DNA from: Lacisediminihabitans profunda
GTDB taxonomy: Bacteria; Actinomycetota; Actinomycetes; Actinomycetales; Microbacteriaceae
DNA length: 64,000 nucleotides
Reading direction: 5' to 3'
Assembly: GCF_008040105.1 (NCBI RefSeq)
Contig: NZ_VRMG01000005.1
Location: 186,001-250,000, forward strand
The notes beneath the pieces are model-generated. The model did no database searches, was not told where the DNA came from, and worked only from the letters and a program-made list of their open reading frames with translations. The translations under genes and the position numbers were made by a program. Positions 1-64,000 of this stretch are shown here, one piece after another; positions within the stretch are counted from its first letter, which is position 1; each line of letters starts with the position of its first letter.

Positions 1-1085
1 AACGTCTGCCCCACCTCCCGGCCGCCGCGCACGCCGAAGCTGAACACGGCGCCCGGCCCCTTGGGCAGGTACTTCTTCGCTCGGTCGAAGTGGGGGTGGC
101 CCGGCAGCCCGGCCCAGTTGACGAACTCGATGCGCGGGTCGGCCTTCAGCCACTCGGCCACGATGCGCGCGTTGTCCACGTGCGCCTGCAGGCGGAACGG
201 GAGGGTCTCCACGCCCTGGGCGAGCAGCCAGGCCGAGTGCGGGGAGAGGGCAGGGCCGATGTCGCGCAGCTGCTCGGCGCGGAGCCGGGTGAGGAAGGCG
301 TACTCGCCGAAGTTGCCGTGCCAGTTGAGGCCGCCGTACGACGGCACCGGCTGGTCGAAGAGCGGGAAGTGCTCGTTGGCCCAGTGGAACCGGCCCGACT
401 CCACCACGACGCCGCCGAGCGTCGTGCCGTGCCCGCCGAGGAACTTCGTGGCGGAGTGCACCACGACATCCGCTCCCCACTCGATCGGCCGGGTGAGGTA
501 CGGGGTGGCGATCGTCGAATCGATGATGAGCGGGATGTGGTGGGCATGGGCGACATCGGCGAGCCCCTCGAGGTCGGCGATCTCGCCCGACGGGTTCGCC
601 ACGATCTCCGCGAAGATGAGCTTGGTCTTGTCGGTGATCGCCGCCGCGTAGTCCTCCGGGTTGGAACCCTGCACGAACGTCGTGTCCACGCCGAACCGAC
701 GCAGGGTCACGTCGAGCTGCGTGATCGATCCTCCGTAGAGGCTCGCGGAGGCGACGATGTGGTCGCCGGCGCCGGCGAGCGAGGCGAACGTGATGAACTG
801 CGCGCTCAGGCCGCTCGCGGTCGCGACGGCGCCGAGCCCGCCCTCGAGCGAGGCGATGCGCTCCTCGAAGGAGGCGACGGTGGGGTTGCCGAGGCGGCTG
901 TAGATGTTGCCGTACTTCTGCAGGGCGAAGCGGGCAGCGGCATCCGCGGTGTCGTCGAAGACGAAGGCGGTGGTCTGGTAGATCGGCAGGGCGCGCGCCC
1001 CGGTGACGGCATCGGGAATGTTCCCGGCGTGGATCGCGCGGGTGCGGAAGCCCCACTCTCGGTCTGTGTTGTCGCGTTCGGCCAT
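1..1085 (-). CDS. metY: O-acetylhomoserine sulfhydrylase, 3' end outside the window
   Basis: This PLP enzyme of the Cys/Met metabolism family would make homocysteine from O-acetylhomoserine and sulfide (or use methanethiol) in the cytosol. Translation from the ATG at 1085 gives 361 codons without a stop before the window edge; the family is usually about 430 residues. Visible signatures are YQTTAFVF near residue 36, YSRLGNPT near 62, TASGLSAQ near 89 and the PLP lysine in HSATKFLGG near K214. The RLGNPT/ATKFLGGHG pattern and the FHWANEHFPLFDQP-type insert fit MetY better than cystathionine gamma-synthase (inference). It lies 68 bp from the Pmt gene on the same strand. No SAM riboswitch is visible upstream. 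Confidence 0.9.
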   Translation of the reverse strand, partial: MAERDNTDREWGFRTRAIHAGNIPDAVTGARALPIYQTTAFVFDDTADAAARFALQKYGNIYSRLGNPTVASFEERIASLEGGLGAVATASGLSAQFITFASLAGAGDHIVASASLYGGSITQLDVTLRRFGVDTTFVQGSNPEDYAAAITDKTKLIFAEIVANPSGEIADLEGLADVAHAHHIPLIIDSTIATPYLTRPIEWGADVVVHSATKFLGGHGTTLGGVVVESGRFHWANEHFPLFDQPVPSYGGLNWHGNFGEYAFLTRLRAEQLRDIGPALSPHSAWLLAQGVETLPFRLQAHVDNARIVAEWLKADPRIEFVNWAGLPGHPHFDRAKKYLPKGPGAVFSFGVRGGREVGQT

Positions 1086-1153
1086 GCGAGAACGCTACCG
1101 GAGCGTGGCCGCACGGGTCGCCCGGTCCCGCCACGAGACGTAACACGCCACGG

Positions 1154-2812
1154 CTAGCGCCAGCCGGGCAGCCAGTAGTGCGCCTGCGAGAACCAGGTGG
1201 GGATCTGCAGACCGATCCACACCGGGTAGAAGAAGGCGCTCACGAGCACGGCGAGCACCAGGAACACCGCCACGATGCGGATGCCGCGCAGCCGTCGCCA
1301 GGGCGGGTCCGTGCGCGACCCGAGGATCAGGCCGATGACGAAGACGAGGCCGAGGAACATGTACGGCTCGAAGATGATCGCGTAGAACTGGAACACGGTG
1401 CGCTGCGTGTAGAGCAGCCAGGGCAGGTAGCCGGCGACCATGCCCATCAGGATGAGGCCCACCCGCCACTCGCGGTAGCGGATGAGCCGGTAGACGAGAT
1501 AGAAGATCGCCGCGGTCGCCGCGTACCAGACGAGCGGGTTCGCGATCGAGGTGATGTACTGGGCGCAACCGCCGGCCAGAGTGCAGCCGCCCTGGCCCTG
1601 GGCCTGCCCCTCGTAGAAGAAGGCCGTCGGCCGCTGGAGGAAGAGCCAGCCGAGCGGATTGGCGGAGTACGAGTGCACCGCGTGCTCGTTGACGTTGAAG
1701 TCGTAGACGCTCTGCTGGTAGTGCCAGAAGCTCTGGATCGAGTGCGGCACCCACGAGAACGTCCCGGTCGCCGCGTTACCCGGCGCGTCTGCGAAGTCGC
1801 GAAAGTAGCCGCCGTAGGTGCGGAACCAGCCGAACCAGCTCGCGAGATAGGCCGCCACGGCGATCGGGACGGTGAGCAGGAAGGTGACCGGCGCCTGGCG
1901 GAACACGACTCCGCTCGCCCAGAACGCGATCCCGGCCCGGCGACGCGCGACGGCGTCGACGACGAGGGAGTAGATCGCGAACGCGGCGAGAAAGTACAGG
2001 CCGCTCCACTTCGTGGCGCTCGCGAGTCCGAAGGCGAGTGCGGCGGCGACGAGCCACGGGCGCAACCACAACGCGGGACCCCAGTCGGTGCTTCGACCGG
2101 CAGCCGTCCTGGCCGCCATCCACGCGGAGAGCCTCGACGCGCTCTGCGAGCGGTCGAGCAGGATCGCCCAGAAGCCCGCGAGGGTGAGAATCATCACGAA
2201 GTTGTCGAGCAGCGAGGTGCGGGACATCACGATGGCGTGGCCGTCGATCGCCATCAGCCCGCCCGCGATCGTCGCGAGCACCGTCGACTTGACGAGGGCG
2301 CGGGCGATCATCGCCAGCATGAACACCGCGAGGATGCCGGCGACGGCGGTACTGATGCGCCAGCCGACGCTGCTCTCCGCGCCCAGCGCCCGCAGGCCGA
2401 GCGAGATGAGCCATTTCCCGAGGGGCGGATGCGCGACGTACGACCCGACGGACGAGTAGATGTCGACCTTGCCGGCGTTGAAGCTCTTGTCGGCGTCCGC
2501 CGGCCACGACCCCTCGTAGCCGAGGTTCATGAGCGTGTAGGCGTCCTTCACGTAGAAGGTCTCGTCGAAGACGAGGGAGTGCGGATCGCCGAGCCGCCAG
2601 AGCCGCAGCACGGCGGCGAGGAGGGTGACGGCGATCGGGCCGCCCCAGTACCAGAGGCGCTGCCGCAGCGGTGTGCCGAGCATCCGCCCCCACCAGGCGT
2701 CGATTCGGGTCAGCGGGTGCCCACCAGCCGTCGCGTCGTCCATCGGCTTCTCGGGCGTCCCCCCGGCGGCGGGGGCCACGAGCGCGTCGAAGCCGGCGTC
2801 TGGTCTGGTCAC
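1154..2812 (-). CDS. pmt: Dolichyl-phosphate-mannose (polyprenyl) protein O-mannosyltransferase
   Basis: This GT39 membrane enzyme transfers mannose from polyprenyl-phosphate-mannose to Ser/Thr of proteins crossing the membrane. The 552-residue product has about ten hydrophobic segments. The catalytic acidic pair sits in the first extracellular loop (VFDETFYVKDAY, about residues 79-90), and a GWRIST stretch and the characteristic second luminal loop follow. The start is GTG at 2812. The gene is divergent from rsmI with only 53 bp between them; pmt next to rsmI is the usual arrangement in actinobacteria (established knowledge). Likely substrates are secreted and lipid-anchored proteins such as the Ser/Thr/Ala-rich surface proteins in this window (inference). 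Confidence 0.92.
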   Translation of the reverse strand: MTRPDAGFDALVAPAAGGTPEKPMDDATAGGHPLTRIDAWWGRMLGTPLRQRLWYWGGPIAVTLLAAVLRLWRLGDPHSLVFDETFYVKDAYTLMNLGYEGSWPADADKSFNAGKVDIYSSVGSYVAHPPLGKWLISLGLRALGAESSVGWRISTAVAGILAVFMLAMIARALVKSTVLATIAGGLMAIDGHAIVMSRTSLLDNFVMILTLAGFWAILLDRSQSASRLSAWMAARTAAGRSTDWGPALWLRPWLVAAALAFGLASATKWSGLYFLAAFAIYSLVVDAVARRRAGIAFWASGVVFRQAPVTFLLTVPIAVAAYLASWFGWFRTYGGYFRDFADAPGNAATGTFSWVPHSIQSFWHYQQSVYDFNVNEHAVHSYSANPLGWLFLQRPTAFFYEGQAQGQGGCTLAGGCAQYITSIANPLVWYAATAAIFYLVYRLIRYREWRVGLILMGMVAGYLPWLLYTQRTVFQFYAIIFEPYMFLGLVFVIGLILGSRTDPPWRRLRGIRIVAVFLVLAVLVSAFFYPVWIGLQIPTWFSQAHYWLPGWR

Positions 2813-2865
2813 AGAGCAATGCTAGGGGAGTGAAGCGGTGAGAACCGGGATGGGAGGATGGGGCA

Positions 2866-3675
2866 ATGATCATCCTCGCCGCGACTCCGATCGGCAATCT
2901 CGGCGACGCCTCCCGACGCCTCGTGGAGGCTCTCGGCAACGCCGAGGTCATCGCCTCGGAGGACACCAGGGTCACCATCCACCTCATGCGCGCCCTGGGC
3001 ATCGACAACCGACCGCGGCTGATCGCCCTGCACGAGCACAACGAGGTGGCCAAGGCGGCCGAGATCGTGGAGCTCGCGCGGGACATCGATGTGCTCGTGC
3101 TCACCGACGCCGGAATGCCGGCCATCAGCGACCCCGGCTTCTCGATCGTGACGGCGGCGGTCGCGGCCGGCGTCACCGTCACCGCGCTGCCCGGCCCCTC
3201 CGCGGTCATCACCGCCCTCGCCGTGTCCGGCCTGCCGACCGACAGGTTCACCTTCGAGGGGTTCCTGCCCCGCAAGGGCCGGCTCGCCTTCCTGCGCACG
3301 CTCGCGCGGGAAACGCGAACCATGGTCTTCTTCGAATCGCCCAATCGCCTGGCCGGGGCGCTCGGCGACATCGCGACGGCCCTCGGCGACGACCGCCGCG
3401 TCGCCGTCTGCCGGGAACTCACGAAACTGTACGAGGAGGTTCGCCGCGGAACCGCCGCGGAACTCGTCGCCTGGGCGGCCGCCGGGGTGAAGGGCGAGAT
3501 CTGCATCGTCGTGGAGGGCGGGGCGACCCAGCAGGTGGATCTCGCGACCGGCATCGGCCAGGTGCTGGCGCTGGTGGAGTCCGGTTTTCGGCTAAAGGAG
3601 GCCGCGGCGGAGGTGGCCGAGGCGACGGGCCTCGGCAAGCGCGACCTTTACGAGGGGGCGCTCAGCTCGCGCTGA
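2866..3675 (+). CDS. rsmI: 16S rRNA (cytidine1402-2'-O)-methyltransferase RsmI
   Basis: RsmI methylates the ribose 2'-OH of C1402 in the ribosomal decoding centre using SAM. The 269-residue protein shows the tetrapyrrole-methylase fold signatures: ATPIGNLGDAS near residue 5, SEDTR near 31, TDAGMPAISDPG near 83, LPGPSA near 107 and FESPNR near 154. The ATG at 2866 has a GGAGG ribosome site about 9 nt upstream. The length and C-terminal helical tail are normal for actinobacterial RsmI. It is convergent with the aldo/keto reductase gene, and the last codons overlap a small hairpin (CTCAGC-TCGC-GCTGAG). Confidence 0.95.
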   Translation: MIILAATPIGNLGDASRRLVEALGNAEVIASEDTRVTIHLMRALGIDNRPRLIALHEHNEVAKAAEIVELARDIDVLVLTDAGMPAISDPGFSIVTAAVAAGVTVTALPGPSAVITALAVSGLPTDRFTFEGFLPRKGRLAFLRTLARETRTMVFFESPNRLAGALGDIATALGDDRRVAVCRELTKLYEEVRRGTAAELVAWAAAGVKGEICIVVEGGATQQVDLATGIGQVLALVESGFRLKEAAAEVAEATGLGKRDLYEGALSSR

Positions 3676-3801
3676 GCCTCCGGCTCACCATTTGTTCCCG
3701 TTTGTCAGGCCTGTGCCGGGGCGACGGGGAACATACCTGACAAAGGGAAACAATCACGCGGGCGGGCGGGCGCCGGGCGCGCTTAGCTCGCGCTGAGCCT
3801 C
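3664..3801. repeat. 17-bp direct repeats flanking a 104-bp palindromic spacer
   Basis: AGCTCGCGCTGAGCCTC occurs at 3664-3680 and again, identical and in the same orientation, at 3785-3801. The first copy ends rsmI; the second forms the last codons of the convergent aldo/keto reductase gene. The 104 bp between them hold an imperfect inverted repeat. The arrangement resembles a duplicated target site around a small non-autonomous element, or a recombination scar (inference). Confidence 0.6.
3690..3754. terminator. Imperfect inverted repeat between convergent genes
   Basis: ATTTGTTCCCGTTTGTCAGG (3690-3709) pairs imperfectly with CCTGACAAAGGGAAACAAT (3736-3754) across a GC-rich loop. The position between convergent rsmI and the aldo/keto reductase gene fits a bidirectional terminator. 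There is no clean U-tract, and the AT-rich arms stand out from the surrounding GC-rich DNA, so a mobile palindromic element is an alternative. Confidence 0.5.
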
Positions 3802-4643
3802 TCGATGTCGCTCGCGCGCAACACGAGATCCGCGGCGAGGGCGGAGTCGGTGATGCTCTCCGGGCGACGCGCGCCGGGGATCGGGATCACACAATGGCCG
3901 AGCGCGAGTTCCCACGCGAGGGTGACCCGCTGCGGGCTCACCCCGAGCTCCTCCGCGATCTCGGCGAACGCCGGATGGTCGGCGAAGACGTCCGCGCCTC
4001 GCCCGGCACCGCCGAGGGGGCTCCAGGGCAGGAAGGCGATCTCTCGCTCGACGCAGTAGTCGAGCTCTCCCTCGCTCGACCGGTAGGCCGGGGAGAACTG
4101 GTTCTGCACCGACACGAGCCGACCGCCGAGCACATGGTCGGCGAGGGCGATCTGCTTGAGGTTGGCATTGGAGATTCCGGCCATCCGGATCACGCCCTCG
4201 TCCATGAGCTCGCGGATGGCGCCGATCGACGTCTCGTAGGAGACCCCGGGGTCCGGGCGATGAAACTGGTAGAGGCCGATCGTGTCCACGCCGAGTCGGC
4301 GTCGCGACTCCCTGGCCGCCTGCTTGAGGTGGGCGGGGGAGCCGTCCCGGTCCCACGGTCCGCCATCGCGGTGCACGAGCCCGCCCTTCGTCGCGACGAG
4401 CACGCCGGAGGTGTCGCCGGGCCAGGAGGCGAGCGCCTCCGCGACGAGGGTCTCGTTGTGGCCCTGCCCGTCGGCATCCGTCGTGTAGGCGTCGGCCGTG
4501 TCGATGAGGGTGATGCCGGCGTCGAGGGCGGCATGGATGGTGCGGATCGCCTGGGGGCGCTCGGGCCGACCCTCGATCGACAGGGGCATCGCGCCGAGCC
4601 CGATCGCGCTCACCTTCGTGTCGCCGATCCTGCGATATCTCAT
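3783..4643 (-). CDS. Aldo/keto reductase
   Basis: A cytosolic NADPH-dependent oxidoreductase with a TIM-barrel fold; the substrate is not predictable. The 286-residue protein keeps the catalytic tetrad: Asp and Tyr in LIDTADAYTTD (about residues 51-61), Lys in VATKGGL (about 83) and His in QFHRPD (about 126). Other family marks are SVQNQFSP and a cofactor-phosphate-binding C-terminal IPGARRPE. It opens with RIGDTKVSAIGLGAMPL, typical of the oxidoreductases related to voltage-gated K channel beta subunits and Tas. It stands alone, convergent with rsmI and divergent from the S53 peptidase gene. Confidence 0.9.
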   Translation of the reverse strand: MRYRRIGDTKVSAIGLGAMPLSIEGRPERPQAIRTIHAALDAGITLIDTADAYTTDADGQGHNETLVAEALASWPGDTSGVLVATKGGLVHRDGGPWDRDGSPAHLKQAARESRRRLGVDTIGLYQFHRPDPGVSYETSIGAIRELMDEGVIRMAGISNANLKQIALADHVLGGRLVSVQNQFSPAYRSSEGELDYCVEREIAFLPWSPLGGAGRGADVFADHPAFAEIAEELGVSPQRVTLAWELALGHCVIPIPGARRPESITDSALAADLVLRASDIERLSAS

Positions 4644-4802
4644 GCCGCAAGCCTAGGGCGGCCCCGACCGGTGCACGGCTGATGGCGACTCGCGACAGGT
4701 AGACCGAATTTTCTGCCCCCTCTTGTGGTTACTTTTCCTCACGATTAGGGTCGCGTCTGTGCGGTTTCGCGCTTCATGCCTTGTGCTCAGGAAGGATTGT
4801 GG

Positions 4803-6797
4803 ATGACCATTTTCGCGCGCCCGGGGGCGTCCTCACGAAGGATCGTCGCCATCGTGGCCACGGCGGCTGCCGTCGTCGCCCTGTCATTCACGGGAGTCTC
4901 GGCGGCCACCGCCGCGGATCGAGTCCCGTTCTCCGGCTCCGTGCCGTCGTGGGCGAAGACCGCCAACGACGCCGGAGCGCCGGCCGCCGACACCACGGTG
5001 GAGGGTGAGATCTACCTGCCCCTGCGCAACGCGGCGGCGGCCGAGGCGCTCGCGGTCGCGGTGTCCACTCCCGGTGCGCGGGGCTACCGCCAGGCGCTCA
5101 CTCCGCAGCAGTGGATCCAGCGGTTCTCCCCGACCCAGGCCGACCTGAACGAGGTGGTGAACTACCTCACGGCGCAGGGCCTCACGATCAGCGCGGTGCC
5201 GGCCAGTCGGCAGTTCGTCGTGTTCCGGGGCACGGCCGCCCAGCTCAACGCGGGCTTCGCCACCGATCTCCACACGTACAACTACGCCGGCCAGAGCCTC
5301 GTCGCGCCGGCCGCCGCACCCTCCGTGCCCGCCGCTCTCGGCGCCAAGGTCTCCGGTGTCAGCCTCGACCAGGCCCGTTTTCTCACCAGGCCGCACTCGA
5401 TCAGGCAGGGCGATCTCGGCGCTGCAGACGGCGTGCGGGCCTTCGGTCGCCAGGCTGCCGTCACCCCCACGATTCCCGCCCCCTGCTCGACCTACATCGG
5501 CGAGAACACGGTCACGGTGCCGCAGGTCTACGGCGAGACCCAGCTCAGCACCAACATCTGCGGATACACCCCGGCCCAGCTGCGGTCGGCCTACGGGCTC
5601 GACTCGCTCGCCAAGTCGGGCGTGAACGGAGCCGGCCAGACCGTGGCCATCCTCGATGCCTACGCGTCGCCGTCGATCGTGAGTGACGTCAACACCTACT
5701 CGGCCGCTCTCGGCGAACCGGGCCTCACCTCGGCGACCTACCAGCATATCGTGCCGGCGCCGAGCGAGTTCAAGGACCAGGCGGCCTGCGGATTCCCGAG
5801 CGGCTGGCAGGGAGAGCAGACCCTCGACGTCGAGTCGGTGCACGGCATCGCCCCCGGAGCCAGGATCCTCTACGTCGGCGCCTTCAACTGCGGCGGCGGC
5901 CTCGATGTCGCACTGGCGAAGGTGCTCGACAACAAGCTCGCCACCATCGTGAGCAACAGCTACGGCAACCTCGGCGAGGCCATCCCCTTCGACGCTCTCA
6001 AGGGCGCGGAGAACCTGCACATCCAGGCGGCCGGCGAGGGAATCGGGCTCTACTTCTCGAGCGGCGACAACGGTGACGAGGTCGCCAACCTCGGCTTCGC
6101 GTCGCCCGACTTTCCCGCATCCTCGCCGTACGTGACGGCGGTGGGCGGCACGAGCCTCGGCATCGACAAGGCCGGCAAGATCGCCCTCGAGACCGGATGG
6201 GGCGACACCGCCGACGTGATCACGTCGACCGCCGGAGTGCTGGCGTACACCGAGACGCCCCCCGGAACCCTGTTCCTCGGCGGAGCGGGCGGCGGAACGA
6301 GCGGTGTCTTCAAGGCCCCCGCCTACCAGCGCGGAATCGTGCCGGCGTCGCAGGCGAAGGGCTACCGGGTGTCGCCGGACATCGCGGCGCTCGCCGACCC
6401 GTACACCGGCTTCTCGATCGGCATCAGCCCGATCGTCGACGACACGTCGCTCGAGACCGGCGCCTTCGAACGCGACACCTACGGAGGCACGTCGCTCGCG
6501 TCGCCGATCGTGGCCGCGCAGATCGCGATCGTGCAGCAGGCGACCCACACCTCGATCGGGTTCGCCAACCCGACCCTGTACGGGCTCGACCGCGTGCTGC
6601 CGTCCTCGTTCCGCGACGTGCTTCCGCAGGATCCGCGTCAGGCTCTCGTCTACACCAGCGCCAGGAGCGGGCGCAGCTTCCTGATCAGCCTCGACACCGA
6701 CACGTCGCTCACCACGGCGAAGCGGTACGACAACGTGACGGGCATCGGAGGAGTGACCTTCGGGCTGCTGACGCTGCTCGCACAGGGCAGGCACTGA
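4803..6797 (+). CDS. Secreted S53 (sedolisin/kumamolisin-like) serine-carboxyl peptidase
   Basis: This predicted exported, probably acid-active endopeptidase has 664 residues. A basic N-terminus and hydrophobic segment (about 10-35, ending AATAAD) form a signal peptide. The propeptide domain (about 40-190) precedes the catalytic domain. The S53 catalytic set is visible: E338 and D342 in GEQTLDVES, the oxyanion Asp D422 in SSGDNGDE and Ser564 in GGTSLASP. The C-terminal RDV and YDNVTGIGG stretches fit the calcium site. The start is the ATG at 4803, with AGGAAGGA 6-7 nt upstream; an in-frame ATG at 4776 lacks this. It is transcribed alone and ends in a strong hairpin. It lacks a wall anchor, so it should be released (inference). 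Confidence 0.9.
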   Translation: MTIFARPGASSRRIVAIVATAAAVVALSFTGVSAATAADRVPFSGSVPSWAKTANDAGAPAADTTVEGEIYLPLRNAAAAEALAVAVSTPGARGYRQALTPQQWIQRFSPTQADLNEVVNYLTAQGLTISAVPASRQFVVFRGTAAQLNAGFATDLHTYNYAGQSLVAPAAAPSVPAALGAKVSGVSLDQARFLTRPHSIRQGDLGAADGVRAFGRQAAVTPTIPAPCSTYIGENTVTVPQVYGETQLSTNICGYTPAQLRSAYGLDSLAKSGVNGAGQTVAILDAYASPSIVSDVNTYSAALGEPGLTSATYQHIVPAPSEFKDQAACGFPSGWQGEQTLDVESVHGIAPGARILYVGAFNCGGGLDVALAKVLDNKLATIVSNSYGNLGEAIPFDALKGAENLHIQAAGEGIGLYFSSGDNGDEVANLGFASPDFPASSPYVTAVGGTSLGIDKAGKIALETGWGDTADVITSTAGVLAYTETPPGTLFLGGAGGGTSGVFKAPAYQRGIVPASQAKGYRVSPDIAALADPYTGFSIGISPIVDDTSLETGAFERDTYGGTSLASPIVAAQIAIVQQATHTSIGFANPTLYGLDRVLPSSFRDVLPQDPRQALVYTSARSGRSFLISLDTDTSLTTAKRYDNVTGIGGVTFGLLTLLAQGRH

Positions 6798-6813
6798 CCG
6801 CGTCACCGTGATC

Positions 6814-6855
6814 CGGCGATCGGGCGCGCCCACCGGGGGCGCCGCCCGATCGCCG
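6814..6855 (+). terminator. Hairpin terminator after the S53 peptidase gene
   Basis: CGGCGATCGGGCG (6814-6826) and CGCCCGATCGCCG (6843-6855) form a perfect 13-bp stem with a 16-nt loop, 16 nt after the stop codon. No U-tract follows, as is common in high-GC actinobacteria. Confidence 0.7.
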
Positions 6856-6917
6856 ATCTCGCCACCGGCGAACGCCGACGCACGTAACACTCCCCGACCG
6901 GCGAATAGACTGGGCCC

Positions 6918-8498
6918 ATGGCCGCCGGTGATTCCTTCTATATTGCGACGCCCATCTTCTATGTGAACGATGTGCCGCACATCGGTCACGCGTACACCGA
7001 GGTCGCCGCCGATGTTCTCGCGCGCTGGCACCGCCAGGCCGGCGACGACACCTGGCTGCTCACCGGCACCGACGAACACGGCCAGAAGATCCTGCGCACG
7101 GCCGTCGCCAACGACACGACGCCGAAGGCCTGGGCGGACAAGCTCGTCGCGGACGCCTGGCTGCCGCTGCTCAAGACCATCAACATCGCCAACGACGACT
7201 TCATCCGCACCACGGACCCGCGCCACGAGAGCGCCGTCACGATCTTCCTGCAGAAGCTCTACGACGACGGGTTCATCTACTCCGGCGAGTACGAGGGCTA
7301 CTACTGCGTGGGCTGCGAGGAGTACAAGCAGATCGACGACCTGATGGAGCTGCCGAGCGGCGACTACGCCGGCAAGCTGCTCTGCAAGATCCACTCGATC
7401 CCCGTCGAGGTGCTCAAGGAGAAAAACTACTTCTTCCGCATGAGCGACTTCGAGCAGAGGCTGCTCGACCTCTACGAGTCGCAGCCGGACTTCATCCAGC
7501 CGGAGAGCGTGCGCAACGAGATCATCCAGTTCGTGAAGTCCGGGCTCGACGACCTCTCCATCTCGAGGTCCAGTTTCGACTGGGGCATCAAGATCCCGTG
7601 GGACCACAGCCACGTGCTCTACGTGTGGTTCGACGCGCTGCTCAACTACATCACCGCGATCGGCTATGGCACGGACGAGGCGAACTTCGACCGCCGCTGG
7701 CCGGCCGTGCAACTCGTCGGCAAGGACATCGCCCGGTTCCACGCGGTGATCTGGCCCGCCATGCTCATGGCCGCCGGGCTGCCGACACCCCGTCGGGTGT
7801 TCGGCCACGGCTGGCTTCTCGTCGGCGGCGAGAAGATGTCCAAGTCGAAGCTCACCGGAATCGCTCCGTCGCAGATTACCGACACCTTCGGCGTCGACGC
7901 GTTCCGCTACTACTTCATGCGCGCCATCAACTTCGGCCAGGACGGCTCGTTCAGCTGGGAAGACCTCTCAGCGCGCTATCAGGCCGAGCTCGCGAACGGT
8001 TTCGGCAACCTGTCGTCCCGCGTGATCGCGATGCTGACCCGCTACCGGGCGGGCGAGATCCCGACCGGCGTCACCCTGACCGAGGCCGACGAGGCGATCT
8101 TCGCCGCCTCGGCACGAGCGACGGCCGAGGCGGATGCCGCCATCGAGCGACTGGCGATCCACGAGGCGCTCGCCGCCATCTGGACTCTGGTCGACGACCT
8201 CAACGGCTACATCACGATCCAGGAGCCGTGGGCCCTGGCCAAGGACCCCGCGAACGCTGGCCGGCTCGACGCGGTGCTCTTCACCGCGTTGCGGGGGCTC
8301 GGCACGCTCGCCGTGCTGCTGTCGCCGTTCGTTCCGGACGCGGCGGAGAAGCTGTGGTCGGCGATCGGTGGCGTCGGCGTGGTCCAGGCACAGGACGTGC
8401 GCGCCGCGTTCGACTGGGCCGGCGGCCCGACCGTCACGCCGTTGGAAAGCTCGCTGTTCCCGCGCATCGAATCGCCGGAGCCCGCGGCCGCCTCCTAG
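6918..8498 (+). CDS. metG: Methionyl-tRNA synthetase
   Basis: MetG charges tRNA-Met in the cytosol. The class I signatures are HIGH at residues 21-24 (PHIGHAYTE) and KMSKS at 306-310 (GEKMSKSKL). The zinc-knuckle region CVGCEEYK ... LLCKIH lies near 130-155, followed by the anticodon-binding helical domain. At 526 residues it lacks the C-terminal tRNA-binding EMAP domain, the normal short form in actinobacteria. The start codon ATG at 6918 is preceded by a CCGGCGAATAGACTGG leader without a strong ribosome site, so a short-leader transcript is possible. The housekeeping neighbours tatD-rsmA-ispE follow after an insert of one oxidoreductase gene and repeat DNA. Confidence 0.97.
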   Translation: MAAGDSFYIATPIFYVNDVPHIGHAYTEVAADVLARWHRQAGDDTWLLTGTDEHGQKILRTAVANDTTPKAWADKLVADAWLPLLKTINIANDDFIRTTDPRHESAVTIFLQKLYDDGFIYSGEYEGYYCVGCEEYKQIDDLMELPSGDYAGKLLCKIHSIPVEVLKEKNYFFRMSDFEQRLLDLYESQPDFIQPESVRNEIIQFVKSGLDDLSISRSSFDWGIKIPWDHSHVLYVWFDALLNYITAIGYGTDEANFDRRWPAVQLVGKDIARFHAVIWPAMLMAAGLPTPRRVFGHGWLLVGGEKMSKSKLTGIAPSQITDTFGVDAFRYYFMRAINFGQDGSFSWEDLSARYQAELANGFGNLSSRVIAMLTRYRAGEIPTGVTLTEADEAIFAASARATAEADAAIERLAIHEALAAIWTLVDDLNGYITIQEPWALAKDPANAGRLDAVLFTALRGLGTLAVLLSPFVPDAAEKLWSAIGGVGVVQAQDVRAAFDWAGGPTVTPLESSLFPRIESPEPAAAS

Positions 8499-9092
8499 CC
8501 GTGCCGCCCAGGCAGGTTGGTTGATCGGGTGCGACGACTCGCTTCAGTCGGTGCACGTGCGCGAGGTTTTTGTGTCCTACACCGGTCACCGGTCGCGGCG
8601 ACGATGCTCGCCGGAAGCTGGACCTTCTCGGCCCTTTAGCTGTTAGCTGTGCCGCCCGCGTCGGTCGGGCCGTGTTCTGCAGGACGGGCCCCGGAGGCTT
8701 GGTCGCCTACCCCACAGACTCCAGTTGTGCAGGACACCTTCTGCAGGACAGCAGGACACGGCAGGGGTGTGGCGACCCGGACGGTCCCGGTCTGCAGACG
8801 CTCCCGTCGGTTCTGCACCTATCGTCCTCGCTATCCGCCGGAGACGTCCTGCACAACCCGTCCTGCACAACTGGAGTCTGTGGGGCGGGCACCCGTGGAC
8901 GCCGGAGATGTCCTGCACAACGCGTGCCAGGGCAAGGGAGTGCCGCACAGTGGCGGAGACAGGCGGCCCGGGGTCAGCTGGTTAACCAACGCTGGGCAGT
9001 ACACCTCGCGCGCCACGTTGACGACTGCTCGATCCCGTCGCAGACTGGCACTCGGTGGCAGAGCGGCCGCCGGTGAGCAGTGAGGATGCCCG
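8499..9092. other. 594-bp non-coding region with clustered short repeats
   Basis: No open frame here looks protein-like; those present are Cys/Arg/Pro-rich and follow repeat units. The left third (8499-8640) holds nothing recognised. The centre holds the repeat cluster at 8710-8921. The right end (about 8940-9092) should contain the promoter of the oxidoreductase gene, but no clear -35/-10 pair was found. Confidence 0.6.
8710..8921. repeat. 26-bp perfect inverted repeat with extra GTCCTGCACAAC copies
   Basis: The 26-bp arms 8710-8735 (CCCCACAGACTCCAGTTGTG and on to CAGGAC) and 8860-8885 are perfect reverse complements separated by 124 bp. The dodecamer GTCCTGCACAAC lies at 8846-8857, 8860-8871 and 8910-8921, and once inverted at 8724-8735. 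A 22-bp direct repeat with one mismatch spans 8836-8857 and 8900-8921. Shorter CTGCAGGAC variants occur near 8678 and 8741. It may be a palindromic intergenic element or a multi-operator region; no transposase is present. Confidence 0.75.
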
Positions 9093-10031
9093 ATGCCCCA
9101 GGCCGTCAGATTCTCGAAGTACGGCGGCACCGAGGTGCTCGAACTCGTCGAGGTGGATGCCCGCCCGCCTGGTCGCCGCGAGGTGCAGGTGGCCGTGGTG
9201 AGCGCTGCCATCAACCCGGGGGAGATCGCGATCCGCGACGGTCGCGTGCGGGAGGTGTTCCCCGCACACTTCCCGGAGGGGCAGGGCAGCGACTTCGCCG
9301 GAATCGTCACCGCGGTCGGCGAGGGGGTCGACTTCCCGCACGTCGGCGAGGAGGTCATCGGGTTCTCGGACGGCCGGAACGCCCAGGCGGAGTACGTGAC
9401 GATCGATGCGGCGCGCGTCATTCCGAAACCGCACGGGGTCGGCTGGAACGAGGCGGCGAGCCTCTTCGTGGCCGGCACCACGGCCCGCGCCTGCATCGTG
9501 GCGGTCGACGTGCGCCCCGGGGACACCGTGGTGGTCGCGGGCGCCGCCGGAGGGGTGGGGGTGATCGCCACCCAGCTCGCTGTGCTCGCCGGCGCAGCCG
9601 TCGTGGCGACCGCGAGCGAGGAGAATCACGCCTTCCTGCGGAGCGTTGGCGCCATCCCGGTGGCCTACGGCAAGGGTCTGGCCGACCGCATCCGCAGGAT
9701 GGTGCCCGACGGCGTCGACGCCTTCATCGACGCGCACGGCGAGGGGAACGTGCAGGTGGCGGTCGAGCTCGGTGTGCCACGGGACCGCATCAACACCATC
9801 GCTGACTTCGCGGCGAAGAAGAAGTACGGGGTGAAGGCGGCCGGGATGTCCACGGTGCAGCCCAGGGAGGCCCTCACCGAACTGGCCAGGCTGGTGGCGA
9901 ACGGCGAGCTGAAGATCCCGGTCTACGCCACCTATCCGCTCGACAAGGTGCGCGCCGCCTACGAGCGTCTCGCGGCCGGGCACGGCCTCGGCAAGATCGT
10001 GCTCGAGGTGCGGCCCGCCGACTCGCTGTGA
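9093..10031 (+). CDS. NADP-dependent quinone-oxidoreductase-like enzyme (MDR family)
   Basis: A zinc-independent medium-chain dehydrogenase/reductase, predicted to reduce quinones or enones with NADPH in the cytosol. The 312-residue protein shows the GroES-like N-terminal domain (INPGEIAIRDG near 42; GSDFAGIVTAVGEGV near 68) and the Rossmann dinucleotide motif VVAGAAGGVGVIATQLA near 148. It ends with GHGLGKIVLEV, typical of quinone oxidoreductases. No zinc-ligand cysteines are present. The start at 9093 was chosen for the conventional MPQAVRFSKYGG opening. It sits just downstream of the palindromic repeat cluster and 35 bp upstream of tatD. Confidence 0.88.
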   Translation: MPQAVRFSKYGGTEVLELVEVDARPPGRREVQVAVVSAAINPGEIAIRDGRVREVFPAHFPEGQGSDFAGIVTAVGEGVDFPHVGEEVIGFSDGRNAQAEYVTIDAARVIPKPHGVGWNEAASLFVAGTTARACIVAVDVRPGDTVVVAGAAGGVGVIATQLAVLAGAAVVATASEENHAFLRSVGAIPVAYGKGLADRIRRMVPDGVDAFIDAHGEGNVQVAVELGVPRDRINTIADFAAKKKYGVKAAGMSTVQPREALTELARLVANGELKIPVYATYPLDKVRAAYERLAAGHGLGKIVLEVRPADSL

Positions 10032-10066
10032 CCGAGCGGCGGAGGCACGCCGGGTAAGATTCGGGG

Positions 10067-11035
10067 ATGCCCGCGCTGGAGAACTCCCAAGGCCCGATCC
10101 GCCGGCGTGACACCTCGTCGGAGCAGGCCAAGACCCGCGACCTGAGCTATCCGCCCCTGCCCGAGGCCCTCGTGGTCGCGGTCTACGACAACCACACGCA
10201 CCTCGAAATCGCCGACGGCGAAGATCCGCTCGACTACCGCGAACAGCTCGACCGAGCGTCGAGCGTCGGCGTGCGCGGGGTGGTGCAGGTGGGTGGTGAC
10301 CTCGAGACGTCCCGCTGGTCGGCGGAGATGGCGGGGCGGGAACCGCGGATGCTCGCGGCGGTGGCCATCCATCCGAACGAGGCGCCGCGGTACGAGGAGG
10401 AGGGCACCCTCGACGCCGCGATCGCGGAGATCGACGAGCTCGCCGGGCGACCACGCGTTCGCGCCGTGGGAGAGACCGGGCTCGATTTCTTCCGCACCCC
10501 CGAGCACGGCCGCGCTGCCCAGTACAAGTCGTTCGAGGCGCACATCGCCATTGCCAAAAAGCACGACATCGCGATGCAGATCCACGACCGCGACGCCCAC
10601 TCCGAGGTGATCGCCACCCTGCGCCGCGTGGGCGCGCCGGAGCGCACGGTGTTCCACTGCTTCTCCGGAGACGCGGACATGGCGAGGCTCTGCGCGGACA
10701 ACGGCTGGTACCTCTCCTTCGCCGGCACGGTCACCTTCAAGAACGCGACGAACCTCCGCGAGGCGCTCGAGGTGATTCCGCGCAGCCAGATCCTGGTGGA
10801 GACGGATGCGCCGTTCCTCACCCCGGCGCCGTATCGGGGGCGACCGAACGCCCCCTACCTGATCCCGCTCACGCTGCGCTTCATGGCCGACCATCTGGGC
10901 ACCGACGTGTCGATGCTCGCCGCTCAGATCTCCTCCAACACCGAACTCGTCTACGGCAGCTGGGATGCCGAACCGGTGACCCAGGAACAGGGTTCGCCCT
11001 ACGACGAGGCCGTCGACTCGTCCGAACTCGCGTGA
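10067..11035 (+). CDS. tatD: TatD family deoxyribonuclease / metal-dependent hydrolase
   Basis: A 3'-5' exonuclease-type metallohydrolase of DNA quality control with a TIM-barrel fold. The metal-binding HxH is in YDNHTHLEI (about residues 43-50), the catalytic Glu in GETGLDFFRT near 140, and His in IHDRDAHSE and VFHCFSGDA; the final Asp is in LVETDAPFLTP. The 322 residues include an N-terminal extension of about 40 residues and an acidic C-terminal tail, both common in actinobacterial members. It is 12 bp upstream of rsmA, which indicates co-transcription of tatD-rsmA-ispE. Confidence 0.94.
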   Translation: MPALENSQGPIRRRDTSSEQAKTRDLSYPPLPEALVVAVYDNHTHLEIADGEDPLDYREQLDRASSVGVRGVVQVGGDLETSRWSAEMAGREPRMLAAVAIHPNEAPRYEEEGTLDAAIAEIDELAGRPRVRAVGETGLDFFRTPEHGRAAQYKSFEAHIAIAKKHDIAMQIHDRDAHSEVIATLRRVGAPERTVFHCFSGDADMARLCADNGWYLSFAGTVTFKNATNLREALEVIPRSQILVETDAPFLTPAPYRGRPNAPYLIPLTLRFMADHLGTDVSMLAAQISSNTELVYGSWDAEPVTQEQGSPYDEAVDSSELA

Positions 11036-11047
11036 ACGGGGAACTCG

Positions 11048-11890
11048 ATGACTGAGCAGTCGAAGCTGTTGGGGCCCGCGGAGATTCGCGACCTCGCCGA
11101 GTTGCTGGACATCCAGCCCACCAAGAAGCTCGGCCAGAACTTCGTCATCGACGCCAACACCGTGCGCCGGATCGTGAAGGCGTCCGGGGTGAGCGCCGGC
11201 CAGACCGTGGTGGAGGTGGGGCCGGGCCTCGGATCCCTCACCCTCGGCCTGCTCGAGGTCGGGGCGTCGGTGGTGGCGGTCGAGATCGACAGGAGACTCG
11301 CCGCGCAGCTGCCGGTGACGGTGGAGCTGTTCCGGCCGGGTGCGCCGCTCACCGTGATCACGGCGGACGCCATGACGATCACCGAGCTGCCGGGGGAGCC
11401 GACGTCCCTCGTCGCGAATCTGCCGTACAACATCTCGGTGCCGGTGCTGCTGCACTTTCTCGAGTACTTTCCGCAGATCGCCTCCGGCCTCGTCATGGTT
11501 CAGTCCGAGGTGGGGCAGCGGATCGCGGCCACGCCGGGGTCCAAGATCTACGGGAGCCCGAGCGTGAAGGCCGCCTGGTACGGAGTGTGGCGCACGGCCG
11601 GGCAGGTGAGCCGGCAGGTCTTCTGGCCGGTGCCCAACGTCGACTCGATTCTCGTGCGTTTCGAACGGCGCGAACAGCCGGGCACCGAATCGGAGCGTCT
11701 CGCGACCTTCTCTCTGATCGACGCGGCGTTCCAGCAACGGCGCAAGATGCTTCGGCAGTCGCTCTCGGTCGTACTCGGTTCGAGTGCCGAGGCATCCGCC
11801 CGGCTGGAGGCCGCCGGGGTCGCCCCGACGGCCCGCGGTGAGGAACTCACGGTGCTCGATTTCCTGTCGATAGCGCGGTCCGGTGCGTAG
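11048..11890 (+). CDS. rsmA: 16S rRNA (adenine1518/1519-N6)-dimethyltransferase
   Basis: RsmA (KsgA) dimethylates two adjacent adenines in the 3'-terminal hairpin of 16S rRNA; its loss gives kasugamycin resistance (established knowledge). The 280-residue protein shows the quadruplet KKLGQNFVID near residue 30, the SAM motif VVEVGPGLGSLT near 57 and the catalytic NLPYN at 124-128, followed by the C-terminal RNA-contacting helical domain (QRRKMLRQSL). It sits between tatD and ispE with short gaps (12 and 33 bp), the standard actinobacterial order. Confidence 0.96.
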   Translation: MTEQSKLLGPAEIRDLAELLDIQPTKKLGQNFVIDANTVRRIVKASGVSAGQTVVEVGPGLGSLTLGLLEVGASVVAVEIDRRLAAQLPVTVELFRPGAPLTVITADAMTITELPGEPTSLVANLPYNISVPVLLHFLEYFPQIASGLVMVQSEVGQRIAATPGSKIYGSPSVKAAWYGVWRTAGQVSRQVFWPVPNVDSILVRFERREQPGTESERLATFSLIDAAFQQRRKMLRQSLSVVLGSSAEASARLEAAGVAPTARGEELTVLDFLSIARSGA

Positions 11891-11923
11891 GGGGCGGTCG
11901 AGCGGGTCGGCTAGGTTGGAGTA

Positions 11924-12859
11924 ATGACCACCGCGGCCGCTCCGAAGGTGGTTCACGCGCGGGCACCGGGCAAAATCAATGTTTTCCTCAAGGTTGGCGC
12001 CCTGCTCGAGGACGGCTACCACGACGTCGCGACCGCCTACCAGGCGGTGTCGCTCTGCGAAGACGTTCGGGCCTCGGCGGCGGACGACTTCTCGGTGACC
12101 TTCACCGGCCCGATCGACTCCTCGAAGCTCGCCACCGGCGGAACGAACCTCGCGATCAAGGCGGCGCGGTTGCTCGCCCGCAAGGCCGGGTACCGCGGGG
12201 GCGTTCACCTCGAGATCGAGAAGCACGTGCCGATCGCCGGCGGAATGGGGGGCGGATCGGCGGATGCCGCGGCGACGCTCCTCGCCTGCGACGCGCTCTG
12301 GGGCACCAACCTCTCGCGCGAGGACCTCCTGGACCTTGCCCAGCAACTCGGATCGGACGTCCCGTTCGCGTTCATCGGCGGCACCGCCATCGGCACCGGT
12401 CGCGGCGACCAGCTGAGCCCGGCCCTTGCCAAGGGCCAGTTCCAGTGGGTGCTCGCCTTCGCGGACTTCGGCATGAGCACGCCTCTCGTCTACAGCGAAC
12501 TCGACCGGCATCGCGACCGGCACTCGCAGGACATCTTCCCGGCGGCCGTGCAGCCGCAGGTGGACGCCAACGTTCTTCAGGCGCTGCGTGCCGGCGACCC
12601 GCACATGCTCGCCGAGGTATTGCACAACGACCTGCAGGCCCCCGCGCTGCACCTCGAGCCCGAACTCGCCCGGGTGATCGAACTCGGCGAGGAGAACGGC
12701 GCGCTCGCCGGAATGATCTCGGGTTCCGGCCCCACCGTCGCGTTCCTCGCGGCGAACCTCGACAGCGCGCTCGAACTGCAGATCGCCCTGAGCGCGGCCC
12801 GGCTCACCGTCGTGCGCGCGACGGGCCCGGTTCACGGCGCCCGCATCCTCAGCGCCTGA
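11924..12859 (+). CDS. ispE: 4-diphosphocytidyl-2-C-methyl-D-erythritol kinase
   Basis: IspE phosphorylates CDP-methylerythritol in the MEP isoprenoid pathway. The 311-residue GHMP kinase shows [12 protein letters not shown] near residue 11, the ATP loop [15 protein letters not shown] near 102 and the C-terminal [13 protein letters not shown] near 264. The start at 11924 follows a GGTTGGAGTA ribosome site. It is the last gene of the tatD-rsmA-ispE unit and ends in front of a large convergent hairpin. Confidence 0.96.
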
Positions 12860-12874
12860 GCCGTCCGCCCCGCC

Positions 12875-12929
12875 GAGTCGGGGCAAGTGGCCGGTCTTCC
12901 GGCCCGAATGCGGCCGGTTGCCCCGATTC
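12875..12929. terminator. Large hairpin between convergent ispE and a glycosyltransferase gene
   Basis: GAGTCGGGGCAAGTGGCCG (12875-12893) pairs with CGGCCGGTTGCCCCGATTC (12911-12929) at 16 of 19 positions around a 17-nt loop. It lies 16 bp past the ispE stop and 30 bp past the stop of the opposing gene, as expected for a bidirectional terminator. Confidence 0.7.
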
Positions 12930-12958
12930 GAGGCGCGCGATGCGACACGGAAGGGCGG

Positions 12959-14545
12959 TCAGCGGCGATAGCGGGTCACGGTGACGCCCGTGAATGCCCA
13001 CTCGGAGTCGACCCGGTAGCCGAGCCCCTCGAGCGTGCGGGTCACGCTCGGCCGCCAGTCCTGCTTCGTGCTCGTGATCAGCCACACGACGGAGGCCTCG
13101 TCGAGCCGAGAGGTGACCTGCTCGAGCGGATACCGGGTCTCCCAGAGCCTGCCGGTCTCGGCGGCCGGGGTCTTGAGTCTCACGTCGATGAGCCCGGCGA
13201 AGGCGTCGGGGTAGGAGACCGCGATCACGCGGGTCGTGGCGGTGGCGTGCCGTCGCACCGGTCCGTAGATCACCGCCTGCGGCGTGCTCATCGGCTCGCT
13301 CGATCGCTCGGAGGAGACGAGCTCGGCGACATCGCTCCACGTCGACTCCTGTTTGGCCTCCGGCGCCCGCTGCTCGAGGTACTGAGGCAGGGCGAGGGCA
13401 ACGGATGCCGCGATGACGACCGCGATGAGGCGGCGACGGCGGAGGGCGGCCACGGCCACCGCCATGAGCGCCGCCGCCGCGGGCGCGACGAAGGTGAGGT
13501 AGCGCGGCGAGTACAGGGGCGAGACGAGAGCCGACGCGACGAGGAGGCCGATCGTGGGGACGACGATCCACGGCAGGGTGATCGCCAGCAGCGAGGGTCC
13601 GGGCGGCGACACCTCCTGCCGGGTCGGCTGTGCACGCGACTGGCGCACCGCCCGCACGGCGAGCAGCACGGTCCCGAGGGCGACGAGGGTCCAGCCCACG
13701 GCCGCGAAGGGCGGGTTTTTGTAGAACAGCTGGGTGACGAGGATGCCGCGCAGGGTGGTCGCGCCGATCGGATCGATCCAGCTCACCTGCCCGGACTGCG
13801 CGACGACGACCGCGGCGAAGGGGAGCACGAGAGCGGCGGCGGAGGCGGAGGCGGCGGCCCAGCAGCCGAGCGACCGCGCGGCGGAACGCCCGGCGCCGGT
13901 GGGTGGTGAGCCATCGCGCCTCGCGGCCCACCAGGTGAGGGCGGCCGTGACGCCGTGCGCCGCCACGATCAGGGCGAGGTAGGCGAAGAAGACGGTGCTG
14001 AGCGCCGCGAGGAGACCGTAGGCCACCCACCAGCGAGCGCGGGTGGATCGGCAGGCGGTGACGAAGAGGGTGGTGAGCGCCACGGCGAGCAGAGCCGTCG
14101 CGGCGTAGGAGCGGCCCTCGGCCCCGGCCCAGGTGATCCTGGGCAGCAGCTCGAGCAGGAGGCCGGCCAGCACGGCGATGCGGCCGGTCACGAGTCGGCG
14201 AACAAGCAGCACGGTGAGGGCGCCGGTCGCCCCGGTCGCGAGGGCGCTGGGCAGGCGGAGGGTGAATGGCGTGTAGCCGACGAGGTCGAACCAGAGGTGC
14301 ATCCCCCCGTAGTAGAGGCCGTGCACGGCGTCGACGTGGGCGAGCAGGCTCCACAGCTGGGGCCAGCTTCGACCGGTCGCGGAGATGGTGGCCGCCTCGT
14401 CGTACCAGATCGAGGGCTGCCAGGAGAGGAACGCGGACAGCACGACCCCGAGGGCGCCGATGGCGACCGGGCCGAGCCAGCGCCGGGGTCGAGCCGGCGT
14501 GGAGCTCGCCGTGGCGGAGGGGGCCTGGCGTTCGAGAACGCTCAT
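12959..14545 (-). CDS. Polytopic glycosyltransferase (GT39/mannosyltransferase-like)
   Basis: A predicted integral membrane glycosyltransferase using a polyprenyl-phosphate-linked sugar at the outer face of the membrane. The start was placed at the ATG at 14545 (MSVLERQAPS), because upstream in-frame codons do not look like protein. The 528-residue product has about 11 hydrophobic segments and the GT-C acidic motif SIWYDEAATI near residue 45, in the first loop. The C-terminal soluble part (about 370-528) is extracytoplasmic. The acceptor is unknown. It follows the GT87-like gene by 80 bp on the same strand, so both probably serve one envelope glycan or lipoglycan (inference). Confidence 0.8.
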   Translation of the reverse strand: MSVLERQAPSATASSTPARPRRWLGPVAIGALGVVLSAFLSWQPSIWYDEAATISATGRSWPQLWSLLAHVDAVHGLYYGGMHLWFDLVGYTPFTLRLPSALATGATGALTVLLVRRLVTGRIAVLAGLLLELLPRITWAGAEGRSYAATALLAVALTTLFVTACRSTRARWWVAYGLLAALSTVFFAYLALIVAAHGVTAALTWWAARRDGSPPTGAGRSAARSLGCWAAASASAAALVLPFAAVVVAQSGQVSWIDPIGATTLRGILVTQLFYKNPPFAAVGWTLVALGTVLLAVRAVRQSRAQPTRQEVSPPGPSLLAITLPWIVVPTIGLLVASALVSPLYSPRYLTFVAPAAAALMAVAVAALRRRRLIAVVIAASVALALPQYLEQRAPEAKQESTWSDVAELVSSERSSEPMSTPQAVIYGPVRRHATATTRVIAVSYPDAFAGLIDVRLKTPAAETGRLWETRYPLEQVTSRLDEASVVWLITSTKQDWRPSVTRTLEGLGYRVDSEWAFTGVTVTRYRR

Positions 14546-14625
14546 CCGGTGACCGCCTTTCGGGTTGGGGTGCCTGCGGCGCTCTCGTGGCAGCCGCGCG
14601 CGGGGCGGGGCGGATGACGCAGCGG

Positions 14626-16038
14626 CTACCGGGGCGAGGCCCGGCGGCGGGACGCCGCCCGAGCGACCGGGCTCCCCAGGCGGGCCCGGCCATCCGGACC
14701 GGTGCGCCAGAGGGCCATCGCCACGATGACGACGATCGCCACCGAGATCGCGACCTGAGAGACCGCATGGGACGGGATGAGCAGCCGCACGGTGAGCGCG
14801 AGGGGCACGGCCGACCACTCCCAGCGCCCGCTCAGCGCGATGAACGGCACGAGCAGCAACGCGTACCAGGGGTAGCGCGGACTCACGATGAGCAGCGTCG
14901 TGCCGATCATCACCACCTGGCCGAGCCAGGGCCGTTCCGGGTCGGTCTTCCACCAGACGAGCACCGCCGTGACGGCGAGCAGCAGCGCCGCGACGGCGAG
15001 GGCGGCGGCCGTCGGCACGAACAGGGTCACCAGGGTGAAGCGACTCCCGCTGTTGTAGCCCTCCTCGGAGAGGTAGCCGGGCAGGTAGCCGAGCACCGCG
15101 ATGCCGGTGGTGGCCAGATAGGGCAGGTAGAGCAGCGCGAAGGTCACGATCGCCGCGGTCGCCACCTTCCACGGCTGTCGCCGGAGCAGCGCGGGCGCCG
15201 CGATCATCGGGATGAGCTTGGCCGCGATGGCCGCGCCGAGCGCGATTCCGCCGCGAAAGCGCAGGCCGCGGGCCGCGGCGAGGGTGGCCACGACCACGAG
15301 CAGGGCCCCCAGCACGTCGATGTGCGAGTTCGTCACCGCCTCGGTGGCCACGAGCGGGCTCCACGCCCACAGCGCCGCCCAGCGCGGGTCGATCCCGCGG
15401 CGCCGCATCGCCGCGATGAGCAGCAGCGTGATGCCGACGCTCATCAGCAGGCCCGTGAGTTGCAGCGGCCAGTACTCGGCGCCCGGACCCGTGACGAAGC
15501 GCACCGCGGCGAAGAACAGCTCGCTCGTCGGCGGATAGATGGTCGGCACCGTCGGCCGGTTGAGGGCGGTGCAGAACACCTCGTGCGACGGCAGCGAAGA
15601 CGTGAGCTGGGTGCGCGGCTGGGTGCAGCGGTGGCTTCCGTCGGCGTTCTCGACGGCGGCGGGAAACAGCCAGTCCGGCCGCAGGTCGGCGAGCGCCTCG
15701 TCGACCGGCACGTAGCGGTACGGCGAGATCCCGGCGTTCTGCACGATGCCGTCCCAGGCATAGCGGGCCGAGTCCGTGCTCGTGTTGGGCGGACCGGCCA
15801 ACGCCGCTCCGCCGAGCAGCACCGATCCGGCGATGACGAGCGCGACGGCCGCCCGCGTCGGCACCCTCCGCAGCAGAACGACTGCCGCGGCGAAGAGAAC
15901 CCAGAGTGCGGTGGTCGTCGCGAGGAGCGCGAGGGGCCTGCCGCTGTCGAAGTAGCCGAGGGCCGCGACCGAGACGGCGGTGATCGCCGCCATCGCGGCG
16001 AGCAGCAGGGAAACGATAGCGATTCTCACCCGCCCCAT
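14626..16038 (-). CDS. Polytopic GT87/DUF2029-type mannosyltransferase
   Basis: A predicted membrane GT-C glycosyltransferase of the polyprenyl-phosphomannose-dependent kind. The ATG at 16038 (MGRVRIAIVS) gives 470 residues with 10-12 hydrophobic segments; a GTG two codons later is equally possible, since ACAGGATGGGG lies just upstream. An extracellular loop with DSARYAWDGIVQNAGISPYR (about residue 85) carries the acidic Asp pattern of the family. FAAVRFVTGPG and AAKLIPMIAAPALL are typical of the actinobacterial members. It is divergent from the heme/Mo oxidoreductase gene, 105 bp apart, and upstream of the GT39-like gene. Confidence 0.8.
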   Translation of the reverse strand: MGRVRIAIVSLLLAAMAAITAVSVAALGYFDSGRPLALLATTTALWVLFAAAVVLLRRVPTRAAVALVIAGSVLLGGAALAGPPNTSTDSARYAWDGIVQNAGISPYRYVPVDEALADLRPDWLFPAAVENADGSHRCTQPRTQLTSSLPSHEVFCTALNRPTVPTIYPPTSELFFAAVRFVTGPGAEYWPLQLTGLLMSVGITLLLIAAMRRRGIDPRWAALWAWSPLVATEAVTNSHIDVLGALLVVVATLAAARGLRFRGGIALGAAIAAKLIPMIAAPALLRRQPWKVATAAIVTFALLYLPYLATTGIAVLGYLPGYLSEEGYNSGSRFTLVTLFVPTAAALAVAALLLAVTAVLVWWKTDPERPWLGQVVMIGTTLLIVSPRYPWYALLLVPFIALSGRWEWSAVPLALTVRLLIPSHAVSQVAISVAIVVIVAMALWRTGPDGRARLGSPVARAASRRRASPR

Positions 16039-16143
16039 CCTGTCGCACCGAGGGTGCGGTCGACCGGCGGCCGGAGGGTGCCGTTCCCGGACCGTAAGAT
16101 TTGGCACGCCGTGTGGCGGTACTCGGGATGCTCAAATTGGAGC

Positions 16144-17376
16144 ATGCGCCGCCTCCTCCTCGATGCCCGACGGATCCTCCGCGCGCCGTCGCGCAATCCG
16201 CGCTCGGCGGTGGTGCTCGGGCGACTGCTCGCCTTCGCCTTCCTCGTCTGCTTCGGCACCGGGCTGTACAGCCACTTCCTGCAGCAGCCGCTGCCGTGGA
16301 TGGTGTTCGCCACCCGGCCGGCCTGGCTCTACCAACTCAGCCAGGGCATCCACATCACCGCCGGGATCGCCTGCTTCCCGCTCATCCTCGGCAAGCTCCA
16401 CGCCGTGTTCCCCGAGCTCTTCCAGACCCCGCCCATCCGCGGGTTCGCGCACTTCCTCGAGCGGGCATCCATCGCCGTCTTCGTCGCGGCGTCGCTCGTG
16501 CAGATCGCCACCGGACTGCTCAACACCTACCAGTGGTACCCGTTTCCGTTCCCCTTCAAACAGGTGCACTTCGCCCTCTCGTTCGTGATGATCGGGTCGC
16601 TCGCCATCCACATCGCCGTGAAGCTCCCGGTGATCGCCCGCTACTGGACCCGCACGAACAGCTTCGACGCGGAAGGCAACCTCGTGCACGATGACGAGGG
16701 GAGCGCCGCGCCGGAGAAGGCCGCAACGGGACTGACCGGCCGGGTGCTGAACTGGATAGACACGGCGCCGCCGCGGGAACCCCGCGTCTCGAGGCGCGGC
16801 TTCGTCACCACGATCGGCATCGCGACCGCGGCGGTGGTGGGCCTCACCGCTGGCCAGTCCTTCCGCGCGCTCGACGGCCTCAACGTGTTCGCCCCGCGCA
16901 AGCAGGGCACCGGGCCGAACGCGCTGCCGGTGAACCGAACGGCGCGGGCCGCCCAGGTGACGAGCGATGACGTGGCGGCGGGCTGGGTGCTCACGGTCGC
17001 CCGCGGGTCGACCGCGAAGACCTTCAGCCTCGCGGACCTCGCCGCGCTGCCGCAGCATCGCGTGGATCTGCCGATCGCCTGCGTGGAGGGCTGGAGCCAG
17101 CTCGCCTCCTGGCGCGGCGTGCGGCTGCGCGACCTGATGGACAGCGTCGGCGCGCACCCCAACGAGGACCTGCGCCTCACCAGCCTGGAGAAGCGGGGCG
17201 GCTACCGCGTCACCGAGATGGGCGCGGAGTTCGTGCAGGACGACCTCACCCTCGTCGCTCTCGAACTCAACGGCGACCCACTCGACCTGGATCACGGCTA
17301 TCCCGCCCGCATGATCGCGCCCGGTCGGCCCGGCGTGCTGCAGACCAAGTGGCTCTCGAAACTGGAGGTGATCTGA
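16144..17376 (+). CDS. Membrane cytochrome b-like / molybdopterin oxidoreductase fusion
   Basis: A one-chain redox protein of 410 residues. Residues 25-165 form four membrane helices with paired histidines (H70/H86 in helix 2; H142/H156 in helix 4), the pattern of a di-heme b-type bundle. A Tat-like SRRGF motif near 219 and another hydrophobic helix precede a sulfite-oxidase-fold Mo domain (about 255-410); the Mo-ligand cysteine is C313 in PIACVEGWS. It resembles an MsrP/MsrQ pair fused into one polypeptide (inference); the substrate is unknown. The start is ATG 16144 with TTGGAG just upstream. Its stop overlaps the next gene by 1 nt (TGATG). Confidence 0.85.
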   Translation: MRRLLLDARRILRAPSRNPRSAVVLGRLLAFAFLVCFGTGLYSHFLQQPLPWMVFATRPAWLYQLSQGIHITAGIACFPLILGKLHAVFPELFQTPPIRGFAHFLERASIAVFVAASLVQIATGLLNTYQWYPFPFPFKQVHFALSFVMIGSLAIHIAVKLPVIARYWTRTNSFDAEGNLVHDDEGSAAPEKAATGLTGRVLNWIDTAPPREPRVSRRGFVTTIGIATAAVVGLTAGQSFRALDGLNVFAPRKQGTGPNALPVNRTARAAQVTSDDVAAGWVLTVARGSTAKTFSLADLAALPQHRVDLPIACVEGWSQLASWRGVRLRDLMDSVGAHPNEDLRLTSLEKRGGYRVTEMGAEFVQDDLTLVALELNGDPLDLDHGYPARMIAPGRPGVLQTKWLSKLEVI

Positions 17377-17825
17377 TGAAGGCCTGGCGCACCGCCCTCG
17401 TCATTCTCGGAGTGCTGCTCACCGTGTACGGCGCGTACCTGATGCTCGACACGGTGAAGCCCGTGAAGATCGCCGGGGTGGCCCTGTGGTTTCTCGCCGC
17501 GCTCGTGCTGCACGACGGCATCGTCGCGCCGATCGTGTTCGGCGTGAGCGTCGCGCTGCGCAAGCTGGGCCGATCGATGCCGGTCGCCGTCCTCGTGATC
17601 ATCCAGGCCGGTCTCGTCGTCGCGTCGGTGTTCGCGATCATCGTGCTTCCGGCCGTCTACAAGAAGACCCTGGGCACGAAGAACCCCACCGTGCTGCCGT
17701 TCGACTACGGCACGCGCCTCGTGATCGTCTGGCTGGTGGTCGCGGCGGTCACCGCGGTCGCGATCGCGACCTATCTGGCGATCGCGAAGCGGCAGAAGGC
17801 CCGGCCGTCGATCTCCCAGGCCTGA
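17376..17825 (+). CDS. Small four-helix membrane protein coupled to the Mo oxidoreductase
   Basis: The 149-residue product has four hydrophobic segments (about 5-25, 30-50, 65-90, 115-140) and a basic C-terminus. Its ATG overlaps the stop of the preceding heme/Mo gene (TGATG), so translation is coupled and a partner or assembly role for that oxidoreductase is likely (inference). No family name is recognised. Its last 55 bp overlap the 3' end of the convergent methyltransferase gene. Confidence 0.8.
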   Translation: MKAWRTALVILGVLLTVYGAYLMLDTVKPVKIAGVALWFLAALVLHDGIVAPIVFGVSVALRKLGRSMPVAVLVIIQAGLVVASVFAIIVLPAVYKKTLGTKNPTVLPFDYGTRLVIVWLVVAAVTAVAIATYLAIAKRQKARPSISQA

Positions 17826-18448
17826 TCGAGCACCAGCCCGACCCTCGAGGCGCGCGCGGTGAGCGCGTCGCGCCCGATCTCGGCCCACGGGAACTCGGCG
17901 CTCTGGTGGCCGTGGATGTCGATGATGGTGCCGTCGTAGCTGTGGTCGCGGAGCGGGTCGCGGTGAACCTCCACGATGACGATGCCCTCGGGGTCGAGGA
18001 GCTCGACACAGCGCGCGAGAAGCGCCGACGGGTCGCCGCCGATCCCGATGTTGCCGTCCACGAGGAGCGCGAGCTTCCAGGCGCCCTCCCGCGGCAAGCG
18101 CTCGAAGACCGAGCGGTTGAGCACGGTGAGGCCGGACTCCCGGGCGATCTCCACCGCCGTCGGCGAGACGTCGACGCCGAGGGCGGTGAGCCCGAGCATC
18201 ATCGCGGCGCGCACCATTCGGCCGGGGCCGCAGCCGATGTCGAGGACGGCGCCGGTCGCTCCGGCGAGCAGGCTCATGTCGGTGATGTTCGCGAGGTCGT
18301 TCCAGCGCGAGATGTCCATGGATGAGGAGGGGGCGAGCGAGTCGGAGCTCGCGTCGCGGAGGTAGAGCACCTCGTCGTCGCGACGCAACGCGCGGGCGTA
18401 CGGTTCGGCGCCGCCGGAGCCGAAGGTGCCGAACGCCGGGGCGCTCAT
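17771..18448 (-). CDS. Class I SAM-dependent methyltransferase
   Basis: A 225-residue soluble methyltransferase of unknown substrate. The SAM-binding motif VLDIGCGPGRM lies near residue 69, with GVDVSPTAVEIA following as motif II. It is the third gene of a tightly overlapping operon: GT2, DUF2064, methyltransferase. Its ATG overlaps the DUF2064 stop by 4 nt (ATGA). The C-terminal 55 bp overlap the opposite-strand membrane protein gene. The operon context suggests modification of a glycosylated small molecule or lipid (inference). Confidence 0.87.
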   Translation of the reverse strand: MSAPAFGTFGSGGAEPYARALRRDDEVLYLRDASSDSLAPSSSMDISRWNDLANITDMSLLAGATGAVLDIGCGPGRMVRAAMMLGLTALGVDVSPTAVEIARESGLTVLNRSVFERLPREGAWKLALLVDGNIGIGGDPSALLARCVELLDPEGIVIVEVHRDPLRDHSYDGTIIDIHGHQSAEFPWAEIGRDALTARASRVGLVLDQAWEIDGRAFCRFAIAR

Positions 18449-19077
18449 CGTGTTCCCGCCACGCCGCCGAAGCCGGCCAGGGTCCGGGCGAAGCTGCCGT
18501 TCGGGGCGATCCCCGCGACGGCGTGCGCGTCGGCGATGGTGTCGACGTCGACGAGTTCGGGGAGCAGGCGCACCCGAAGGCCGGCGTCGGAGAGCCGGGC
18601 GAGCTGGAGGGCGCCGGTGTCGTCCCGCGACATCGGCACCCCGCGGATGAGGTCGCCGCGCGGGTCGGCGAGGGCGAGGGTCCAGTATCCGCCATCGTTC
18701 GCGAACCCGAGCCAGGCGTCCACATCGTCCGGCCAGTCCTCGAAGACCGGTGCGAGCATCCGCGCCTCAAGCTGGGGCGTGTCCATGCCGATCAGCACCG
18801 TCGGTCCGGAACATTGGTCGAAAATCGCTCCCAGTCGCACGTCAAGTTCCCCGCTCACTTGGTGGATCACTTCGTAGGACTCGGAGCCGAGCGGCGAATT
18901 GTCGCCATCGAACGCGAGAATTCGCCGGGAGGCCGGAAGGGCGGCCACGGCGGCGAGGGTGTCGGCGAGGCTCGCCGCGGCCAGGGTCGCGGCCTGCTCG
19001 AGCGTGAGCGGAGGGTGGAGGCGGGTCTTCACGTTGCCGGGGATGCACTCCTTGGCGATGAGGATGAGGGTGGTCAC
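18445..19077 (-). CDS. DUF2064 / TIGR04282-type nucleotidyl- or glycosyltransferase
   Basis: A 210-residue GT-A-fold protein starting at GTG 19077, which overlaps the upstream GT2 stop by 4 nt (GTGA). Family signatures are AKECIPGNVKTRLHPPL (about 8-24), GMDTPQL near 103 (the acidic metal-binding position) and GFANDGGYWTLAL near 128. DUF2064 proteins typically sit beside a GT2 glycosyltransferase, as here (established knowledge); their true reaction is not settled. It is translationally coupled on both sides. Confidence 0.88.
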   Translation of the reverse strand: MTTLILIAKECIPGNVKTRLHPPLTLEQAATLAAASLADTLAAVAALPASRRILAFDGDNSPLGSESYEVIHQVSGELDVRLGAIFDQCSGPTVLIGMDTPQLEARMLAPVFEDWPDDVDAWLGFANDGGYWTLALADPRGDLIRGVPMSRDDTGALQLARLSDAGLRVRLLPELVDVDTIADAHAVAGIAPNGSFARTLAGFGGVAGTR

Positions 19078-19742
19078 GCCCTCTCGCCCCTCAGCAGGCG
19101 CGACATGTCCTGCACCGCGATGACGGTGCCGCGGAGGGTGCCGGTCACCTTCGACCGGCCGACCCGTGGGGCGTACGGGGTGTCGATCTCGACGACGGCC
19201 CAGCCGGCCGAGGCCGCACGGAGAACCATCTCGAGCGGGTAGCCGCTTCGGCGGTCGCCGAGACCGAGCGAGAGCAGCGCCTCCCGGTTGGCGGCGCGCA
19301 TCGGTCCGAGATCGTGCAGGCGGATGCCGGTGGCGGTGCGCATCAGCCTGGCGAGCGCGAGGTTGGCGATTCTCGCGTGCAGCGGCCAGGCGTGGGCGGC
19401 GGTGGGCCGTCGCCGACCGAGGGCCAGGTCGGCCGCGCCGCTCGTCACGAGTTCGACGAGCCCGACGAGGTCGGCGGGGTCCATCGAGGCGTCGGCGTCG
19501 CAGAAGGCCACGATCGGCGCGGTCGCGGCGAGCAGTCCGGCGTGCGCGGCCGACCCGAAGCCACGCCGAGCCTCGTGCACGACGATCGCGCCGCCGTCGG
19601 CCGCGATTTCGGCGGAGCGGTCGGAGGATCCGTTGTCGACGACGATGCCGCGGTAGCCCTCCGGCAGCCGCGAAAGCACCCACGGCAGGGCGCGTTCCTC
19701 GTTGAGGCACGGGAGCACGACATCGACCAAAGGGGTGGGCAT
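19074..19742 (-). CDS. GT2 family glycosyltransferase
   Basis: A 222-residue GT-A glycosyltransferase with VVLPCLNEERALPWVL at the N-terminus, a nucleotide-sugar site near VVDNGSSDRSAEI and the metal-binding DxD in FCDADASMDP near 78. HDLGPMRAANREALL and SGYPLEMVLRA match the polyprenyl-phosphate glycosyltransferase-like subgroup. No membrane helices are present, so it would act at the cytosolic face. First gene of the GT2-DUF2064-methyltransferase operon. It is divergent from the response regulator gene, 121 bp away. Confidence 0.88.
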   Translation of the reverse strand: MPTPLVDVVLPCLNEERALPWVLSRLPEGYRGIVVDNGSSDRSAEIAADGGAIVVHEARRGFGSAAHAGLLAATAPIVAFCDADASMDPADLVGLVELVTSGAADLALGRRRPTAAHAWPLHARIANLALARLMRTATGIRLHDLGPMRAANREALLSLGLGDRRSGYPLEMVLRAASAGWAVVEIDTPYAPRVGRSKVTGTLRGTVIAVQDMSRLLRGERA

Positions 19743-19863
19743 CCCCTGAGCGTAGGAGACGGTGCGGCACGATCCGTGTCGAAAGTATTACGAACCGAAG
19801 ACCGATTGGCGGGCGCCCCCGGGCTCGAGGCAATTCCGGCCGGAGGCGACCTATCCTGATGGA

Positions 19864-20601
19864 GTGTCCACCTCATCCACGGCCAGCCCCACGCGGCCGG
19901 ACCCGCTTAAGGACCGTCGCGTCCTGGTGGTGGACGACGACCCCACCGTCTCGGAGGTCGTCTGCAGCTACCTGAGATCGGCCGGATTCCTCGTGGACGA
20001 GACCGCGGACGGGCTCAGCGCCGTGGAGATCGCCAGGCGCACCCGCCCCGATCTCATCGTGCTCGACCGCATGCTCCCCGGCATCGACGGGCTCGAGGTG
20101 TGCCGCCGCATCCGCGCCGACCGGGCGGTTCCCGTGATCATGCTCACCGCCCTGCGCGAGGAGGACGACCGCATCGGCGGCCTCGAGGCCGGCGCAGACG
20201 ACTACCTGGCCAAGCCGTTCTCGCCCCGCGAACTCGTGCTGCGGGTGCAATCCATCCTGCGCCGCACCCTCGCGGAGTTCAGCCCGGAGTCGGCGGTGGA
20301 CGTGGGCGAATTCCACCTCGACGTGTCATCGAGGCAAGTGTTCAGGCACAGAGCCGAACTCGCCCTCACCGTGCGCGAGTTCGACCTGCTCGCCTTCCTG
20401 ATCAGGCACCCGCGCCAGGTGTTCAGCCGCGAGGAGCTGTTGCGCGCCGTGTGGGGCTGGGAGTTCGGCGACCTCTCCACCGTCACCGTGCACGTGCGCC
20501 GGCTGCGCGAGAAGATCGAACCTGACCCGGCGCATCCGAGCCTCCTCGCCACCGTCTGGGGCGTCGGCTACCGGTTCGACGCGGGGGAGGCGACGCCGTG
20601 A
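19864..20601 (+). CDS. OmpR/PhoB-family response regulator
   Basis: A DNA-binding response regulator of 245 residues from the GTG at 19864, chosen because upstream in-frame codons are not protein-like and GATGGA lies just before it. Receiver domain: VLVVDDDPT near residue 20, phospho-acceptor D68 in IVLDRML, and Lys in YLAKPFSP near 118. The winged-helix effector follows (LTVREFDLLAFL, VHVRRLREKIEPDP, VWGVGYRF). Its stop overlaps the histidine kinase start by 4 nt, so the two are a cognate pair. The downstream membrane Mo oxidoreductase belongs to the same transcript. Confidence 0.92.
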   Translation: MSTSSTASPTRPDPLKDRRVLVVDDDPTVSEVVCSYLRSAGFLVDETADGLSAVEIARRTRPDLIVLDRMLPGIDGLEVCRRIRADRAVPVIMLTALREEDDRIGGLEAGADDYLAKPFSPRELVLRVQSILRRTLAEFSPESAVDVGEFHLDVSSRQVFRHRAELALTVREFDLLAFLIRHPRQVFSREELLRAVWGWEFGDLSTVTVHVRRLREKIEPDPAHPSLLATVWGVGYRFDAGEATP

Positions 20602-21746
20602 TGAGTCTCGCCGACCTCGCCATCGTCTCGGCGATGGCCCTCGGCTGCGCCGTCGTGGTCGGGCTCGTCTCCCTGGTCGTGCTGCGGTTCATGTCCCGCG
20701 CCTCGCTCGTGCTCCAGCTCTGCGTGATCGCGCTCGCCGCCGTGCTCTCCATCGCCGGCGGCATGTGGCTCGCCGCGACGGCCATGTTCGTGACGCCGGG
20801 GGACCTCACCGTGCTGCTCTCGGTGGCGGTGATCGCCGGTGCGGTGTCGCTCGCGCTCGCCGCGCTGCTCGGCCGCTCGCTCGTGCGCAACAGCCGCCAG
20901 CTCATCGCGGCCGCCCGGAGGATCGGCACGGCCGAGGAACTCGAGGGCGGCGGGCGCCACAGCAACAACGAGTTCGCGGCCCTCGCCGACGAGCTGTCGG
21001 CCACCAGCCGGCGGCTCGCGGAGTCTCGGTCGCGCGAGGAGCGGGTGGAGAACTCCCGGCGTGAACTGGTCGCCTGGATCTCGCACGATCTGCGCACTCC
21101 GCTCGCGGGCATCCGCGCGATGGCCGAGTCGCTCGAGGACGGAATGGCGAGCGAGCCGGCACGCTACTACGCGCAGATGCGCACCCAGGTCGACCGGATG
21201 AGCGGCATGGTCGACGACCTCAACGAGCTCTCCCGCATCCACTCCGGCAGCCTGCGGCTCTCCCTGCAGAGCGTCTCGCTCTACGACCTGATCAGCGATG
21301 TCGTGGCGGAACTCGGCCCGTTCGCCCAGTCGCGGTCCATCGCGCTCGTGGGCGACGGCACACGCGAGCTCACCATCCTCGCCGACCCGCGCGAGCTCTC
21401 CCGGGTGGTGGGCAACCTCGTGATGAACTCCATCCAGCATTCGCCGGCCGGTAGCCCGATCACCGTGTCTGCGCGGGAGACCGAGGACGGCAACGCGATG
21501 ATCTCGGTGATCGACGCGGCGGGCGGCATTCCCGAGAAAGACCTCGGCCGCGTGTTCGAGGCGGGCTGGCGGGCGAGCAACTCCCGAACCCCGGAGACCG
21601 CGACGGGCCGCTCGGGCGGCGCGGGCCTCGGCCTGGCCATCGTGCAGGGCATAGTGCACGCGCACAGCGGCCGGGTGGTCGTGCAGAACGTGCCGGGCGG
21701 ATGCCGCTTCGACGTGTTCCTGCCCAAGATTCCGGTGACGGCATGA
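20598..21746 (+). CDS. Membrane sensor histidine kinase
   Basis: The cognate kinase of the preceding regulator, 382 residues from GTG 20598 (ATG 20601 is equally possible). Three N-terminal hydrophobic segments (about 5-95) have almost no extracellular domain, so it probably senses within the membrane or through a partner. A HAMP-like linker is followed by the HisKA domain with H163 in ISHDLRTPLAG, and by the ATPase domain (N box NLVMNSIQHSPAG; G2 box GGAGLGLAIVQGIV). The stop overlaps the start of the Mo oxidoreductase gene (ATGA), which suggests that protein is a partner or target (inference). Confidence 0.92.
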   Translation: MMSLADLAIVSAMALGCAVVVGLVSLVVLRFMSRASLVLQLCVIALAAVLSIAGGMWLAATAMFVTPGDLTVLLSVAVIAGAVSLALAALLGRSLVRNSRQLIAAARRIGTAEELEGGGRHSNNEFAALADELSATSRRLAESRSREERVENSRRELVAWISHDLRTPLAGIRAMAESLEDGMASEPARYYAQMRTQVDRMSGMVDDLNELSRIHSGSLRLSLQSVSLYDLISDVVAELGPFAQSRSIALVGDGTRELTILADPRELSRVVGNLVMNSIQHSPAGSPITVSARETEDGNAMISVIDAAGGIPEKDLGRVFEAGWRASNSRTPETATGRSGGAGLGLAIVQGIVHAHSGRVVVQNVPGGCRFDVFLPKIPVTA

Positions 21747-23323
21747 GTTCCGGAGGGTCGAATGCCGGTGGCGGCATGAGTGCGCGGACGGCGCGCTGGC
21801 TGGCCGCGCTCGTCGGCGTCGTCGCCGCGCTCGTCGTCCTGGGTGTGGCGGAGGCCGTCGCCCTGCTCGTCGGACCGGCCGGGAGTCCCCTCTTCGCGGT
21901 CGGCTCGCTCGTGATCGATCTCGTGCCGCCCGGGGTGAAGGAGCTGGTGATCTCGCTCTTCGGCACCGGCGACAAGGCCGTGCTGCTCACCGTGCTCGGC
22001 GTGCTCGTGGTCGTGCTCGCCGGGCTGGCCGGGGCGCTCGAGGCGCGCCGCCCGCCGTGGGGAGTCGTGATCTTCGGAGCAGCCGGGCTGTTCGGGGTGA
22101 TCGCGGTGCTCACCCGCGCCGGGGCCAGCGGTCTCGACGGCGCCCCCACCATCGTCGGCGCCGTCGCCGGAATCGTGGTGCTGCGGATCGGCATCCGACG
22201 CCTCACCCGCTGGCGTCTGGCGGCCCGTCCCCGAAGCGGCGCGGTCGCCCCGCAGGTCGAGCGCCGCAGCTTCCTCACCCTCACGATCGTGGCCGGGGCG
22301 GCCTCCCTCCTCGTGGGTGCCGGGGCTCGGGCGATGAACGCCGGGGCCACGGCCGTGACCCAGGTGCGCAACCGGCTCGTGCTGCCGAAGCCGGCCACGG
22401 CCGCGCCGCCGGTCGCCCCAGGAGCGGAGCTCGACATCCCGGGCCTCACCCCGATCGTCACGCCCAATGCCGACTTCTATCGCATCGACACGGCTCTGCA
22501 GGTGCCCTCGATCGACTCGGCCAGCTGGAGGCTCAAGGTCACCGGCATGGTCGAGAACCCGATCGAGATCGACTTCGCCGAGCTGCTGGCCAAGCCGCTC
22601 ATCGAGCACATGGTGACCCTCACCTGCGTCTCCAACGACGTCGGCGGCAACCTCATCGGCAACGCGCTCTGGCTCGGCTACCCGATCAGGGAACTCCTCA
22701 AGCAGGCGGTGCCCAAGGCGGGCGCCGACATGGTGCTGTCCACGAGCATCGACGGGTTCACGGCCGGCACCCCCCTCGACGTGCTTCTGGACGATGGCAC
22801 CGAGGCCCTGCTCGCCGTGGGGATGAACGGCAAGCCGCTGCCGCTCGAACACGGCTTCCCGGTGCGCATGGTCGTTCCCGGTCTCTACGGCTACGTCTCG
22901 GCCACCAAGTGGCTGGTGGAGCTCGAGGTCACCAGGTTCGCGGATGCCCAGGGCTACTGGACGCCGCGGGGCTGGTCGGCGCGCGGCCCGATCAAGCTCT
23001 CGTCGCGCATCGACACGCCGGCGGACGGCGCGCGGGTGGGTGCCGGCCAGGTCGCGATCGCCGGTGTCGCCTGGGCCCAGCACACCGGTGTCCAACGCGT
23101 GGAGGTGCAGGTGGACGGCGGGCAGTGGGTGGAGGCGACGCTCGCCGACTCAATCTCCGCCGACACCTGGCGCCAGTGGGTGTACCGCTGGGACGCCACG
23201 AAGGGCACCCACACCGTTCGGGTGCGGGCGACCGATGCGAATGGCGTCACCCAGGGCAAGACCTACGTTCCGCCGGCCCCCGACGGGTCGGAGGGCTGGC
23301 ACGAGATCTCGTTCTCGGTCTAG
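21743..23323 (+). CDS. Membrane-anchored sulfite-oxidase-family molybdopterin oxidoreductase
   Basis: The 526-residue protein has four N-terminal membrane helices (about 15-160), then a Tat-like RRSFLTLT motif and a fifth helix near 175-195. The extracytoplasmic Mo domain follows, with the Mo-ligand cysteine C295 in VTLTCVSNDVGG, and the C-terminal Ig-like dimerisation domain of sulfite oxidases (about 425-526; VQRVEVQVDGGQW). The start at 21743 overlaps the kinase stop (ATGA); an alternative ATG is at 21776. Unlike the 16-kb oxidoreductase, its membrane part has no paired histidines, so it probably binds no heme and needs another electron acceptor. Substrate unknown. Confidence 0.87.
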   Translation: MSSGGSNAGGGMSARTARWLAALVGVVAALVVLGVAEAVALLVGPAGSPLFAVGSLVIDLVPPGVKELVISLFGTGDKAVLLTVLGVLVVVLAGLAGALEARRPPWGVVIFGAAGLFGVIAVLTRAGASGLDGAPTIVGAVAGIVVLRIGIRRLTRWRLAARPRSGAVAPQVERRSFLTLTIVAGAASLLVGAGARAMNAGATAVTQVRNRLVLPKPATAAPPVAPGAELDIPGLTPIVTPNADFYRIDTALQVPSIDSASWRLKVTGMVENPIEIDFAELLAKPLIEHMVTLTCVSNDVGGNLIGNALWLGYPIRELLKQAVPKAGADMVLSTSIDGFTAGTPLDVLLDDGTEALLAVGMNGKPLPLEHGFPVRMVVPGLYGYVSATKWLVELEVTRFADAQGYWTPRGWSARGPIKLSSRIDTPADGARVGAGQVAIAGVAWAQHTGVQRVEVQVDGGQWVEATLADSISADTWRQWVYRWDATKGTHTVRVRATDANGVTQGKTYVPPAPDGSEGWHEISFSV

Positions 23324-24381
23324 CCCCGCACCGCGCGGCGCAGCGGGGACGCCGCGAACTCGCGCATGCCGTCCTCGAAGGAGATGGACGGCCGCCAGCC
23401 GAGCTCCGTGCGGAGCCTCTCGGATGACGCGGTGATATGCCGCACGTCGCCGAGCCGGTACTCGCCGGTGACGACCGGCGCCAGACCGCCGGTGTGACGG
23501 CTCAGCTGCTCGGCGAGTTCGCCGATGGTGTGCACCTCGCCGCTGCCGACGTTGAAGGCGCGGAACGTGCCGACGGAGCCGGCACCCGTCGCCTCGATCG
23601 CGGCCAGGTTCGCGCTCGCGACATCGCGGGAATGCACGAAGTCGCGCCGCTGCCGGCCGTCCTCGAAGACGCGGGGCGCCTCGCCACGAGTGATAGCCGA
23701 GCGGAAGAGCGAGGCGACGCCGGCGTACGGGGTGTTCTGCGGCATCCCCGGTCCGTAGACATTGTGGTAACGCAGCGCGATCGCCGTGCCGCCGGTGGCG
23801 CGCACCCACGCGTTGGCCAGGTACTCCTGGGTGAGCTTGCTCACCGCGTACACGTTGCGCGGGTCGAGCGGGGCGTCCTCGCGGATGAGCACCGGCTCGA
23901 GCAGTTCGCCCTGCTCGTCCACCGGGTCGAAACGGCCGGCGTCGAGGTCTTCGACGCGCCGCGGTTCGGGCCTCGCCGCACGTCCGGCCGCGTCGCGGTA
24001 GTTGCCCTCGCCGTAGACCACCATGGACGACGCGACGACCAGCCGACGAACGCCGGCCTCGGCCATCCCGGCGAGCAGCACCGCCGTTCCGTGGTCGTTG
24101 CTGCCGACGTAGTCCGGGGCATCGGAGAAGTCCACGCCGAGGCCGACCTTCGCGGCCTGGTGACTGACAACATCCACGCCGAAGAGGGCGACGGCGAGCG
24201 CGTTGCGGTCGCGCACGTCCGCATGCACGAACTCGACCCGCGGGTCCGGCAGGTAGCCGGCGCCGTGCACGTCGGGCCGGAGGGAGTCGAGCACGCGCAC
24301 GCGCCAGCCGCGGGCGAGGGCGGTCTCGACGATCGCGGATCCGATGAAGCCGGCGCCGCCGGTGACGAGAAGTCGGGTCAT
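23320..24381 (-). CDS. NAD-dependent nucleotide-sugar epimerase/dehydratase (extended SDR)
   Basis: A 353-residue extended short-chain dehydrogenase acting on nucleotide sugars. The NAD-binding motif is TGGAGFIGS at 7-15, with D32 as the adenosine-ribose acidic residue. The active-site YxxxK is Y178/K182 (NVYAVSK), and the upstream Ser is in VVASSMVVYGEG. A stretch of about 40 extra residues (131-170) separates these, unusual for GalE. RYHNVYGPGMP and RDFVHSRDVA complete the family pattern. The start ATG 24381 overlaps the stop of the MTA-phosphorylase-like gene by 4 nt, and its stop overlaps that of the convergent Mo oxidoreductase gene. Confidence 0.9.
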   Translation of the reverse strand: MTRLLVTGGAGFIGSAIVETALARGWRVRVLDSLRPDVHGAGYLPDPRVEFVHADVRDRNALAVALFGVDVVSHQAAKVGLGVDFSDAPDYVGSNDHGTAVLLAGMAEAGVRRLVVASSMVVYGEGNYRDAAGRAARPEPRRVEDLDAGRFDPVDEQGELLEPVLIREDAPLDPRNVYAVSKLTQEYLANAWVRATGGTAIALRYHNVYGPGMPQNTPYAGVASLFRSAITRGEAPRVFEDGRQRRDFVHSRDVASANLAAIEATGAGSVGTFRAFNVGSGEVHTIGELAEQLSRHTGGLAPVVTGEYRLGDVRHITASSERLRTELGWRPSISFEDGMREFAASPLRRAVRG

Positions 24382-25202
24382 GGTGTGCTCCTTGAGAGGA
24401 CGGCGGCGACCGCGTCTGGCGCGATGAGTTCGCGCGGCGCGAAGTCGCCGGGGAGGGCTCGGATGATGGTCTCGATCGCGGCGACGATGCGGGGCTGCGC
24501 CTCGGCAAGCCGCGCGAGCACGAGTTGGTGGCTCACGGCATCCGGATCCTCGGTGCCGGCCGCCGGCGTGAGGCCGGCGTCGCTGTCGGTGACGAAGGAG
24601 AGGTTGACCGTGTCGATGTTGAGCTCGGAGGCCAGCGGCACCTCCGGGTACATCGTCATGTTCACGGTGTGCGCGCCGGCCGCCCGGAACCAGAGCGACT
24701 CGGCCCGGGTGGAGAAGCGCGGTCCCTGGATGACGACGACGGTGCCGCTGTCCATCAGGTTCTCGTGTGCGAGGGCTCGCCTCGCGATCTCGTGCAGCTC
24801 GGGGCTGAACGGGTCGGCGGCGGCGAGGTGCTGCACGGAACCCTCGTCGTAGAAGGTGTCGGCACGGCCGCTCGTGCGGTCGATGAACTGGTCGGTGAGC
24901 ACGAGCGTGCCAGGCGGGTACTCGGGACTGACCCCGCCCACCGCCGAACTGGAGAGGATCACCTTCACGCCGAGGGAGGCGAGAGCCCAGATGTTCGCGC
25001 GGTAGTTGATGAGGTGCGGCGGAACCGAGTGGTCGCTGCCGTGCCGGGTGATGAACGCCGCCGTGCGTCCGCCGAGTTCGCCGATCGTCACCTCGACGGA
25101 TCCGTACGGGGTGGCGACGCGCCTGGACTCCGACCGCTCGGGGTCGAACAGGCGGTAGAGGCCGGAGCCCCCGATGATCGCGACGGTTGCTACAGAGCTC
25201 AT
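24378..25202 (-). CDS. S-methyl-5'-thioadenosine phosphorylase-like purine phosphorylase
   Basis: A 274-residue nucleoside phosphorylase of the MTAP/PNP family. It shows the phosphate-binding IGGSGLYRL near 9, TRHGSDHSVPPH near 51, the purine-site QGPRFSTRAES near 165 and NMTMYPEV near 187, and the base-contacting Asp in VTDSDAG. The start is ATG 25202 (MSSVATVAI). It would release a purine base and a sugar-1-phosphate, from methylthioadenosine or another nucleoside. Its 4-nt overlap with the sugar epimerase gene suggests a job in a biosynthetic pathway rather than plain methionine salvage (inference). Confidence 0.86.
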   Translation of the reverse strand: MSSVATVAIIGGSGLYRLFDPERSESRRVATPYGSVEVTIGELGGRTAAFITRHGSDHSVPPHLINYRANIWALASLGVKVILSSSAVGGVSPEYPPGTLVLTDQFIDRTSGRADTFYDEGSVQHLAAADPFSPELHEIARRALAHENLMDSGTVVVIQGPRFSTRAESLWFRAAGAHTVNMTMYPEVPLASELNIDTVNLSFVTDSDAGLTPAAGTEDPDAVSHQLVLARLAEAQPRIVAAIETIIRALPGDFAPRELIAPDAVAAVLSRSTP

Positions 25203-25522
25203 CCCCCCAGTCTCCCAGACCAGCCTGCGCGCCCGCCGCCGGCTGCCCCTCCTTGCCGTCCGTCCTGGCGGCGGGGGATACGTCGTGGCGGCGGGGGGCG
25301 CGCCTCCCTCCGCGAGCACGTTTCCCCGCCGGAGGGGGTCTTTTCCCCCGCCGCCACACAGGCCGCGGTGGCGGTCGACACGGCAGAATAGTGGCGCGAT
25401 GTCTCCCTCCGCGGGGTCTGGTCTCCCTCCGCGAGAGAGGGCGGTAAATGAAAGCCCCTACCGCCGCGACAGGAAACGGGCCACCGGCGGGGAGCGTGCG
25501 CGGCAGCGAGTAAACTCGCTAG
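25203..25522. other. 320-bp intergenic region with GC-rich repeats
   Basis: The divergent region between the MTA-phosphorylase-like and ABC-F genes holds no credible gene. It carries a perfect 13-bp inverted repeat and three copies of CTCCCTCCGCG (near 25304, 25402 and 25422). The ABC-F promoter should lie near 25470-25520, but no consensus was recognised. Confidence 0.6.
25285..25357. repeat. 13-bp perfect inverted repeat
   Basis: GTGGCGGCGGGGG (25285-25297) and CCCCCGCCGCCAC (25345-25357) are exact reverse complements 47 bp apart. A smaller GGGGG-TCTTTT-CCCCC hairpin lies inside. It could form a large cruciform or RNA hairpin. Confidence 0.6.
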
Positions 25523-27373
25523 GTGGCACATCTTCTGGGAGCCGAGTCCCTTCATCTCGAATATCCCACCCGCGTCATCTTCGACAAGATCACGATCGGG
25601 CTCAATGAGGGCGACCGCATCGGAGTCGTCGGACGCAACGGCGACGGAAAGTCGACCCTCCTCAGCCTGCTCGCCGGGCGCATCGAGCCGGACTCCGGCC
25701 GGGTCACCCGCCGCAACGGCGTCACCCTCGGCATGCTCGACCAGGGCGACGAACTCGACGACAGCATCGTCGTGCGTGACGCCATCGTCGGCGACAAGGA
25801 CGAACACGAGTGGGCCGGGGATGCCCGCGTGCGCGACGTGATCGACGGACTGCTGCGCGACCTCCCGTGGGAGGCCACCCTCGGCGAACTCTCCGGAGGC
25901 CAGCGCAGGCGCGTGGGCCTCGCCAAGCTCCTCGTCGGCGACTGGGACGTCATCTTCCTCGACGAGCCCACCAACCACCTCGACATCGAGGGCATCGCCT
26001 GGCTCGCCGGGCACCTCAAGAAGCGCTGGTCGCCGAACGCCGGCGGCCTCATCGTCGTGACCCACGATCGGTGGTTCCTCGACGAGGTGTCCACCGACAC
26101 CTGGGAGGTGCACGACCAGATCATCGAGCCGTTCGAGGGCGGATACGCGGCCTACATCCTGCAGCGGGTCGAGCGCGACACGATGGCGGCGACGATGGAG
26201 TCGAAGCGCCAGAACCTGGCCCGCAAGGAGCTCGCCTGGCTGCGCCGCGGTGCCCCGGCGCGAAGCACCAAGCCCAAGTTCCGCATGGATGCCGCCTACG
26301 ACCTGATCGCGAACGAGCCGCCGCCGCGGGACACCGTGGCCCTCAGCCAGCTCGCCACGGCGCGACTCGGCAAGGACGTCGTCGACCTGCTCGATGTGGG
26401 GGTCACCTACGGCGGAACCACGGATGCCGACGGGCACGTGACGGGCGGCAAGCAGGTGCTGCGCGACATCGAGTGGCGGGTCGCGCCCGGAGAGCGCACC
26501 GGAATCCTCGGAGTCAACGGCGCGGGCAAGTCCACCCTGTTGAGCCTCATCGCGGGCACCCTGCAGCCCACCGTGGGCCGGGCGAAGCGGGGCAAGACCA
26601 TCCGCGTCGCCATCCTCAGCCAGCAGCTCGGCGAGCTCGCCGACATCCTCGACGACCGGGTGATGGATGTCATCGCCCGCCAGAAGAGCTCGTACGTCAC
26701 CGGCGGCAAGGAGCTCACCCCCGGGCAGCTGCTCGAGCGGATGGGCTTCATGACCGCGCAGCTCACCACCCAGGTGAAGGACCTCAGCGGTGGCCAGCGC
26801 CGCCGGCTGCAGCTGCTGCTGATCCTGCTCGGCGAGCCGAACGTGCTCATCCTCGACGAGCCGACGAATGATCTGGACACCGACATCCTGGCCGCCATCG
26901 AGGACCTGCTCGACTCCTGGCCGGGCACCCTGCTCGTGGTGAGCCACGACCGGTACCTGCTCGAGCGGGTCACCGACAACCAATACGGCATCCTCGACGG
27001 CACGATGCGTCACCTGCCCGGCGGGGTCGAACAGTACCTCAAGCTGCGCGCGGCGCAGGGTCCGGCCGGCGCGACCGTCTCCGAGTCGCACCGCTCGGAC
27101 GGCAAGGCCACGGTCACCAGCATCAACTCCAAGGGGCACACCAGACTCCTCGGCGCCGAGCTGCGCAACGCGCAGAAGGAACTCGGATCGGTGAGCCGGC
27201 GGCTGGAGAAGGTCACCACCCAGATCTCCGCCGTTCACGACCGCTTCGCCGCGCACGACCAGTCCGACTACCCGGGGCTCGCGAGCCTGCAGGCGGAACT
27301 CAAGAAGCTCGAGGACTCGATGGCCGACCTCGAGCTGCGCTGGCTCGAGCTCAGCGAGGTGCTCGAGGCCTGA
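25523..27373 (+). CDS. ABC-F family ATPase (ribosome-associated, Uup-like)
   Basis: A soluble 616-residue protein with two ATP-binding cassettes and no membrane helices, so a translation factor rather than a transporter (established knowledge of ABC-F). Walker A motifs are GRNGDGKST near 39 and GVNGAGKST near 329. Signature motifs LSGGQRRR occur in both halves, and Walker B regions are VIFLDEPTNHLD and VLILDEPTNDLD. A charged linker lies between the cassettes, and a C-terminal coiled coil (about 545-616) follows, as in Uup. The start is GTG 25523 (MAHLLGAESL). It is convergent with the isomerase gene 19 bp away. Confidence 0.93.
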   Translation: MAHLLGAESLHLEYPTRVIFDKITIGLNEGDRIGVVGRNGDGKSTLLSLLAGRIEPDSGRVTRRNGVTLGMLDQGDELDDSIVVRDAIVGDKDEHEWAGDARVRDVIDGLLRDLPWEATLGELSGGQRRRVGLAKLLVGDWDVIFLDEPTNHLDIEGIAWLAGHLKKRWSPNAGGLIVVTHDRWFLDEVSTDTWEVHDQIIEPFEGGYAAYILQRVERDTMAATMESKRQNLARKELAWLRRGAPARSTKPKFRMDAAYDLIANEPPPRDTVALSQLATARLGKDVVDLLDVGVTYGGTTDADGHVTGGKQVLRDIEWRVAPGERTGILGVNGAGKSTLLSLIAGTLQPTVGRAKRGKTIRVAILSQQLGELADILDDRVMDVIARQKSSYVTGGKELTPGQLLERMGFMTAQLTTQVKDLSGGQRRRLQLLLILLGEPNVLILDEPTNDLDTDILAAIEDLLDSWPGTLLVVSHDRYLLERVTDNQYGILDGTMRHLPGGVEQYLKLRAAQGPAGATVSESHRSDGKATVTSINSKGHTRLLGAELRNAQKELGSVSRRLEKVTTQISAVHDRFAAHDQSDYPGLASLQAELKKLEDSMADLELRWLELSEVLEA

Positions 27374-27392
27374 TCCGCCGGGCGGGCCGCCG

Positions 27393-28244
27393 TCAGAGGT
27401 GGATGCCGACGGCCTCGCCGAACGATTCGACGGTGCGGGCGACCACCTCGGCCGCCGGGGAGTCCCAGATCCCCTGGTTGAAGATCTCCACCTCCACGTC
27501 GCCGGTGTAGCCGGCCGCCGTGACGGCCGCGGTGATCGGTGCGAAGTCGATGACACCGTCGCCCGGGTAGTGCCGGGCGAGCAGCACGTCCTCGGGCAGC
27601 GGTGTCGCCCAGTCGCAGACCTGGTAGCTCGCGATGCGGCGGCCGGCGCCGGCCCGCCGGATCTGCGGCAGCAGCTCCGGATCCCACCAGAGGTGGAAGG
27701 TGTCGACCACGACGCCGACCGCGCTCGCCGGGAACTGCTCGGCGATGTCGATGGCCTGGGCGAGGGTCGAGATGACCGCCCGGTCGGAGGCATACATCGG
27801 ATGCAGCGGCTCGATCGCGAGGACGACCCCGGCGGCGTCCGCGCGGCCGGCGAGTTCGCCGATCGCGTCCCGCACCCGCTCGCGGGCGCCGGCGAGATCG
27901 CGGGAGTGTGGCGGGAGGCCGCCGACGACGAGCACGAGCGCCGGTGCGCCGATCGCCGCCGCCTCGTCCACCGCGCGCGCATTGGCGTCGATCGCCGCGC
28001 GGCGCTCTTCGCCCTCGGCCGCGGTGAAGAACCCGCCCCGGCAGAGGCTCGAGACGCGCAGCCCGGAATCCTCGACCAGCCGAACGGCCAGGGCGAGGCC
28101 GGCCTCGGCGATCGGTTCGCGCCAGAGCCCGACACTCGCGATTCCGGCGTCGACCGCGAGCCGAAGGGTCGACTCGAGGGACTCGTATTTGATCGTCGCC
28201 TGGTTGAGCGAGAGCCGCGGATGCGCGGCCGCGGGACCAGTCAC
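27393..28244 (-). CDS. TIM-barrel sugar (phosphate) isomerase/epimerase
   Basis: A 283-residue xylose-isomerase-like TIM barrel (AP_endonuc_2 type) that would isomerise or epimerise a sugar or keto-sugar using a divalent metal. Metal-ligand candidates are the Glu in LAIEPLHPMYASDR, Asp/His in VVDTFHLWWDPE and the final Glu in GDVEVEIFNQG. The start GTG 28244 overlaps the DUF993 stop by 4 nt (GTGA). Last gene of the Gfo/Idh-DUF993-isomerase operon, so its substrate is likely the product of those enzymes (inference). Confidence 0.87.
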   Translation of the reverse strand: MTGPAAAHPRLSLNQATIKYESLESTLRLAVDAGIASVGLWREPIAEAGLALAVRLVEDSGLRVSSLCRGGFFTAAEGEERRAAIDANARAVDEAAAIGAPALVLVVGGLPPHSRDLAGARERVRDAIGELAGRADAAGVVLAIEPLHPMYASDRAVISTLAQAIDIAEQFPASAVGVVVDTFHLWWDPELLPQIRRAGAGRRIASYQVCDWATPLPEDVLLARHYPGDGVIDFAPITAAVTAAGYTGDVEVEIFNQGIWDSPAAEVVARTVESFGEAVGIHL

Positions 28245-29416
28245 GCGACGATTCCGTTCACCGCGAGCAGGTCGCCCCAGCGCGAGGCGGCGAGCTCCGG
28301 CCGTTCGAGGGCGCCGCAGGCGTTGGCGAGGCGCACGATCTCGGAGAGGTGGGGGAGGCTGCGAGCGGAGTGCAGCCCGCCGACCATGGTGAACGAGGAC
28401 TGGTGGCCACCGAGCCAGGAGAGGAAGGCGACGCCGGTCTTGTAGTAGAAGGTGGGGGCGGCGAAGATCTGCCGGGACAACTCCTCGGTGGGTCCGAGGA
28501 TGCGCCGGTAGCCGGCCCGATCGCCCGCGTCGAGGGCCTGGATGGCGGCCGACGCGTTCGGGGCGACGGCCGCGAACGCGCCGAGGAGGGCATCCGAGTG
28601 CCGGGGCGTGGGGGAGTTCGGCTCGTCCCCGGCGATGAGGCCGACGTAGTTGAAGTCGTCCCCGGTGAACATCGTGACGGTCTCGGGAAGTCGCGACCGC
28701 ACGGCGATCTCGGCCGAGGCGTCGAGCAGGCTCATCTTGATGCCGGCGACGGCGCCCTGGTTCTCCCCGATGATCTGCAGCACGGTGTCGGCGGCCGCCG
28801 CCACGTCGCTCGAGCCGAAGTACGCCTCGAGGGTAGGGTCGAAGGCCGCCCCGAGCCAGTGCAGCACGACCGGCGTGCCGGCGGAGGCGAGCACCTCCCG
28901 GTAGACCCGGCGGTAGTCCTCGGCCGAGCGGGCGGCGCGGGCCAGCTGGCGGCTCGCCATGAGCACGACGCCGGCCCCGGCGTCCTCCGCGAAGTGCAGC
29001 TGCTCCGTGTAGGCGTCGATGACGGCCTCGAGCGGGATGAGCTCGTCCTCGACGTGGTCGGTGTTGACCCCGACGACAAGCCGACCGCCGACCGAGCGAG
29101 CCTCGGCGGCGCTGCGGGTGATCAGTTCGCGAGTGGCCGGCGGGTCGAGTCCCATGTTGCGCTGGGCGGTGTCCATGGCGTCGGCCACCCCGAGGCCCCA
29201 CGACCAGAGGTGGTGCCGGAAGGCGAGGGTGGCATCCCAGTCGATCTCCGCGGGGGAGCCCGGCGTGTTCCGCGCCCAGGGTCGCGGGATCACATGGGCC
29301 GCCGCGTAGGCGACCCGCGAGGAGAGCGGCGCGGCCGGCCTCGTGAACGGCGGCGCGGGGTTGAGGGGTTCGGCGCTCGTGCCGCCGTCGTCCGAGAGCA
29401 GACGCAGGTCGGTCAT
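28241..29416 (-). CDS. DUF993 protein (dihydrodipicolinate-synthase-like aldolase superfamily)
   Basis: A 391-residue cytosolic protein recognised as DUF993, a branch related to the class I aldolase/DHDPS superfamily. Notable stretches are AHVIPRPWARNTPG near 40, WSWGLGVADAMDTAQRNMGL near 70, VNTDHVEDE near 114 and a possible Schiff-base lysine in VAGIKMSLLD near 224. Its start overlaps the Gfo/Idh stop and its stop overlaps the isomerase start, so the three are translated as a unit. The exact reaction is not known; retro-aldol cleavage or dehydration of an oxidised sugar is an inference from context. Confidence 0.86.
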   Translation of the reverse strand: MTDLRLLSDDGGTSAEPLNPAPPFTRPAAPLSSRVAYAAAHVIPRPWARNTPGSPAEIDWDATLAFRHHLWSWGLGVADAMDTAQRNMGLDPPATRELITRSAAEARSVGGRLVVGVNTDHVEDELIPLEAVIDAYTEQLHFAEDAGAGVVLMASRQLARAARSAEDYRRVYREVLASAGTPVVLHWLGAAFDPTLEAYFGSSDVAAAADTVLQIIGENQGAVAGIKMSLLDASAEIAVRSRLPETVTMFTGDDFNYVGLIAGDEPNSPTPRHSDALLGAFAAVAPNASAAIQALDAGDRAGYRRILGPTEELSRQIFAAPTFYYKTGVAFLSWLGGHQSSFTMVGGLHSARSLPHLSEIVRLANACGALERPELAASRWGDLLAVNGIVA

Positions 29417-30621
29417 GGCTGAGCGGCGTGAATCGGCGGCACGGGGTGGCTGGACGGCACGGCCACCGCGGGCAGGCTCACGACCGGGAGGTCGATGCGG
29501 CGACCGGTGAGCGAGCTGCGCAGCCCCTGTTCGGCAAGCTGCACGCCCCGGGCCCCCGCGAGGAAGTCGAAACGGTTGGGACCGTCATCCACCACATGCC
29601 GGATGAACTCCTCCCACTGGGTCTTGAATCCGTTCTCGAACACGTCGTTGGTCGGCACCTCGAGCCAGTCGTCCGAGTAGTCGTGGCTCTCGGCCAGGTC
29701 GGGGTTCCAGACCGGCCGAGGCGTGGCGGTGCGCGGTTGGATCTTGCAGCCGAACAGGCCCACGACGGCGCTGCCGAGGGTGCCGTCGACCTGGAACTCC
29801 ACGAGCTCCTCGCGGTTCACCCGCACGGTCCAGCTCGAATTCAGTTGCGCGACGATGCCGCCCTCGAGTTCGAAGATGGCGTAGGCCGCGTCATCCGCCG
29901 TCGCCTCGAAGGCGACGTCGTTCTCGTCGACCCGCACCGGGATGTGGGTGACGGCCCTCGCGTAGACGGATTCGACCCGCCCGAACAGGTTCTCCAGCAC
30001 GTAGTTCCAGTGCGGGAACATGTCCACGACGATTCCTCCGCCGTCCTGGCCGCGATAGTTCCAGCTCGGTCGCTGCGACCGTTGCCAGTCCCCCTCGAAG
30101 ACCCAGTAGCCGAATTCGCCGCGCACCGACAGGATGCGACCGAAGAAACCCGAGGCGATCAGGCGCTCGAGCTTGCGCAACCCGGGGAGGTAGAGCTTGT
30201 CGTGCACCACCCCGTTCTTGACCCCGGCAGCCTCGGCCAGCACCGCGAGTTCGAGGGCCTCCGCGAAGCTCTCCGCCGTGGGCTTCTCGGTGTAGATGGC
30301 CTTGCCGGCGGCGATGGCCTTGCGGATGGCGGGCACGCGTGCCTTCGTCACCAGAAAGTCGGCGTAGATCTGCCAGCGGTCGTCGGCGAGGGCCGCGTCG
30401 AGATCCGTCGTGTAGTGCTCGATGTCGTGCCGTTCGGCGAGCTGGCGCAGGGTTGATTCACTGCGCCCGACGAGGATCGGCTCGACCTGCACGCGGCTGC
30501 CGTCGGCCAGCAGCACCCCGCCCTGGTCCCGGATCGCGAGGATGGACCGCACGAGGTGCTGGCGGTAGCCCATGCGCCCGGTCGCGCCGTTCATGATGAT
30601 TCCGACTGTCGACTGTGACAC
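29413..30621 (-). CDS. Gfo/Idh/MocA-family oxidoreductase
   Basis: A 402-residue NAD(P)-dependent sugar or inositol dehydrogenase. The Rossmann glycine motif is the atypical MNGATGRMGYR near residue 10, and the catalytic EKP motif is at 112-114 (YTEKPTAESF). The C-terminal half has the open-faced sheet with FPHWNYVLENLFG and EEFIRHVVDDGPN. The start is GTG 30621. First gene of the operon with DUF993 and the isomerase. A LacI-type operator lies 42 bp upstream and the LacI gene 223 bp upstream on the same strand, so induction by the sugar substrate is likely (inference). Confidence 0.88.
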   Translation of the reverse strand: MSQSTVGIIMNGATGRMGYRQHLVRSILAIRDQGGVLLADGSRVQVEPILVGRSESTLRQLAERHDIEHYTTDLDAALADDRWQIYADFLVTKARVPAIRKAIAAGKAIYTEKPTAESFAEALELAVLAEAAGVKNGVVHDKLYLPGLRKLERLIASGFFGRILSVRGEFGYWVFEGDWQRSQRPSWNYRGQDGGGIVVDMFPHWNYVLENLFGRVESVYARAVTHIPVRVDENDVAFEATADDAAYAIFELEGGIVAQLNSSWTVRVNREELVEFQVDGTLGSAVVGLFGCKIQPRTATPRPVWNPDLAESHDYSDDWLEVPTNDVFENGFKTQWEEFIRHVVDDGPNRFDFLAGARGVQLAEQGLRSSLTGRRIDLPVVSLPAVAVPSSHPVPPIHAAQP

Positions 30622-30662
30622 GGGAGGCGCTTTCTACGAACGAGACGGTGGAGGCGCGTGTG

Positions 30663-30676
30663 GGAAAGCGCTTACC
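30663..30676. promoter_or_regulatory. LacI-type operator upstream of the Gfo/Idh operon
   Basis: GGAAAGCGCTTACC (within TGGGAAAGCGCTTACCAA) has the central CG and near-palindromic arms of LacI/GalR-family sites. It lies 42 bp upstream of the Gfo/Idh start and between this gene and the adjacent LacI-family regulator gene. Confidence 0.65.
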
Positions 30677-30844
30677 AAGGAGTGTATGGCGACGGGCCGG
30701 ATCGCGCAAGTGACGAGTTCCCGAGATCGCGCGCGGCGGGGCCGGTCGGAGTGCTGGCCGCCGCTTCGAAGGCTCCCTCGTCGGCCGCCACCGGCAGGGG
30801 CCGGGCGCAGGGCGCGACCCGGAGAGGGGCGCGCTGCGCGCGTG

Positions 30845-31891
30845 CTATTTCCGCGCGGGGGTGCTCTCGCGGATCACGACAGTGGTCTCGACCGGGATCT
30901 CGGTGCCGCCGGCGGTTCGCGGCGCGAGAGCGAGCTCGACCGCGTGACGTCCCACGTCGATCAGCGGAATCTGCACCGTGGTGAGCGCCGGCGTGATGTC
31001 GCGCACGGTGGGGATGTCGTCGAAGCCGGCGACCGCGATCGATTCGCCCGGGATTCGGCCGGCCTCGCGCAGCGCCGACATCGCGCCCACCGCCATCACG
31101 TCGTTCACCGCGAAGACGAGCTCCACGTCGTCGATCCCGTGCTCCAGGAGTTCCACGGCGCCGGCGAATCCCCCGTCGCGGGTGAATTCGGTGTGCACGA
31201 TCCGGTCGGCCGGCACCGTGAGGTCGTGTTCGGCGAGCCCGTCGAGGAATCCCAGGACGCGGTCCCGGGAGGTGAGCAGGGACGGGACGCCGGAGATCAC
31301 CGCGAACCGACGGTAGCCCAGTCCCACGAGTTCGGCGGCGAGCCGGCGGGCGCCGCCGTAGTTGTCGAGGAGCACCGTGTCGAACGGCAACTCGTGCTGG
31401 CTGATGACGACAACCCGGCCGCCGGTGGATTCGAACGCGGTCAGCTCGGCGACGAGGGCCTGCTGGGACGGCTCGTCCGACGTGCGGGACCCGGCGAGGA
31501 TGAGCACCCGCGGTCGCTGGCCGCGCAGTGCCCGCACGAGCGCGAGTTCGCGCTCGCTGTCCCTCGCGGTGACGGCCATGGTCACGATGAAGCCGGACTC
31601 CTCTGCCGCGCCGATGACGCCGGCGGCGATCGAGGAGAAGTACGGGTCGGAGATGTCTCCCACGACCAGCGCGACCGTCATCGTGCTGCCCTTCGCCACG
31701 GCCTGCGCGGACAGGTTGGGCGTGTAGCCCAGGCGCGCGGCGGCGGCCTGCACGCGCTCGCGGTAGGCGTCGTTGACCTTGCGCGCACTGCCATTGAGCG
31801 ACCGGGACGCGGTGGCGAGCGAGACGCCGGCCTCGCGCGCCACGTCGTGCAGGGTGGGTGATCTCACTCCGGCATTCATTCGGGTCGACAT
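30845..31891 (-). CDS. LacI-family transcriptional regulator (of the DUF993 sugar operon)
   Basis: A repressor of 348 residues from ATG 31891 (MSTRMNAGVRS); ATG 31879 is an alternative. The helix-turn-helix is near residue 10-30 (TLHDVAREAGVSLATASRSL), followed by the hinge helix (GYTPNLSAQAVA) and a periplasmic-binding-protein-like sensor domain (VALVVGDISDPYF near 72; VFAVNDVMAVGAM near 250). It lies upstream of, and parallel to, the operon it probably controls. A second operator-like site at 31974-31987 near its own start suggests autoregulation (inference). Confidence 0.9.
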   Translation of the reverse strand: MSTRMNAGVRSPTLHDVAREAGVSLATASRSLNGSARKVNDAYRERVQAAAARLGYTPNLSAQAVAKGSTMTVALVVGDISDPYFSSIAAGVIGAAEESGFIVTMAVTARDSERELALVRALRGQRPRVLILAGSRTSDEPSQQALVAELTAFESTGGRVVVISQHELPFDTVLLDNYGGARRLAAELVGLGYRRFAVISGVPSLLTSRDRVLGFLDGLAEHDLTVPADRIVHTEFTRDGGFAGAVELLEHGIDDVELVFAVNDVMAVGAMSALREAGRIPGESIAVAGFDDIPTVRDITPALTTVQIPLIDVGRHAVELALAPRTAGGTEIPVETTVVIRESTPARK

Positions 31892-32223
31892 CCCTCGGCT
31901 GGCCGCGCAGGTGGGCTCTCCGCGCTCTGGATGCCCATTGTCGCACGTGGGAAGCGTCGGCGCCGGGTCATTCGGAACACGCTTACCCGCGACGCTCTGC
32001 CCGTCGTGCCGGTCGTGTTCGCACTCTCCGGTCGCGACGCTGGGGTCAACACTCCCGGTCACCCTCGGTGAGGAGCACCGTCGCGACCCCGTTTGTTCAT
32101 CTGTTGTCTTGCTGGCGTGCAAGCGGCTGAATGTCGCCATTCATGGCTCGTCTCTAGTTTCGGCACGTACGACACAGCAGTTGTTCTTCCCCTAAACCCG
32201 AAGTAGGACGAGGCGCGCCGACG
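31892..32223. other. 332-bp divergent regulatory region (LacI gene / pst operon)
   Basis: No gene is seen here. It contains an operator-like site at 31974-31987 on the LacI side and, on the pst side, a short-repeat and AT-richer stretch (about 32095-32210) that should hold the pst promoter. GGTCACCCTCG (32057-32067) and GTTCATCTGTT (32095-32105) recall half-sites of actinobacterial PHO boxes but lack a convincing second repeat. Confidence 0.5.
31974..31987. promoter_or_regulatory. Second LacI-type operator, upstream of the LacI gene
   Basis: GGAACACGCTTACC matches the operator at 30663-30676 in 12 of 14 positions. It lies 83 bp upstream of the LacI-family gene start, consistent with autoregulation. 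Confidence 0.5.
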
Positions 32224-32697
32224 ATGAGTGGTCCCCGAATCATTTTTACGCGCTTTCTCAGCGGTGAGAGCCCGCGTCTCGCTCCCTGGCGCGAGCATCA
32301 CCGACGCGTGCTCAGCCAGACCGCCGTCGCCAGCCAGTCGACGGAGCGGGGTTCGGTAGTGGTGTGGCGCCTTGTCTCCTCCAACAACCGCGAGCTCGCG
32401 AGAAGTGCCGAGATCTTTGGCCAGTTCCACGACGCGGTCGCGTCGGCGCGATCGGCCGCATCCTCTGCGGAGATCACCACGGTCTGCCTCGTGAGCGACG
32501 AGCGGGGCGGGTCGTACGGCTGGTATCTCGCCGATGCCGACCGCCCGGTGGCCATCTGCGCCCGGTGGTACGACGCCGAACGCGAACGTCGTCACGCCGT
32601 GGAGCTGGCCATCAAGGGGCTCGCCCTGGCCACGGTCGGGGAGGGAGCCCGTGAGCTCATGGACAGCGGCGCCCGGCGCTCTGGTCGAAATGTCTGA
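32224..32697 (+). CDS. Small protein with two YegP/DUF1508-like repeats, first gene of the pst operon
   Basis: A 157-residue soluble protein with no named match. Two similar segments are visible: WRLVSSNNRELARSAEIF with AVASARSA (about 48-80), and GWYLADADRPVAICARWYD with AVELAIKG (about 99-132). Their spacing of W-x-L, then R-x-(L/V)-A, an aromatic, and A-V-x-x-A resembles tandem DUF1508 (YegP) repeats. It overlaps pstC by 8 nt, so it is translated with the transporter. Role unknown; a sensor or small-molecule-binding accessory is a guess. Confidence 0.7.
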   Translation: MSGPRIIFTRFLSGESPRLAPWREHHRRVLSQTAVASQSTERGSVVVWRLVSSNNRELARSAEIFGQFHDAVASARSAASSAEITTVCLVSDERGGSYGWYLADADRPVAICARWYDAERERRHAVELAIKGLALATVGEGARELMDSGARRSGRNV

Positions 32698-33721
32698 CCT
32701 GCTGGAGTTGACGGCGCCGGTCGCCGAAGTGCCGTCGCCCCGTGAGGACGCCCCCCGCCCACTTCGTGCCGCAATCGGCGGTCAGGACCGCCTGTTCGGG
32801 CTATTCACGCGCGGTGCTGCCTCGATCGTGCTCGTCATCATGACGCTCGTCGGCATTTTCCTGCTGATCCGAGGCCTGCCTGCACTGTCCGCCGCGGGAC
32901 TCGGATTCGTCACGACGCAGGCCTGGGAGCCCAACTCGGGCACCTTCGGCATAGCCGCGGTCATCACTGGAACGATCTTCATCGCCCTCACCGCGATCGT
33001 CGTGGCCATACCGCTCGCCACCGGCACGGCCCTCTACATCAGCGAGTACGCGCCGCGCCAGATCAAGCAGGCTCTGGTGAGCATCGTCGACCTCATGGCG
33101 GCCATCCCGAGCGTGGTCTACGGGCTGTGGGGACTCTTCCTGCTCCAGCCGAACATCCTTGCCGTGTCGCGGTGGATCGCCACGGTCTTCGGCTGGATCC
33201 CGATCTTCCACGTCACGGGATTCGATCCGGAAGACCCTCTGTCGAGCCCCACGATATTCACGGCCTCCACCTTCGTCGCCGGCCTGGTCGTCGCGATGAT
33301 GGTCGCGCCGATCATCTCATCGATCATGCGGGAGGTATTTACTCAGGCGCCGATGGGGGAGCGGGAGGGTGCGCTGGCCCTTGGGGCGACGCGCTGGGGG
33401 ATGATCCGAAGCGTCGTGCTGCCCTTCGGCCGCGGCGGGATGATCGGTGGGACCATGCTGGGGCTCGGGCGCGCGCTCGGCGAGACCATCGCGGTCTACC
33501 TCATCATCAGTCCGGCGTTCGTGATCCAGCCGCACATCCTCGAGAAGGGCTCCAATTCAATCTCGGCGCTCATCGCCCTCCGCTACAGCGAGGCGTCGCC
33601 CTTCGATATCTCCGCCCTGATGGCGGCCGGACTTGCCCTCTTCCTCATGACCCTCGTCGTCAACTTTGGAGCCTCGATCATCATCTCCCGCTCGCGTTCC
33701 GGATCGGCAAGCGACGGATGA
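32690..33721 (+). CDS. pstC: Phosphate ABC transporter permease PstC
   Basis: One of the two membrane subunits of the high-affinity phosphate importer. The 343-residue protein starts at ATG 32690 (MSDLLELTAP) and has six membrane helices. Typical PstC stretches are LMAAIPSVVYGLWGLFLL near 145, the EAA loop EGALALGATRWGMI near 227 and GLGRALGETIAVYLI near 258. The loop after GLFLLQP is long, as in actinobacterial PstC. It overlaps both the upstream small gene (8 nt) and pstA (ATGA, 4 nt). Confidence 0.93.
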   Translation: MSDLLELTAPVAEVPSPREDAPRPLRAAIGGQDRLFGLFTRGAASIVLVIMTLVGIFLLIRGLPALSAAGLGFVTTQAWEPNSGTFGIAAVITGTIFIALTAIVVAIPLATGTALYISEYAPRQIKQALVSIVDLMAAIPSVVYGLWGLFLLQPNILAVSRWIATVFGWIPIFHVTGFDPEDPLSSPTIFTASTFVAGLVVAMMVAPIISSIMREVFTQAPMGEREGALALGATRWGMIRSVVLPFGRGGMIGGTMLGLGRALGETIAVYLIISPAFVIQPHILEKGSNSISALIALRYSEASPFDISALMAAGLALFLMTLVVNFGASIIISRSRSGSASDG

Positions 33722-34989
33722 CCGTCATCGCTCCCGGAATCGTCACCGACCCGACACCCGACACCGTCGTCGTCGGTCCCCGATCCGAGCGGCCGGAAGA
33801 GCGCCGCAGCACCGGGGTCCTTCGTCGCTCCGACGTGCTCGCGATCCTGGGATCCGCTGTCGCGGCGATCTCGCTCACGGCTTGGTTGCTCACGCAGCTC
33901 ATGCTGTTCGACGGCGTTTTGCCCTTCGTGCTCGTCTCTTATCTCTTCTTCGTTCTCATCTACTCGATCGTCGTGCGTTTCGATGAGTCGCAGATGGCGG
34001 TCCGTGACCGCGTCGTGAGCGTCATAGTGCACTCGCTAGCCACGGTGCTGCTGCTCGTTCTCGCGGTGGTCGTCATTTACACCTTCGGGCGGGGCATCAC
34101 CGCGATCGTCCACTCGAATTTCTTCACCGCGGACATGAGCCAAACCGGTCCTCTCGATCCGCTGAGCTCCGGCGGCATCGTGCACGCGATTGCCGGCACG
34201 CTCATCATGATCACCATTGCACTCATCATCAGCATCCCGCTGGGGATCACCACGGCGGTCTTCATCAGCGAGTTCCCCGGTCGGTACGCGCGACTGATCC
34301 GCACAGTCGTCGAGGCGATGACCGCTCTGCCCTCGATCGTGGCGGGGCTTTTCATCTACGCGACCGTGATCCTCACGTTGGGTTTCGACCGGTCGGGCTT
34401 CGCGGCATCCCTGGCCATGACGGTGATGATGCTGCCCATCATCATCCGATCCGGAGACGTGGTGCTTCGTCTGGTGCCTGGCAACCTCAAGGAGGCATCT
34501 CTCGCGCTTGGCTCGAGCACCTGGCGCACGGTCTGGAACGTCACACTGCCGACCGCGCGATCCGGCCTCACGACCGCCATCATCCTCGGCACCGCGCGGG
34601 GGATCGGTGAGACCTCCCCGGTGCTCCTCACCGCGGGCCTGACCACCTACTTCAACGTCAACCCGTTCAAGGGCGCGATGATCTCGCTCCCGCTTGCGAC
34701 TTTCAGCTTCGTGAAGTCCCCGGAGCCGAGCATGGTCGCACGCGGATTCGGCAGCGCCGCGGTGCTGATGGTACTCGTGCTCATCCTGTTCGCCATCGCT
34801 CGCGTGATCGGCGGTCGCGGGCCCGGTGTCCTCACCGCTCGCCAGCAGCGGCGGCGCACCCAGCAATCGCGCGAAGACGACTACCGATTCACCGCCCGCG
34901 ACCTAGGCACTCCACCCCCGTCCGTCGCGACCGGTCTTTTCGCCGGATTGCGACGCCGAAAGATCACTCCGAAGGGCGGTCCGTCGTGA
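33718..34989 (+). CDS. pstA: Phosphate ABC transporter permease PstA (extended)
   Basis: Second membrane subunit of the Pst importer, 423 residues; ordinary PstA proteins are nearer 290. The extra length is an N-terminal cytosolic segment plus two added helices (about 35-80) and a basic tail of about 45 residues (GLRRRKITPKGG). Core signatures: IPLGITTAVFISEF near 175, VEAMTALPSIVAGLF near 199, the EAA loop EASLALGSSTWRTV near 259 and TARGIGETSPVLLTAG near 290. Start ATG 33718 overlaps pstC; the stop overlaps the PstS-like gene (GTGA). Confidence 0.92.
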   Translation: MTVIAPGIVTDPTPDTVVVGPRSERPEERRSTGVLRRSDVLAILGSAVAAISLTAWLLTQLMLFDGVLPFVLVSYLFFVLIYSIVVRFDESQMAVRDRVVSVIVHSLATVLLLVLAVVVIYTFGRGITAIVHSNFFTADMSQTGPLDPLSSGGIVHAIAGTLIMITIALIISIPLGITTAVFISEFPGRYARLIRTVVEAMTALPSIVAGLFIYATVILTLGFDRSGFAASLAMTVMMLPIIIRSGDVVLRLVPGNLKEASLALGSSTWRTVWNVTLPTARSGLTTAIILGTARGIGETSPVLLTAGLTTYFNVNPFKGAMISLPLATFSFVKSPEPSMVARGFGSAAVLMVLVLILFAIARVIGGRGPGVLTARQQRRRTQQSREDDYRFTARDLGTPPPSVATGLFAGLRRRKITPKGGPS

Positions 34990-36749
34990 CCTCGAAATCT
35001 CGCAAGCACGGCGCACGGCGCCGGGCAGTAATCAGCGGCATCGGCATGCTACTCGTTCTGGGCGTCGTTCTCGGCGGCACGGCCGCTGCACCCCTGTCGG
35101 CATCCGCTGCCGTCGGCAAGGAGTACTACCCGATCTCCGGCGTCGGGTCGACCTGGTCGGCCAATGCGCTCCAGCAGTGGATTCGCAATGTCTGGAACAA
35201 CTACCGCTGGAAGGTCGAGTACAACGATGCGGGGTCTTCCGCGGGCCGGCAGCTTTTCTCCCAGAACGGCGGCGGGTATGACTTCGCCGTGTCCGAGATC
35301 CCCTACCAGCTGAAGGACAGCGACAGTGCCGACCCGCGTCCGGCACGCAAGTTCGTGTACATGCCGATCGTGGCGGGTGGAACATCGTTCATGTACAACC
35401 TCGTCATCGGCGGCAAGAAGGTAACCAACCTGCGGCTCGGCGGGGCCACCCTGGCGAAGATCTTCACCGGAGTTATCACGAAGTGGAACGACCCGGCGAT
35501 CGCCGCCGACAACCCGAAGCTCGCCCTCCCCGCGACTCCGATCATCCCGGTAGTGCGCTCCGACGGCTCTGGCACGAGCGCCCAGTTCTCGTCGTGGATG
35601 CGCAAGCAATACCCCTCTATCTGGAGCGACTTCTGCGTGAAGGCGCAGCGTCCCGCCAACTGCGGCATCACCTCCAATTACCCCACGGTTGCGGGTTCGG
35701 CCTTCGTGTCCCAGTCCGGGTCAAACGGCGTGTCCGGATACGTGGCGCAGCCGCAGTACGTCGGGTCGATCACCTATGTCGAGTACTCCTACGCCCTCAA
35801 CTCCCGGTCCCCGGTTGCGAAGATTCTCAACTCCGCCGGGTACTACACCGAACCGACTGCCGCCAATGTGGCGGTGAGTCTGCTCGGGGCGAAGATCAAC
35901 CCGGACGAGTCGTCGCCCGACTATCTCACCCAACAGCTGGATGGGGTCTACGGCAATCCGGATCCCCGCACCTACCCGCTGTCCTCGTATTCGTACATGA
36001 TCATCCCGACCGCGCTCGAGTACGGCTTCACCGAGAACAAGGGGCTCACCCTCGCGGCCTTCACAAACTACTTCCTCTGTGAGGGACAACAGCAGGCCGA
36101 GGTGCTCGGGTACTCGCCGTTGCCAATCAACCTCGTGACCGCCGGCCTGGACCAGGTGCGCAAGATACCCGGCGGAGATCCGGCGACCATCAACATCGCC
36201 AAGTGCAACAATCCGACCTTCTCTGCGGACGGAAGCAACAAGCTCGCCAACACCGCGCCTCAGCCGCAGGTCTGCGACAAGCAGGGCGCCGACCAGTGCG
36301 CCACGGGAACGGGTGGCGTGAAGAGTCAGGCCACCGCGCCATCGAGTGGCACGAAAACCACCGGCGCGAGCGCTGGTGGAACGGGAACGGCCGCGGGGGC
36401 CGCCGCCGCCGCTACCGGCGCCGCAACAGCAGCCGACGGTTCATCCACGGGAAGCGACGGTCCGGCGCTCGCCCTCGCCGGCGCAACCGGCCCGTCAGTG
36501 GTCGCCGGAATCCCGACGATGCTACCGACCTCATCGGGGCAGTGGCTCGCCACCCTCGCACTCGCAGCGGTCGCCTTCCTCGTGCTGTTCGCCATCTTTG
36601 GACCACCTGCGATCGCCCGCAGAAACGCGATTCGCAAGCCTCGGGCCGTCGCCCGGGCGCCCGGACGAAGGATCCGTATGCCAAACGTTAATCTGCCCGT
36701 ATTCCGTAGACCACGCTCTCCTGAACCGCCATCAATGGGCGGTATCTAA
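34986..36749 (+). CDS. pstS: PstS-type phosphate-binding protein with C-terminal membrane anchor
   Basis: A 587-residue exported substrate-binding protein. N-terminal signal (about 13-38), then the two-lobe fold with GVGSTWSANALQQW near 51, KIFTGVITKWNDPA near 160, the phosphate-loop RSDGSGTSAQF near 190 and TYPLSSYSYMIIP near 325. There is no lipobox. Instead an Ala/Gly/Thr/Ser-rich linker (about 430-515) leads to one C-terminal helix (about 518-543) and a strongly basic tail. That is a single-pass anchor with the binding lobes outside, unusual for PstS, which is usually a lipoprotein. Start GTG 34986 overlaps the pstA stop. Confidence 0.88.
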   Translation: MTSKSRKHGARRRAVISGIGMLLVLGVVLGGTAAAPLSASAAVGKEYYPISGVGSTWSANALQQWIRNVWNNYRWKVEYNDAGSSAGRQLFSQNGGGYDFAVSEIPYQLKDSDSADPRPARKFVYMPIVAGGTSFMYNLVIGGKKVTNLRLGGATLAKIFTGVITKWNDPAIAADNPKLALPATPIIPVVRSDGSGTSAQFSSWMRKQYPSIWSDFCVKAQRPANCGITSNYPTVAGSAFVSQSGSNGVSGYVAQPQYVGSITYVEYSYALNSRSPVAKILNSAGYYTEPTAANVAVSLLGAKINPDESSPDYLTQQLDGVYGNPDPRTYPLSSYSYMIIPTALEYGFTENKGLTLAAFTNYFLCEGQQQAEVLGYSPLPINLVTAGLDQVRKIPGGDPATINIAKCNNPTFSADGSNKLANTAPQPQVCDKQGADQCATGTGGVKSQATAPSSGTKTTGASAGGTGTAAGAAAAATGAATAADGSSTGSDGPALALAGATGPSVVAGIPTMLPTSSGQWLATLALAAVAFLVLFAIFGPPAIARRNAIRKPRAVARAPGRRIRMPNVNLPVFRRPRSPEPPSMGGI

Positions 36750-36750
36750 C

Positions 36751-39462
36751 GTGACTCTCATGACCCCCCGAAGGGCGACGAGACGCGACCCCCTGGCTCT
36801 CTCGCTCACCCGAATCGCGTGCCTCGTGCTGGCCGCGGGATCCGTCGTCGGCATGTTCCTGGTTGCTCCTGGTAGCGCCACGTTGGCCAGGGCGGATGCC
36901 TCGTCGGCGATCACCGTCAAGTGGGCGAACGACTCGAGCTCGGCCTCGTCATTCCAGCCGGCGAGAGACCCGGCGAGCGTGCACTACGCCGGATTCAAGA
37001 ACCTGGCGGTGAAGATCGAACAGACCACGGGCATCACCAACCAGGCCCTGCAGGTCGACATCTCCGGATTCGCCGCGACCAAGCAGGCAACGGATGCCAA
37101 CGGTGACACCTGGAGCAGCGCGGAGAACTTCTTCCAGGCGATGCAGTGCTGGGGTCCCGATCCGCTCGCGGCCGACTTCAACGAGACCTGCGAGTGGGGC
37201 GGTCGATACGCGAACAACAATGGCCTCAACAGGAGCGTCTACCTCGACAATATCCCGCGGGTCGCCGCCAAGGACATCCAGGCGAGCGCGTTGAACGCGA
37301 CGGACGTGCCCTTCCGCACCTCCGGTGGAACGTCGGTCACCGGGCGCCAAGTGATCCAGGCGGGATCCAGTACGGTCACCTACCCGCTGCTCGATTACTT
37401 CGGCCCGGCCACGACGAATGAGGTTCAGAGCGTCCGGATCAATGGTGATGGCACCGGCGTTTTCAACTTCGAAGCCCAGACTTCCGAAGAGGCTCCTCAG
37501 CTCGGTTGCGGAACGGCGGAACATCTCCGATGTTGGCTCGTTCTCGTGCCGCGGGGCACCGTGTACGGGGGTCACGACAATTCGTGCAGCGACATTCTCG
37601 ACGGCTCCTACAACCCCTTCACCTATGGGCGCCCCAATTCCATTCAGGCGGGGAGCCCGGTCAATCCCGGCTGCGACTACTGGTCTAATCGAATCAATAT
37701 CCCGTTGGATTTCAACGCGACCGGCTCGACCTGTGCCCGGGGAAACACCGAACGCCGCTTGGTCGGCTCCCAGCTTCTGGTCGGGGCGATGGCGTCGTGG
37801 CAGCCGCAGTTGTGCGACGACCTCAAGACGACCTTCAGCTTCGCAACCAACCCGGACAGCGTGGCGCGACAACAGCTTCTCGATCAGCAGGCCGGTCTCG
37901 CGTTCTCCTCGTTTCCGATTGTCGGCAGTGAGCTCGACTCCCAACTCGGTGTCACTGAACTCGCCAATTCGAAGTTCAGCTATGCGCCGATTACGGTCAC
38001 CTCGGCGGACGTCGCATTCTTCGCCGAAGGAACCGACGGGCGGGTAAACGATCTCCACCTGTCTCCGAGATTGCTTGCGAAGCTTCTCACCCAGTCGTAC
38101 CGGTTCCTGGTGCCGTCGAGTGCGTCAGACGATTCGAGCAAAAAGTATCTCCAGCTCGGCACCGTGAACCGCACCTACGCCTACCTCAATCAGGACCCGG
38201 ACTTCCGGGCGCTCAACCCCAATTGGGCGCAGTTCAGCTCCAATCCCGCAATCGTGATCCCCGGCCCCGCGGGCGCAGACGCGATCCGCCAGGTCTGGAA
38301 GTGGATCCAGGCTGACAAAGAGGCGGCCGCCTGGCTCGCTGGTGCGCCGGACGACTGGGGCATGACGATCAATCCGTACTACCTGCCGAAGGGCGACGCC
38401 CGGGCCATGGTTCCCACGTTCACCGAGGCCGGAGCCCTCGCCCTCGACTCGAACGGTGCGTCGATCCTGAACCCGGTGGGTCTCAGCAATGCGGACAGCT
38501 CCCCGTTCGCTCTCAGCAAGACAACACTGGATAACTTCCCGAAGGGCGACGACAGCCACGTGCCGCTCAAGCTCAACATCGAGCGCTACCGGTTTGGCAC
38601 GCTGCAATCGGCCCCCTACTCGGATAACTTTCTGTCTGCCGCCCGCACCGTGTTCCGGGCCGATCCCGGTGCGAAGACGGTGTGGGATCCCACCGCGATC
38701 AACGCCGCCGGCGTCGCCGGAGACTGGGTGAGCGGGGGCGCCCAGGTCGCGGGCCAACGGTTCATGATCGCGATCACCGATGCCCCGTCGGCGCGGAGGT
38801 ATGCCCTCAGCAGCGCCGCGTTGCGACTCGACAACTCGACCACGAAGTTCGTGGCCCCGACCGCGGATTCGCTCTCCGCCGCTCTCGATTCGGCGCTGAC
38901 GGCAACCTCGGAACCCGCCGTGCAGCAGATCGATCCGGCCAAGGTCGTCGACGCCGGCTACCCGCTCACCGCAGTCGTCTACGCAACGGTGAACCTCACC
39001 GGCTCGGACGCCGCGGCTCGCACGGACTTCTCCCGCTTCATCGCCCAGGTGACGACGAAGGGCCAGGTGCCCGGCACCCAGCTGGGCGAACTGCCACCGG
39101 GTTACATTCCGTTGACCCCGGCTCTGGCCGGCCAGGCGGCCGCCGCGTCGGCCGCGGTGGCGTCCTTCGTCACTCCGACCGTCCCAGCATCGGCGGACTC
39201 GTCCTCCAATGGGTACGCCCAGGACAGTTTCACCGCCGCCGGATCGGGCGCGAGTGCGGCCTCGGGCGGGCTCGCCTCGGGTTCGCAGCGGCCGGGCATC
39301 GGCGCGAGCAGTTCACCCGCCCCCACTGCCTCAAACGGACGCACCCCCACAGCCACGAACGTGTCCCCGATTGCTCAAATGGCGCTCAGTGGCTCGCTCG
39401 CCACGGGGCTGTCCGGAGCGCTATTCGCCCCCCTTCTGTTCCGGGGGAGACGACTGCGCTAA
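36751..39462 (+). CDS. Giant secreted PstS-related surface protein
   Basis: A 903-residue exported protein that starts at GTG 36751 (ATG 36760 also possible), 1 nt after the PstS-like stop. Signal segment about residues 20-50. The body has PstS-like elements: SFPIVGSELDSQLG near 390, LHLSPRLLAKLLTQSY near 435, a long insert, then YPLTAVVYATVNL near 740 and GYIPLTPALAGQ near 785, which echo the PstS C-lobe. Several Cys pairs suggest disulphides. A Ser/Ala/Pro-rich stretch (about 810-875) ends in a hydrophobic helix and RGRRLR, a membrane tether with no LPxTG. Function unknown; a scaffold or second phosphate receptor is inferred. Confidence 0.85.
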   Translation: MTLMTPRRATRRDPLALSLTRIACLVLAAGSVVGMFLVAPGSATLARADASSAITVKWANDSSSASSFQPARDPASVHYAGFKNLAVKIEQTTGITNQALQVDISGFAATKQATDANGDTWSSAENFFQAMQCWGPDPLAADFNETCEWGGRYANNNGLNRSVYLDNIPRVAAKDIQASALNATDVPFRTSGGTSVTGRQVIQAGSSTVTYPLLDYFGPATTNEVQSVRINGDGTGVFNFEAQTSEEAPQLGCGTAEHLRCWLVLVPRGTVYGGHDNSCSDILDGSYNPFTYGRPNSIQAGSPVNPGCDYWSNRINIPLDFNATGSTCARGNTERRLVGSQLLVGAMASWQPQLCDDLKTTFSFATNPDSVARQQLLDQQAGLAFSSFPIVGSELDSQLGVTELANSKFSYAPITVTSADVAFFAEGTDGRVNDLHLSPRLLAKLLTQSYRFLVPSSASDDSSKKYLQLGTVNRTYAYLNQDPDFRALNPNWAQFSSNPAIVIPGPAGADAIRQVWKWIQADKEAAAWLAGAPDDWGMTINPYYLPKGDARAMVPTFTEAGALALDSNGASILNPVGLSNADSSPFALSKTTLDNFPKGDDSHVPLKLNIERYRFGTLQSAPYSDNFLSAARTVFRADPGAKTVWDPTAINAAGVAGDWVSGGAQVAGQRFMIAITDAPSARRYALSSAALRLDNSTTKFVAPTADSLSAALDSALTATSEPAVQQIDPAKVVDAGYPLTAVVYATVNLTGSDAAARTDFSRFIAQVTTKGQVPGTQLGELPPGYIPLTPALAGQAAAASAAVASFVTPTVPASADSSSNGYAQDSFTAAGSGASAASGGLASGSQRPGIGASSSPAPTASNGRTPTATNVSPIAQMALSGSLATGLSGALFAPLLFRGRRLR

Positions 39463-39505
39463 TCCCAGATCTTTTCTTCTCCGCCGTGCCCCGGAGACAG
39501 AAAAA

Positions 39506-39538
39506 CCCCCTCGCTCAACAGCAAAGGAGGCGAGGGGG
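39506..39538 (+). promoter_or_regulatory. 9-bp GC hairpin holding a perfect ribosome-binding sequence
   Basis: CCCCCTCGC (39506-39514) pairs perfectly with GCGAGGGGG (39530-39538). The 15-nt loop contains AAAGGAG, and AAAGGAGG (39523-39530) reaches one base into the stem. No U-tract follows on the + strand, so it is more likely an RNA-processing or stability element, or a translation control site, than a terminator. Read on the other strand it would be followed by five Ts. Confidence 0.6.
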
Positions 39539-39540
39539 CA

Positions 39541-39588
39541 GTGTCCAATCGGACGGAACAACATGGGCAGACTACCAAAGAAGGCTGA
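39541..39588 (+). CDS. Possible 15-codon leader peptide
   Basis: GTG 39541 opens a 15-codon frame (VSNRTEQHGQTTKEG, stop TGA 39586-39588). It lies 10 nt after the perfect AAAGGAGG in the preceding hairpin and ends 4 nt before the ATG of the next secreted protein. The peptide has no signal sequence or family. It may couple or regulate translation of the next gene. It could also be chance, since one frame in this short gap is not improbable. Confidence 0.35.
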   Translation: MSNRTEQHGQTTKEG

Positions 39589-39592
39589 AAAC

Positions 39593-40669
39593 ATGCTCAA
39601 GAAGACCAAGCTGCGCCTCGGCGCGGTGGCAGTTGCTGTATGTACGGCAACTTTGTTCGGCGCAATCTCCGCGTCGGCCGACCCGGCCGCCGGAACCTTC
39701 AAGACCCTGTCCGGTGTCGGTTCCGACACCACTCAGGATCTCGTTGCCGGGCTCGCGACGGCGGTGACGTCGATCGGGTCCTATGACGCGACTGGGTCGG
39801 CGACCATCCAGACGAAGTCGGGCGGACCCTCGTTCGTTCGCCCGAACGGCTCCGGCGCGGGCAGCCAGGCGCTGAGCGACTCCGCGCAGGGGGGAACCCA
39901 CCTGTGGAACTCGGTGGACGTGACCGGCCAGATCGACTTCGCTCGTTCCTCGAGCGGGCCGTCCGGCAGCGGCACCCAGCTCACCTACATCCCGTTCGCG
40001 AAGGACGCCGTGACATTCGCGGTCAACGCCGCGAGCGACTTCCCGCGGGACATCCCCGTCGGAGCTTCCTCGCAGGATGCAACGAGCCCGGCGCCCTTCA
40101 CCCTCCGCAACATCTATCGCTGTTCGGTCACGTCGTTCACTGACGGAAACGGTCTGAGTGTCACCATTCGTCCGCTGCTTCCTCAGTCCGGTTCGGGAAC
40201 GCGGAAGTTCTGGCTGTCGAGCCTCGGTCTCTCCGAGACCGACATCACGGCCGGCGGGTGCGCGACCGACCTCGGTAACACGGTCGAGGAGCACAACGGC
40301 ACGTTCGTGACGGGCCCCGGGGACATCGCGCCGTTCTCCGTTGCCCAGTACATCGCGCAGGGCAACTGGCAGACCCTTCCGTCGCCCGTCATCGAGCGTC
40401 GTGGCGGAGTCGTCCTCGGCCAGATCGGTGGTGTCAAGCCCTACAACATCACCACCGTCGGTGCCGTTCTGAACACCTCCTTCCCGGTCGTGCGCAACGT
40501 CTACAACGTCGTGCAGACCTCGCGTCTCGGTGAGGCGGCCATTGCGGCGGCGTTCGTCGGCAGCACGTCGTCGGTGTGCTCCAATGCCACGATCATCAAG
40601 AAGTACGGCTTCGGCACCATCGGAAGCCTCTGCGGCAGCACCTCCACCACCGGCCCGTTCACTCAGTAG
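39593..40669 (+). CDS. Secreted PstS-like substrate-binding protein
   Basis: The 358-residue protein has a signal peptide (about 5-29, cleavage after ISASA). The mature part shows LSGVGSDTTQDLVAGLA near 37, RPNGSGAGSQALSDS near 84, IDFARSSSG near 112, PFAKDAVTFAV near 132, and LLPQSGSGTRKFWL near 191, whose Gly-Ser-Gly-Thr-Arg loop fits the phosphate site of PstS-type proteins. It has no lipobox, wall-sorting signal or membrane anchor, so it must be held by a partner or released. Start ATG 39593 has GAAGG 8 nt upstream. Third PstS-type protein of the operon. Confidence 0.84.
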   Translation: MLKKTKLRLGAVAVAVCTATLFGAISASADPAAGTFKTLSGVGSDTTQDLVAGLATAVTSIGSYDATGSATIQTKSGGPSFVRPNGSGAGSQALSDSAQGGTHLWNSVDVTGQIDFARSSSGPSGSGTQLTYIPFAKDAVTFAVNAASDFPRDIPVGASSQDATSPAPFTLRNIYRCSVTSFTDGNGLSVTIRPLLPQSGSGTRKFWLSSLGLSETDITAGGCATDLGNTVEEHNGTFVTGPGDIAPFSVAQYIAQGNWQTLPSPVIERRGGVVLGQIGGVKPYNITTVGAVLNTSFPVVRNVYNVVQTSRLGEAAIAAAFVGSTSSVCSNATIIKKYGFGTIGSLCGSTSTTGPFTQ

Positions 40670-40703
40670 CGCTCGACCTCCCCTTCGAAAGGCTAAGCAA
40701 CTC

Positions 40704-42053
40704 ATGAACAAATTCTCCAAGCGCATCGCGGCAGTCGCCATCATCGGCGCCGTCGTCTTCGGCGGACTCACCATGGCGCAGGCGGCAAACGCTGACACTC
40801 TCGCCGGTGGCACCCTCACCCTTCACGGACCGATGCTCAACACCACCACGATGGGAGCGGTGATCACCACCGGCTCGATCTCGAGCAACCCGGCCTTCTA
40901 CGGGCTCACGTCCAACGTCGGCTGCCCCGCCGGATACCAGGGACGTAGCGATACCTTCGCCTACCAGAACGGTACGAATCTCGGCAACCTCTCCTCGAGT
41001 CGCAACGCTTCGGTCACCGCCTACGGCCACACCGGGCTCGACGGGCAGCCGATCGCGATGGACGACACGTACTCGATTCCGGGCACGAACCCTTACGTGA
41101 GCAGCAAGTCGCTTGATAGTCTCGCGACACCGCTCGTGACCGGTAACTGGGAGATTCGCCTTTACTGCTCGGCGGTATCGACCTCGATCAACTTCACGAC
41201 CGACAAGTACTTCTTGCTCCCGATGACCGTGGATGTCACGGCGGGAACCTGGGCGGTGTACACGGCCCCGGTCGTGAAGACCACCCCGACGGTCTCGCTG
41301 ACCGGACAGGCGCAGGCCGACAAATCGGTTCTGCTCACCGGTACGGTGAAGGACGGCGCCAACACGGCGACGGCCGCAGTGGGTTCGATGAAGTTCGTGG
41401 ACACCACGCCAACCACCCCGGTCACGCTGGGTTCCCCCGCCGTTGCCAGCGGTGTGGGCACTTTGACGACCGCAGTACTTCCGGTCGGTACCTACACGTA
41501 CACGGCTCAGTTCATCAACAACAACGATGCCACGTACAACGATTCCGCGGTCTCCGCGGTCGTCACTGTGGTGGTCTCCTCGAACGTCGCGCCGGTCAAC
41601 ATCACGGTCGCCATCCCCTCGGGAGTCGGCTCGCTGACCCTCACGGGTGTCGCGTCCTCCGTCAACCTCGGAACGGCGGCGCTGAACGGCGGACTGCTCA
41701 CGGCCACGGGAACCCTCCCCGCCGTGACGGTCACCGACACCCGCCAGCTCGGTTCGGCGGCGTGGGCCCTCACCGGTATCACGACCGACTTCACCGCCGG
41801 CACCAAGGTGCTCGACGGTAAGTACCTCGGTTGGCTTCCCACCACGACCGACTCCGCAACCAACGCCGGAACCATCGGCGCCACGGTTGCCGCCGGAGTC
41901 GCGAACGGACTGAAGACGGCCGCCATCCTGGCGAACGGTTCAGTCGTGGACCAGAAGGCGACGACGAAGGTTGGCGCCACGCTCAACCTCGCCGCGCCGG
42001 CGAACACCCCGGCCGGTGCGTACAGCGCGACCCTCACGTTGACGCTCGTCTAA
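40704..42053 (+). CDS. Secreted Ig-like / WxL-like surface protein
   Basis: A 449-residue exported protein with a signal peptide ending near AANA (about residue 32). The N-terminal domain (about 33-190) is Gly/Thr/Ser-rich. An Ig-like bacterial repeat follows (TPTVSLTGQAQADKSVLLTG near 195 to VVTVVVSS near 290). The C-terminal 150 residues resemble the WxL domain of low-GC Gram-positives: VTVTDTRQLGSAAWALTG with W354-x-L356, a second Trp in YLGWLP (W377), and the closing GAYSATLTLTLV. WxL domains bind peptidoglycan or a partner non-covalently (established knowledge). The assignment is by motif and because a WxL-interacting-type protein follows. Confidence 0.75.
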   Translation: MNKFSKRIAAVAIIGAVVFGGLTMAQAANADTLAGGTLTLHGPMLNTTTMGAVITTGSISSNPAFYGLTSNVGCPAGYQGRSDTFAYQNGTNLGNLSSSRNASVTAYGHTGLDGQPIAMDDTYSIPGTNPYVSSKSLDSLATPLVTGNWEIRLYCSAVSTSINFTTDKYFLLPMTVDVTAGTWAVYTAPVVKTTPTVSLTGQAQADKSVLLTGTVKDGANTATAAVGSMKFVDTTPTTPVTLGSPAVASGVGTLTTAVLPVGTYTYTAQFINNNDATYNDSAVSAVVTVVVSSNVAPVNITVAIPSGVGSLTLTGVASSVNLGTAALNGGLLTATGTLPAVTVTDTRQLGSAAWALTGITTDFTAGTKVLDGKYLGWLPTTTDSATNAGTIGATVAAGVANGLKTAAILANGSVVDQKATTKVGATLNLAAPANTPAGAYSATLTLTLV

Positions 42054-42079
42054 CACCCGGTAACTGAACGAAGGGACGG

Positions 42080-42106
42080 GACCGGATGCCTTCCAGGCAT
42101 CCGGTC
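42080..42106 (+). terminator. 11-bp perfect hairpin between the WxL-like and DUF916-type genes
   Basis: GACCGGATGCC (42080-42090), loop TTCCA, GGCATCCGGTC (42096-42106). It lies 27 nt after the stop and 54 nt before the next start. It has no U-tract, so it may be a partial terminator or an mRNA-stability element that sets expression of the secreted protein above that of downstream genes. Confidence 0.6.
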
Positions 42107-42159
42107 TCGCACCTGCGTGACCACCATTCGACCCAGACCACCGAATCACAAAGGCAATC

Positions 42160-43308
42160 ATGTTCGTGTCCCGCGTCTCCCTCGCCATCGTGCTCGCCAT
42201 GGGCCTCGCCCTCGCGCCCCTGGCGTCCGCCTTCGCCTCCGCGACCACGGTGGGTTCGGTCGCCGCCGATCCGAACCCGGCGCGATGGAGCGTGCAGGCC
42301 GCGAACTCCTCCGGACCGGACGGCCGCGAGTCTTTCGCCTACGCCGTCAACCCCGGAACCCAGATCAACGACTACGTCGCCGTGTCCAATCAGGGCACGA
42401 CGGCACAGACCTTCACGCTGTATGGCACCGATGCCGTCAACGAATACGCCACCGGCGCGTTCAGCCTCCTTCCGTCGTCCACTCCGCCGAAGGACTCCGG
42501 CTCGTGGGTGAAGTTGTCCCAGCCGACGGTGACGCTGCAGCCGGGCATCCAGGCCCGCATCCCGTTCACCATGCTCGTGCCGTCCGACGCCACCCCCGGC
42601 GACCACACCGCCGGAATCGTCGCGTCCGTGACGCAGAAGAGCACGGACAAGAAGGGAAAGACCATCGTGTTGGAGGAGCGGGTCGGTGCGCGGATCTACC
42701 TCGACGTGTCCGGTGCGCTCACCCCGCGGGTGGCGGCGGTCGGTGTCGTCTCCGGCTTCACCTCGCCGTGGAATCCCTTTGGCGGCGGCAGTTCCGGTGT
42801 CGACTACGCAGTGACGAACGTCGGCAACTCGCGGGTGGACGTCACGCAGACCGTCTCCATTCGCGGACTCTTCGGAATCCCTCTCGCGACCTTCGACGCC
42901 GGCCGTCTCCGGAACGTGCTGCCCGGACAGTCCGTGCACACGAAGCTCGACCGGTCGGGCATTGCCCCGCTGTTTCTGCTCTGGTCCACGGTGACTCTCA
43001 AGCCCATCGCTCCCACCGACCGGGTCGCTCAGTCGTCGCTGAGAAAGGCCGACGGCTCCCCGGCCACACCGCGCGGTCCGGCAACGTACAAGACGGTCTC
43101 GAGCGAGACACTCACGGGCGCGATCCCGTGGACTTTGCTCGTGCTCGTGCTCGTGCTGGTCGGAGCGGTGTATCTGCTTGCAAGGTATGTCGCACACACG
43201 CGCGAACGTCTCTACGAGGCGATCGACGCGGCCTCCGCAGACGCTCGAGAGAAGGCTCTTGGCGAAGCGCGCGCACCACAGCTCACGAAGGCGGGAGCAG
43301 ACCAGTGA
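42160..43308 (+). CDS. WxL-interacting-type (DUF916) membrane-tethered surface protein
   Basis: A 382-residue protein with a signal peptide (about 5-28), an N-terminal domain like the DUF916 peptidoglycan-binding domain of WxL-interacting proteins (RESFAYAVNPGTQINDYVAVSN near 49; TLQPGIQARIPFTMLVPSDA near 125; GDHTAGIVASV near 146), a second beta domain (about 180-305) and one C-terminal helix (about 325-348) with a charged cytosolic tail. In low-GC Gram-positives such proteins are encoded beside WxL proteins and bind them (established knowledge), and here the WxL-like gene is directly upstream. ATG 42160 has AAAGG 5 nt upstream. Confidence 0.82.
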   Translation: MFVSRVSLAIVLAMGLALAPLASAFASATTVGSVAADPNPARWSVQAANSSGPDGRESFAYAVNPGTQINDYVAVSNQGTTAQTFTLYGTDAVNEYATGAFSLLPSSTPPKDSGSWVKLSQPTVTLQPGIQARIPFTMLVPSDATPGDHTAGIVASVTQKSTDKKGKTIVLEERVGARIYLDVSGALTPRVAAVGVVSGFTSPWNPFGGGSSGVDYAVTNVGNSRVDVTQTVSIRGLFGIPLATFDAGRLRNVLPGQSVHTKLDRSGIAPLFLLWSTVTLKPIAPTDRVAQSSLRKADGSPATPRGPATYKTVSSETLTGAIPWTLLVLVLVLVGAVYLLARYVAHTRERLYEAIDAASADAREKALGEARAPQLTKAGADQ

Positions 43309-43943
43309 GGACCGCCTTCGCGGCCTGGATCGTGGTCGCTGCGATCGGGCTCACTCTCTTCGGTGGTCTGGGGGCCGCCTTCGCCGATCCGGCTCCCGGT
43401 CCGAGCGACCAGCCCAATCTCACCGTGCGTATCCCCGGGAAGGGCGGCCACGATGGCGGCGAAACGACCCCGACCACGAGCCCTACGCCGTCCACCGGCG
43501 GTGCGCCAGCCGTGGCGCAGAACCCGACCCCGAACGCCGCGCACCTTTCCCTGGATCGGCGACGAGTGCACGTCGGGGACCAGATGACGGCCACCGGCCA
43601 CACGTTCACCCCGGGCGAGAAAGTCCAATTCGTGGTCTACCCGGAGCGGGTCGTTCTTGGCGGCTTCAGCACCGATTCGGAAGGCACCGTCGTCGCGACG
43701 ATTTCAGTGCCAACGAGACTGGCACCAGGCGAGCACACGATCGAGGCTGCCGGCTGGGTATCTCATCGGGTGGCCAACGCTCAGTTCACCATCGAAGCCG
43801 GCGGGGGAGAGTCATCGAATTCTCCGACCTGGATAGCCTGGGCCATCGGGGCAGGCGGTCTGGCGTGCGGACTCGCCGCGTTCCTCGTCGCCGCCTCGAA
43901 CGGCTGGTTGCCCTTCCTGCTGAGCACGAGGACGGTCGCGTGA
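43305..43943 (+). CDS. Small membrane-anchored Ig-like surface protein
   Basis: The 212-residue product has a signal segment (about 5-28), a Pro/Thr/Gly-rich stalk (about 30-75), one Ig-like beta domain (HLSLDRRRVHVGDQMTATG to NAQFTIEAG, about 80-163) and a C-terminal hydrophobic helix (about 170-200). No LPxTG precedes the helix, so anchoring is by membrane insertion. Its GTG overlaps the DUF916-type stop (GTGA) and its stop overlaps the sortase-like gene (GTGA). It occupies the place of the small anchored protein in Firmicutes WxL clusters (inference). Confidence 0.82.
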   Translation: MRTAFAAWIVVAAIGLTLFGGLGAAFADPAPGPSDQPNLTVRIPGKGGHDGGETTPTTSPTPSTGGAPAVAQNPTPNAAHLSLDRRRVHVGDQMTATGHTFTPGEKVQFVVYPERVVLGGFSTDSEGTVVATISVPTRLAPGEHTIEAAGWVSHRVANAQFTIEAGGGESSNSPTWIAWAIGAGGLACGLAAFLVAASNGWLPFLLSTRTVA

Positions 43944-44920
43944 GCCTCGCAACTGAGGAGCGAACCGCGGCGACCGAAGCTGAGCCGTCTAAGTCGCGCG
44001 CGAAAGCCCGAATCTTGCCCGTGTGGCTGCGGAGACGACCGGCCGCCAAGTCCCATCGAGTGCGAGCGACGCCGCGCGAGGTGCGCTGGTGGGTTGGCGT
44101 GGTTTGGCTCGCACTCTCGGCCCTGCTTCTCGGATTTGTGGGTCACGTAACCCTGTTCGGGGCGCTCCAGCATTCGCGCAGCCAGGCCATCGGTTACTCG
44201 CAATTGCGGTCCACACTCGCCGAGGCGACGACACCTCTCGGACAACTCGACCTCAATAAGGAGCTTGTGGCGGCGGGCACGCCCGTTGCCCTGCTTCAGA
44301 TCCCCGCACTCGGGCTCACCGAGGTGGTGAGGGAGGGCACGACGTCGACGCAGACCCGCCAGGGTGTGGGCCACCGGCGTGACACCGTCATGCCGGGGCA
44401 GGCTGGGGCGAGCGTGCTCTACGGCCGTCAGGCCACCTTTGGCGGACCGTTCGGAGGCCTCGCGAAGCTCGTGCCTGGCGACAGCATCACGGTGACCACG
44501 GGGCAGGGCAAGCAGTCCTTCATCGTCTTCGGACTGCGCCGCCCAGGCGACAGGCTGCCGGCGGCCCTCGCTGAGGGTAAAGGCCGGCTCACGCTCGTCA
44601 CGGCGGACGGCGTCGCGCTCGCCCCCTCGAGCCTGCTCTACGTCGACGCGGCGCTCAAAGGGACTGCACAAGAGACTCCGGCGCCGGTGTTCCTCACGAA
44701 GGCGATCGGTCCATCCGAAGACGTCATGCAGCCGGACTCGACCGGCGCCCTGCCGTTGCTGTTCGCCGTGCAATGGCTGCTCATTGCCGCGATCCTCTCC
44801 CGCTGGCTCACCAGGGCCTGGGGGCGCTGGCAGGCCTGGATCGTCTCGATTCCCGTCCTGCTCGTCGTGGGGGCGTCCGCCGCGGATGCCGCCGCCGCCC
44901 TTCTCCCCAACCTCGTTTAA
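43940..44920 (+). CDS. Sortase-fold protein lacking catalytic residues (pseudo-sortase)
   Basis: The 326-residue protein starts at GTG 43940 and has one N-terminal helix (about 50-75), a sortase-like beta barrel (about 115-245) and two C-terminal helices (about 268-318). Barrel marks of sortases are present: [47 protein letters not shown] and LTLVTADG. However, the usual GHR that carries the catalytic His is G162-R163-Q164, the Cys of TLxTC is A222 (TLVTA), and the Arg of the last strand is missing (SSLLYVDA). Transpeptidation is therefore not expected. No protein of the operon has an LPxTG signal. A structural or binding role in the surface complex is inferred. Confidence 0.82.
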
Positions 44921-44949
44921 CCCGATCTACCCGACAGCAAGGACCACCC

Positions 44950-45843
44950 ATGACGGAAACGAAGCTCCTCCCCACCTCGTCGGCCTTCGTCGAGACGTCG
45001 AAGACCCGCCACAGTGAGGTCTTCCACGCTTATCGACACTCGGAGGCAACGACGGCAGTTCCCTCGGGCCTCGCCACCCTCGACGCCCGCGCAATCTCGG
45101 CCTGGTTCGGCGACCACAAGGTGCTCGACCGTGTGTCGCTCACGATGGAGGCCGGAAAGATCACCGCCCTCATCGGGCCGTCGGGCTGCGGCAAGTCCAC
45201 GTTCCTCCGCATCCTCAACCGCATGCACGAAATGATCCCGTCCGCCTCGCTCGCGGGGGAGGTGCTGCTCGACGGACACGACATCTACGACCAGGGCCGC
45301 CGAATCACCGACGCGCGGCGAGACGTTGGGATGGTCTTCCAAAAGCCGAACCCCTTCCCGGCGATGTCGATCTACGACAACGTGGTCGCAGGACTCAAGC
45401 TGAGCGGCCAGCGCGCCAGCAAAGGGGACAGGGATGTCATCGTCGAAACCTCGCTGACCAAGGCCGGCCTGTGGAAAGAGGTGCGGGACCGGTTGCGCCA
45501 GCCGGGTGGAGGGCTCTCCGGTGGCCAGCAGCAGCGGCTGTGCATTGCCCGGTCGATCGCGATCCGCCCGCGGGTGCTGCTCATGGACGAGCCGTGCTCC
45601 GCGCTCGACCCGACCTCGACCCGCGTTATCGAGGAGACGATGCTCGAGCTCGCTCACGAGGTCACGATCGTGATCGTCACCCACAACATGCAGCAGGCCC
45701 AGCGCGTCTCGGAGAACTGCGCATTCTTCCTCGCCGCGCAGGGCCAGCCCGGCGGCATCGTCGAACATGGCAAAACCGAAGCGATGTTCGGCAATCCCGT
45801 CGACTCGCGCACCGCCGACTACGTGCACGGCCGTTTCGGATAG
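44950..45843 (+). CDS. pstB: Phosphate ABC transporter ATPase PstB
   Basis: The ATP-hydrolysing subunit of the Pst importer, 297 residues from ATG 44950 with AAGGA 7 nt upstream. Walker [10 protein letters not shown] near 78, Q-loop VFQKPNPFP near 126, signature LSGGQQQR near 182, Walker [14 protein letters not shown] near 202 and switch His in IVTHNMQQA. An N-terminal extension of about 45 residues precedes the cassette. It is separated from pstA by seven genes for exported or membrane proteins. No phoU is found in the window. Confidence 0.94.
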
Positions 45844-45847
45844 ACCG

Positions 45848-46630
45848 GTGAGCCACGAGACCGGCGCCCGCCTCGGCCTGGAGTGGATCAGCATCGCTGC
45901 GCTTCTCGGGCTGGCGGTGTGGGGCGTTTCGGCGTGGGTAGGCTTGGCGACCGCGAACCACCGCCACGGGCATTCAGCGGCCGTGATCTCCGCGGCTGAG
46001 GTCGTGCCCGCCCCGGCGCCAGCCGACCCCGCGGCACCCGCTGAGCCGACGGCACCGGCAGTACTCGCTGTCTCCATCGCCTCCCGAGTCGACTCGGCGT
46101 GGCTCGACCGCGTCTCCTCCGGCACCGGCATCCCGCGGCGCGCCCTCGCGGCCTACGCCGGCGCATCCCTCGCCCTGGCCACCGAGAGACCGGGCTGCCA
46201 TCTCGGCTGGAGCACCCTCGCGGCGATCGGCCACGTCGAGTCCGACGACGGGCGGCACGGCGGGGGCGTGGTGAGTGACACCGGGTATCCGAGCCTGCCG
46301 ATCGTCGGCCCGGCGCTCGACGGCGGCGCCTTCGCCGGCATCCACGATTCCGACGGGGGAGAGTGGGACGGCGACCGGGCCTGGGACCACGCTGTCGGGC
46401 CGTTCCAGTTCATCCCGCAGACCTGGCGGGCGTGGGGCGCCGACGGCAATGGCGACGGCCTGGCCGATCCGAACCAGTTCGACGATGCGGCGCTCACCGC
46501 CGCACGCTACCTGTGCCACGCGGGCGACCTCTCGAGCGTGGATGGCTGGCGACGGGCGGTGCGCTCGTACAACCACTCGGACAGCTATGTGGACGAGATC
46601 GCGCGGGTGGCCAACTCGTACCGCTCCTAG
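45848..46630 (+). CDS. Membrane-anchored lytic transglycosylase (MltB/SLT_2-like)
   Basis: A 260-residue peptidoglycan-cleaving enzyme starting at GTG 45848, only 4 nt after pstB. One N-terminal helix (about 12-35), a Pro/Ala linker and the lysozyme-like domain: IPRRALAAYAGASLAL near 98, the catalytic Glu E131 in AAIGHVESDDGRHGG, and GPFQFIPQTWRAWGADGNGDG near 184, the SLT_2 hallmark. WRRAVRSYNHSDSYVD closes the fold. Placement at the end of the pst/surface operon suggests it makes room in the wall for the surface complex (inference). It ends convergent with marR (4-bp overlap of stop codons). Confidence 0.88.
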   Translation: MSHETGARLGLEWISIAALLGLAVWGVSAWVGLATANHRHGHSAAVISAAEVVPAPAPADPAAPAEPTAPAVLAVSIASRVDSAWLDRVSSGTGIPRRALAAYAGASLALATERPGCHLGWSTLAAIGHVESDDGRHGGGVVSDTGYPSLPIVGPALDGGAFAGIHDSDGGEWDGDRAWDHAVGPFQFIPQTWRAWGADGNGDGLADPNQFDDAALTAARYLCHAGDLSSVDGWRRAVRSYNHSDSYVDEIARVANSYRS

Positions 46631-47118
46631 TCGAAGTCCAGGCTCAGCTTGCGCAGCAGGCCGGCCAGGCGCTCCTGGTCGGCGGGGGAGAGCGCGTCGA
46701 GCAGCTCGCCCTCCGATTCGAGCAGGCGACTGATGGCTGCGTCCACCCGTGTGCGACCCTGGGGCGTCATGGTCACGAGGATGCCGCGGCCGTCGTTCGG
46801 GTCGGTGCGGCGCTCGACGAGCGTGCGCTCCACGAGCCGGTCGATGCGGTTGGTCATGGTGCCGCTCGAGACCAGCGTCTGCTGCAGGAGGGCCTTGGGG
46901 CTCAACTCGTACGGCTTGCCCGCGCGGCGAAGCGCCGAGAGCACGTCGAATTCCCACGACTCGAGGTCCGAGGCGGTGAACGCCGCCCGCCGGGCCCGGT
47001 CGAGGTGTTTCGCGAGCCGGCCGACGCGCGAGAGCACCTGCAGCGGCGCAAAGTCCAGGTCGGGACGTTCGCGCACCCAGGCGTCCACAATGCGGTCGAC
47101 TTCGTCGTGTGCGGGCAT
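46627..47118 (-). CDS. MarR-family transcriptional regulator
   Basis: A 163-residue winged-helix regulator. DNA-binding part: ESWEFDVLSALRRAG near 53, LSPKALLQQTLVSSGTMTNR near 72 (recognition helix) and RRTDPNDGRGILVTMTPQG near 102 (wing). Helices at both ends form the dimer interface. No divergent target gene is adjacent: upstream is the repeat-rich region and then tRNA-Gln, so its regulon cannot be read from context. Confidence 0.9.
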   Translation of the reverse strand: MPAHDEVDRIVDAWVRERPDLDFAPLQVLSRVGRLAKHLDRARRAAFTASDLESWEFDVLSALRRAGKPYELSPKALLQQTLVSSGTMTNRIDRLVERTLVERRTDPNDGRGILVTMTPQGRTRVDAAISRLLESEGELLDALSPADQERLAGLLRKLSLDFD

Positions 47119-47181
47119 CCGTCCATTATCGCGGTCGGTTCCCGCTCCGCGGCCTCACGAGCCGTTGCGCGGGCTGCCCTG

Positions 47182-47288
47182 ACCCGCGTTTCTCCGGAGC
47201 TTTGGCGTTGCGGTGGCGGCTGGGCGGCGTGTCGGGGCGAATTTCGGATGTCGCGGCCGAAACCTCCGGAGAAACGCGCGACGGCGGG
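47182..47288. repeat. 107-bp element with 15-bp inverted termini, copy 1
   Basis: The ends CGCGTTTCTCCGGAG (47185-47199) and CTCCGGAGAAACGCG (47264-47278) are perfect reverse complements. The whole 107 bp is repeated 170 bp downstream with five mismatches. It is MITE-like or a REP-type hairpin; there is no coding capacity. Confidence 0.8.
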
Positions 47289-47351
47289 CGACAGGTTCCG
47301 GGCAATTGCGCCCGGGCCCTCCGCGAGCAGTGTGGCCCGTGCCGGCCCGCT

Positions 47352-47458
47352 ACCCGCGTTTCTCCGGAGCTTTGGCGTTGTGGTGCCGGCTGGGCGGCGT
47401 GTCGGGGCGAATTTCGGATGCCGCGGCCGGAACCTCCGGAGAAACGCGCAACGGCGGG
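47352..47458. repeat. 107-bp element with 15-bp inverted termini, copy 2
   Basis: Direct-orientation copy of 47182-47288 with the same terminal inverted repeats. The 63 bp between the copies are unrelated to the element. Recent duplication or paired insertion is likely given only five differences. Confidence 0.8.
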
Positions 47459-47501
47459 GGCAAGACGGGGGTCCCGCATCCGCTCCGTCACATCGTCGCT
47501 T

Positions 47502-47584
47502 CCGGAAACGCAGGAGATTCGCTCCGAAACGCCGTCAATCGGCCCGAAACCGCGCCGCGGGTGGCGTATCTCCTGCATTTTCGG
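47502..47584. repeat. Palindromic element ending in CTCCTGCRTTTTCGG, copy A
   Basis: CCGGAAACGCAGGAGAT (47502-47518) and ATCTCCTGCATTTTCGG (47568-47584) are reverse complements with two mismatches, 49 bp apart. The same terminal sequences occur at 57245-57327, in a different intergenic region, with the same total length of 83 bp and an unrelated centre. Confidence 0.7.
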
Positions 47585-47677
47585 TAGGAGGGATGACGGA
47601 GCACGGATGTGGGCGACGGCTGCGGGGAGCATCTGGCAGAATTGTCGCGGTCGACCGTTTCCTGGTTCGGCCGGAAT

Positions 47678-47749
47678 TCCGCCTTAGTGTAACGGCAGCA
47701 CGACAGCCTTTGGAGCTGTTCGGTCCAGGTTCGAATCCTGGAGGCGGAG
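47678..47749 (+). tRNA. tRNA-Gln (anticodon TTG)
   Basis: A full cloverleaf can be drawn by eye: acceptor TCCGCCT/AGGCGGA, anticodon stem ACAGC/GCTGT with loop CTTTGGA (TTG at positions 34-36), and T arm CCAGG-TTCGAAT-CCTGG. CCA is not encoded. It lies upstream of glmU, a common actinobacterial location. Confidence 0.93.
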
Positions 47750-47775
47750 CTGTGCGCAGCACGGCCGGCCGACGA

Positions 47776-47827
47776 TGCAACAAAGCCGCGCAAAAGACCC
47801 GTGCAACAAAGCCGCGCAAAAGACCCG
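47776..47827. repeat. 26-bp tandem repeat upstream of glmU
   Basis: Two exact head-to-tail 26-bp units (47776-47801, 47802-47827), each starting TGCAACAAAGCCGCGCAAAA, are followed by degenerate CGCAAYAAACCCCGCGCAACAAA-type units to about 47865. A-rich for this genome. It lies between tRNA-Gln and the glmU start and may be in the glmU leader. Confidence 0.75.
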
Positions 47828-47920
47828 CGCAATAAACCCCGCGCAACAAACGCCGTGCAACAACCCACGTCCAAACCCGCGCACACCGGCACCCGCTCCC
47901 GCATACGGGAGAATGCCTCT

Positions 47921-49357
47921 ATGACCAATCCAGATCTCGCCGTCATCATCCTCGCGGCCGGGCAGGGCACGCGCATGAAGTCGTCGCGTCCGAAGATCCT
48001 GCACCAGCTCGCCGGCATCCCCCTCGTCTCGCACGTGCTCGCCACGGCCGACGCGCTCTCCGCGAGCCACATCGTGGCTGTCGTTCGGCACGAGCGCGAC
48101 GCGGTCGCCGAGGTGATCGTGGAGCAGCTGCCCGAGGCGATCATCGTGGACCAGGATGAGGCTCCGGGCACCGGCCGCGCCGTCGAGCTGGGCCTCGCCG
48201 CCCTTCCCAGCGAGTTCGCCGGCCACGTGGTCGTGCTCAGCGCCGACGTTCCGCTGCTCGATGCGGCGACCATCCGCGGACTCGTCTCGAGCCACGAGCT
48301 CGGGGGCAACAAGCTCACCCTGCTGAGCGCCCACTTCGCCGACCCGACCGGCGCTGGTCGAATCCTGCGCTCATCCGATGGCGCATTCGAGGCGATCGTG
48401 GAGCAGAAGGACGCCACCGCCGACCAGCTTCTCATCACCGAGATCAACTCGGGCGTCTACGTGTTCGACGCCACCGCCCTGCGCGACGCGCTCTCGGCGA
48501 TCGGCACCGACAACGCGCAGAACGAGAAGTATCTCACGGATGCCGCGGCCGGCATCCGTGCGTCCGGCGGCCGCATCGAGGCGGTCTCCGTCTCCGATCC
48601 GTGGCTCGTCGCCGGCATCAACGACCGCGCCCAGCTGAGCGCGGCCGGGGTGGAACTCAACTCGCGGATCGTGCGCGGCTGGCAGCTCGCCGGCGTGACC
48701 GTGCACGATCCGGCAACGACCTGGATCGACCTCGCCGTGACGCTCGCCGAAGACGTGGAGATCCTGCCCGGCACCCAGCTCAAGGGGGCGACGGTCGTCG
48801 ACCGCGGCGCGATCGTCGGCCCGGACAGCACGCTCACCGACTGCGAGGTGGGCGAGAATGCGGTGGTCAAGCGCACGGACGCGACCCTCGCGGTGATCGG
48901 CGCGAACGCGACCGTCGGCCCGTTCGCCTACCTCCGGGCGGGCACCTACCTCGGTGAGGGCGGCAAGATCGGCACCTTCGTGGAGACGAAGAACGCCAGG
49001 ATCGGCCGCGGAAGCAAGGTTCCCCACCTCAGCTACATCGGCGACACCACAATCGGCGAACACACCAATCTCGGCGCCGGGGCGATCACGGCCAACTACG
49101 ACGACATCACCAAGCACCACACCGAGATCGGTTCGCACGTGCACTCCGGGTCTCACAACGTGTTCGTCGCGCCGGTTAGGATTGGGGACGGAGCCAAGAC
49201 GGGAGCGGGAACGGTGGTCCGCAAGGACGTGCCGGCCGGCGCACTCGCCATCAGCGTGGCTCCGCAGCGGAACATTGTGGGTTGGGTCGAGGAGAAGCGC
49301 GCGGGCACGGCGTCGGCGAAAGCCGCCGCGGCGGCCGAAAAGCCCGACGCCGAGTAG
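47921..49357 (+). CDS. glmU: Bifunctional UDP-GlcNAc pyrophosphorylase / GlcN-1-P acetyltransferase
   Basis: GlmU makes UDP-GlcNAc for peptidoglycan in two steps. Residues 1-235 form the uridyltransferase domain (LAAGQGTRMKSSRPKIL near 11; SADVPLLDA near 107). The rest is the left-handed beta-helix acetyltransferase (FVETKNARIGRGSKVPHLSY near 351; GAGAITANYDD near 386). The start was placed at ATG 47921 (MTNPDLAVII) because upstream in-frame codons encode the repeat stretch. The Ala-rich C-terminal tail is variable in the family. Followed by prs, the usual actinobacterial pair. Confidence 0.96.
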   Translation: MTNPDLAVIILAAGQGTRMKSSRPKILHQLAGIPLVSHVLATADALSASHIVAVVRHERDAVAEVIVEQLPEAIIVDQDEAPGTGRAVELGLAALPSEFAGHVVVLSADVPLLDAATIRGLVSSHELGGNKLTLLSAHFADPTGAGRILRSSDGAFEAIVEQKDATADQLLITEINSGVYVFDATALRDALSAIGTDNAQNEKYLTDAAAGIRASGGRIEAVSVSDPWLVAGINDRAQLSAAGVELNSRIVRGWQLAGVTVHDPATTWIDLAVTLAEDVEILPGTQLKGATVVDRGAIVGPDSTLTDCEVGENAVVKRTDATLAVIGANATVGPFAYLRAGTYLGEGGKIGTFVETKNARIGRGSKVPHLSYIGDTTIGEHTNLGAGAITANYDDITKHHTEIGSHVHSGSHNVFVAPVRIGDGAKTGAGTVVRKDVPAGALAISVAPQRNIVGWVEEKRAGTASAKAAAAAEKPDAE

Positions 49358-49436
49358 CCTTTCGGCGGCCATCCCACAGTGCTGTGCAGCGCCGAAGATG
49401 GACAGTGCGTCGGGTGACCGGCAGAGAGCAGGGCAC

Positions 49437-50414
49437 GTGGCCGAGATCACCGCTACCGGACAAAAGCGACTCGTTATCGTGACGGGTCGGGCCCACCCTC
49501 AGCTGGCGATCGATGTGGCCTCCGAGCTCGGCGCGGACCTCGTGCACACCGACGCGCGCACCTTCGCGAACGGCGAGATCTACGCGCGCTACGACGAGAG
49601 CGTTCGGGGCTGCGACGCCTTCGTCATCCAGTCGCACACCTATCCGATCAATGAGTGGCTCATGGAGCAGCTGATCATGGTGGACGCGCTCAAGCGCGCC
49701 TCCGCCAAGCGGATCACCGTGGTGGCGCCGTTCTATCCGTACGCTCGCCAGGACAAGAAGGGCCGTGGTCGCGAGCCGATCTCGGCGCGCCTCGTGGCCG
49801 ACCTGTTCAAGGCGGCCGGCGCGGACCGCATCATGAGCGTCGACCTGCACGCCGCCCAGATCCAGGGCTTCTTCGACGGCCCGGTCGACCATCTCTTCGC
49901 GATGCCGGTGCTGCTCAAGTACTTCAAGGAACGCCTCGACCCGGCCACCCTCACCGTCGTCTCGCCCGACATGGGCCGGGTGCGGGTCGCCGACATCTGG
50001 AGCGACAAGCTCGGGGCTCCGCTCGCGATCATCCACAAGCGGCGCGACCCGAGGGTGCACAACCAGGTCTCGGTGCATGAGATCGTGGGCGAGGTGCGCG
50101 GTCGCACCTGCCTCATCGTCGACGACATGATCGACACGGGCCGCACCATCGTGAAGGCCGCAGAGGCGCTCAAGGAGGCCGGAGCGACGAACGTGGTCGT
50201 GGCGGCGACGCACGCCGTCTTCTCCGAGCCGGCATCCACGATCCTGCAGAGCGAGTTCATCGACTCGGTCGTGGTGACCGACACCCTGCCGATCTCGGCG
50301 GACAAGCGGTTCCCCACCCTCACGGTGCTGCCGATCGCCCCGCTGCTGGCCAGCGCCATTCACGAGGTGTTCAGCGACGGTTCCGTGACGTCGATGTTCG
50401 ACGGCGCGGCCTGA
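49437..50414 (+). CDS. prs: Ribose-phosphate pyrophosphokinase
   Basis: Prs makes PRPP from ribose 5-phosphate and ATP for nucleotide, His and Trp synthesis. The start GTG 49437 (VAEITATGQKR) gives 325 residues, the normal family length; ATG 49398 would add 13. Motifs: FANGEIYARYDESVRG near 43, FYPYARQDKKGRGREPIS (catalytic loop) near 100, DLHAAQIQGFF near 136 and the PRPP loop CLIVDDMIDTGRTI near 224. The gap from glmU is 79 bp. Confidence 0.95.
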   Translation: MAEITATGQKRLVIVTGRAHPQLAIDVASELGADLVHTDARTFANGEIYARYDESVRGCDAFVIQSHTYPINEWLMEQLIMVDALKRASAKRITVVAPFYPYARQDKKGRGREPISARLVADLFKAAGADRIMSVDLHAAQIQGFFDGPVDHLFAMPVLLKYFKERLDPATLTVVSPDMGRVRVADIWSDKLGAPLAIIHKRRDPRVHNQVSVHEIVGEVRGRTCLIVDDMIDTGRTIVKAAEALKEAGATNVVVAATHAVFSEPASTILQSEFIDSVVVTDTLPISADKRFPTLTVLPIAPLLASAIHEVFSDGSVTSMFDGAA

Positions 50415-50469
50415 CCCCGCCCGACCCTCACGATTCGACCCTTGCCAGCGGGGTCCGATCGCGCTAACG

Positions 50470-50487
50470 TACAACCAAATGGTTGTA
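50470..50487. promoter_or_regulatory. ArsR operator palindrome overlapping the start codon
   Basis: TACAACC-AAAT-GGTTGTA is a perfect 7-bp inverted repeat (50470-50476 and 50481-50487). The ATG of the ArsR-family gene (50479) lies inside it. ACAACCA-type palindromes are typical self-operators of ArsR regulators paired with SRPBCC proteins, so autorepression is likely. Confidence 0.75.
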
Positions 50488-50829
50488 GAAAGCGCGCTCC
50501 TGAGCGACAAACACATCGATCGCCTCTTCCACGCCCTGGCGGATGCGACGAGGCGTGACATCGTGGCGCGACTGCTCGAGCGTGAGCAGTCCGTCTCGAC
50601 GCTCGCCGCGCACTACTCGATGAGTTTCGCGGCGGTGCAGAAGCACGTCGCGGTGCTCGAGAAGGCATCGCTCGTGGGCAAGGTGAAACGGGGACGGGAG
50701 CAGATCGTGCACGCGGATCCCGCCACCCTGCGCCGGGCGACCCGGCTGCTCACCGCGTGGGAAGGTGTCTGGGCGGAGCGTGTCGCCCGCATGGACGAGA
50801 TCCTCGCCGAGCCGCCGACCGATCACTAA
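50479..50829 (+). CDS. ArsR-family winged-helix repressor
   Basis: A 116-residue regulator with the ArsR fold: RLFHALADATRRDIVARLL near 14, recognition helix MSFAAVQKHVAVLEKASLV near 47 and a short wing KVKRGREQIV near 67. No metal-binding ELCVCDL motif is present, so it is not a metal sensor. It is encoded 30 bp before an SRPBCC protein, a frequent pairing. No ribosome-binding site is seen and the ATG sits in the operator palindrome, so the mRNA may be leaderless or nearly so (inference). Confidence 0.9.
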   Translation: MVVESALLSDKHIDRLFHALADATRRDIVARLLEREQSVSTLAAHYSMSFAAVQKHVAVLEKASLVGKVKRGREQIVHADPATLRRATRLLTAWEGVWAERVARMDEILAEPPTDH

Positions 50830-50859
50830 CGAATCACCCCTGAAGAAAGGTCACGAACA

Positions 50860-51345
50860 ATGCCGGTCATCAGCAGCGAGAAGAATCCCGAACAGCTCTC
50901 CCTCACCCTCGTCGCGGAGTTCCCGGTGGAGGTCGGCCGGGTGTGGCGCCTGTGGTCGGATCCGCGCCAGCTCGAGCGCTGGTGGGGACCGCCGACCTGG
51001 CCGGCCAGCTTCGAGCGCCACGACTTCGTCGTCGGAGGCGCCGCGAGCTACCGGATGACCGGCCCCGACGGCGACACCGCCCCCGGCTGGTGGCGATTCA
51101 CCGCGATCGACGAGCCCAGCAGCCTGGAGTTCGAGAACGGCTTCGCCGACCAGTCCGGCGAGCCGGACCCCACCATGCCGATCACCAGGATGGTCGTGAC
51201 GATCGAGGCCGTGGACGGCGGCACCCGCATGACCACCGTGTCGCATTTCGCCAGCCTCGAACAGCTTGACCGGCTCGTGGCGATGGGCATGGAAGAGGGG
51301 CTGCGCGGGGCGGCCGGACAGATCGACGCACTGCTGGCGGCCTGA
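50860..51345 (+). CDS. SRPBCC (AHSA1-type START-like) domain protein
   Basis: A 161-residue single-domain protein of the AHSA1 branch of the START superfamily: FPVEVGRVWRLWSDPRQLERWWGPP near 22, FVVGGAASYRMTGPDG near 55, and GTRMTTVSHFASLEQLDRL near 123. Such proteins bind hydrophobic ligands; the ligand is unknown. Co-transcribed with the ArsR regulator (30-bp gap), which probably controls it. AAGAAAGG precedes the start. Confidence 0.9.
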   Translation: MPVISSEKNPEQLSLTLVAEFPVEVGRVWRLWSDPRQLERWWGPPTWPASFERHDFVVGGAASYRMTGPDGDTAPGWWRFTAIDEPSSLEFENGFADQSGEPDPTMPITRMVVTIEAVDGGTRMTTVSHFASLEQLDRLVAMGMEEGLRGAAGQIDALLAA

Positions 51346-51393
51346 GGCAGTTCGTCCCGTGGGCGGGCGCGCGCTCTGGTTAGAGTTAGCGCC

Positions 51394-53100
51394 ATGACGA
51401 TCAGCACACCGCGGCCCTGGCTCGCAAGCTACGCCGAGGGGGTTCCTCACGACATCGAGGTGCCCGAGGGGTCCCTCTACGACCTGCTGGAGGGGTCGGT
51501 GGCCGAATTCGGCCAGAACGTGGCCCTCGAGTTCTTCGGGCGCACGACCACGTACGCCGAGCTGGGGGACCAGGTCCTCCGCGCCGCCGAGGGGCTCCGC
51601 GTGCTCGGGGTGCAGAAGGGCGACACGGTGGCGCTCGTGCTGCCGAACTGCCCGCAGCACGTCGTCGCCTTCTACGCCGTGCTGCGCCTCGGTGCGATCG
51701 TGGTCGAGCACAATCCGCTCTACACGCCGCGCGAGCTGCGCCACCAGTTCGAGGACCACGGAGCGAAGTTCGCCGTCGTCTGGAACAACGTCGTGGCGAC
51801 GGTGCAGGCCCTGCCCGAGGATGTGGCGGTCGACACCGTCGTGTCCGTGGACGTCACGAGGGCCATGCCCTTCACCACCCGGGCGTTGCTTCGGCTGCCG
51901 ATCGAGCGGGCGCGGGCCTCGCGCTCGGCGCTCACGACCGCGGTGCGCGGCACCGTCACCTGGGAGAAGCTCCTCGAGAACTCGCCAGTCGACGGGCACA
52001 TCGTGCGGCCGGGGGCCGCGGACGTCGCCGTGATCCAGTACACCAGCGGCACGACCGGCCTTCCCAAGGGGGCAACGCTCACCCACCGCAACCTCTCGAC
52101 GAACGCCGCCCAGGCCCGAGCGTGGGTGCCCACGGTGCGCCGCGGAACCTCCGTCGTCTACGCCGTGCTCCCGATGTTCCACGCCTACGGCCTCACGCTC
52201 TGCCTCACCTTCGCCATGAGCATGGGCTCGCGACTCGTGCTCTTCCCCAAGTTCGACCCCGAGCTCGTGCTCGCCGTGGTGAAGAAACGCCCGGCCACCT
52301 TCCTGCCGGCGGTGCCGCCGATCTACGCGCGGCTCATGACGGCCGCCCAGGAGTCCGGGGTCTCCCTGGCGGGAATCGAGATCGCGATCTCCGGGGCCAT
52401 GCCGCTCGCGGCATCCGTCGTCGAGCCCTGGGAGGCCCAGACGGGCGGCTACCTCGTGGAGGGCTACGGCCTCTCCGAGACGAGCCCGGTGCTCATGGCC
52501 AACCCGGTCGGGCCGTCGCGCCGGGCCGGAACCGTCGGGCTGCCGTTGCCGAACACCGAGGTGCGGGTGGTCGATCCAGACAACCCGGCGGCGGATCGGG
52601 CGCCGGGCGAGCCGGGCGAACTCATCGTGCGTGGACCGCAGGTGTTCTCCGGCTACTGGAAGAAGCCGGATGAGACGGCCGCGGTCTTCGTGCCGGCCGA
52701 CGCCGGCGACGACGCCGGGCCGTGGTTCCGCACAGGAGACATCGTGCGGATCGACGCCGACGGCTTCGTGACGATCGTCGACCGCATCAAGGAGCTCATC
52801 ATCACCGGCGGTTTCAACGTCTCGCCGAGCGAGGTCGAGGACGCGCTGAGGGCGCATCCCGATGTCGCCGAGGTCGCGGTCGTCGGCGTGCCGAGCGCGC
52901 ACAGCGGTGAGGACGTCGTGGCCGTGGTCGTGCTCGAGCCCGGCCGGGAGCTCGACGAGAAGGCGCTGCGCGACTGCGCGCGGGACTCCCTCGCGGCCTA
53001 CAAGGTGCCGAGGCGCATTGTCGCCTTCGACGAACTGCCGAAGTCCCTCATCGGCAAGGTGCTTCGTCGCGAGGTGCGCGAGAGACTTCTCGCCGAGTGA
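51394..53100 (+). CDS. fadD: Long-chain acyl-CoA synthetase (AMP-dependent ligase)
   Basis: A 568-residue adenylate-forming enzyme predicted to activate fatty acids to acyl-CoA. Motifs: AMP-binding P-loop YTSGTTGLPKGATLTHRN near 216, VEGYGLSETSP near 356, PWFRTGDIVRIDADG near 445 with the ribose-binding Asp, and VDRIKELIITGGFNVSPSEVE near 465; the catalytic Lys is in PKSLIGKVLRRE near the C-terminus. Its stop is 1 bp from the stop of the convergent small membrane protein gene. Substrate chain length is not visible. Confidence 0.9.
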   Translation: MTISTPRPWLASYAEGVPHDIEVPEGSLYDLLEGSVAEFGQNVALEFFGRTTTYAELGDQVLRAAEGLRVLGVQKGDTVALVLPNCPQHVVAFYAVLRLGAIVVEHNPLYTPRELRHQFEDHGAKFAVVWNNVVATVQALPEDVAVDTVVSVDVTRAMPFTTRALLRLPIERARASRSALTTAVRGTVTWEKLLENSPVDGHIVRPGAADVAVIQYTSGTTGLPKGATLTHRNLSTNAAQARAWVPTVRRGTSVVYAVLPMFHAYGLTLCLTFAMSMGSRLVLFPKFDPELVLAVVKKRPATFLPAVPPIYARLMTAAQESGVSLAGIEIAISGAMPLAASVVEPWEAQTGGYLVEGYGLSETSPVLMANPVGPSRRAGTVGLPLPNTEVRVVDPDNPAADRAPGEPGELIVRGPQVFSGYWKKPDETAAVFVPADAGDDAGPWFRTGDIVRIDADGFVTIVDRIKELIITGGFNVSPSEVEDALRAHPDVAEVAVVGVPSAHSGEDVVAVVVLEPGRELDEKALRDCARDSLAAYKVPRRIVAFDELPKSLIGKVLRREVRERLLAE

Positions 53101-53101
53101 T

Positions 53102-53479
53102 CTAGGAGTTCGTTCCGGGGACCGGCACCGGCGAGAGCCGGGGCGAGACCGGGATGAGGCCGAGTGATGCCACGTGCCGGTCACCGCCGAACGCCCCGAC
53201 GGTGTAGCACTCCCAGCCGATTCCCCCGGGGCCGAAGACCTCGAAGCGGGCGGAGGCGGCGCGCGCCTCGGGCGCCTCGTAGGCCACCCACGCGACGCAG
53301 GCGGTCTCCGCGGTGGACGCCGCGACGGACACGGTCGTGAAGACCCCGGGCAGAACGAGGCAGGCGATGCCCACGATCACGACGACGCGCATCACGAGAA
53401 CGAGGCGCGGGCTGCGCAGCGGGCGGCCGTCGCCGGGCTCGTAGCCCGCCAGCTCGGGGTGCTCGTGGTCTTCGGACAT
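53102..53479 (-). CDS. Small single-pass membrane protein of unknown function
   Basis: A 125-residue product from ATG 53479 (MSEDHEHPEL). A hydrophilic cytosolic N-terminus is followed by one hydrophobic helix (about 28-53) and a probably extracellular C-terminal part of about 70 residues with two Cys (ETACVAWVAYEAPEARAAS; WECYTVGAFGGDRHVA). No family is recognised. It is convergent with fadD. Confidence 0.7.
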   Translation of the reverse strand: MSEDHEHPELAGYEPGDGRPLRSPRLVLVMRVVVIVGIACLVLPGVFTTVSVAASTAETACVAWVAYEAPEARAASARFEVFGPGGIGWECYTVGAFGGDRHVASLGLIPVSPRLSPVPVPGTNS

Positions 53480-53708
53480 CACTCTCCAGTGTGCCACCCG
53501 GCGCGTGATCGCGCCCGACACGAACGGGTCACGATCCGCCGGCCGACGGTGCGCGGGCACGGGGCCGGAGGCACACCGACTTCCGGCACAGGCAGATTCA
53601 GCCGATCATTATGCCTCGATCACCCCATCACATGCCCTGATTCGACTCTGGCGTGTCAATTGATCTGATCTATAGACTGGTGGCATCCCTCGAGAGGAAT
53701 CTCTGACT

Positions 53709-53768
53709 GTGAACGACACCCTGCTGCGCACCGGCGCGCGGCCGACCGAGTCCGACCCGACGACATGA
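53709..53768 (+). CDS. Possible 19-codon leader ORF before the fuconate dehydratase gene
   Basis: GTG 53709 starts a 19-codon frame ([19 protein letters not shown]) whose TGA overlaps the ATG of the next gene by 3 nt (ATGA). GAGAGGAA lies 9 nt upstream. It could be a coupling leader or the remnant of a lost gene; chance is possible. The rest of this 285-bp gap shows nothing else identifiable. Confidence 0.3.
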
Positions 53769-55075
53769 CCACCATCACCGGCGTGGAGACGCACGACGTG
53801 CGCTTCCCCACCTCGCTCAGCCTGGACGGTTCAGACGCCATGAACAAGGACGGCGACTACTCGGCCGCCTACGTCGTGATCCGCACCGACGATCCGCAGC
53901 TGAGCGGCTTCGGGTTCACCTTCACCATCGGCCGCGGCAACGACCTGTGCGTGTCCGCGGCGGCGCAGCGCGCCCTTCCGCTGATCGGCCGGAACGTGGA
54001 GGAGATCGTGGGGGACCTGGGGGCGATCTACCGCGAGCTGCAGAGCGACTCGCAGCTGCGCTGGCTCGGCCCGGACAAGGGGGTGATCCACCTCGCCCTC
54101 GCCGCCGTGATGAACGCGGTGTGGGATCTCGCGGCGCGCAAGGCTGGCAAGCCGCTCTGGCGCCTGCTCACCGACATGACGCCGACCGAGCTCGTGGATG
54201 CGGCCGACCTGCGCTACCTCTCCGATGCCTTGACCCGGGAGGAGGCGATCGCGCTGCTCGCCGACCTCGCGCCGACCAGGCAGCAGAGGATCGCGGAACT
54301 CGCCGACACCGGGTATCCCTGCTACACGACGAGTGCGGGCTGGCTCGGCTACTCGGACGAGAAGCTCCGGCGCCTCTGCCAGGAGGCCGTCGACGCCGGC
54401 TACCGGTACATCAAGCTGAAGGTCGGGGCGAACCGCGAGGACGACTACCGCCGCCTGTCCCTGGCCCGGGAGGTGATCGGCTGGGACGTCAACCTCATGA
54501 TCGACGCCAACCAGGTCTGGGATGTTCCGGAGGCGATCGACTGGGTGCTCTCACTCGCCGAGTTCAAGCCGCTCTGGATCGAGGAGCCGACGAGCCCGGA
54601 CGACATCCTCGGCCACGCGGCGGTGCGCCGCGCCGTCGCCCCGATCGGGGTGGCGACGGGCGAGCACGGCATGAACCGGGTGCTGTTCAAGCAGCTGTTC
54701 CAGGCGGAGGCGATCGACTTCTGCCAGCTCGACTCGGCACGACTCGGCAGCGTGAACGAGATTCTCGCGGTGTACTTCATGGCGAAGAAGTTCGGCGTGC
54801 CGGTGTGTCCGCACGCCGGCGGTGTCGGCCTCTGCGAACTCGTGCAGCACCTGTCGATCTTCGACTACGTCGCGGTGTCCGGATCGCTCGAGGGCCGGGT
54901 GACCGAGTTCGTCGATCACCTGCACGAGCACTTCGTGGAGCCCTGCGTCGTCTCGGCTGGCGCATACGTGCTGCCCACCCAGCCCGGCTACAGCGCCGAG
55001 ATGTTCGCCGACTCGATCGAGGAATTCGCCTTTCCGGCCGGCCGGTACTGGAGCACGGCGGCCGCACGGCGCTAG
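53765..55075 (+). CDS. L-fuconate dehydratase (enolase superfamily)
   Basis: A 436-residue cytosolic enzyme that would dehydrate L-fuconate to 2-keto-3-deoxy-L-fuconate. It has the capping domain ([18 protein letters not shown] near 15) and a TIM barrel with the catalytic K-x-K at K217/K219 (YIKLKVGA), metal ligands D247 (MIDANQVWD) and E273/E274 ([10 protein letters not shown]), then GEHG and the His of [18 protein letters not shown] and [14 protein letters not shown] match FucD more than other mandelate-racemase-group members. It lies 39 bp upstream of alpha-L-fucosidase, so fucose release and oxidation are linked. Confidence 0.9.
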
Positions 55076-55114
55076 GCGCCCGCGACGACCAACCACGAGA
55101 AGAAGGAGAGCACC

Positions 55115-56392
55115 GTGTCGATTCCCCATGCCCCCTGGTTCACCGAGTCACGATTCGGGATGTTCATCCACTGGGGGCTCTACTCCCTCCCGGCCCGCCA
55201 CGAGTGGGTGATGACCAACGAACGCCGGCAGACGAGCGACTACGAGCGGTACGCCGACTTCTTCGACCCCGACCTGTACGACCCGGTGACCTGGGCGCGC
55301 GCGGCGAAGGCGGCCGGCATGAAGTATGTCGTGCTCACCACGAAACACCACGACGGCTTCTGCCTGTGGGACTCGAAACTCACCGACTACACGGCCGTCA
55401 ACACCCCGTACGGTCGTGACCTCGTGCGTCCCTATGTCGACGCCCTGCGCGCCGAGGGGCTCAAGGTGGGCTTCTATCACTCGCTGCTCGACTGGCACCA
55501 TCCGGACTTCCCGATCGATGGGCATCACCCCCGTCGCGACGATGCGGATGCCGCGGAACAGAACGCGACCCGGGACATGGCGGTCTACCGTGAGTACCTC
55601 CACGGCCAGGTGCGCGAACTGCTCACCGACTACGGGAAGATCGACTACCTGTTCTACGACTTCTCCTACGCGAACGATGTGCAGCATCCGGTCTGGGGCG
55701 CCAAGGGCAGGGACGACTGGGGGTCGGAGGAGCTGATCTCCCTCACCCGCCGGCTGCAGCCGGGAATCATCGTGAACGACCGGCTCGACATCCCGGGGGA
55801 CTTCGTCACCCCGGAGCAGTACCAGCCGTCCGGGCCGATGGAGGTGGACGGCCGTCCCGTCACCTGGGAGGCCTGCCAGACCCTCAACGGCAGCTGGGGT
55901 TACTTCCGCGACAACCACACCATCAAGTCCACCGACCTGCTCATCCGCATGCTCATCGACGGCGTCTCGAAGGACGGCAACCTGCTGCTCAACGTGGGTC
56001 CGACGGCCCGAGGCACCCTGGACGGCGCGGCCACTTCTGCCCTCGAGGGCATCGGCGAGTGGATGCGGCTGCACGACCGCAGCATCTACGGGGCCGGGGC
56101 AGCCGAATTCGTGCCGCCCGCCGACGCTCGATACACCCAGCGTGGTTCGAGGCTGTACCTGCACCTGTTCGCCTGGCCGTTCGAGCACGTGCACCTTCCC
56201 GGGCTGGCCGGCAAGGTGGCGTACGCGCAGCTGCTCAACGACGCATCGGAGGTGCCGATGGCGGAGATAGCTCCGGACACGGTGGCCCTCACCACGGGCG
56301 CCGGCGGCCAGCCGGCTGGCACGCTCACGCTGACCCTTCCGGTGCTCAGACCGGATGTCGCGGTTCCGGTGATCGAGTTGTTCCTGGTCTAG
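55115..56392 (+). CDS. GH29 alpha-L-fucosidase
   Basis: A 425-residue glycoside hydrolase releasing L-fucose from oligosaccharides. GTG start 55115 with AAGAAGGAG 6 nt upstream. GH29 marks: RFGMFIHWGLYSLPARHEW near 10, TTKHHDGFCLWDSK near 74, LLDWHHPDFP near 124, the likely nucleophile D182 in YLFYDFSY, and GNLLLNVGPTARG near 288. A small C-terminal beta domain follows. There is no signal peptide, so it acts in the cytosol on imported fucosides. Same transcript as the fuconate dehydratase gene. Confidence 0.92.
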   Translation: MSIPHAPWFTESRFGMFIHWGLYSLPARHEWVMTNERRQTSDYERYADFFDPDLYDPVTWARAAKAAGMKYVVLTTKHHDGFCLWDSKLTDYTAVNTPYGRDLVRPYVDALRAEGLKVGFYHSLLDWHHPDFPIDGHHPRRDDADAAEQNATRDMAVYREYLHGQVRELLTDYGKIDYLFYDFSYANDVQHPVWGAKGRDDWGSEELISLTRRLQPGIIVNDRLDIPGDFVTPEQYQPSGPMEVDGRPVTWEACQTLNGSWGYFRDNHTIKSTDLLIRMLIDGVSKDGNLLLNVGPTARGTLDGAATSALEGIGEWMRLHDRSIYGAGAAEFVPPADARYTQRGSRLYLHLFAWPFEHVHLPGLAGKVAYAQLLNDASEVPMAEIAPDTVALTTGAGGQPAGTLTLTLPVLRPDVAVPVIELFLV

Positions 56393-56402
56393 ACGGGCGG
56401 GC

Positions 56403-57224
56403 TCACTCGGGTGGCGGTGCGTCGCCCCGCAGAGGCGGGTCGGTGCTCGTCCGCGTGCTCGCCTGTGTGCTCGCCCCCGGGTGGCTGGCGATGAAGTCCT
56501 CGACCTCGATCAGGTGCACGGACATGGCGAGCCTCGCCCGGTCCGGATCCCCGGAGGCGACGGCACGCAGGATGTCGTGGTGTTCCCGGTGGGTGTGCCG
56601 GATCACGTCCGGCTCGGTCATCGCGCGCCACATCCGCGTGCGGATGGTGCGGCTCGCGAGGGCCTCGATCAGCGCCTCGAGGGCCGGATTGCCCGAGGCG
56701 CGGGCGATCACCCGGTGGAATTCGATGTCGACGTTCATGATCGCGTCGAGGTCGTGGGCCGAGGCGTCGTCTATGACGTCGTCGATAGTGCCGAGGAGCC
56801 GGCCGGCCTCGGCGACCTGCTCCTCCGTGATGAGCAGCGAGGCCCTGGCCGCGGCCTCGACCTCGAGCACTCGGCGCACCGAAGAGATGTGCTGGCTGTC
56901 GGCGGACGACTGCAGGTCGACGAGGAACCCCATCGGGGCGAGCAGCAGGGACGCGTCGAGCGAGGTGACGTAGGTGCCGTCGCCCTGGCGCGTCTCGAGC
57001 ACCCCCATGATCGCGAGCGCACGCACCCCCTCGCGCAGGGAGCTGCGCGAGACACCGAGGGAGGCGGCGAGGTCCTTCTCCACGGGCAGGCGCGCCCCGG
57101 CCACCAGGGTGCCCCGGATGATCATGTCCTTGATGTCGTGCACCACGACGTCGGTCTGCGAGCGCAGTGGTGCGGTCCGGCCCTCGGCCGATTCGGCGAC
57201 GAACTCGGGGTCGGGAGTGTCCAT
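56403..57224 (-). CDS. GntR/FadR-subfamily transcriptional regulator
   Basis: A 273-residue regulator. The N-terminal winged helix (GARLPVEKDLAASLGVSRSSLREG near 42-66) is followed by an all-helical FCD sensor domain (about 95-245) with metal-binding His/Asp positions such as DIEFHRVIARASGNPAL near 156. FadR-type regulators often respond to sugar acids. Convergent with the fucosidase gene and upstream of gnd on the same strand, it may control the fuconate/uronate genes around it (inference). The C-terminus is Ser/Thr/Pro-rich. Confidence 0.89.
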   Translation of the reverse strand: MDTPDPEFVAESAEGRTAPLRSQTDVVVHDIKDMIIRGTLVAGARLPVEKDLAASLGVSRSSLREGVRALAIMGVLETRQGDGTYVTSLDASLLLAPMGFLVDLQSSADSQHISSVRRVLEVEAAARASLLITEEQVAEAGRLLGTIDDVIDDASAHDLDAIMNVDIEFHRVIARASGNPALEALIEALASRTIRTRMWRAMTEPDVIRHTHREHHDILRAVASGDPDRARLAMSVHLIEVEDFIASHPGASTQASTRTSTDPPLRGDAPPPE

Positions 57225-57244
57225 TCCGCAACTGTAGCGTCCCG

Positions 57245-57327
57245 CCGAAAACGCAGGAGTTCCGCGGCCACGCGACGTGATTCCGGCAGAATCGCGGCGC
57301 CGGCACCGAAATCTCCTGCGTTTTCGG
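57245..57327. repeat. Palindromic element ending in CTCCTGCGTTTTCGG, copy B
   Basis: CCGAAAACGCAGGAG (57245-57259) and CTCCTGCGTTTTCGG (57313-57327) are perfect 15-bp reverse complements 53 bp apart, in the gap between the GntR regulator gene and gnd. They match the ends of the element at 47502-47584. Short GGATGYCGGATGCGCGGATTTCGGATGCGC-like repetition follows at 57336-57364. Confidence 0.75.
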
Positions 57328-57407
57328 ATCCGCGGATGTCGGATGCGCGGATTTCGGATGCGCGTTGTCGCAGGCGCGGGCGGCCTGTCGCGACCGACCC
57401 GCCGCGG

Positions 57408-58856
57408 CTAGTGGCTGCTGCCGGCGGACTCGATCTCCGTGCGGTCGCCGCTCCACAGCGTGTGGAAGGTGCCCTCGGCATCCACTCGCTGGTAGGTGTG
57501 CGCTCCGAAGAAGTCACGCTGCCCCTGCACGAGGGCGGCGGGCAGTCGCTTCGAGGCGAGCGAGTCGTAGTAGCTGAGCGCGGAGCCGAAGCCGGGAACC
57601 GGGATGCCGGAGAGCGCCGCCGTGGACACGACCCGGCGCCAGGCGGCCTCGCCCTCCTTCACCGCGTTCGCGAAGTACGGGTCGACGAGCAGGGTCGGCA
57701 GGGCCGGGTCGTTCGCGTACGCCTCGACGATTCGGTTGAGGAACTGCGCGCGGATGATGCAGCCGCCGCGCCAGATCGTGGCGATCGCGCCCTTGTCGAT
57801 GTTCCAGTCGTACTTCACGGCGCCGGCGATTATCGCGTCGAAGCCCTGGGCGTATGCGACGACCTTGGAGGCGTAGAGGGCGGCGCGAACGTCGTCCTCG
57901 AACGCGGTCCCCTCACCGATCACGGCGATCTCCGGGCGAGCGTCGATGCTCTTCTGCACTGCGGCCCGCTGGTCGGGGTGGCTCGACACGGCGCGGGCGA
58001 ACACGGCCTCGGCGATGCCGCCGACCGGGACGCCGAGGTCGAGCGCGTTCTGAACGGTCCAGACTCCGGTGCCCTTCGACCCGGCCTGGTCGAGCACGAT
58101 GTCGACGAACGGCTTGCCGGTCTTGGCGTCGACCTGCTTGAGCACCTCCGCGGTGATCTCGATGAGGTAGGACTCGAGGTCGCCGGAGTTCCACTCGGTG
58201 AACACCTCGGCGATCGCGGCCGGCGAGTGGCCGGAGACGTTGCGCAGCAGGTCGTAGGCCTCGGCGATGAGCTGCATGTCCGCGTACTCGATGCCGTTGT
58301 GGATCATCTTGACGAAGTGTCCGGCGCCGTCGGTGCCGACATGGGTGACGCACGGCACGCCGTCGACGACGGCGGCGATCGATTCGAGGATGGGGCCGAG
58401 GGTCGCGTACGCCTCGACGGATCCGCCGGGCATGATGCTCGGTCCCTTGAGGGCGCCCTCCTCGCCGCCGGAGATGCCGGCGCCGACGAAGTTGAGGTTC
58501 TTCTCGCGCAGCGCCTTCTCGCGGCGGATCGTGTCGGTGAACAGCGCGTTGCCCCCGTCGACGATGATGTCTCCCGGCTCGAACACGGCGGCGAGCTGGT
58601 CGATCACGGCATCCGTGCCCGCACCGGCCTGAACCATGATGATGGCCGTGCGCGGCTTGCTGAGCGACGCGGCGAACTCCTCGATCGTGGTCGAGGGCAC
58701 GAACCCGGCCTCCGGATGCTCGGAGACGAGCAGGTCGGTGCGCTCGTGCGAGCGGTTGTAGATCGCCACGGTGTTGCCTTCGCGGCTCGCGAGGTTGCGC
58801 GCGAGGTTCGATCCCATCACCGCGAGTCCGACGACGCCGATGTTTGCCTGTGCCAC
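57408..58856 (-). CDS. gnd: 6-phosphogluconate dehydrogenase, decarboxylating
   Basis: Gnd oxidises 6-phosphogluconate to ribulose 5-phosphate plus CO2 in the pentose phosphate pathway. The 482-residue long form has the Rossmann GLAVMGSNLARNLASR near 9 and NRSHERTD near 34, the substrate motif ISGGEEGALKGPSIMPGG near 129, catalytic Lys in GHFVKMIHNGIEY near 183 and IIRAQFLNRIVEAY near 369. NRSHERTD, with Asn-Arg-Ser after the second strand, points to NADP use. Nearby uronate and fuconate genes suggest local sugar-acid metabolism. Confidence 0.95.
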   Translation of the reverse strand: MAQANIGVVGLAVMGSNLARNLASREGNTVAIYNRSHERTDLLVSEHPEAGFVPSTTIEEFAASLSKPRTAIIMVQAGAGTDAVIDQLAAVFEPGDIIVDGGNALFTDTIRREKALREKNLNFVGAGISGGEEGALKGPSIMPGGSVEAYATLGPILESIAAVVDGVPCVTHVGTDGAGHFVKMIHNGIEYADMQLIAEAYDLLRNVSGHSPAAIAEVFTEWNSGDLESYLIEITAEVLKQVDAKTGKPFVDIVLDQAGSKGTGVWTVQNALDLGVPVGGIAEAVFARAVSSHPDQRAAVQKSIDARPEIAVIGEGTAFEDDVRAALYASKVVAYAQGFDAIIAGAVKYDWNIDKGAIATIWRGGCIIRAQFLNRIVEAYANDPALPTLLVDPYFANAVKEGEAAWRRVVSTAALSGIPVPGFGSALSYYDSLASKRLPAALVQGQRDFFGAHTYQRVDAEGTFHTLWSGDRTEIESAGSSH

Positions 58857-58947
58857 GATGAATCTCCTTGAATCGAGTGCGGGGGAACGCCCCGTCTAGG
58901 CTATCGGCTCGACCGGTCGTGTTACCCGGCCGGGTTCTCCCGGTCGA

Positions 58948-60363
58948 TCAGCCGAGCCGGAAGGTGTCCACCGGGATGTCGGCGACGAGTCGGCGCGCGA
59001 CCCCGGCCGCGTCATCCTCGCTGAGCTGGTGCGTCGCGACGAGGGAGGCGAGGAACGCCGCGTCGCTGCGGCGGGACATGTCGTGGCGGGCCGGGATCGA
59101 GCAGAACGCGCGGGTGTCGTCGATGAAGCCGGAGGTCTTCACGAAGCCGGCGCTGTCGGTGATGGCGGCGCGATAGCGGGCGATGCCGGCCGGGGTGTCG
59201 AGGAACCACCACGGGGCACCCGCGTAGACAGACGGGTAGAACCCGGCGAGCGGCGCGATCTCCCGCGAGAACGTGGTCTCGTCCACCGTGAACAGCACCA
59301 TCCGAAAGGTCGGGTTGGTGCCGAAGTCGCGCAGGATCGGGGCGAGCGGGCGGGTGAAGGAGGTGGCGTCCGGCAGGTCATGCCCGGTGTCCGGGCCGAA
59401 GGTGTCGAGGGTGGGCCGGTGGTGGTTGCGCAGCACACCGGGATGCAGCTGCATGACGAGGCCGTCCTCGCTCGCCATCGCGGCAAGCTGGTAGAGCATG
59501 TTGCGCCGGTAGGCGACCGCGTCCGCCTCGGTGATGCTTCCGTCGAGGCCCGCGCGATGGAGGCGCTCGGCGTCCGCGGGTTCGAGCGGCTCGGAGCCCG
59601 CGTCGATCACGCCGGTGTCGGTGGAGGTTCCGCCGGCGGCGGCGAAGACGGCCCGGCGCGAGCGCAGGGCATCGAGAAGGCCCGCGTAGGTGCCGCAGTC
59701 GAATCCCGAGGTCGCCGAGAGGGCGTCGAGTCGTGCCGGCCAGGTGGATTCCGCCGGAAGCATGTACCGGTCGGCCCGGAAGGTCGGCAGCACCCGGCCG
59801 GTGAAGGTCGGATCGTCGGCGAGGGTGCGATGGGCGGCGAGGTCGTCTGCCGGGTCGTCGGTGGTGGCGAGCACGGCGATACCAAAGCGATCGAAGAGCG
59901 CGCGGGGCCGGAAGGCGTCGCTGGCGAGCTTCTCCACGAGTTCGTCGTAGAGCTCGTCGGCATTGGCGGCGGACGGATGCTCGGTGAGGCCGAAGACCTC
60001 GCTGAGCTCCGACTCGAACCAGTACCGCACCGGCGTGCCGAGGAAGACGTCCCAGTGGGCGCAGAGCTGGCGCCAGATCGAGCGGCCGGAGGCGGTGGGC
60101 TCTGCGCCGTCGCGGCGAAGACCCAGCTCGTCGAGGGGCACTCCCACCGCGTGCAGGAGGCGGGTCACGTAGTGGTCGGGCGTGATGAGCAGCGACGCCG
60201 GGTCGGCGAACGACTCGTTCGCCACGAGCATCGAGGCCTCGACGTGCCCGTGCGGCGAGTAGATCGGCGCCGAGGCGACCTCCGCGTAGAGCCGCCGCGC
60301 GATGTCGCGCTCCGCCGGGTCGGCGGGGAACAGTCGGTCGGGATGCGGCGTGAGGCGTGTCAT
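58948..60363 (-). CDS. uxaC: Glucuronate isomerase (uronate isomerase)
   Basis: UxaC interconverts D-glucuronate/fructuronate and galacturonate/tagaturonate. The 471-residue amidohydrolase-fold protein opens with HPDRLFPADPAERDIARRLY. It has the metal-site SPHGHVEASMLV near 35, GIAVLATTDDPADDLAAH near 173 and MVLFTVDETTFSREIAPL near 350, and ends in VADIPVDTFRLG. Its ATG overlaps the LacI stop by 4 nt (ATGA), so it is in one transcript with that regulator. Confidence 0.93.
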   Translation of the reverse strand: MTRLTPHPDRLFPADPAERDIARRLYAEVASAPIYSPHGHVEASMLVANESFADPASLLITPDHYVTRLLHAVGVPLDELGLRRDGAEPTASGRSIWRQLCAHWDVFLGTPVRYWFESELSEVFGLTEHPSAANADELYDELVEKLASDAFRPRALFDRFGIAVLATTDDPADDLAAHRTLADDPTFTGRVLPTFRADRYMLPAESTWPARLDALSATSGFDCGTYAGLLDALRSRRAVFAAAGGTSTDTGVIDAGSEPLEPADAERLHRAGLDGSITEADAVAYRRNMLYQLAAMASEDGLVMQLHPGVLRNHHRPTLDTFGPDTGHDLPDATSFTRPLAPILRDFGTNPTFRMVLFTVDETTFSREIAPLAGFYPSVYAGAPWWFLDTPAGIARYRAAITDSAGFVKTSGFIDDTRAFCSIPARHDMSRRSDAAFLASLVATHQLSEDDAAGVARRLVADIPVDTFRLG

Positions 60364-61391
60364 TGGTCTCTCTCTGGCTGGGCCGGGCCCGTCGATGCGC
60401 GAATGGTGAGGTGGGTCGGCAGCGTCGCCGTCTGGCGGGCCGCGCCGGCGGTCTGCGCGTCGAGGCGGGCCAGGAGCATCGACACGGCCACCCGCCCGGC
60501 CTGTTCGATCGGCGCGGTGAGTGTGGTGAGCGGCGGGTTGCAGAAGTCGGAGCCGAAGATGTCGTCGCAGCCGACGATGCTGAGGTCGTCCGGCACGCTC
60601 ACTCCGCGTTCGCGCAGGCGCATGAGCATGCCGATGGCGAGCAGGTCGTTGAAGGCGATGCAGGCGGTGACCCCGCTGTTGAGCACGACATCGGCGGCCG
60701 CCGCCCCCGCATCCTTCTTGGGCGAGAATGGTCCGACCCGGCGCACCGCGACCCCGTACTGCTCGGCGGCTCGCAGGAGCGCCCGCCAGCGTCCCTCGTT
60801 CGGCCAGGAGGTGACGGGGCCGGAGACGTAGGCGATGTCGCGATGGCCGAGGGAGACCAGATGGCCGAGCGCCTGCTCGATGCCGCTTGGGGTGTCGATG
60901 AAGACGCTCGCCACACCCCTGGTCTGGCGGTTGATCGCCACGAGCGGCATCTCGGAGGCCAGCGTCGCCAGCCGCCGGTCGGTGAGCCGGGAGGCGGCCA
61001 GGATGGCGCCGTCGAACGAGCCCCGGAGCTTGTGCAGCATGCCGTCCTCGAGCTCGTCCGACTCCTCGGTGTCGACGAGCAGCTGCGTGTAGCCCGATGC
61101 CTTGAGTTGCTGTTGCGTGCCGCGGATGATGTCGAAGTAGAACGGGTTGGTCACGTCGCTCACGAGCACCGCGATGGTGCGCGTCTTGCCGGAGGTGAGG
61201 GCCCTCGCGTGCGAGTTGGCGTGGTAGTTGAGGGCGGCGGCCGCGCGCTCCACCTTCTCCCGCGTCACGACATTCACGCGCGTCGGGTTCGAGAGCGCGC
61301 GCGACGCGGTAGAGGTGGCGACTCCGCTCGCCGCGGCCACATCGGCAAGGGTCGCCTGCCGATCCTGCCTCGCATCGCCGAGAGGTTCCAT
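60360..61391 (-). CDS. LacI-family regulator of the uronate/sugar ABC region
   Basis: A 343-residue repressor from ATG 61391 (MEPLGDARQDR). Helix-turn-helix ATLADVAAASGVATSTASRAL near 14-34, hinge YHANSHARALTSG near 56, and sensor domain with VLVSDVTNPFYFDIIRG near 78 and ACIAFNDLLAIGM near 240. It is upstream of and overlapping uxaC, and divergent from the sugar ABC transporter genes. A LacI-type operator lies between, so it likely controls both directions (inference). Confidence 0.91.
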   Translation of the reverse strand: MEPLGDARQDRQATLADVAAASGVATSTASRALSNPTRVNVVTREKVERAAAALNYHANSHARALTSGKTRTIAVLVSDVTNPFYFDIIRGTQQQLKASGYTQLLVDTEESDELEDGMLHKLRGSFDGAILAASRLTDRRLATLASEMPLVAINRQTRGVASVFIDTPSGIEQALGHLVSLGHRDIAYVSGPVTSWPNEGRWRALLRAAEQYGVAVRRVGPFSPKKDAGAAAADVVLNSGVTACIAFNDLLAIGMLMRLRERGVSVPDDLSIVGCDDIFGSDFCNPPLTTLTAPIEQAGRVAVSMLLARLDAQTAGAARQTATLPTHLTIRASTGPAQPERDQ

Positions 61392-61423
61392 ACGGCTAGC
61401 AAAGCACAGGATGGCAATTTTTG

Positions 61424-61435
61424 GCAAACGGTTGC
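61424..61435. promoter_or_regulatory. LacI-type operator between divergent lacI-uxaC and ABC genes
   Basis: GCAAACGGTTGC (inside TTGGCAAACGGTTGCAG) has the central CG and inverted arms of LacI-family operators. It lies 33 bp upstream of the regulator start and 107 bp upstream of the solute-binding lipoprotein start. Confidence 0.65.
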
Positions 61436-61541
61436 AGTTGCCTTGCCGCCCTGCCTAAAGTTCCAACCACCCGCGGTGCGAAGCGAACGTGGCGAGTCCA
61501 GCCCTCGATCGCATCCAGCCATCACTCAAAGGAGAGTCATC

Positions 61542-62897
61542 ATGAAAGCTCGACACGCGCTCGGCGCGATCGCCGGGATAGCCATCCTCGGCCTGGCCCT
61601 TCAGGGCTGTGCGGGGTCGACGACGCCGGCTCCCGCGTCGTCATCCACCAAGATCGACGGCACGGGCAAGACTCTCGACGTGATGATCGGCGCCAACGCC
61701 CTCTACCCCGCGGAGCAGAAGCAGTGGTTCCAGGATGTCTCGGACCGGTTCGAGAAGCAGACCGGCGCCAAGGTCAACTTCGAGACCTTCGCCTCCGCCA
61801 ACGACGAGCTGACCAAGATCCAGACCTCGGTGCTCTCCGGGCAGGGACCGGACCTCTACAACCTCGGCTCCACCTTCACGCCGACCGCGTACTCCACCGG
61901 CGCGTTCGTGCAGCTCACCGAGGCGGACTGGAAGAAGATCGGCGGCCGCGACAAGTTCATCCCGGGCACGCTCGGCATCTCAGGTCCCGATGCCAAGCAC
62001 GAGGTGGGTATCCCGTTCGCGAGCCGCCCGTTCGTGATGGCCTACAACAAGGACCTGCTCGCCGCGGCGGGCATCGACAAGCCGGCCACCACCTGGGACG
62101 GCCTCACCGCGCAGGCCAAGAAGCTCACGACGGGTGACACCTACGGGATGGCCCTCGCCTACGCCGACAGCTACGACCCGTGGAAGTTCGTCTGGGCGAT
62201 GTCGCTGCAGGCCGGGAACCCGATCCTCGACGGCAAGAAGGCCCGCTTCGACGACCCGACCACCCTCAAGGCCTACCAGACCTATTTCTCCTGGCTCACC
62301 GACGAGAAGGTCGTCGACCCGAGCGCGATCGGGTGGAAGAACGCCCAGGCCGTCGCGGCCTTCGCCTCGGGCAAGGCCGCCTTCCTGCCGATGACCACGT
62401 CGACCTCGATGGTCACACTCGACAAGTCGGCCGTGGCGGGCAAGTACGCCTACGCCCTCATGCCGACGGTGCCCCCGGGCGCCAAGACCACCCCCAAGAA
62501 CGGCAAGCCGGCAACGAGCATCATCTCGGGTGACAACATGGTCGTGGCCAAGTACTCGAAGAACCAGGATCTCGCCTTCGCGCTCGTCAACATGCTCACG
62601 AGCGCCTCGAGCCAGACGAGCTACCAGAAGCTCTTCGGCGACCTGCCGACCAACGCGGCGGCGGCGAAGAAGCTCGAGGACGGCAACGCCGCGCTCGCCC
62701 CGGTGATCGACTCGGCAGCCAAGTCGGTCGGCACCCCGTTCAGCGGGGCGTGGGGCGACACCCAGCTCGCCCTGGTGAACGTGGTCGTGCAGTCGATCCC
62801 GTCGCTGTCCACTGGCTCCCTCAAGGTCTCCGACCTCAAGGCGAAGCTCGCCACCGCCCAGACCGCGGTGCAGGCCGCGCTCGACAAGGCGAAGTAG
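61542..62897 (+). CDS. Sugar ABC transporter solute-binding lipoprotein
   Basis: A 451-residue extracytoplasmic binding protein of the family 1 (maltose/multiple-sugar) type. ATG 61542 has AAAGGAG 7 nt upstream. Lipobox LALQGC near residues 18-23 marks lipoprotein processing at Cys23. Typical marks: GPDLYNLGSTFTPT near 106, VGIPFASRPFVMAYNKDLLAAAGI near 156 and AVAAFASGKAAFLPM near 269. The sugar is not predictable; the uronate and fucosidase neighbours suggest an oligosaccharide or uronide. Expression is probably under the divergent LacI regulator. Confidence 0.93.
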   Translation: MKARHALGAIAGIAILGLALQGCAGSTTPAPASSSTKIDGTGKTLDVMIGANALYPAEQKQWFQDVSDRFEKQTGAKVNFETFASANDELTKIQTSVLSGQGPDLYNLGSTFTPTAYSTGAFVQLTEADWKKIGGRDKFIPGTLGISGPDAKHEVGIPFASRPFVMAYNKDLLAAAGIDKPATTWDGLTAQAKKLTTGDTYGMALAYADSYDPWKFVWAMSLQAGNPILDGKKARFDDPTTLKAYQTYFSWLTDEKVVDPSAIGWKNAQAVAAFASGKAAFLPMTTSTSMVTLDKSAVAGKYAYALMPTVPPGAKTTPKNGKPATSIISGDNMVVAKYSKNQDLAFALVNMLTSASSQTSYQKLFGDLPTNAAAAKKLEDGNAALAPVIDSAAKSVGTPFSGAWGDTQLALVNVVVQSIPSLSTGSLKVSDLKAKLATAQTAVQAALDKAK

Positions 62898-62908
62898 GCG
62901 CGAGCGAC

Positions 62909-63898
62909 ATGTCCACCTCAACTCCGGTCAAGGCGCCCGCCGTGACCAGGGCGAGCGGCTCGCCGACGGGGTCCCCCGTCGGCGGCCGCCCGGCCAGGCG
63001 ACCGGGTCGCTCGCCGAGCGAACGCAACCGCCCGTTCTGGATGCTCGCCCCCGGCGGCATCCTCATGGTGATCATCATCATCGTGCCGCTCGCGATCGCC
63101 TTCGTCATCTCGCTGCTCGACCTCGACCAGTACACCCTGCGCAGTTGGCTGCAGGCCCCGTTCATCGGTCTGCAGAACTACCTGGAGGCGGTGACCAAGT
63201 CGAGCCTGCTCCGGTCGATCTGGATCAGCGTCTCCTACGCCGCAATCGCCTCCGCCGTCACCCTCCCGATCGGGGTCGCCGCCGCCCTCGCCACCCAGAA
63301 CGCCTTCCGCGGGCGCGGACTGGTGCGCTCCATCTTCCTCATCCCCTACGTGCTCCCGGCGTTCGTCGTCGGCACGGTGTGGCGCACGATGCTGCAGCCG
63401 GGAGGAGTCGTCGACGCGGGCCTCACCGGCCTGGGCATCCACGCCGGGCTGTGGCTCAACGGCCCGCAGAGCTACTGGGCCCTCATCGCGGTGCAGATCT
63501 GGAGTTCCTGGCCGTTCTTCTACCTGCTGGTGCTTGCCGGTCTCCAGTCGGTGGACCAGGAGGTGCACGAGGCGGCGGCGATCGACGGCGCAGGCTGGTG
63601 GACCAAGCTGCGCCACGTCATCTTCCCGTACCTCAAGGGGCCGGTGTCGCTCGCGCTCATCATCTCCTTCCTGCACAACATCAATGGATTCACCCTGCCG
63701 TTCGTGCTCTTCGGGGTTCCGGCTCCGGAAGACGTCAACGTGCTTCCCGTGCTCACCTACATCACGAGCTTCCAGAGCTTCAGATTCGGACTGAGCGCCG
63801 CGATGGCCGTCGCCTCGCTCGTGCTCATCGCCATTCCGCTGTTCATCTACCTGAAGGCCGTGCGACTCGACACCGGCGAGGAGGGCAAGCGCCCATGA
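62909..63898 (+). CDS. Sugar ABC transporter permease (MalF-like)
   Basis: A 329-residue membrane subunit with a basic, Ser/Pro-rich N-terminus and six helices (first about 48-68). The EAA loop is EVHEAAAIDGAGWWTKLRHVIFPYL near 210-235, the contact with the ATPase. MalF-type marks: FLIPYVLPAFVVGTVWRTML near 147. It follows the lipoprotein gene by 11 bp and overlaps the next permease by 4 nt (ATGA). No ATPase gene is in the window; actinobacteria often use a shared MsmK-type ATPase. Confidence 0.93.
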   Translation: MSTSTPVKAPAVTRASGSPTGSPVGGRPARRPGRSPSERNRPFWMLAPGGILMVIIIIVPLAIAFVISLLDLDQYTLRSWLQAPFIGLQNYLEAVTKSSLLRSIWISVSYAAIASAVTLPIGVAAALATQNAFRGRGLVRSIFLIPYVLPAFVVGTVWRTMLQPGGVVDAGLTGLGIHAGLWLNGPQSYWALIAVQIWSSWPFFYLLVLAGLQSVDQEVHEAAAIDGAGWWTKLRHVIFPYLKGPVSLALIISFLHNINGFTLPFVLFGVPAPEDVNVLPVLTYITSFQSFRFGLSAAMAVASLVLIAIPLFIYLKAVRLDTGEEGKRP

Positions 63899-64000
63899 CC
63901 GAGATTCTCGTGCGACCGCCCCTGCTGGGCCGCAAGCCCACCGGTCGGCTGAACGCCGACGTCACCCGGCTGCTGCCGAAGCCGCTGCTCGTGACCATCG
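63895..64000 (+). CDS. Second sugar ABC permease (MalG-like), truncated by the window end
   Basis: Only 35 codons are present from ATG 63895 (MTEILVRPPLLG ... PKPLLVTI). The start overlaps the stop of the preceding permease (ATGA). The position after a MalF-like permease and the beginning of a hydrophobic segment indicate the partner permease; this is inferred from context. Confidence 0.75.
   Translation, partial: MTEILVRPPLLGRKPTGRLNADVTRLLPKPLLVTI

Follow-up and report, generated by a model that had tools for sequence, protein, structure and literature searches.

A conserved sortase-fold protein without catalytic residues, encoded beside PstS2 in an atypical Pst-type operon of Actinomycetota

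The window, a stretch of 64,000 nucleotides from Lacisediminihabitans profunda (contig NZ_VRMG01000005.1), contains an operon on the + strand with the gene order pstC, pstA, PstS1, PstS2, PstS3, WxL-like, WxLIP-like, small TM protein, dSrt and pstB. The permease genes pstC (32690..33721, the start being chosen among several) and pstA (33718..34989) matched TIGR02138 at 255.6 bits (cut-off, 196.45) and TIGR00974 at 206.5 bits (cut-off, 193.45), respectively. Three PstS-type proteins are encoded next: PstS1 (34986..36749; TIGR00975, 198.7 bits against a cut-off of 205), which has a C-terminal hydrophobic segment; PstS2 (36760..39462; 900 aa), for which a PstS fold was modeled; and PstS3 (39593..40669), a PBP_like_2 protein in which no C-terminal anchor was seen. 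These are followed by the exported protein SurfIg (40704..42053), which carries the C-terminal WxL-like pattern WAL...YSATLTLTLV and whose WxL membership is weak, by a WxLIP/DUF916-like membrane protein (42160..43308; PF06030, 20.6 bits against 27.3), and by a small protein (43305..43943) with an apparent signal peptide, a C-terminal TM segment and no Pfam match. The pseudo-sortase, here termed dSrt (43940..44920), is succeeded by a pstB-like ATPase gene (44950..45843), whose match to TIGR00972 (336.0 bits) was just under the cut-off of 343.2 and the best of the families listed, and by a lytic transglycosylase, SLT_2 (45767..46630; ORF limits, the true start probably being later).

Among 18 WxLIP-like members, 17 matched PF06030 at an E value of 0.01 (best, 1e-8), while the WxL family PF13731 was matched by 3 of 18 members (best, 0.0087) and not by the SurfIg of the window. 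When the SurfIg and WxLIP profiles were each searched against PDB sequences, 0 matches were obtained. Elsewhere, this genome encodes an intact class E-like sortase (AHR, TSC, ERI) and, together on another contig (L131), canonical pstS, pstC, pstA and pstB genes; PstS, PstC and PstB of this set exceed the NCBIfam cut-offs, and its pstA is named by similarity only. Plasmid carriage was considered and rejected, as the plasmid collection gave no match at 1e-15.

As read in the window, the dSrt ORF starts with GTG at 43940, where it overlaps the stop of the preceding gene by 4 bases, and ends with a stop codon at 44918-44920, encoding 326 aa. Its match to the Pfam family Sortase (PF04203) scored 54.5 bits, where the cut-off is 26.6, and exceeds chance. 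The best NCBIfam subfamily was the class E sortase (NF033747) at 62.8 bits, which does not reach the curated cut-off of 160. The AlphaFold2 model (75 sequences in the alignment; pLDDT, 90.5; pTM, 0.82) comprises a sortase barrel at about residues 112-242, an N-terminal helix (46-94) that would form a TM segment plus stalk, and two C-terminal helices (267-294 and 296-320) that would form a TM hairpin; the C terminus reads LLPNLV. The closest PDB structure was that of sortase D5 (4d70; Z 18.3 over 153 residues), and the sortase E structures 5go5 (Z 15.6; 34% identity over 127 residues) and 5cuw (Z 15.4) were also matched. The first-pass annotation had described a sortase that keeps its fold and has lost all three catalytic positions, and it was correct in both respects, the residues being G162-R163-Q164 at GHR, TLVTA222 at TLxTC and, by alignment, L232 in place of Arg in the last strand. 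A Cys/His/Arg triad elsewhere in the barrel was ruled out, as the whole protein has no Cys. Judged from its sequence and model, dSrt is a sortase by fold and not by function.

The extent of this loss was deduced from several collections of homologues. A search of 59 related genomes (60 with its own) found a full-length homologue at E < 1e-50 in 9 of the 59, the next match being at 8e-14. A scan of named genomes with dead-specific patterns yielded 331 relatives, of which 80 were kept (Microbacteriaceae, Cellulomonas, Promicromonospora, Streptomyces, Micromonosporaceae, Jiangella, Amycolatopsis, Bifidobacteriaceae, and others). In these 90 rows (window + 9 + 80), which were partly chosen by the dead-specific patterns, the His position was Arg in all 90 and the Cys position was Ala in 79 and Gly in 11. 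Because the patterns biased this set, the question was put again in a pattern-free protein search covering 296 genomes from the class; dSrt was carried by 39, its own genome included. The 45 nonwindow matches were read for 41 (40 loci plus L206), leaving out G196:C62, G212:C3, G102:C1, and G110:C102. In the 40 loci, Arg (37) or Lys (3) stood in place of His, and the residue at the Cys position was Ala (29), Ser (7), Gly (2), Thr (1), or Val (1). A phylum search gave 20 matches, of which 16 were newly fetched, the other 4 being the window and three loci already read. Five of them lay in pst-type loci, and all were dead (L211-L215); ten were without a detected pst operon, and all were intact (L216-L222 and L224-L226). 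Altogether, 136 sequences including the window were read (the 90 rows, the 40 class-wide loci, L206, and L211-L215), 131 of them distinct and five counted twice from two collections; the His position was always Arg or Lys, and the Cys position was never Cys. The strand-8 Arg position (232) is mostly Val, Ala, Leu, or Ile in the family.

The one remaining match of the phylum search, L223 (8846-10330, + strand, genome G460), has GYR for GHR and TTT for TTC, keeps the strand-8 Arg, and has no pst operon detected nearby. It is apparently a second dead sortase of independent origin, so catalytic loss also happens outside the pst setting.

The dN/dS of dSrt was 0.05-0.39 in ten close pairs, indicating purifying selection; on the same scale, pstB gave about 0-0.14 and PstS2 gave 0.09-0.50. 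The substitutions are family-wide, and no member read in a pst setting has TLxTC, which argues against a mere mutant copy. The further proposal of the first-pass annotation, that the protein was repurposed as a binding or scaffold part, is supported as to repurposing by the catalytic loss in every member read, the purifying selection, and the conservation of family-specific residues, while a binding or scaffold role is what we infer.

To define what was lost and gained, 51 comparator loci were offered, of which 14 gave no ORF by the motif filter and 2 failed trimming, leaving 35 class E-like rows; on rereading, intact sortases were recognized among those left out (L014, L018, L022, L027, L183, L003, and L202). 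In the 35 rows, 4 of which were in the wrong frame, His was present in 31, Arg164 in 35, Cys in 33, and Arg232 in 31; compared with these, the dSrt family has lost His163, Arg164, Cys222, and Arg232. Residues typical of dSrt and atypical of the comparators, counted in 39 dead rows, were R146 (29), R147 (35), D148 (33), and S158 (33), the TGQG motif (T187, 35; G188, 36; Q189, 37; G190, 38), and R200 (37), G203 (34), D204 (31), R216 (38), and D236 (37). For Q154, R163 (or Lys), Q189, R200, and D236, conservation in the 40 class-wide loci was 38-40, and R146 (25), R147 (34), and D148 (30) vary in divergent members. The primer sequences of PMC5148588 place Tyr229 of Streptomyces coelicolor SrtE1, the residue proposed there to read the LAxTG signal, directly after Gly-His, and R146 of dSrt directly follows Gly-His at the same site. 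Taken with the triad loss, this replacement indicates that substrate reading, like the chemistry, appears to have been lost.

For tree building, the 4 wrong-frame rows were removed, leaving 31 comparators, and groupings were taken as the sides of an unrooted branch. A tree built from 39 dead and 31 active sequences placed the dead ones on one side of a 100/100 branch. In a tree with other classes, the branch separating 32 Pst-linked sequences from the 29 remaining ones had a support of 99/80, the bootstrap not having settled, and omission of the catalytic columns gave 99/75. With the active side taken as the outgroup, L215 branches first; it has GRR and TTS, retains the strand-8 Arg, and adjoins PstS2, PstS1, and pstCAB. 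L206 has GRR and VTS, has no strand-8 Arg, and is without the R-R-D and TGQG motifs. From their sequences, the early-branching L215 and L206 suggest a stepwise catalytic loss and, as to its order, a loss of His and Cys before Arg. The chemistry would have been lost on or after the gene's joining the PstS2 operon, with the new motifs arising later.

The neighbors of dSrt were counted in 85 distinct loci (87 before duplicates were removed) out of 128 with dSrt, each having at least 7.5 kb upstream and at least 3 kb downstream. PstS2 was present in all 85, pstB in 83, PstS1 in 81, and PstS3 in 80, 2 loci being without a detected pstB and 4 without PstS1. Detection was less frequent for WxLIP (58) and for the WxL-like protein (54). 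The lytic transglycosylase was found in only 21 and is therefore perhaps outside the system. The first-pass annotation had suggested WxL or DUF916-type proteins as partners; this was not borne out, with WxLIP in 58 loci versus PstS2 in 85, and WxL/DUF916 as a general obligate partner was rejected, since 27 of the 85 loci showed no WxLIP with profiles built from 8 seeds, which may miss divergent ones. At one locus of the same bacterial family (L036, genome G016), no WxL-like or WxLIP gene was detected, and the PstS3-like ORF continues into repeat-like sequence.

A PstS2-fragment search of the 296 genomes, run separately, was positive for 40. Both genes were found in 37 genomes, dSrt only in 2, PstS2 only in 3, and neither in 254 (Fisher p, 4e-41, a value not to be taken literally since the sampled genomes are related). 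In the PstS2-only genomes, the contig breaks off behind the last operon gene detected (L203 and L205) or inside dSrt (L204, with a 44-bit edge piece), and dSrt was not found on other contigs of these three at 1e-20. Genome G193, dSrt-only by the search, has a divergent PstS2 (116 bits) adjoining its dSrt, and the dSrt of G073, a genome 78% complete, sits on a contig of 3.5 kb. At L111/L137, there was no pst gene in the approximately 10 kb downstream, the upstream side being cut by the contig end. Pairwise distances of dSrt correlated best with those of PstS2 (r, 0.77 for 57 loci and 0.85 for 28 loci); the correlations with the operon genes lie close together (0.60-0.77), and their ancestry is shared. 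After allowing for pstA, the value of pstB (0.54) exceeded the PstS1 and PstS3 values.

The model of PstS2 (pLDDT, 83.6) has an N-terminal beta-rich region at about residues 50-326, a PstS fold at 327-807, and a low-confidence linker followed by a C-terminal helix at 870-895; the end of the protein is a hydrophobic segment plus a basic tail. Residues 327-807 matched Mycobacterium tuberculosis PstS3 with a Z score of 31.6. In a profile alignment with PstS1 and canonical PstS, IPGPAGADA stood opposite VHRSDDSGT and a Phe stood opposite the pocket Asp, from which it was concluded that the phosphate signature is not retained. In Pfam, the PstS2 of the window was unmatched, and PBP_like_2 was found in 2 of 52 members. 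The region of residues 50-326, which lies outside the PDB-matched rows of the whole model, has four invariant cysteines (C130, C144, C250, and C258). The PstS1 of the window keeps RSDGSGT and has Glu in place of the pocket Asp of canonical PstS. RSDGSG(T/S/A) or a close variant was found in 16 aligned members, 14 of which have Glu for Asp, and judging by this residue a change of oxyanion specificity is possible. The pocket Asp is present in some PstS1 members, e.g., L103 and L108. In PstS3, DFARSSS and PQSGSGT replace the PstS signature, SGT standing there without the Arg and the Asp position being occupied by Ser, as read from a weak profile alignment with PstS1 (probability, 44.9).

None of the six further exported proteins encoded in the window operon carries the sorting motif [LNI][PAS]xT[GANS] in its last 70 residues. 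The first-pass annotation had stated that no operon protein has a sorting signal, which holds for the window and not in general, as some orthologous loci carry one. LASTG was found in the small TM protein of L043 and L048; LASTG (L099 and L112), LARTG (L080), or LPRTG (L090 and L091) in the WxLIP-like protein; and LAVTG (L117) or IAPTG (L171) in PstS2, each with a hydrophobic stretch and a basic tail behind it. Since the sortase of the operon is itself dead, those proteins may need an active sortase encoded elsewhere.

Because the catalytic residues are lost and yet the protein is conserved beside a second phosphate-type uptake system, dSrt probably serves a structural or binding purpose rather than an enzymatic one. 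More specifically, we consider it rather likely that dSrt is a conserved pseudo-sortase that forms a noncovalent docking subunit in an alternative ABC importer of the Pst type. The basis for this assignment is the predicted fold, the family-wide triad loss, the purifying selection, the tree grouping with stepwise loss, and the linkage to PstS2 and the pst genes. In the proposed arrangement, dSrt would be a three-pass membrane protein with its class E-like barrel, incapable of sortase transpeptidation, on the external side of the membrane, and the stalk helix and C-terminal hairpin would fix this barrel beside PstCA. The remodeled former substrate groove (R146, R147, D148, R163, and R200), on which these Arg residues would converge according to the strand order, may grip a segment of PstS2 or of its carried partner. 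The barrel would dock PstS2 and, via PstS2, other binding proteins at PstCA, and such docking would hold all three PstS proteins at the permease, PstS1 and PstS2 being tethered to the membrane and PstS3 unanchored. The WxL/WxLIP module would be an accessory in about two thirds of the loci and may tie the assembly to peptidoglycan; in PMC10599100, binding to peptidoglycan and to WxL is proposed for WxLIP. As for the imported substrate, the retained residues of PstS1 point to phosphate or a related oxyanion. The constant linkage of dSrt and PstS2 can instead reflect coregulation.

Another function for the barrel would be as a noncleaving reader of C-terminal tails, that is, a holdase for the hydrophobic-plus-basic ends of PstS1 and PstS2 or for an LAxTG-type signal, passing some of these to the active class E-like sortase. 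The sorting signals of the LAxTG/LPxTG type that certain orthologues of the WxLIP-like, small TM, and PstS2 proteins carry, among them PstS2 of L117 and L171, keep this explanation alive, and the tail of PstS2 and the intact class E-like sortase in the same genome are consistent with it. It was nevertheless judged unlikely, as the proposed LAxTG-reading Tyr229 of SrtE1 is Arg146 in dSrt, the window proteins are without the motif, and signals occur in only a minority of loci. The conserved Arg residues (R147, R163, and R200 in 90/90 rows of the partly dead-selected set) and the position of the gene in a pst operon would also suit an oxyanion or phosphate sensor, in which these residues, if they converge, would form a binding site for phosphate or for a phosphorylated polymer of the wall and would also gate the transporter. 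This is improbable, given that R147 (34/40) and R200 (38/40) were less constant in the wider set and that Arg is common in protein contacts. We also attach little probability to dSrt keeping only the site for the second substrate (lipid II or peptidoglycan peptide) and so anchoring the transporter at sites of wall synthesis, a function that would agree with the use of lipid II as an acceptor by sortases, as given in PMC5148588, and with the adjoining lytic transglycosylase in 21/85 loci.

A residual enzyme with another nucleophile, Ser or Thr, is very improbable: Ser or Thr occupies the Cys position in 8/40 class-sample loci and T221 is common, but all 90 rows of the partly dead-selected set have Ala or Gly in place of Cys, and His and Arg are gone too. 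The loss of all catalytic residues could finally be that of a decaying pseudogene or mutant copy, which is effectively ruled out by the dN/dS of 0.05-0.39 and the strong conservation of the family-specific residues.

Building on the docking subunit, we tentatively propose, as a wider reading that may or may not prove right, an undescribed envelope import machine of Actinomycetota in which a Pst-type ABC core would be joined to an obligatory scaffold of the pseudo-sortase and the giant signature-less PstS-fold protein, with WxL/WxLIP modules in some lineages; an enzyme and a solute receptor would then both have turned structural. Sortases are drug targets and are recognized by their fold. Since dSrt exceeds the Pfam Sortase cut-off, and a scan of members gave 75/75 matches to the class E model at an E value of 0.001, annotation can count them as enzymes, and annotators may then look for sortase substrates that may not exist. 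In 39 of the 296 genomes sampled from the class, the family is moreover a marker of a second Pst-type system, and a pseudo-sortase with early-branching intermediates offers a case for studying the conversion of an enzyme to a structural part. Pseudoenzymes as such are a known kind. Neither a sortase pseudoenzyme family nor such an operon was found among the matches listed for the open-licence literature, an absence that is not proof, and in the available excerpt of PMC7866108 neither "sortase" nor "WxL" occurs.

Compared with the class E sortases (SrtE1 of S. coelicolor, 5cuw; SrtE of Streptomyces avermitilis, 5go5), dSrt shares the barrel fold, the GxGH and PG..G motifs, and the N-terminal membrane helix, but it has His, Cys, Arg, and the LAxTG-reading Tyr replaced, scores 62.8 bits where 160 are needed, and has the C-terminal helix hairpin and the linkage to PstS2. 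The intact sortases L216 and L226 are similar in architecture, as judged by sequence, with a similar C-terminal hairpin and an RLLP ending, but they have His, Cys, and Arg, and no pst operon was detected around either. The operon resembles canonical PstSCAB in that PstC and PstA are above the cut-offs, PstB is just under, and PstS1 keeps most of the oxyanion signature; it differs in having three PstS-type proteins, two of them without the full signature, plus a pseudo-sortase. It is separate from the canonical pstSCAB of its own genome, whose PstS has an apparent lipobox, whereas PstS proteins of the atypical operon have hydrophobic C-terminal ends. Finally, as in the WxL/WxLIP (DUF916-DUF3324) clusters of Lactobacillales, a WxLIP-like protein adjoins a WxL-like exported protein; unlike in those clusters, the WxL match is weak, WxLIP is undetected in 27/85 loci, and the module is joined to a transporter.
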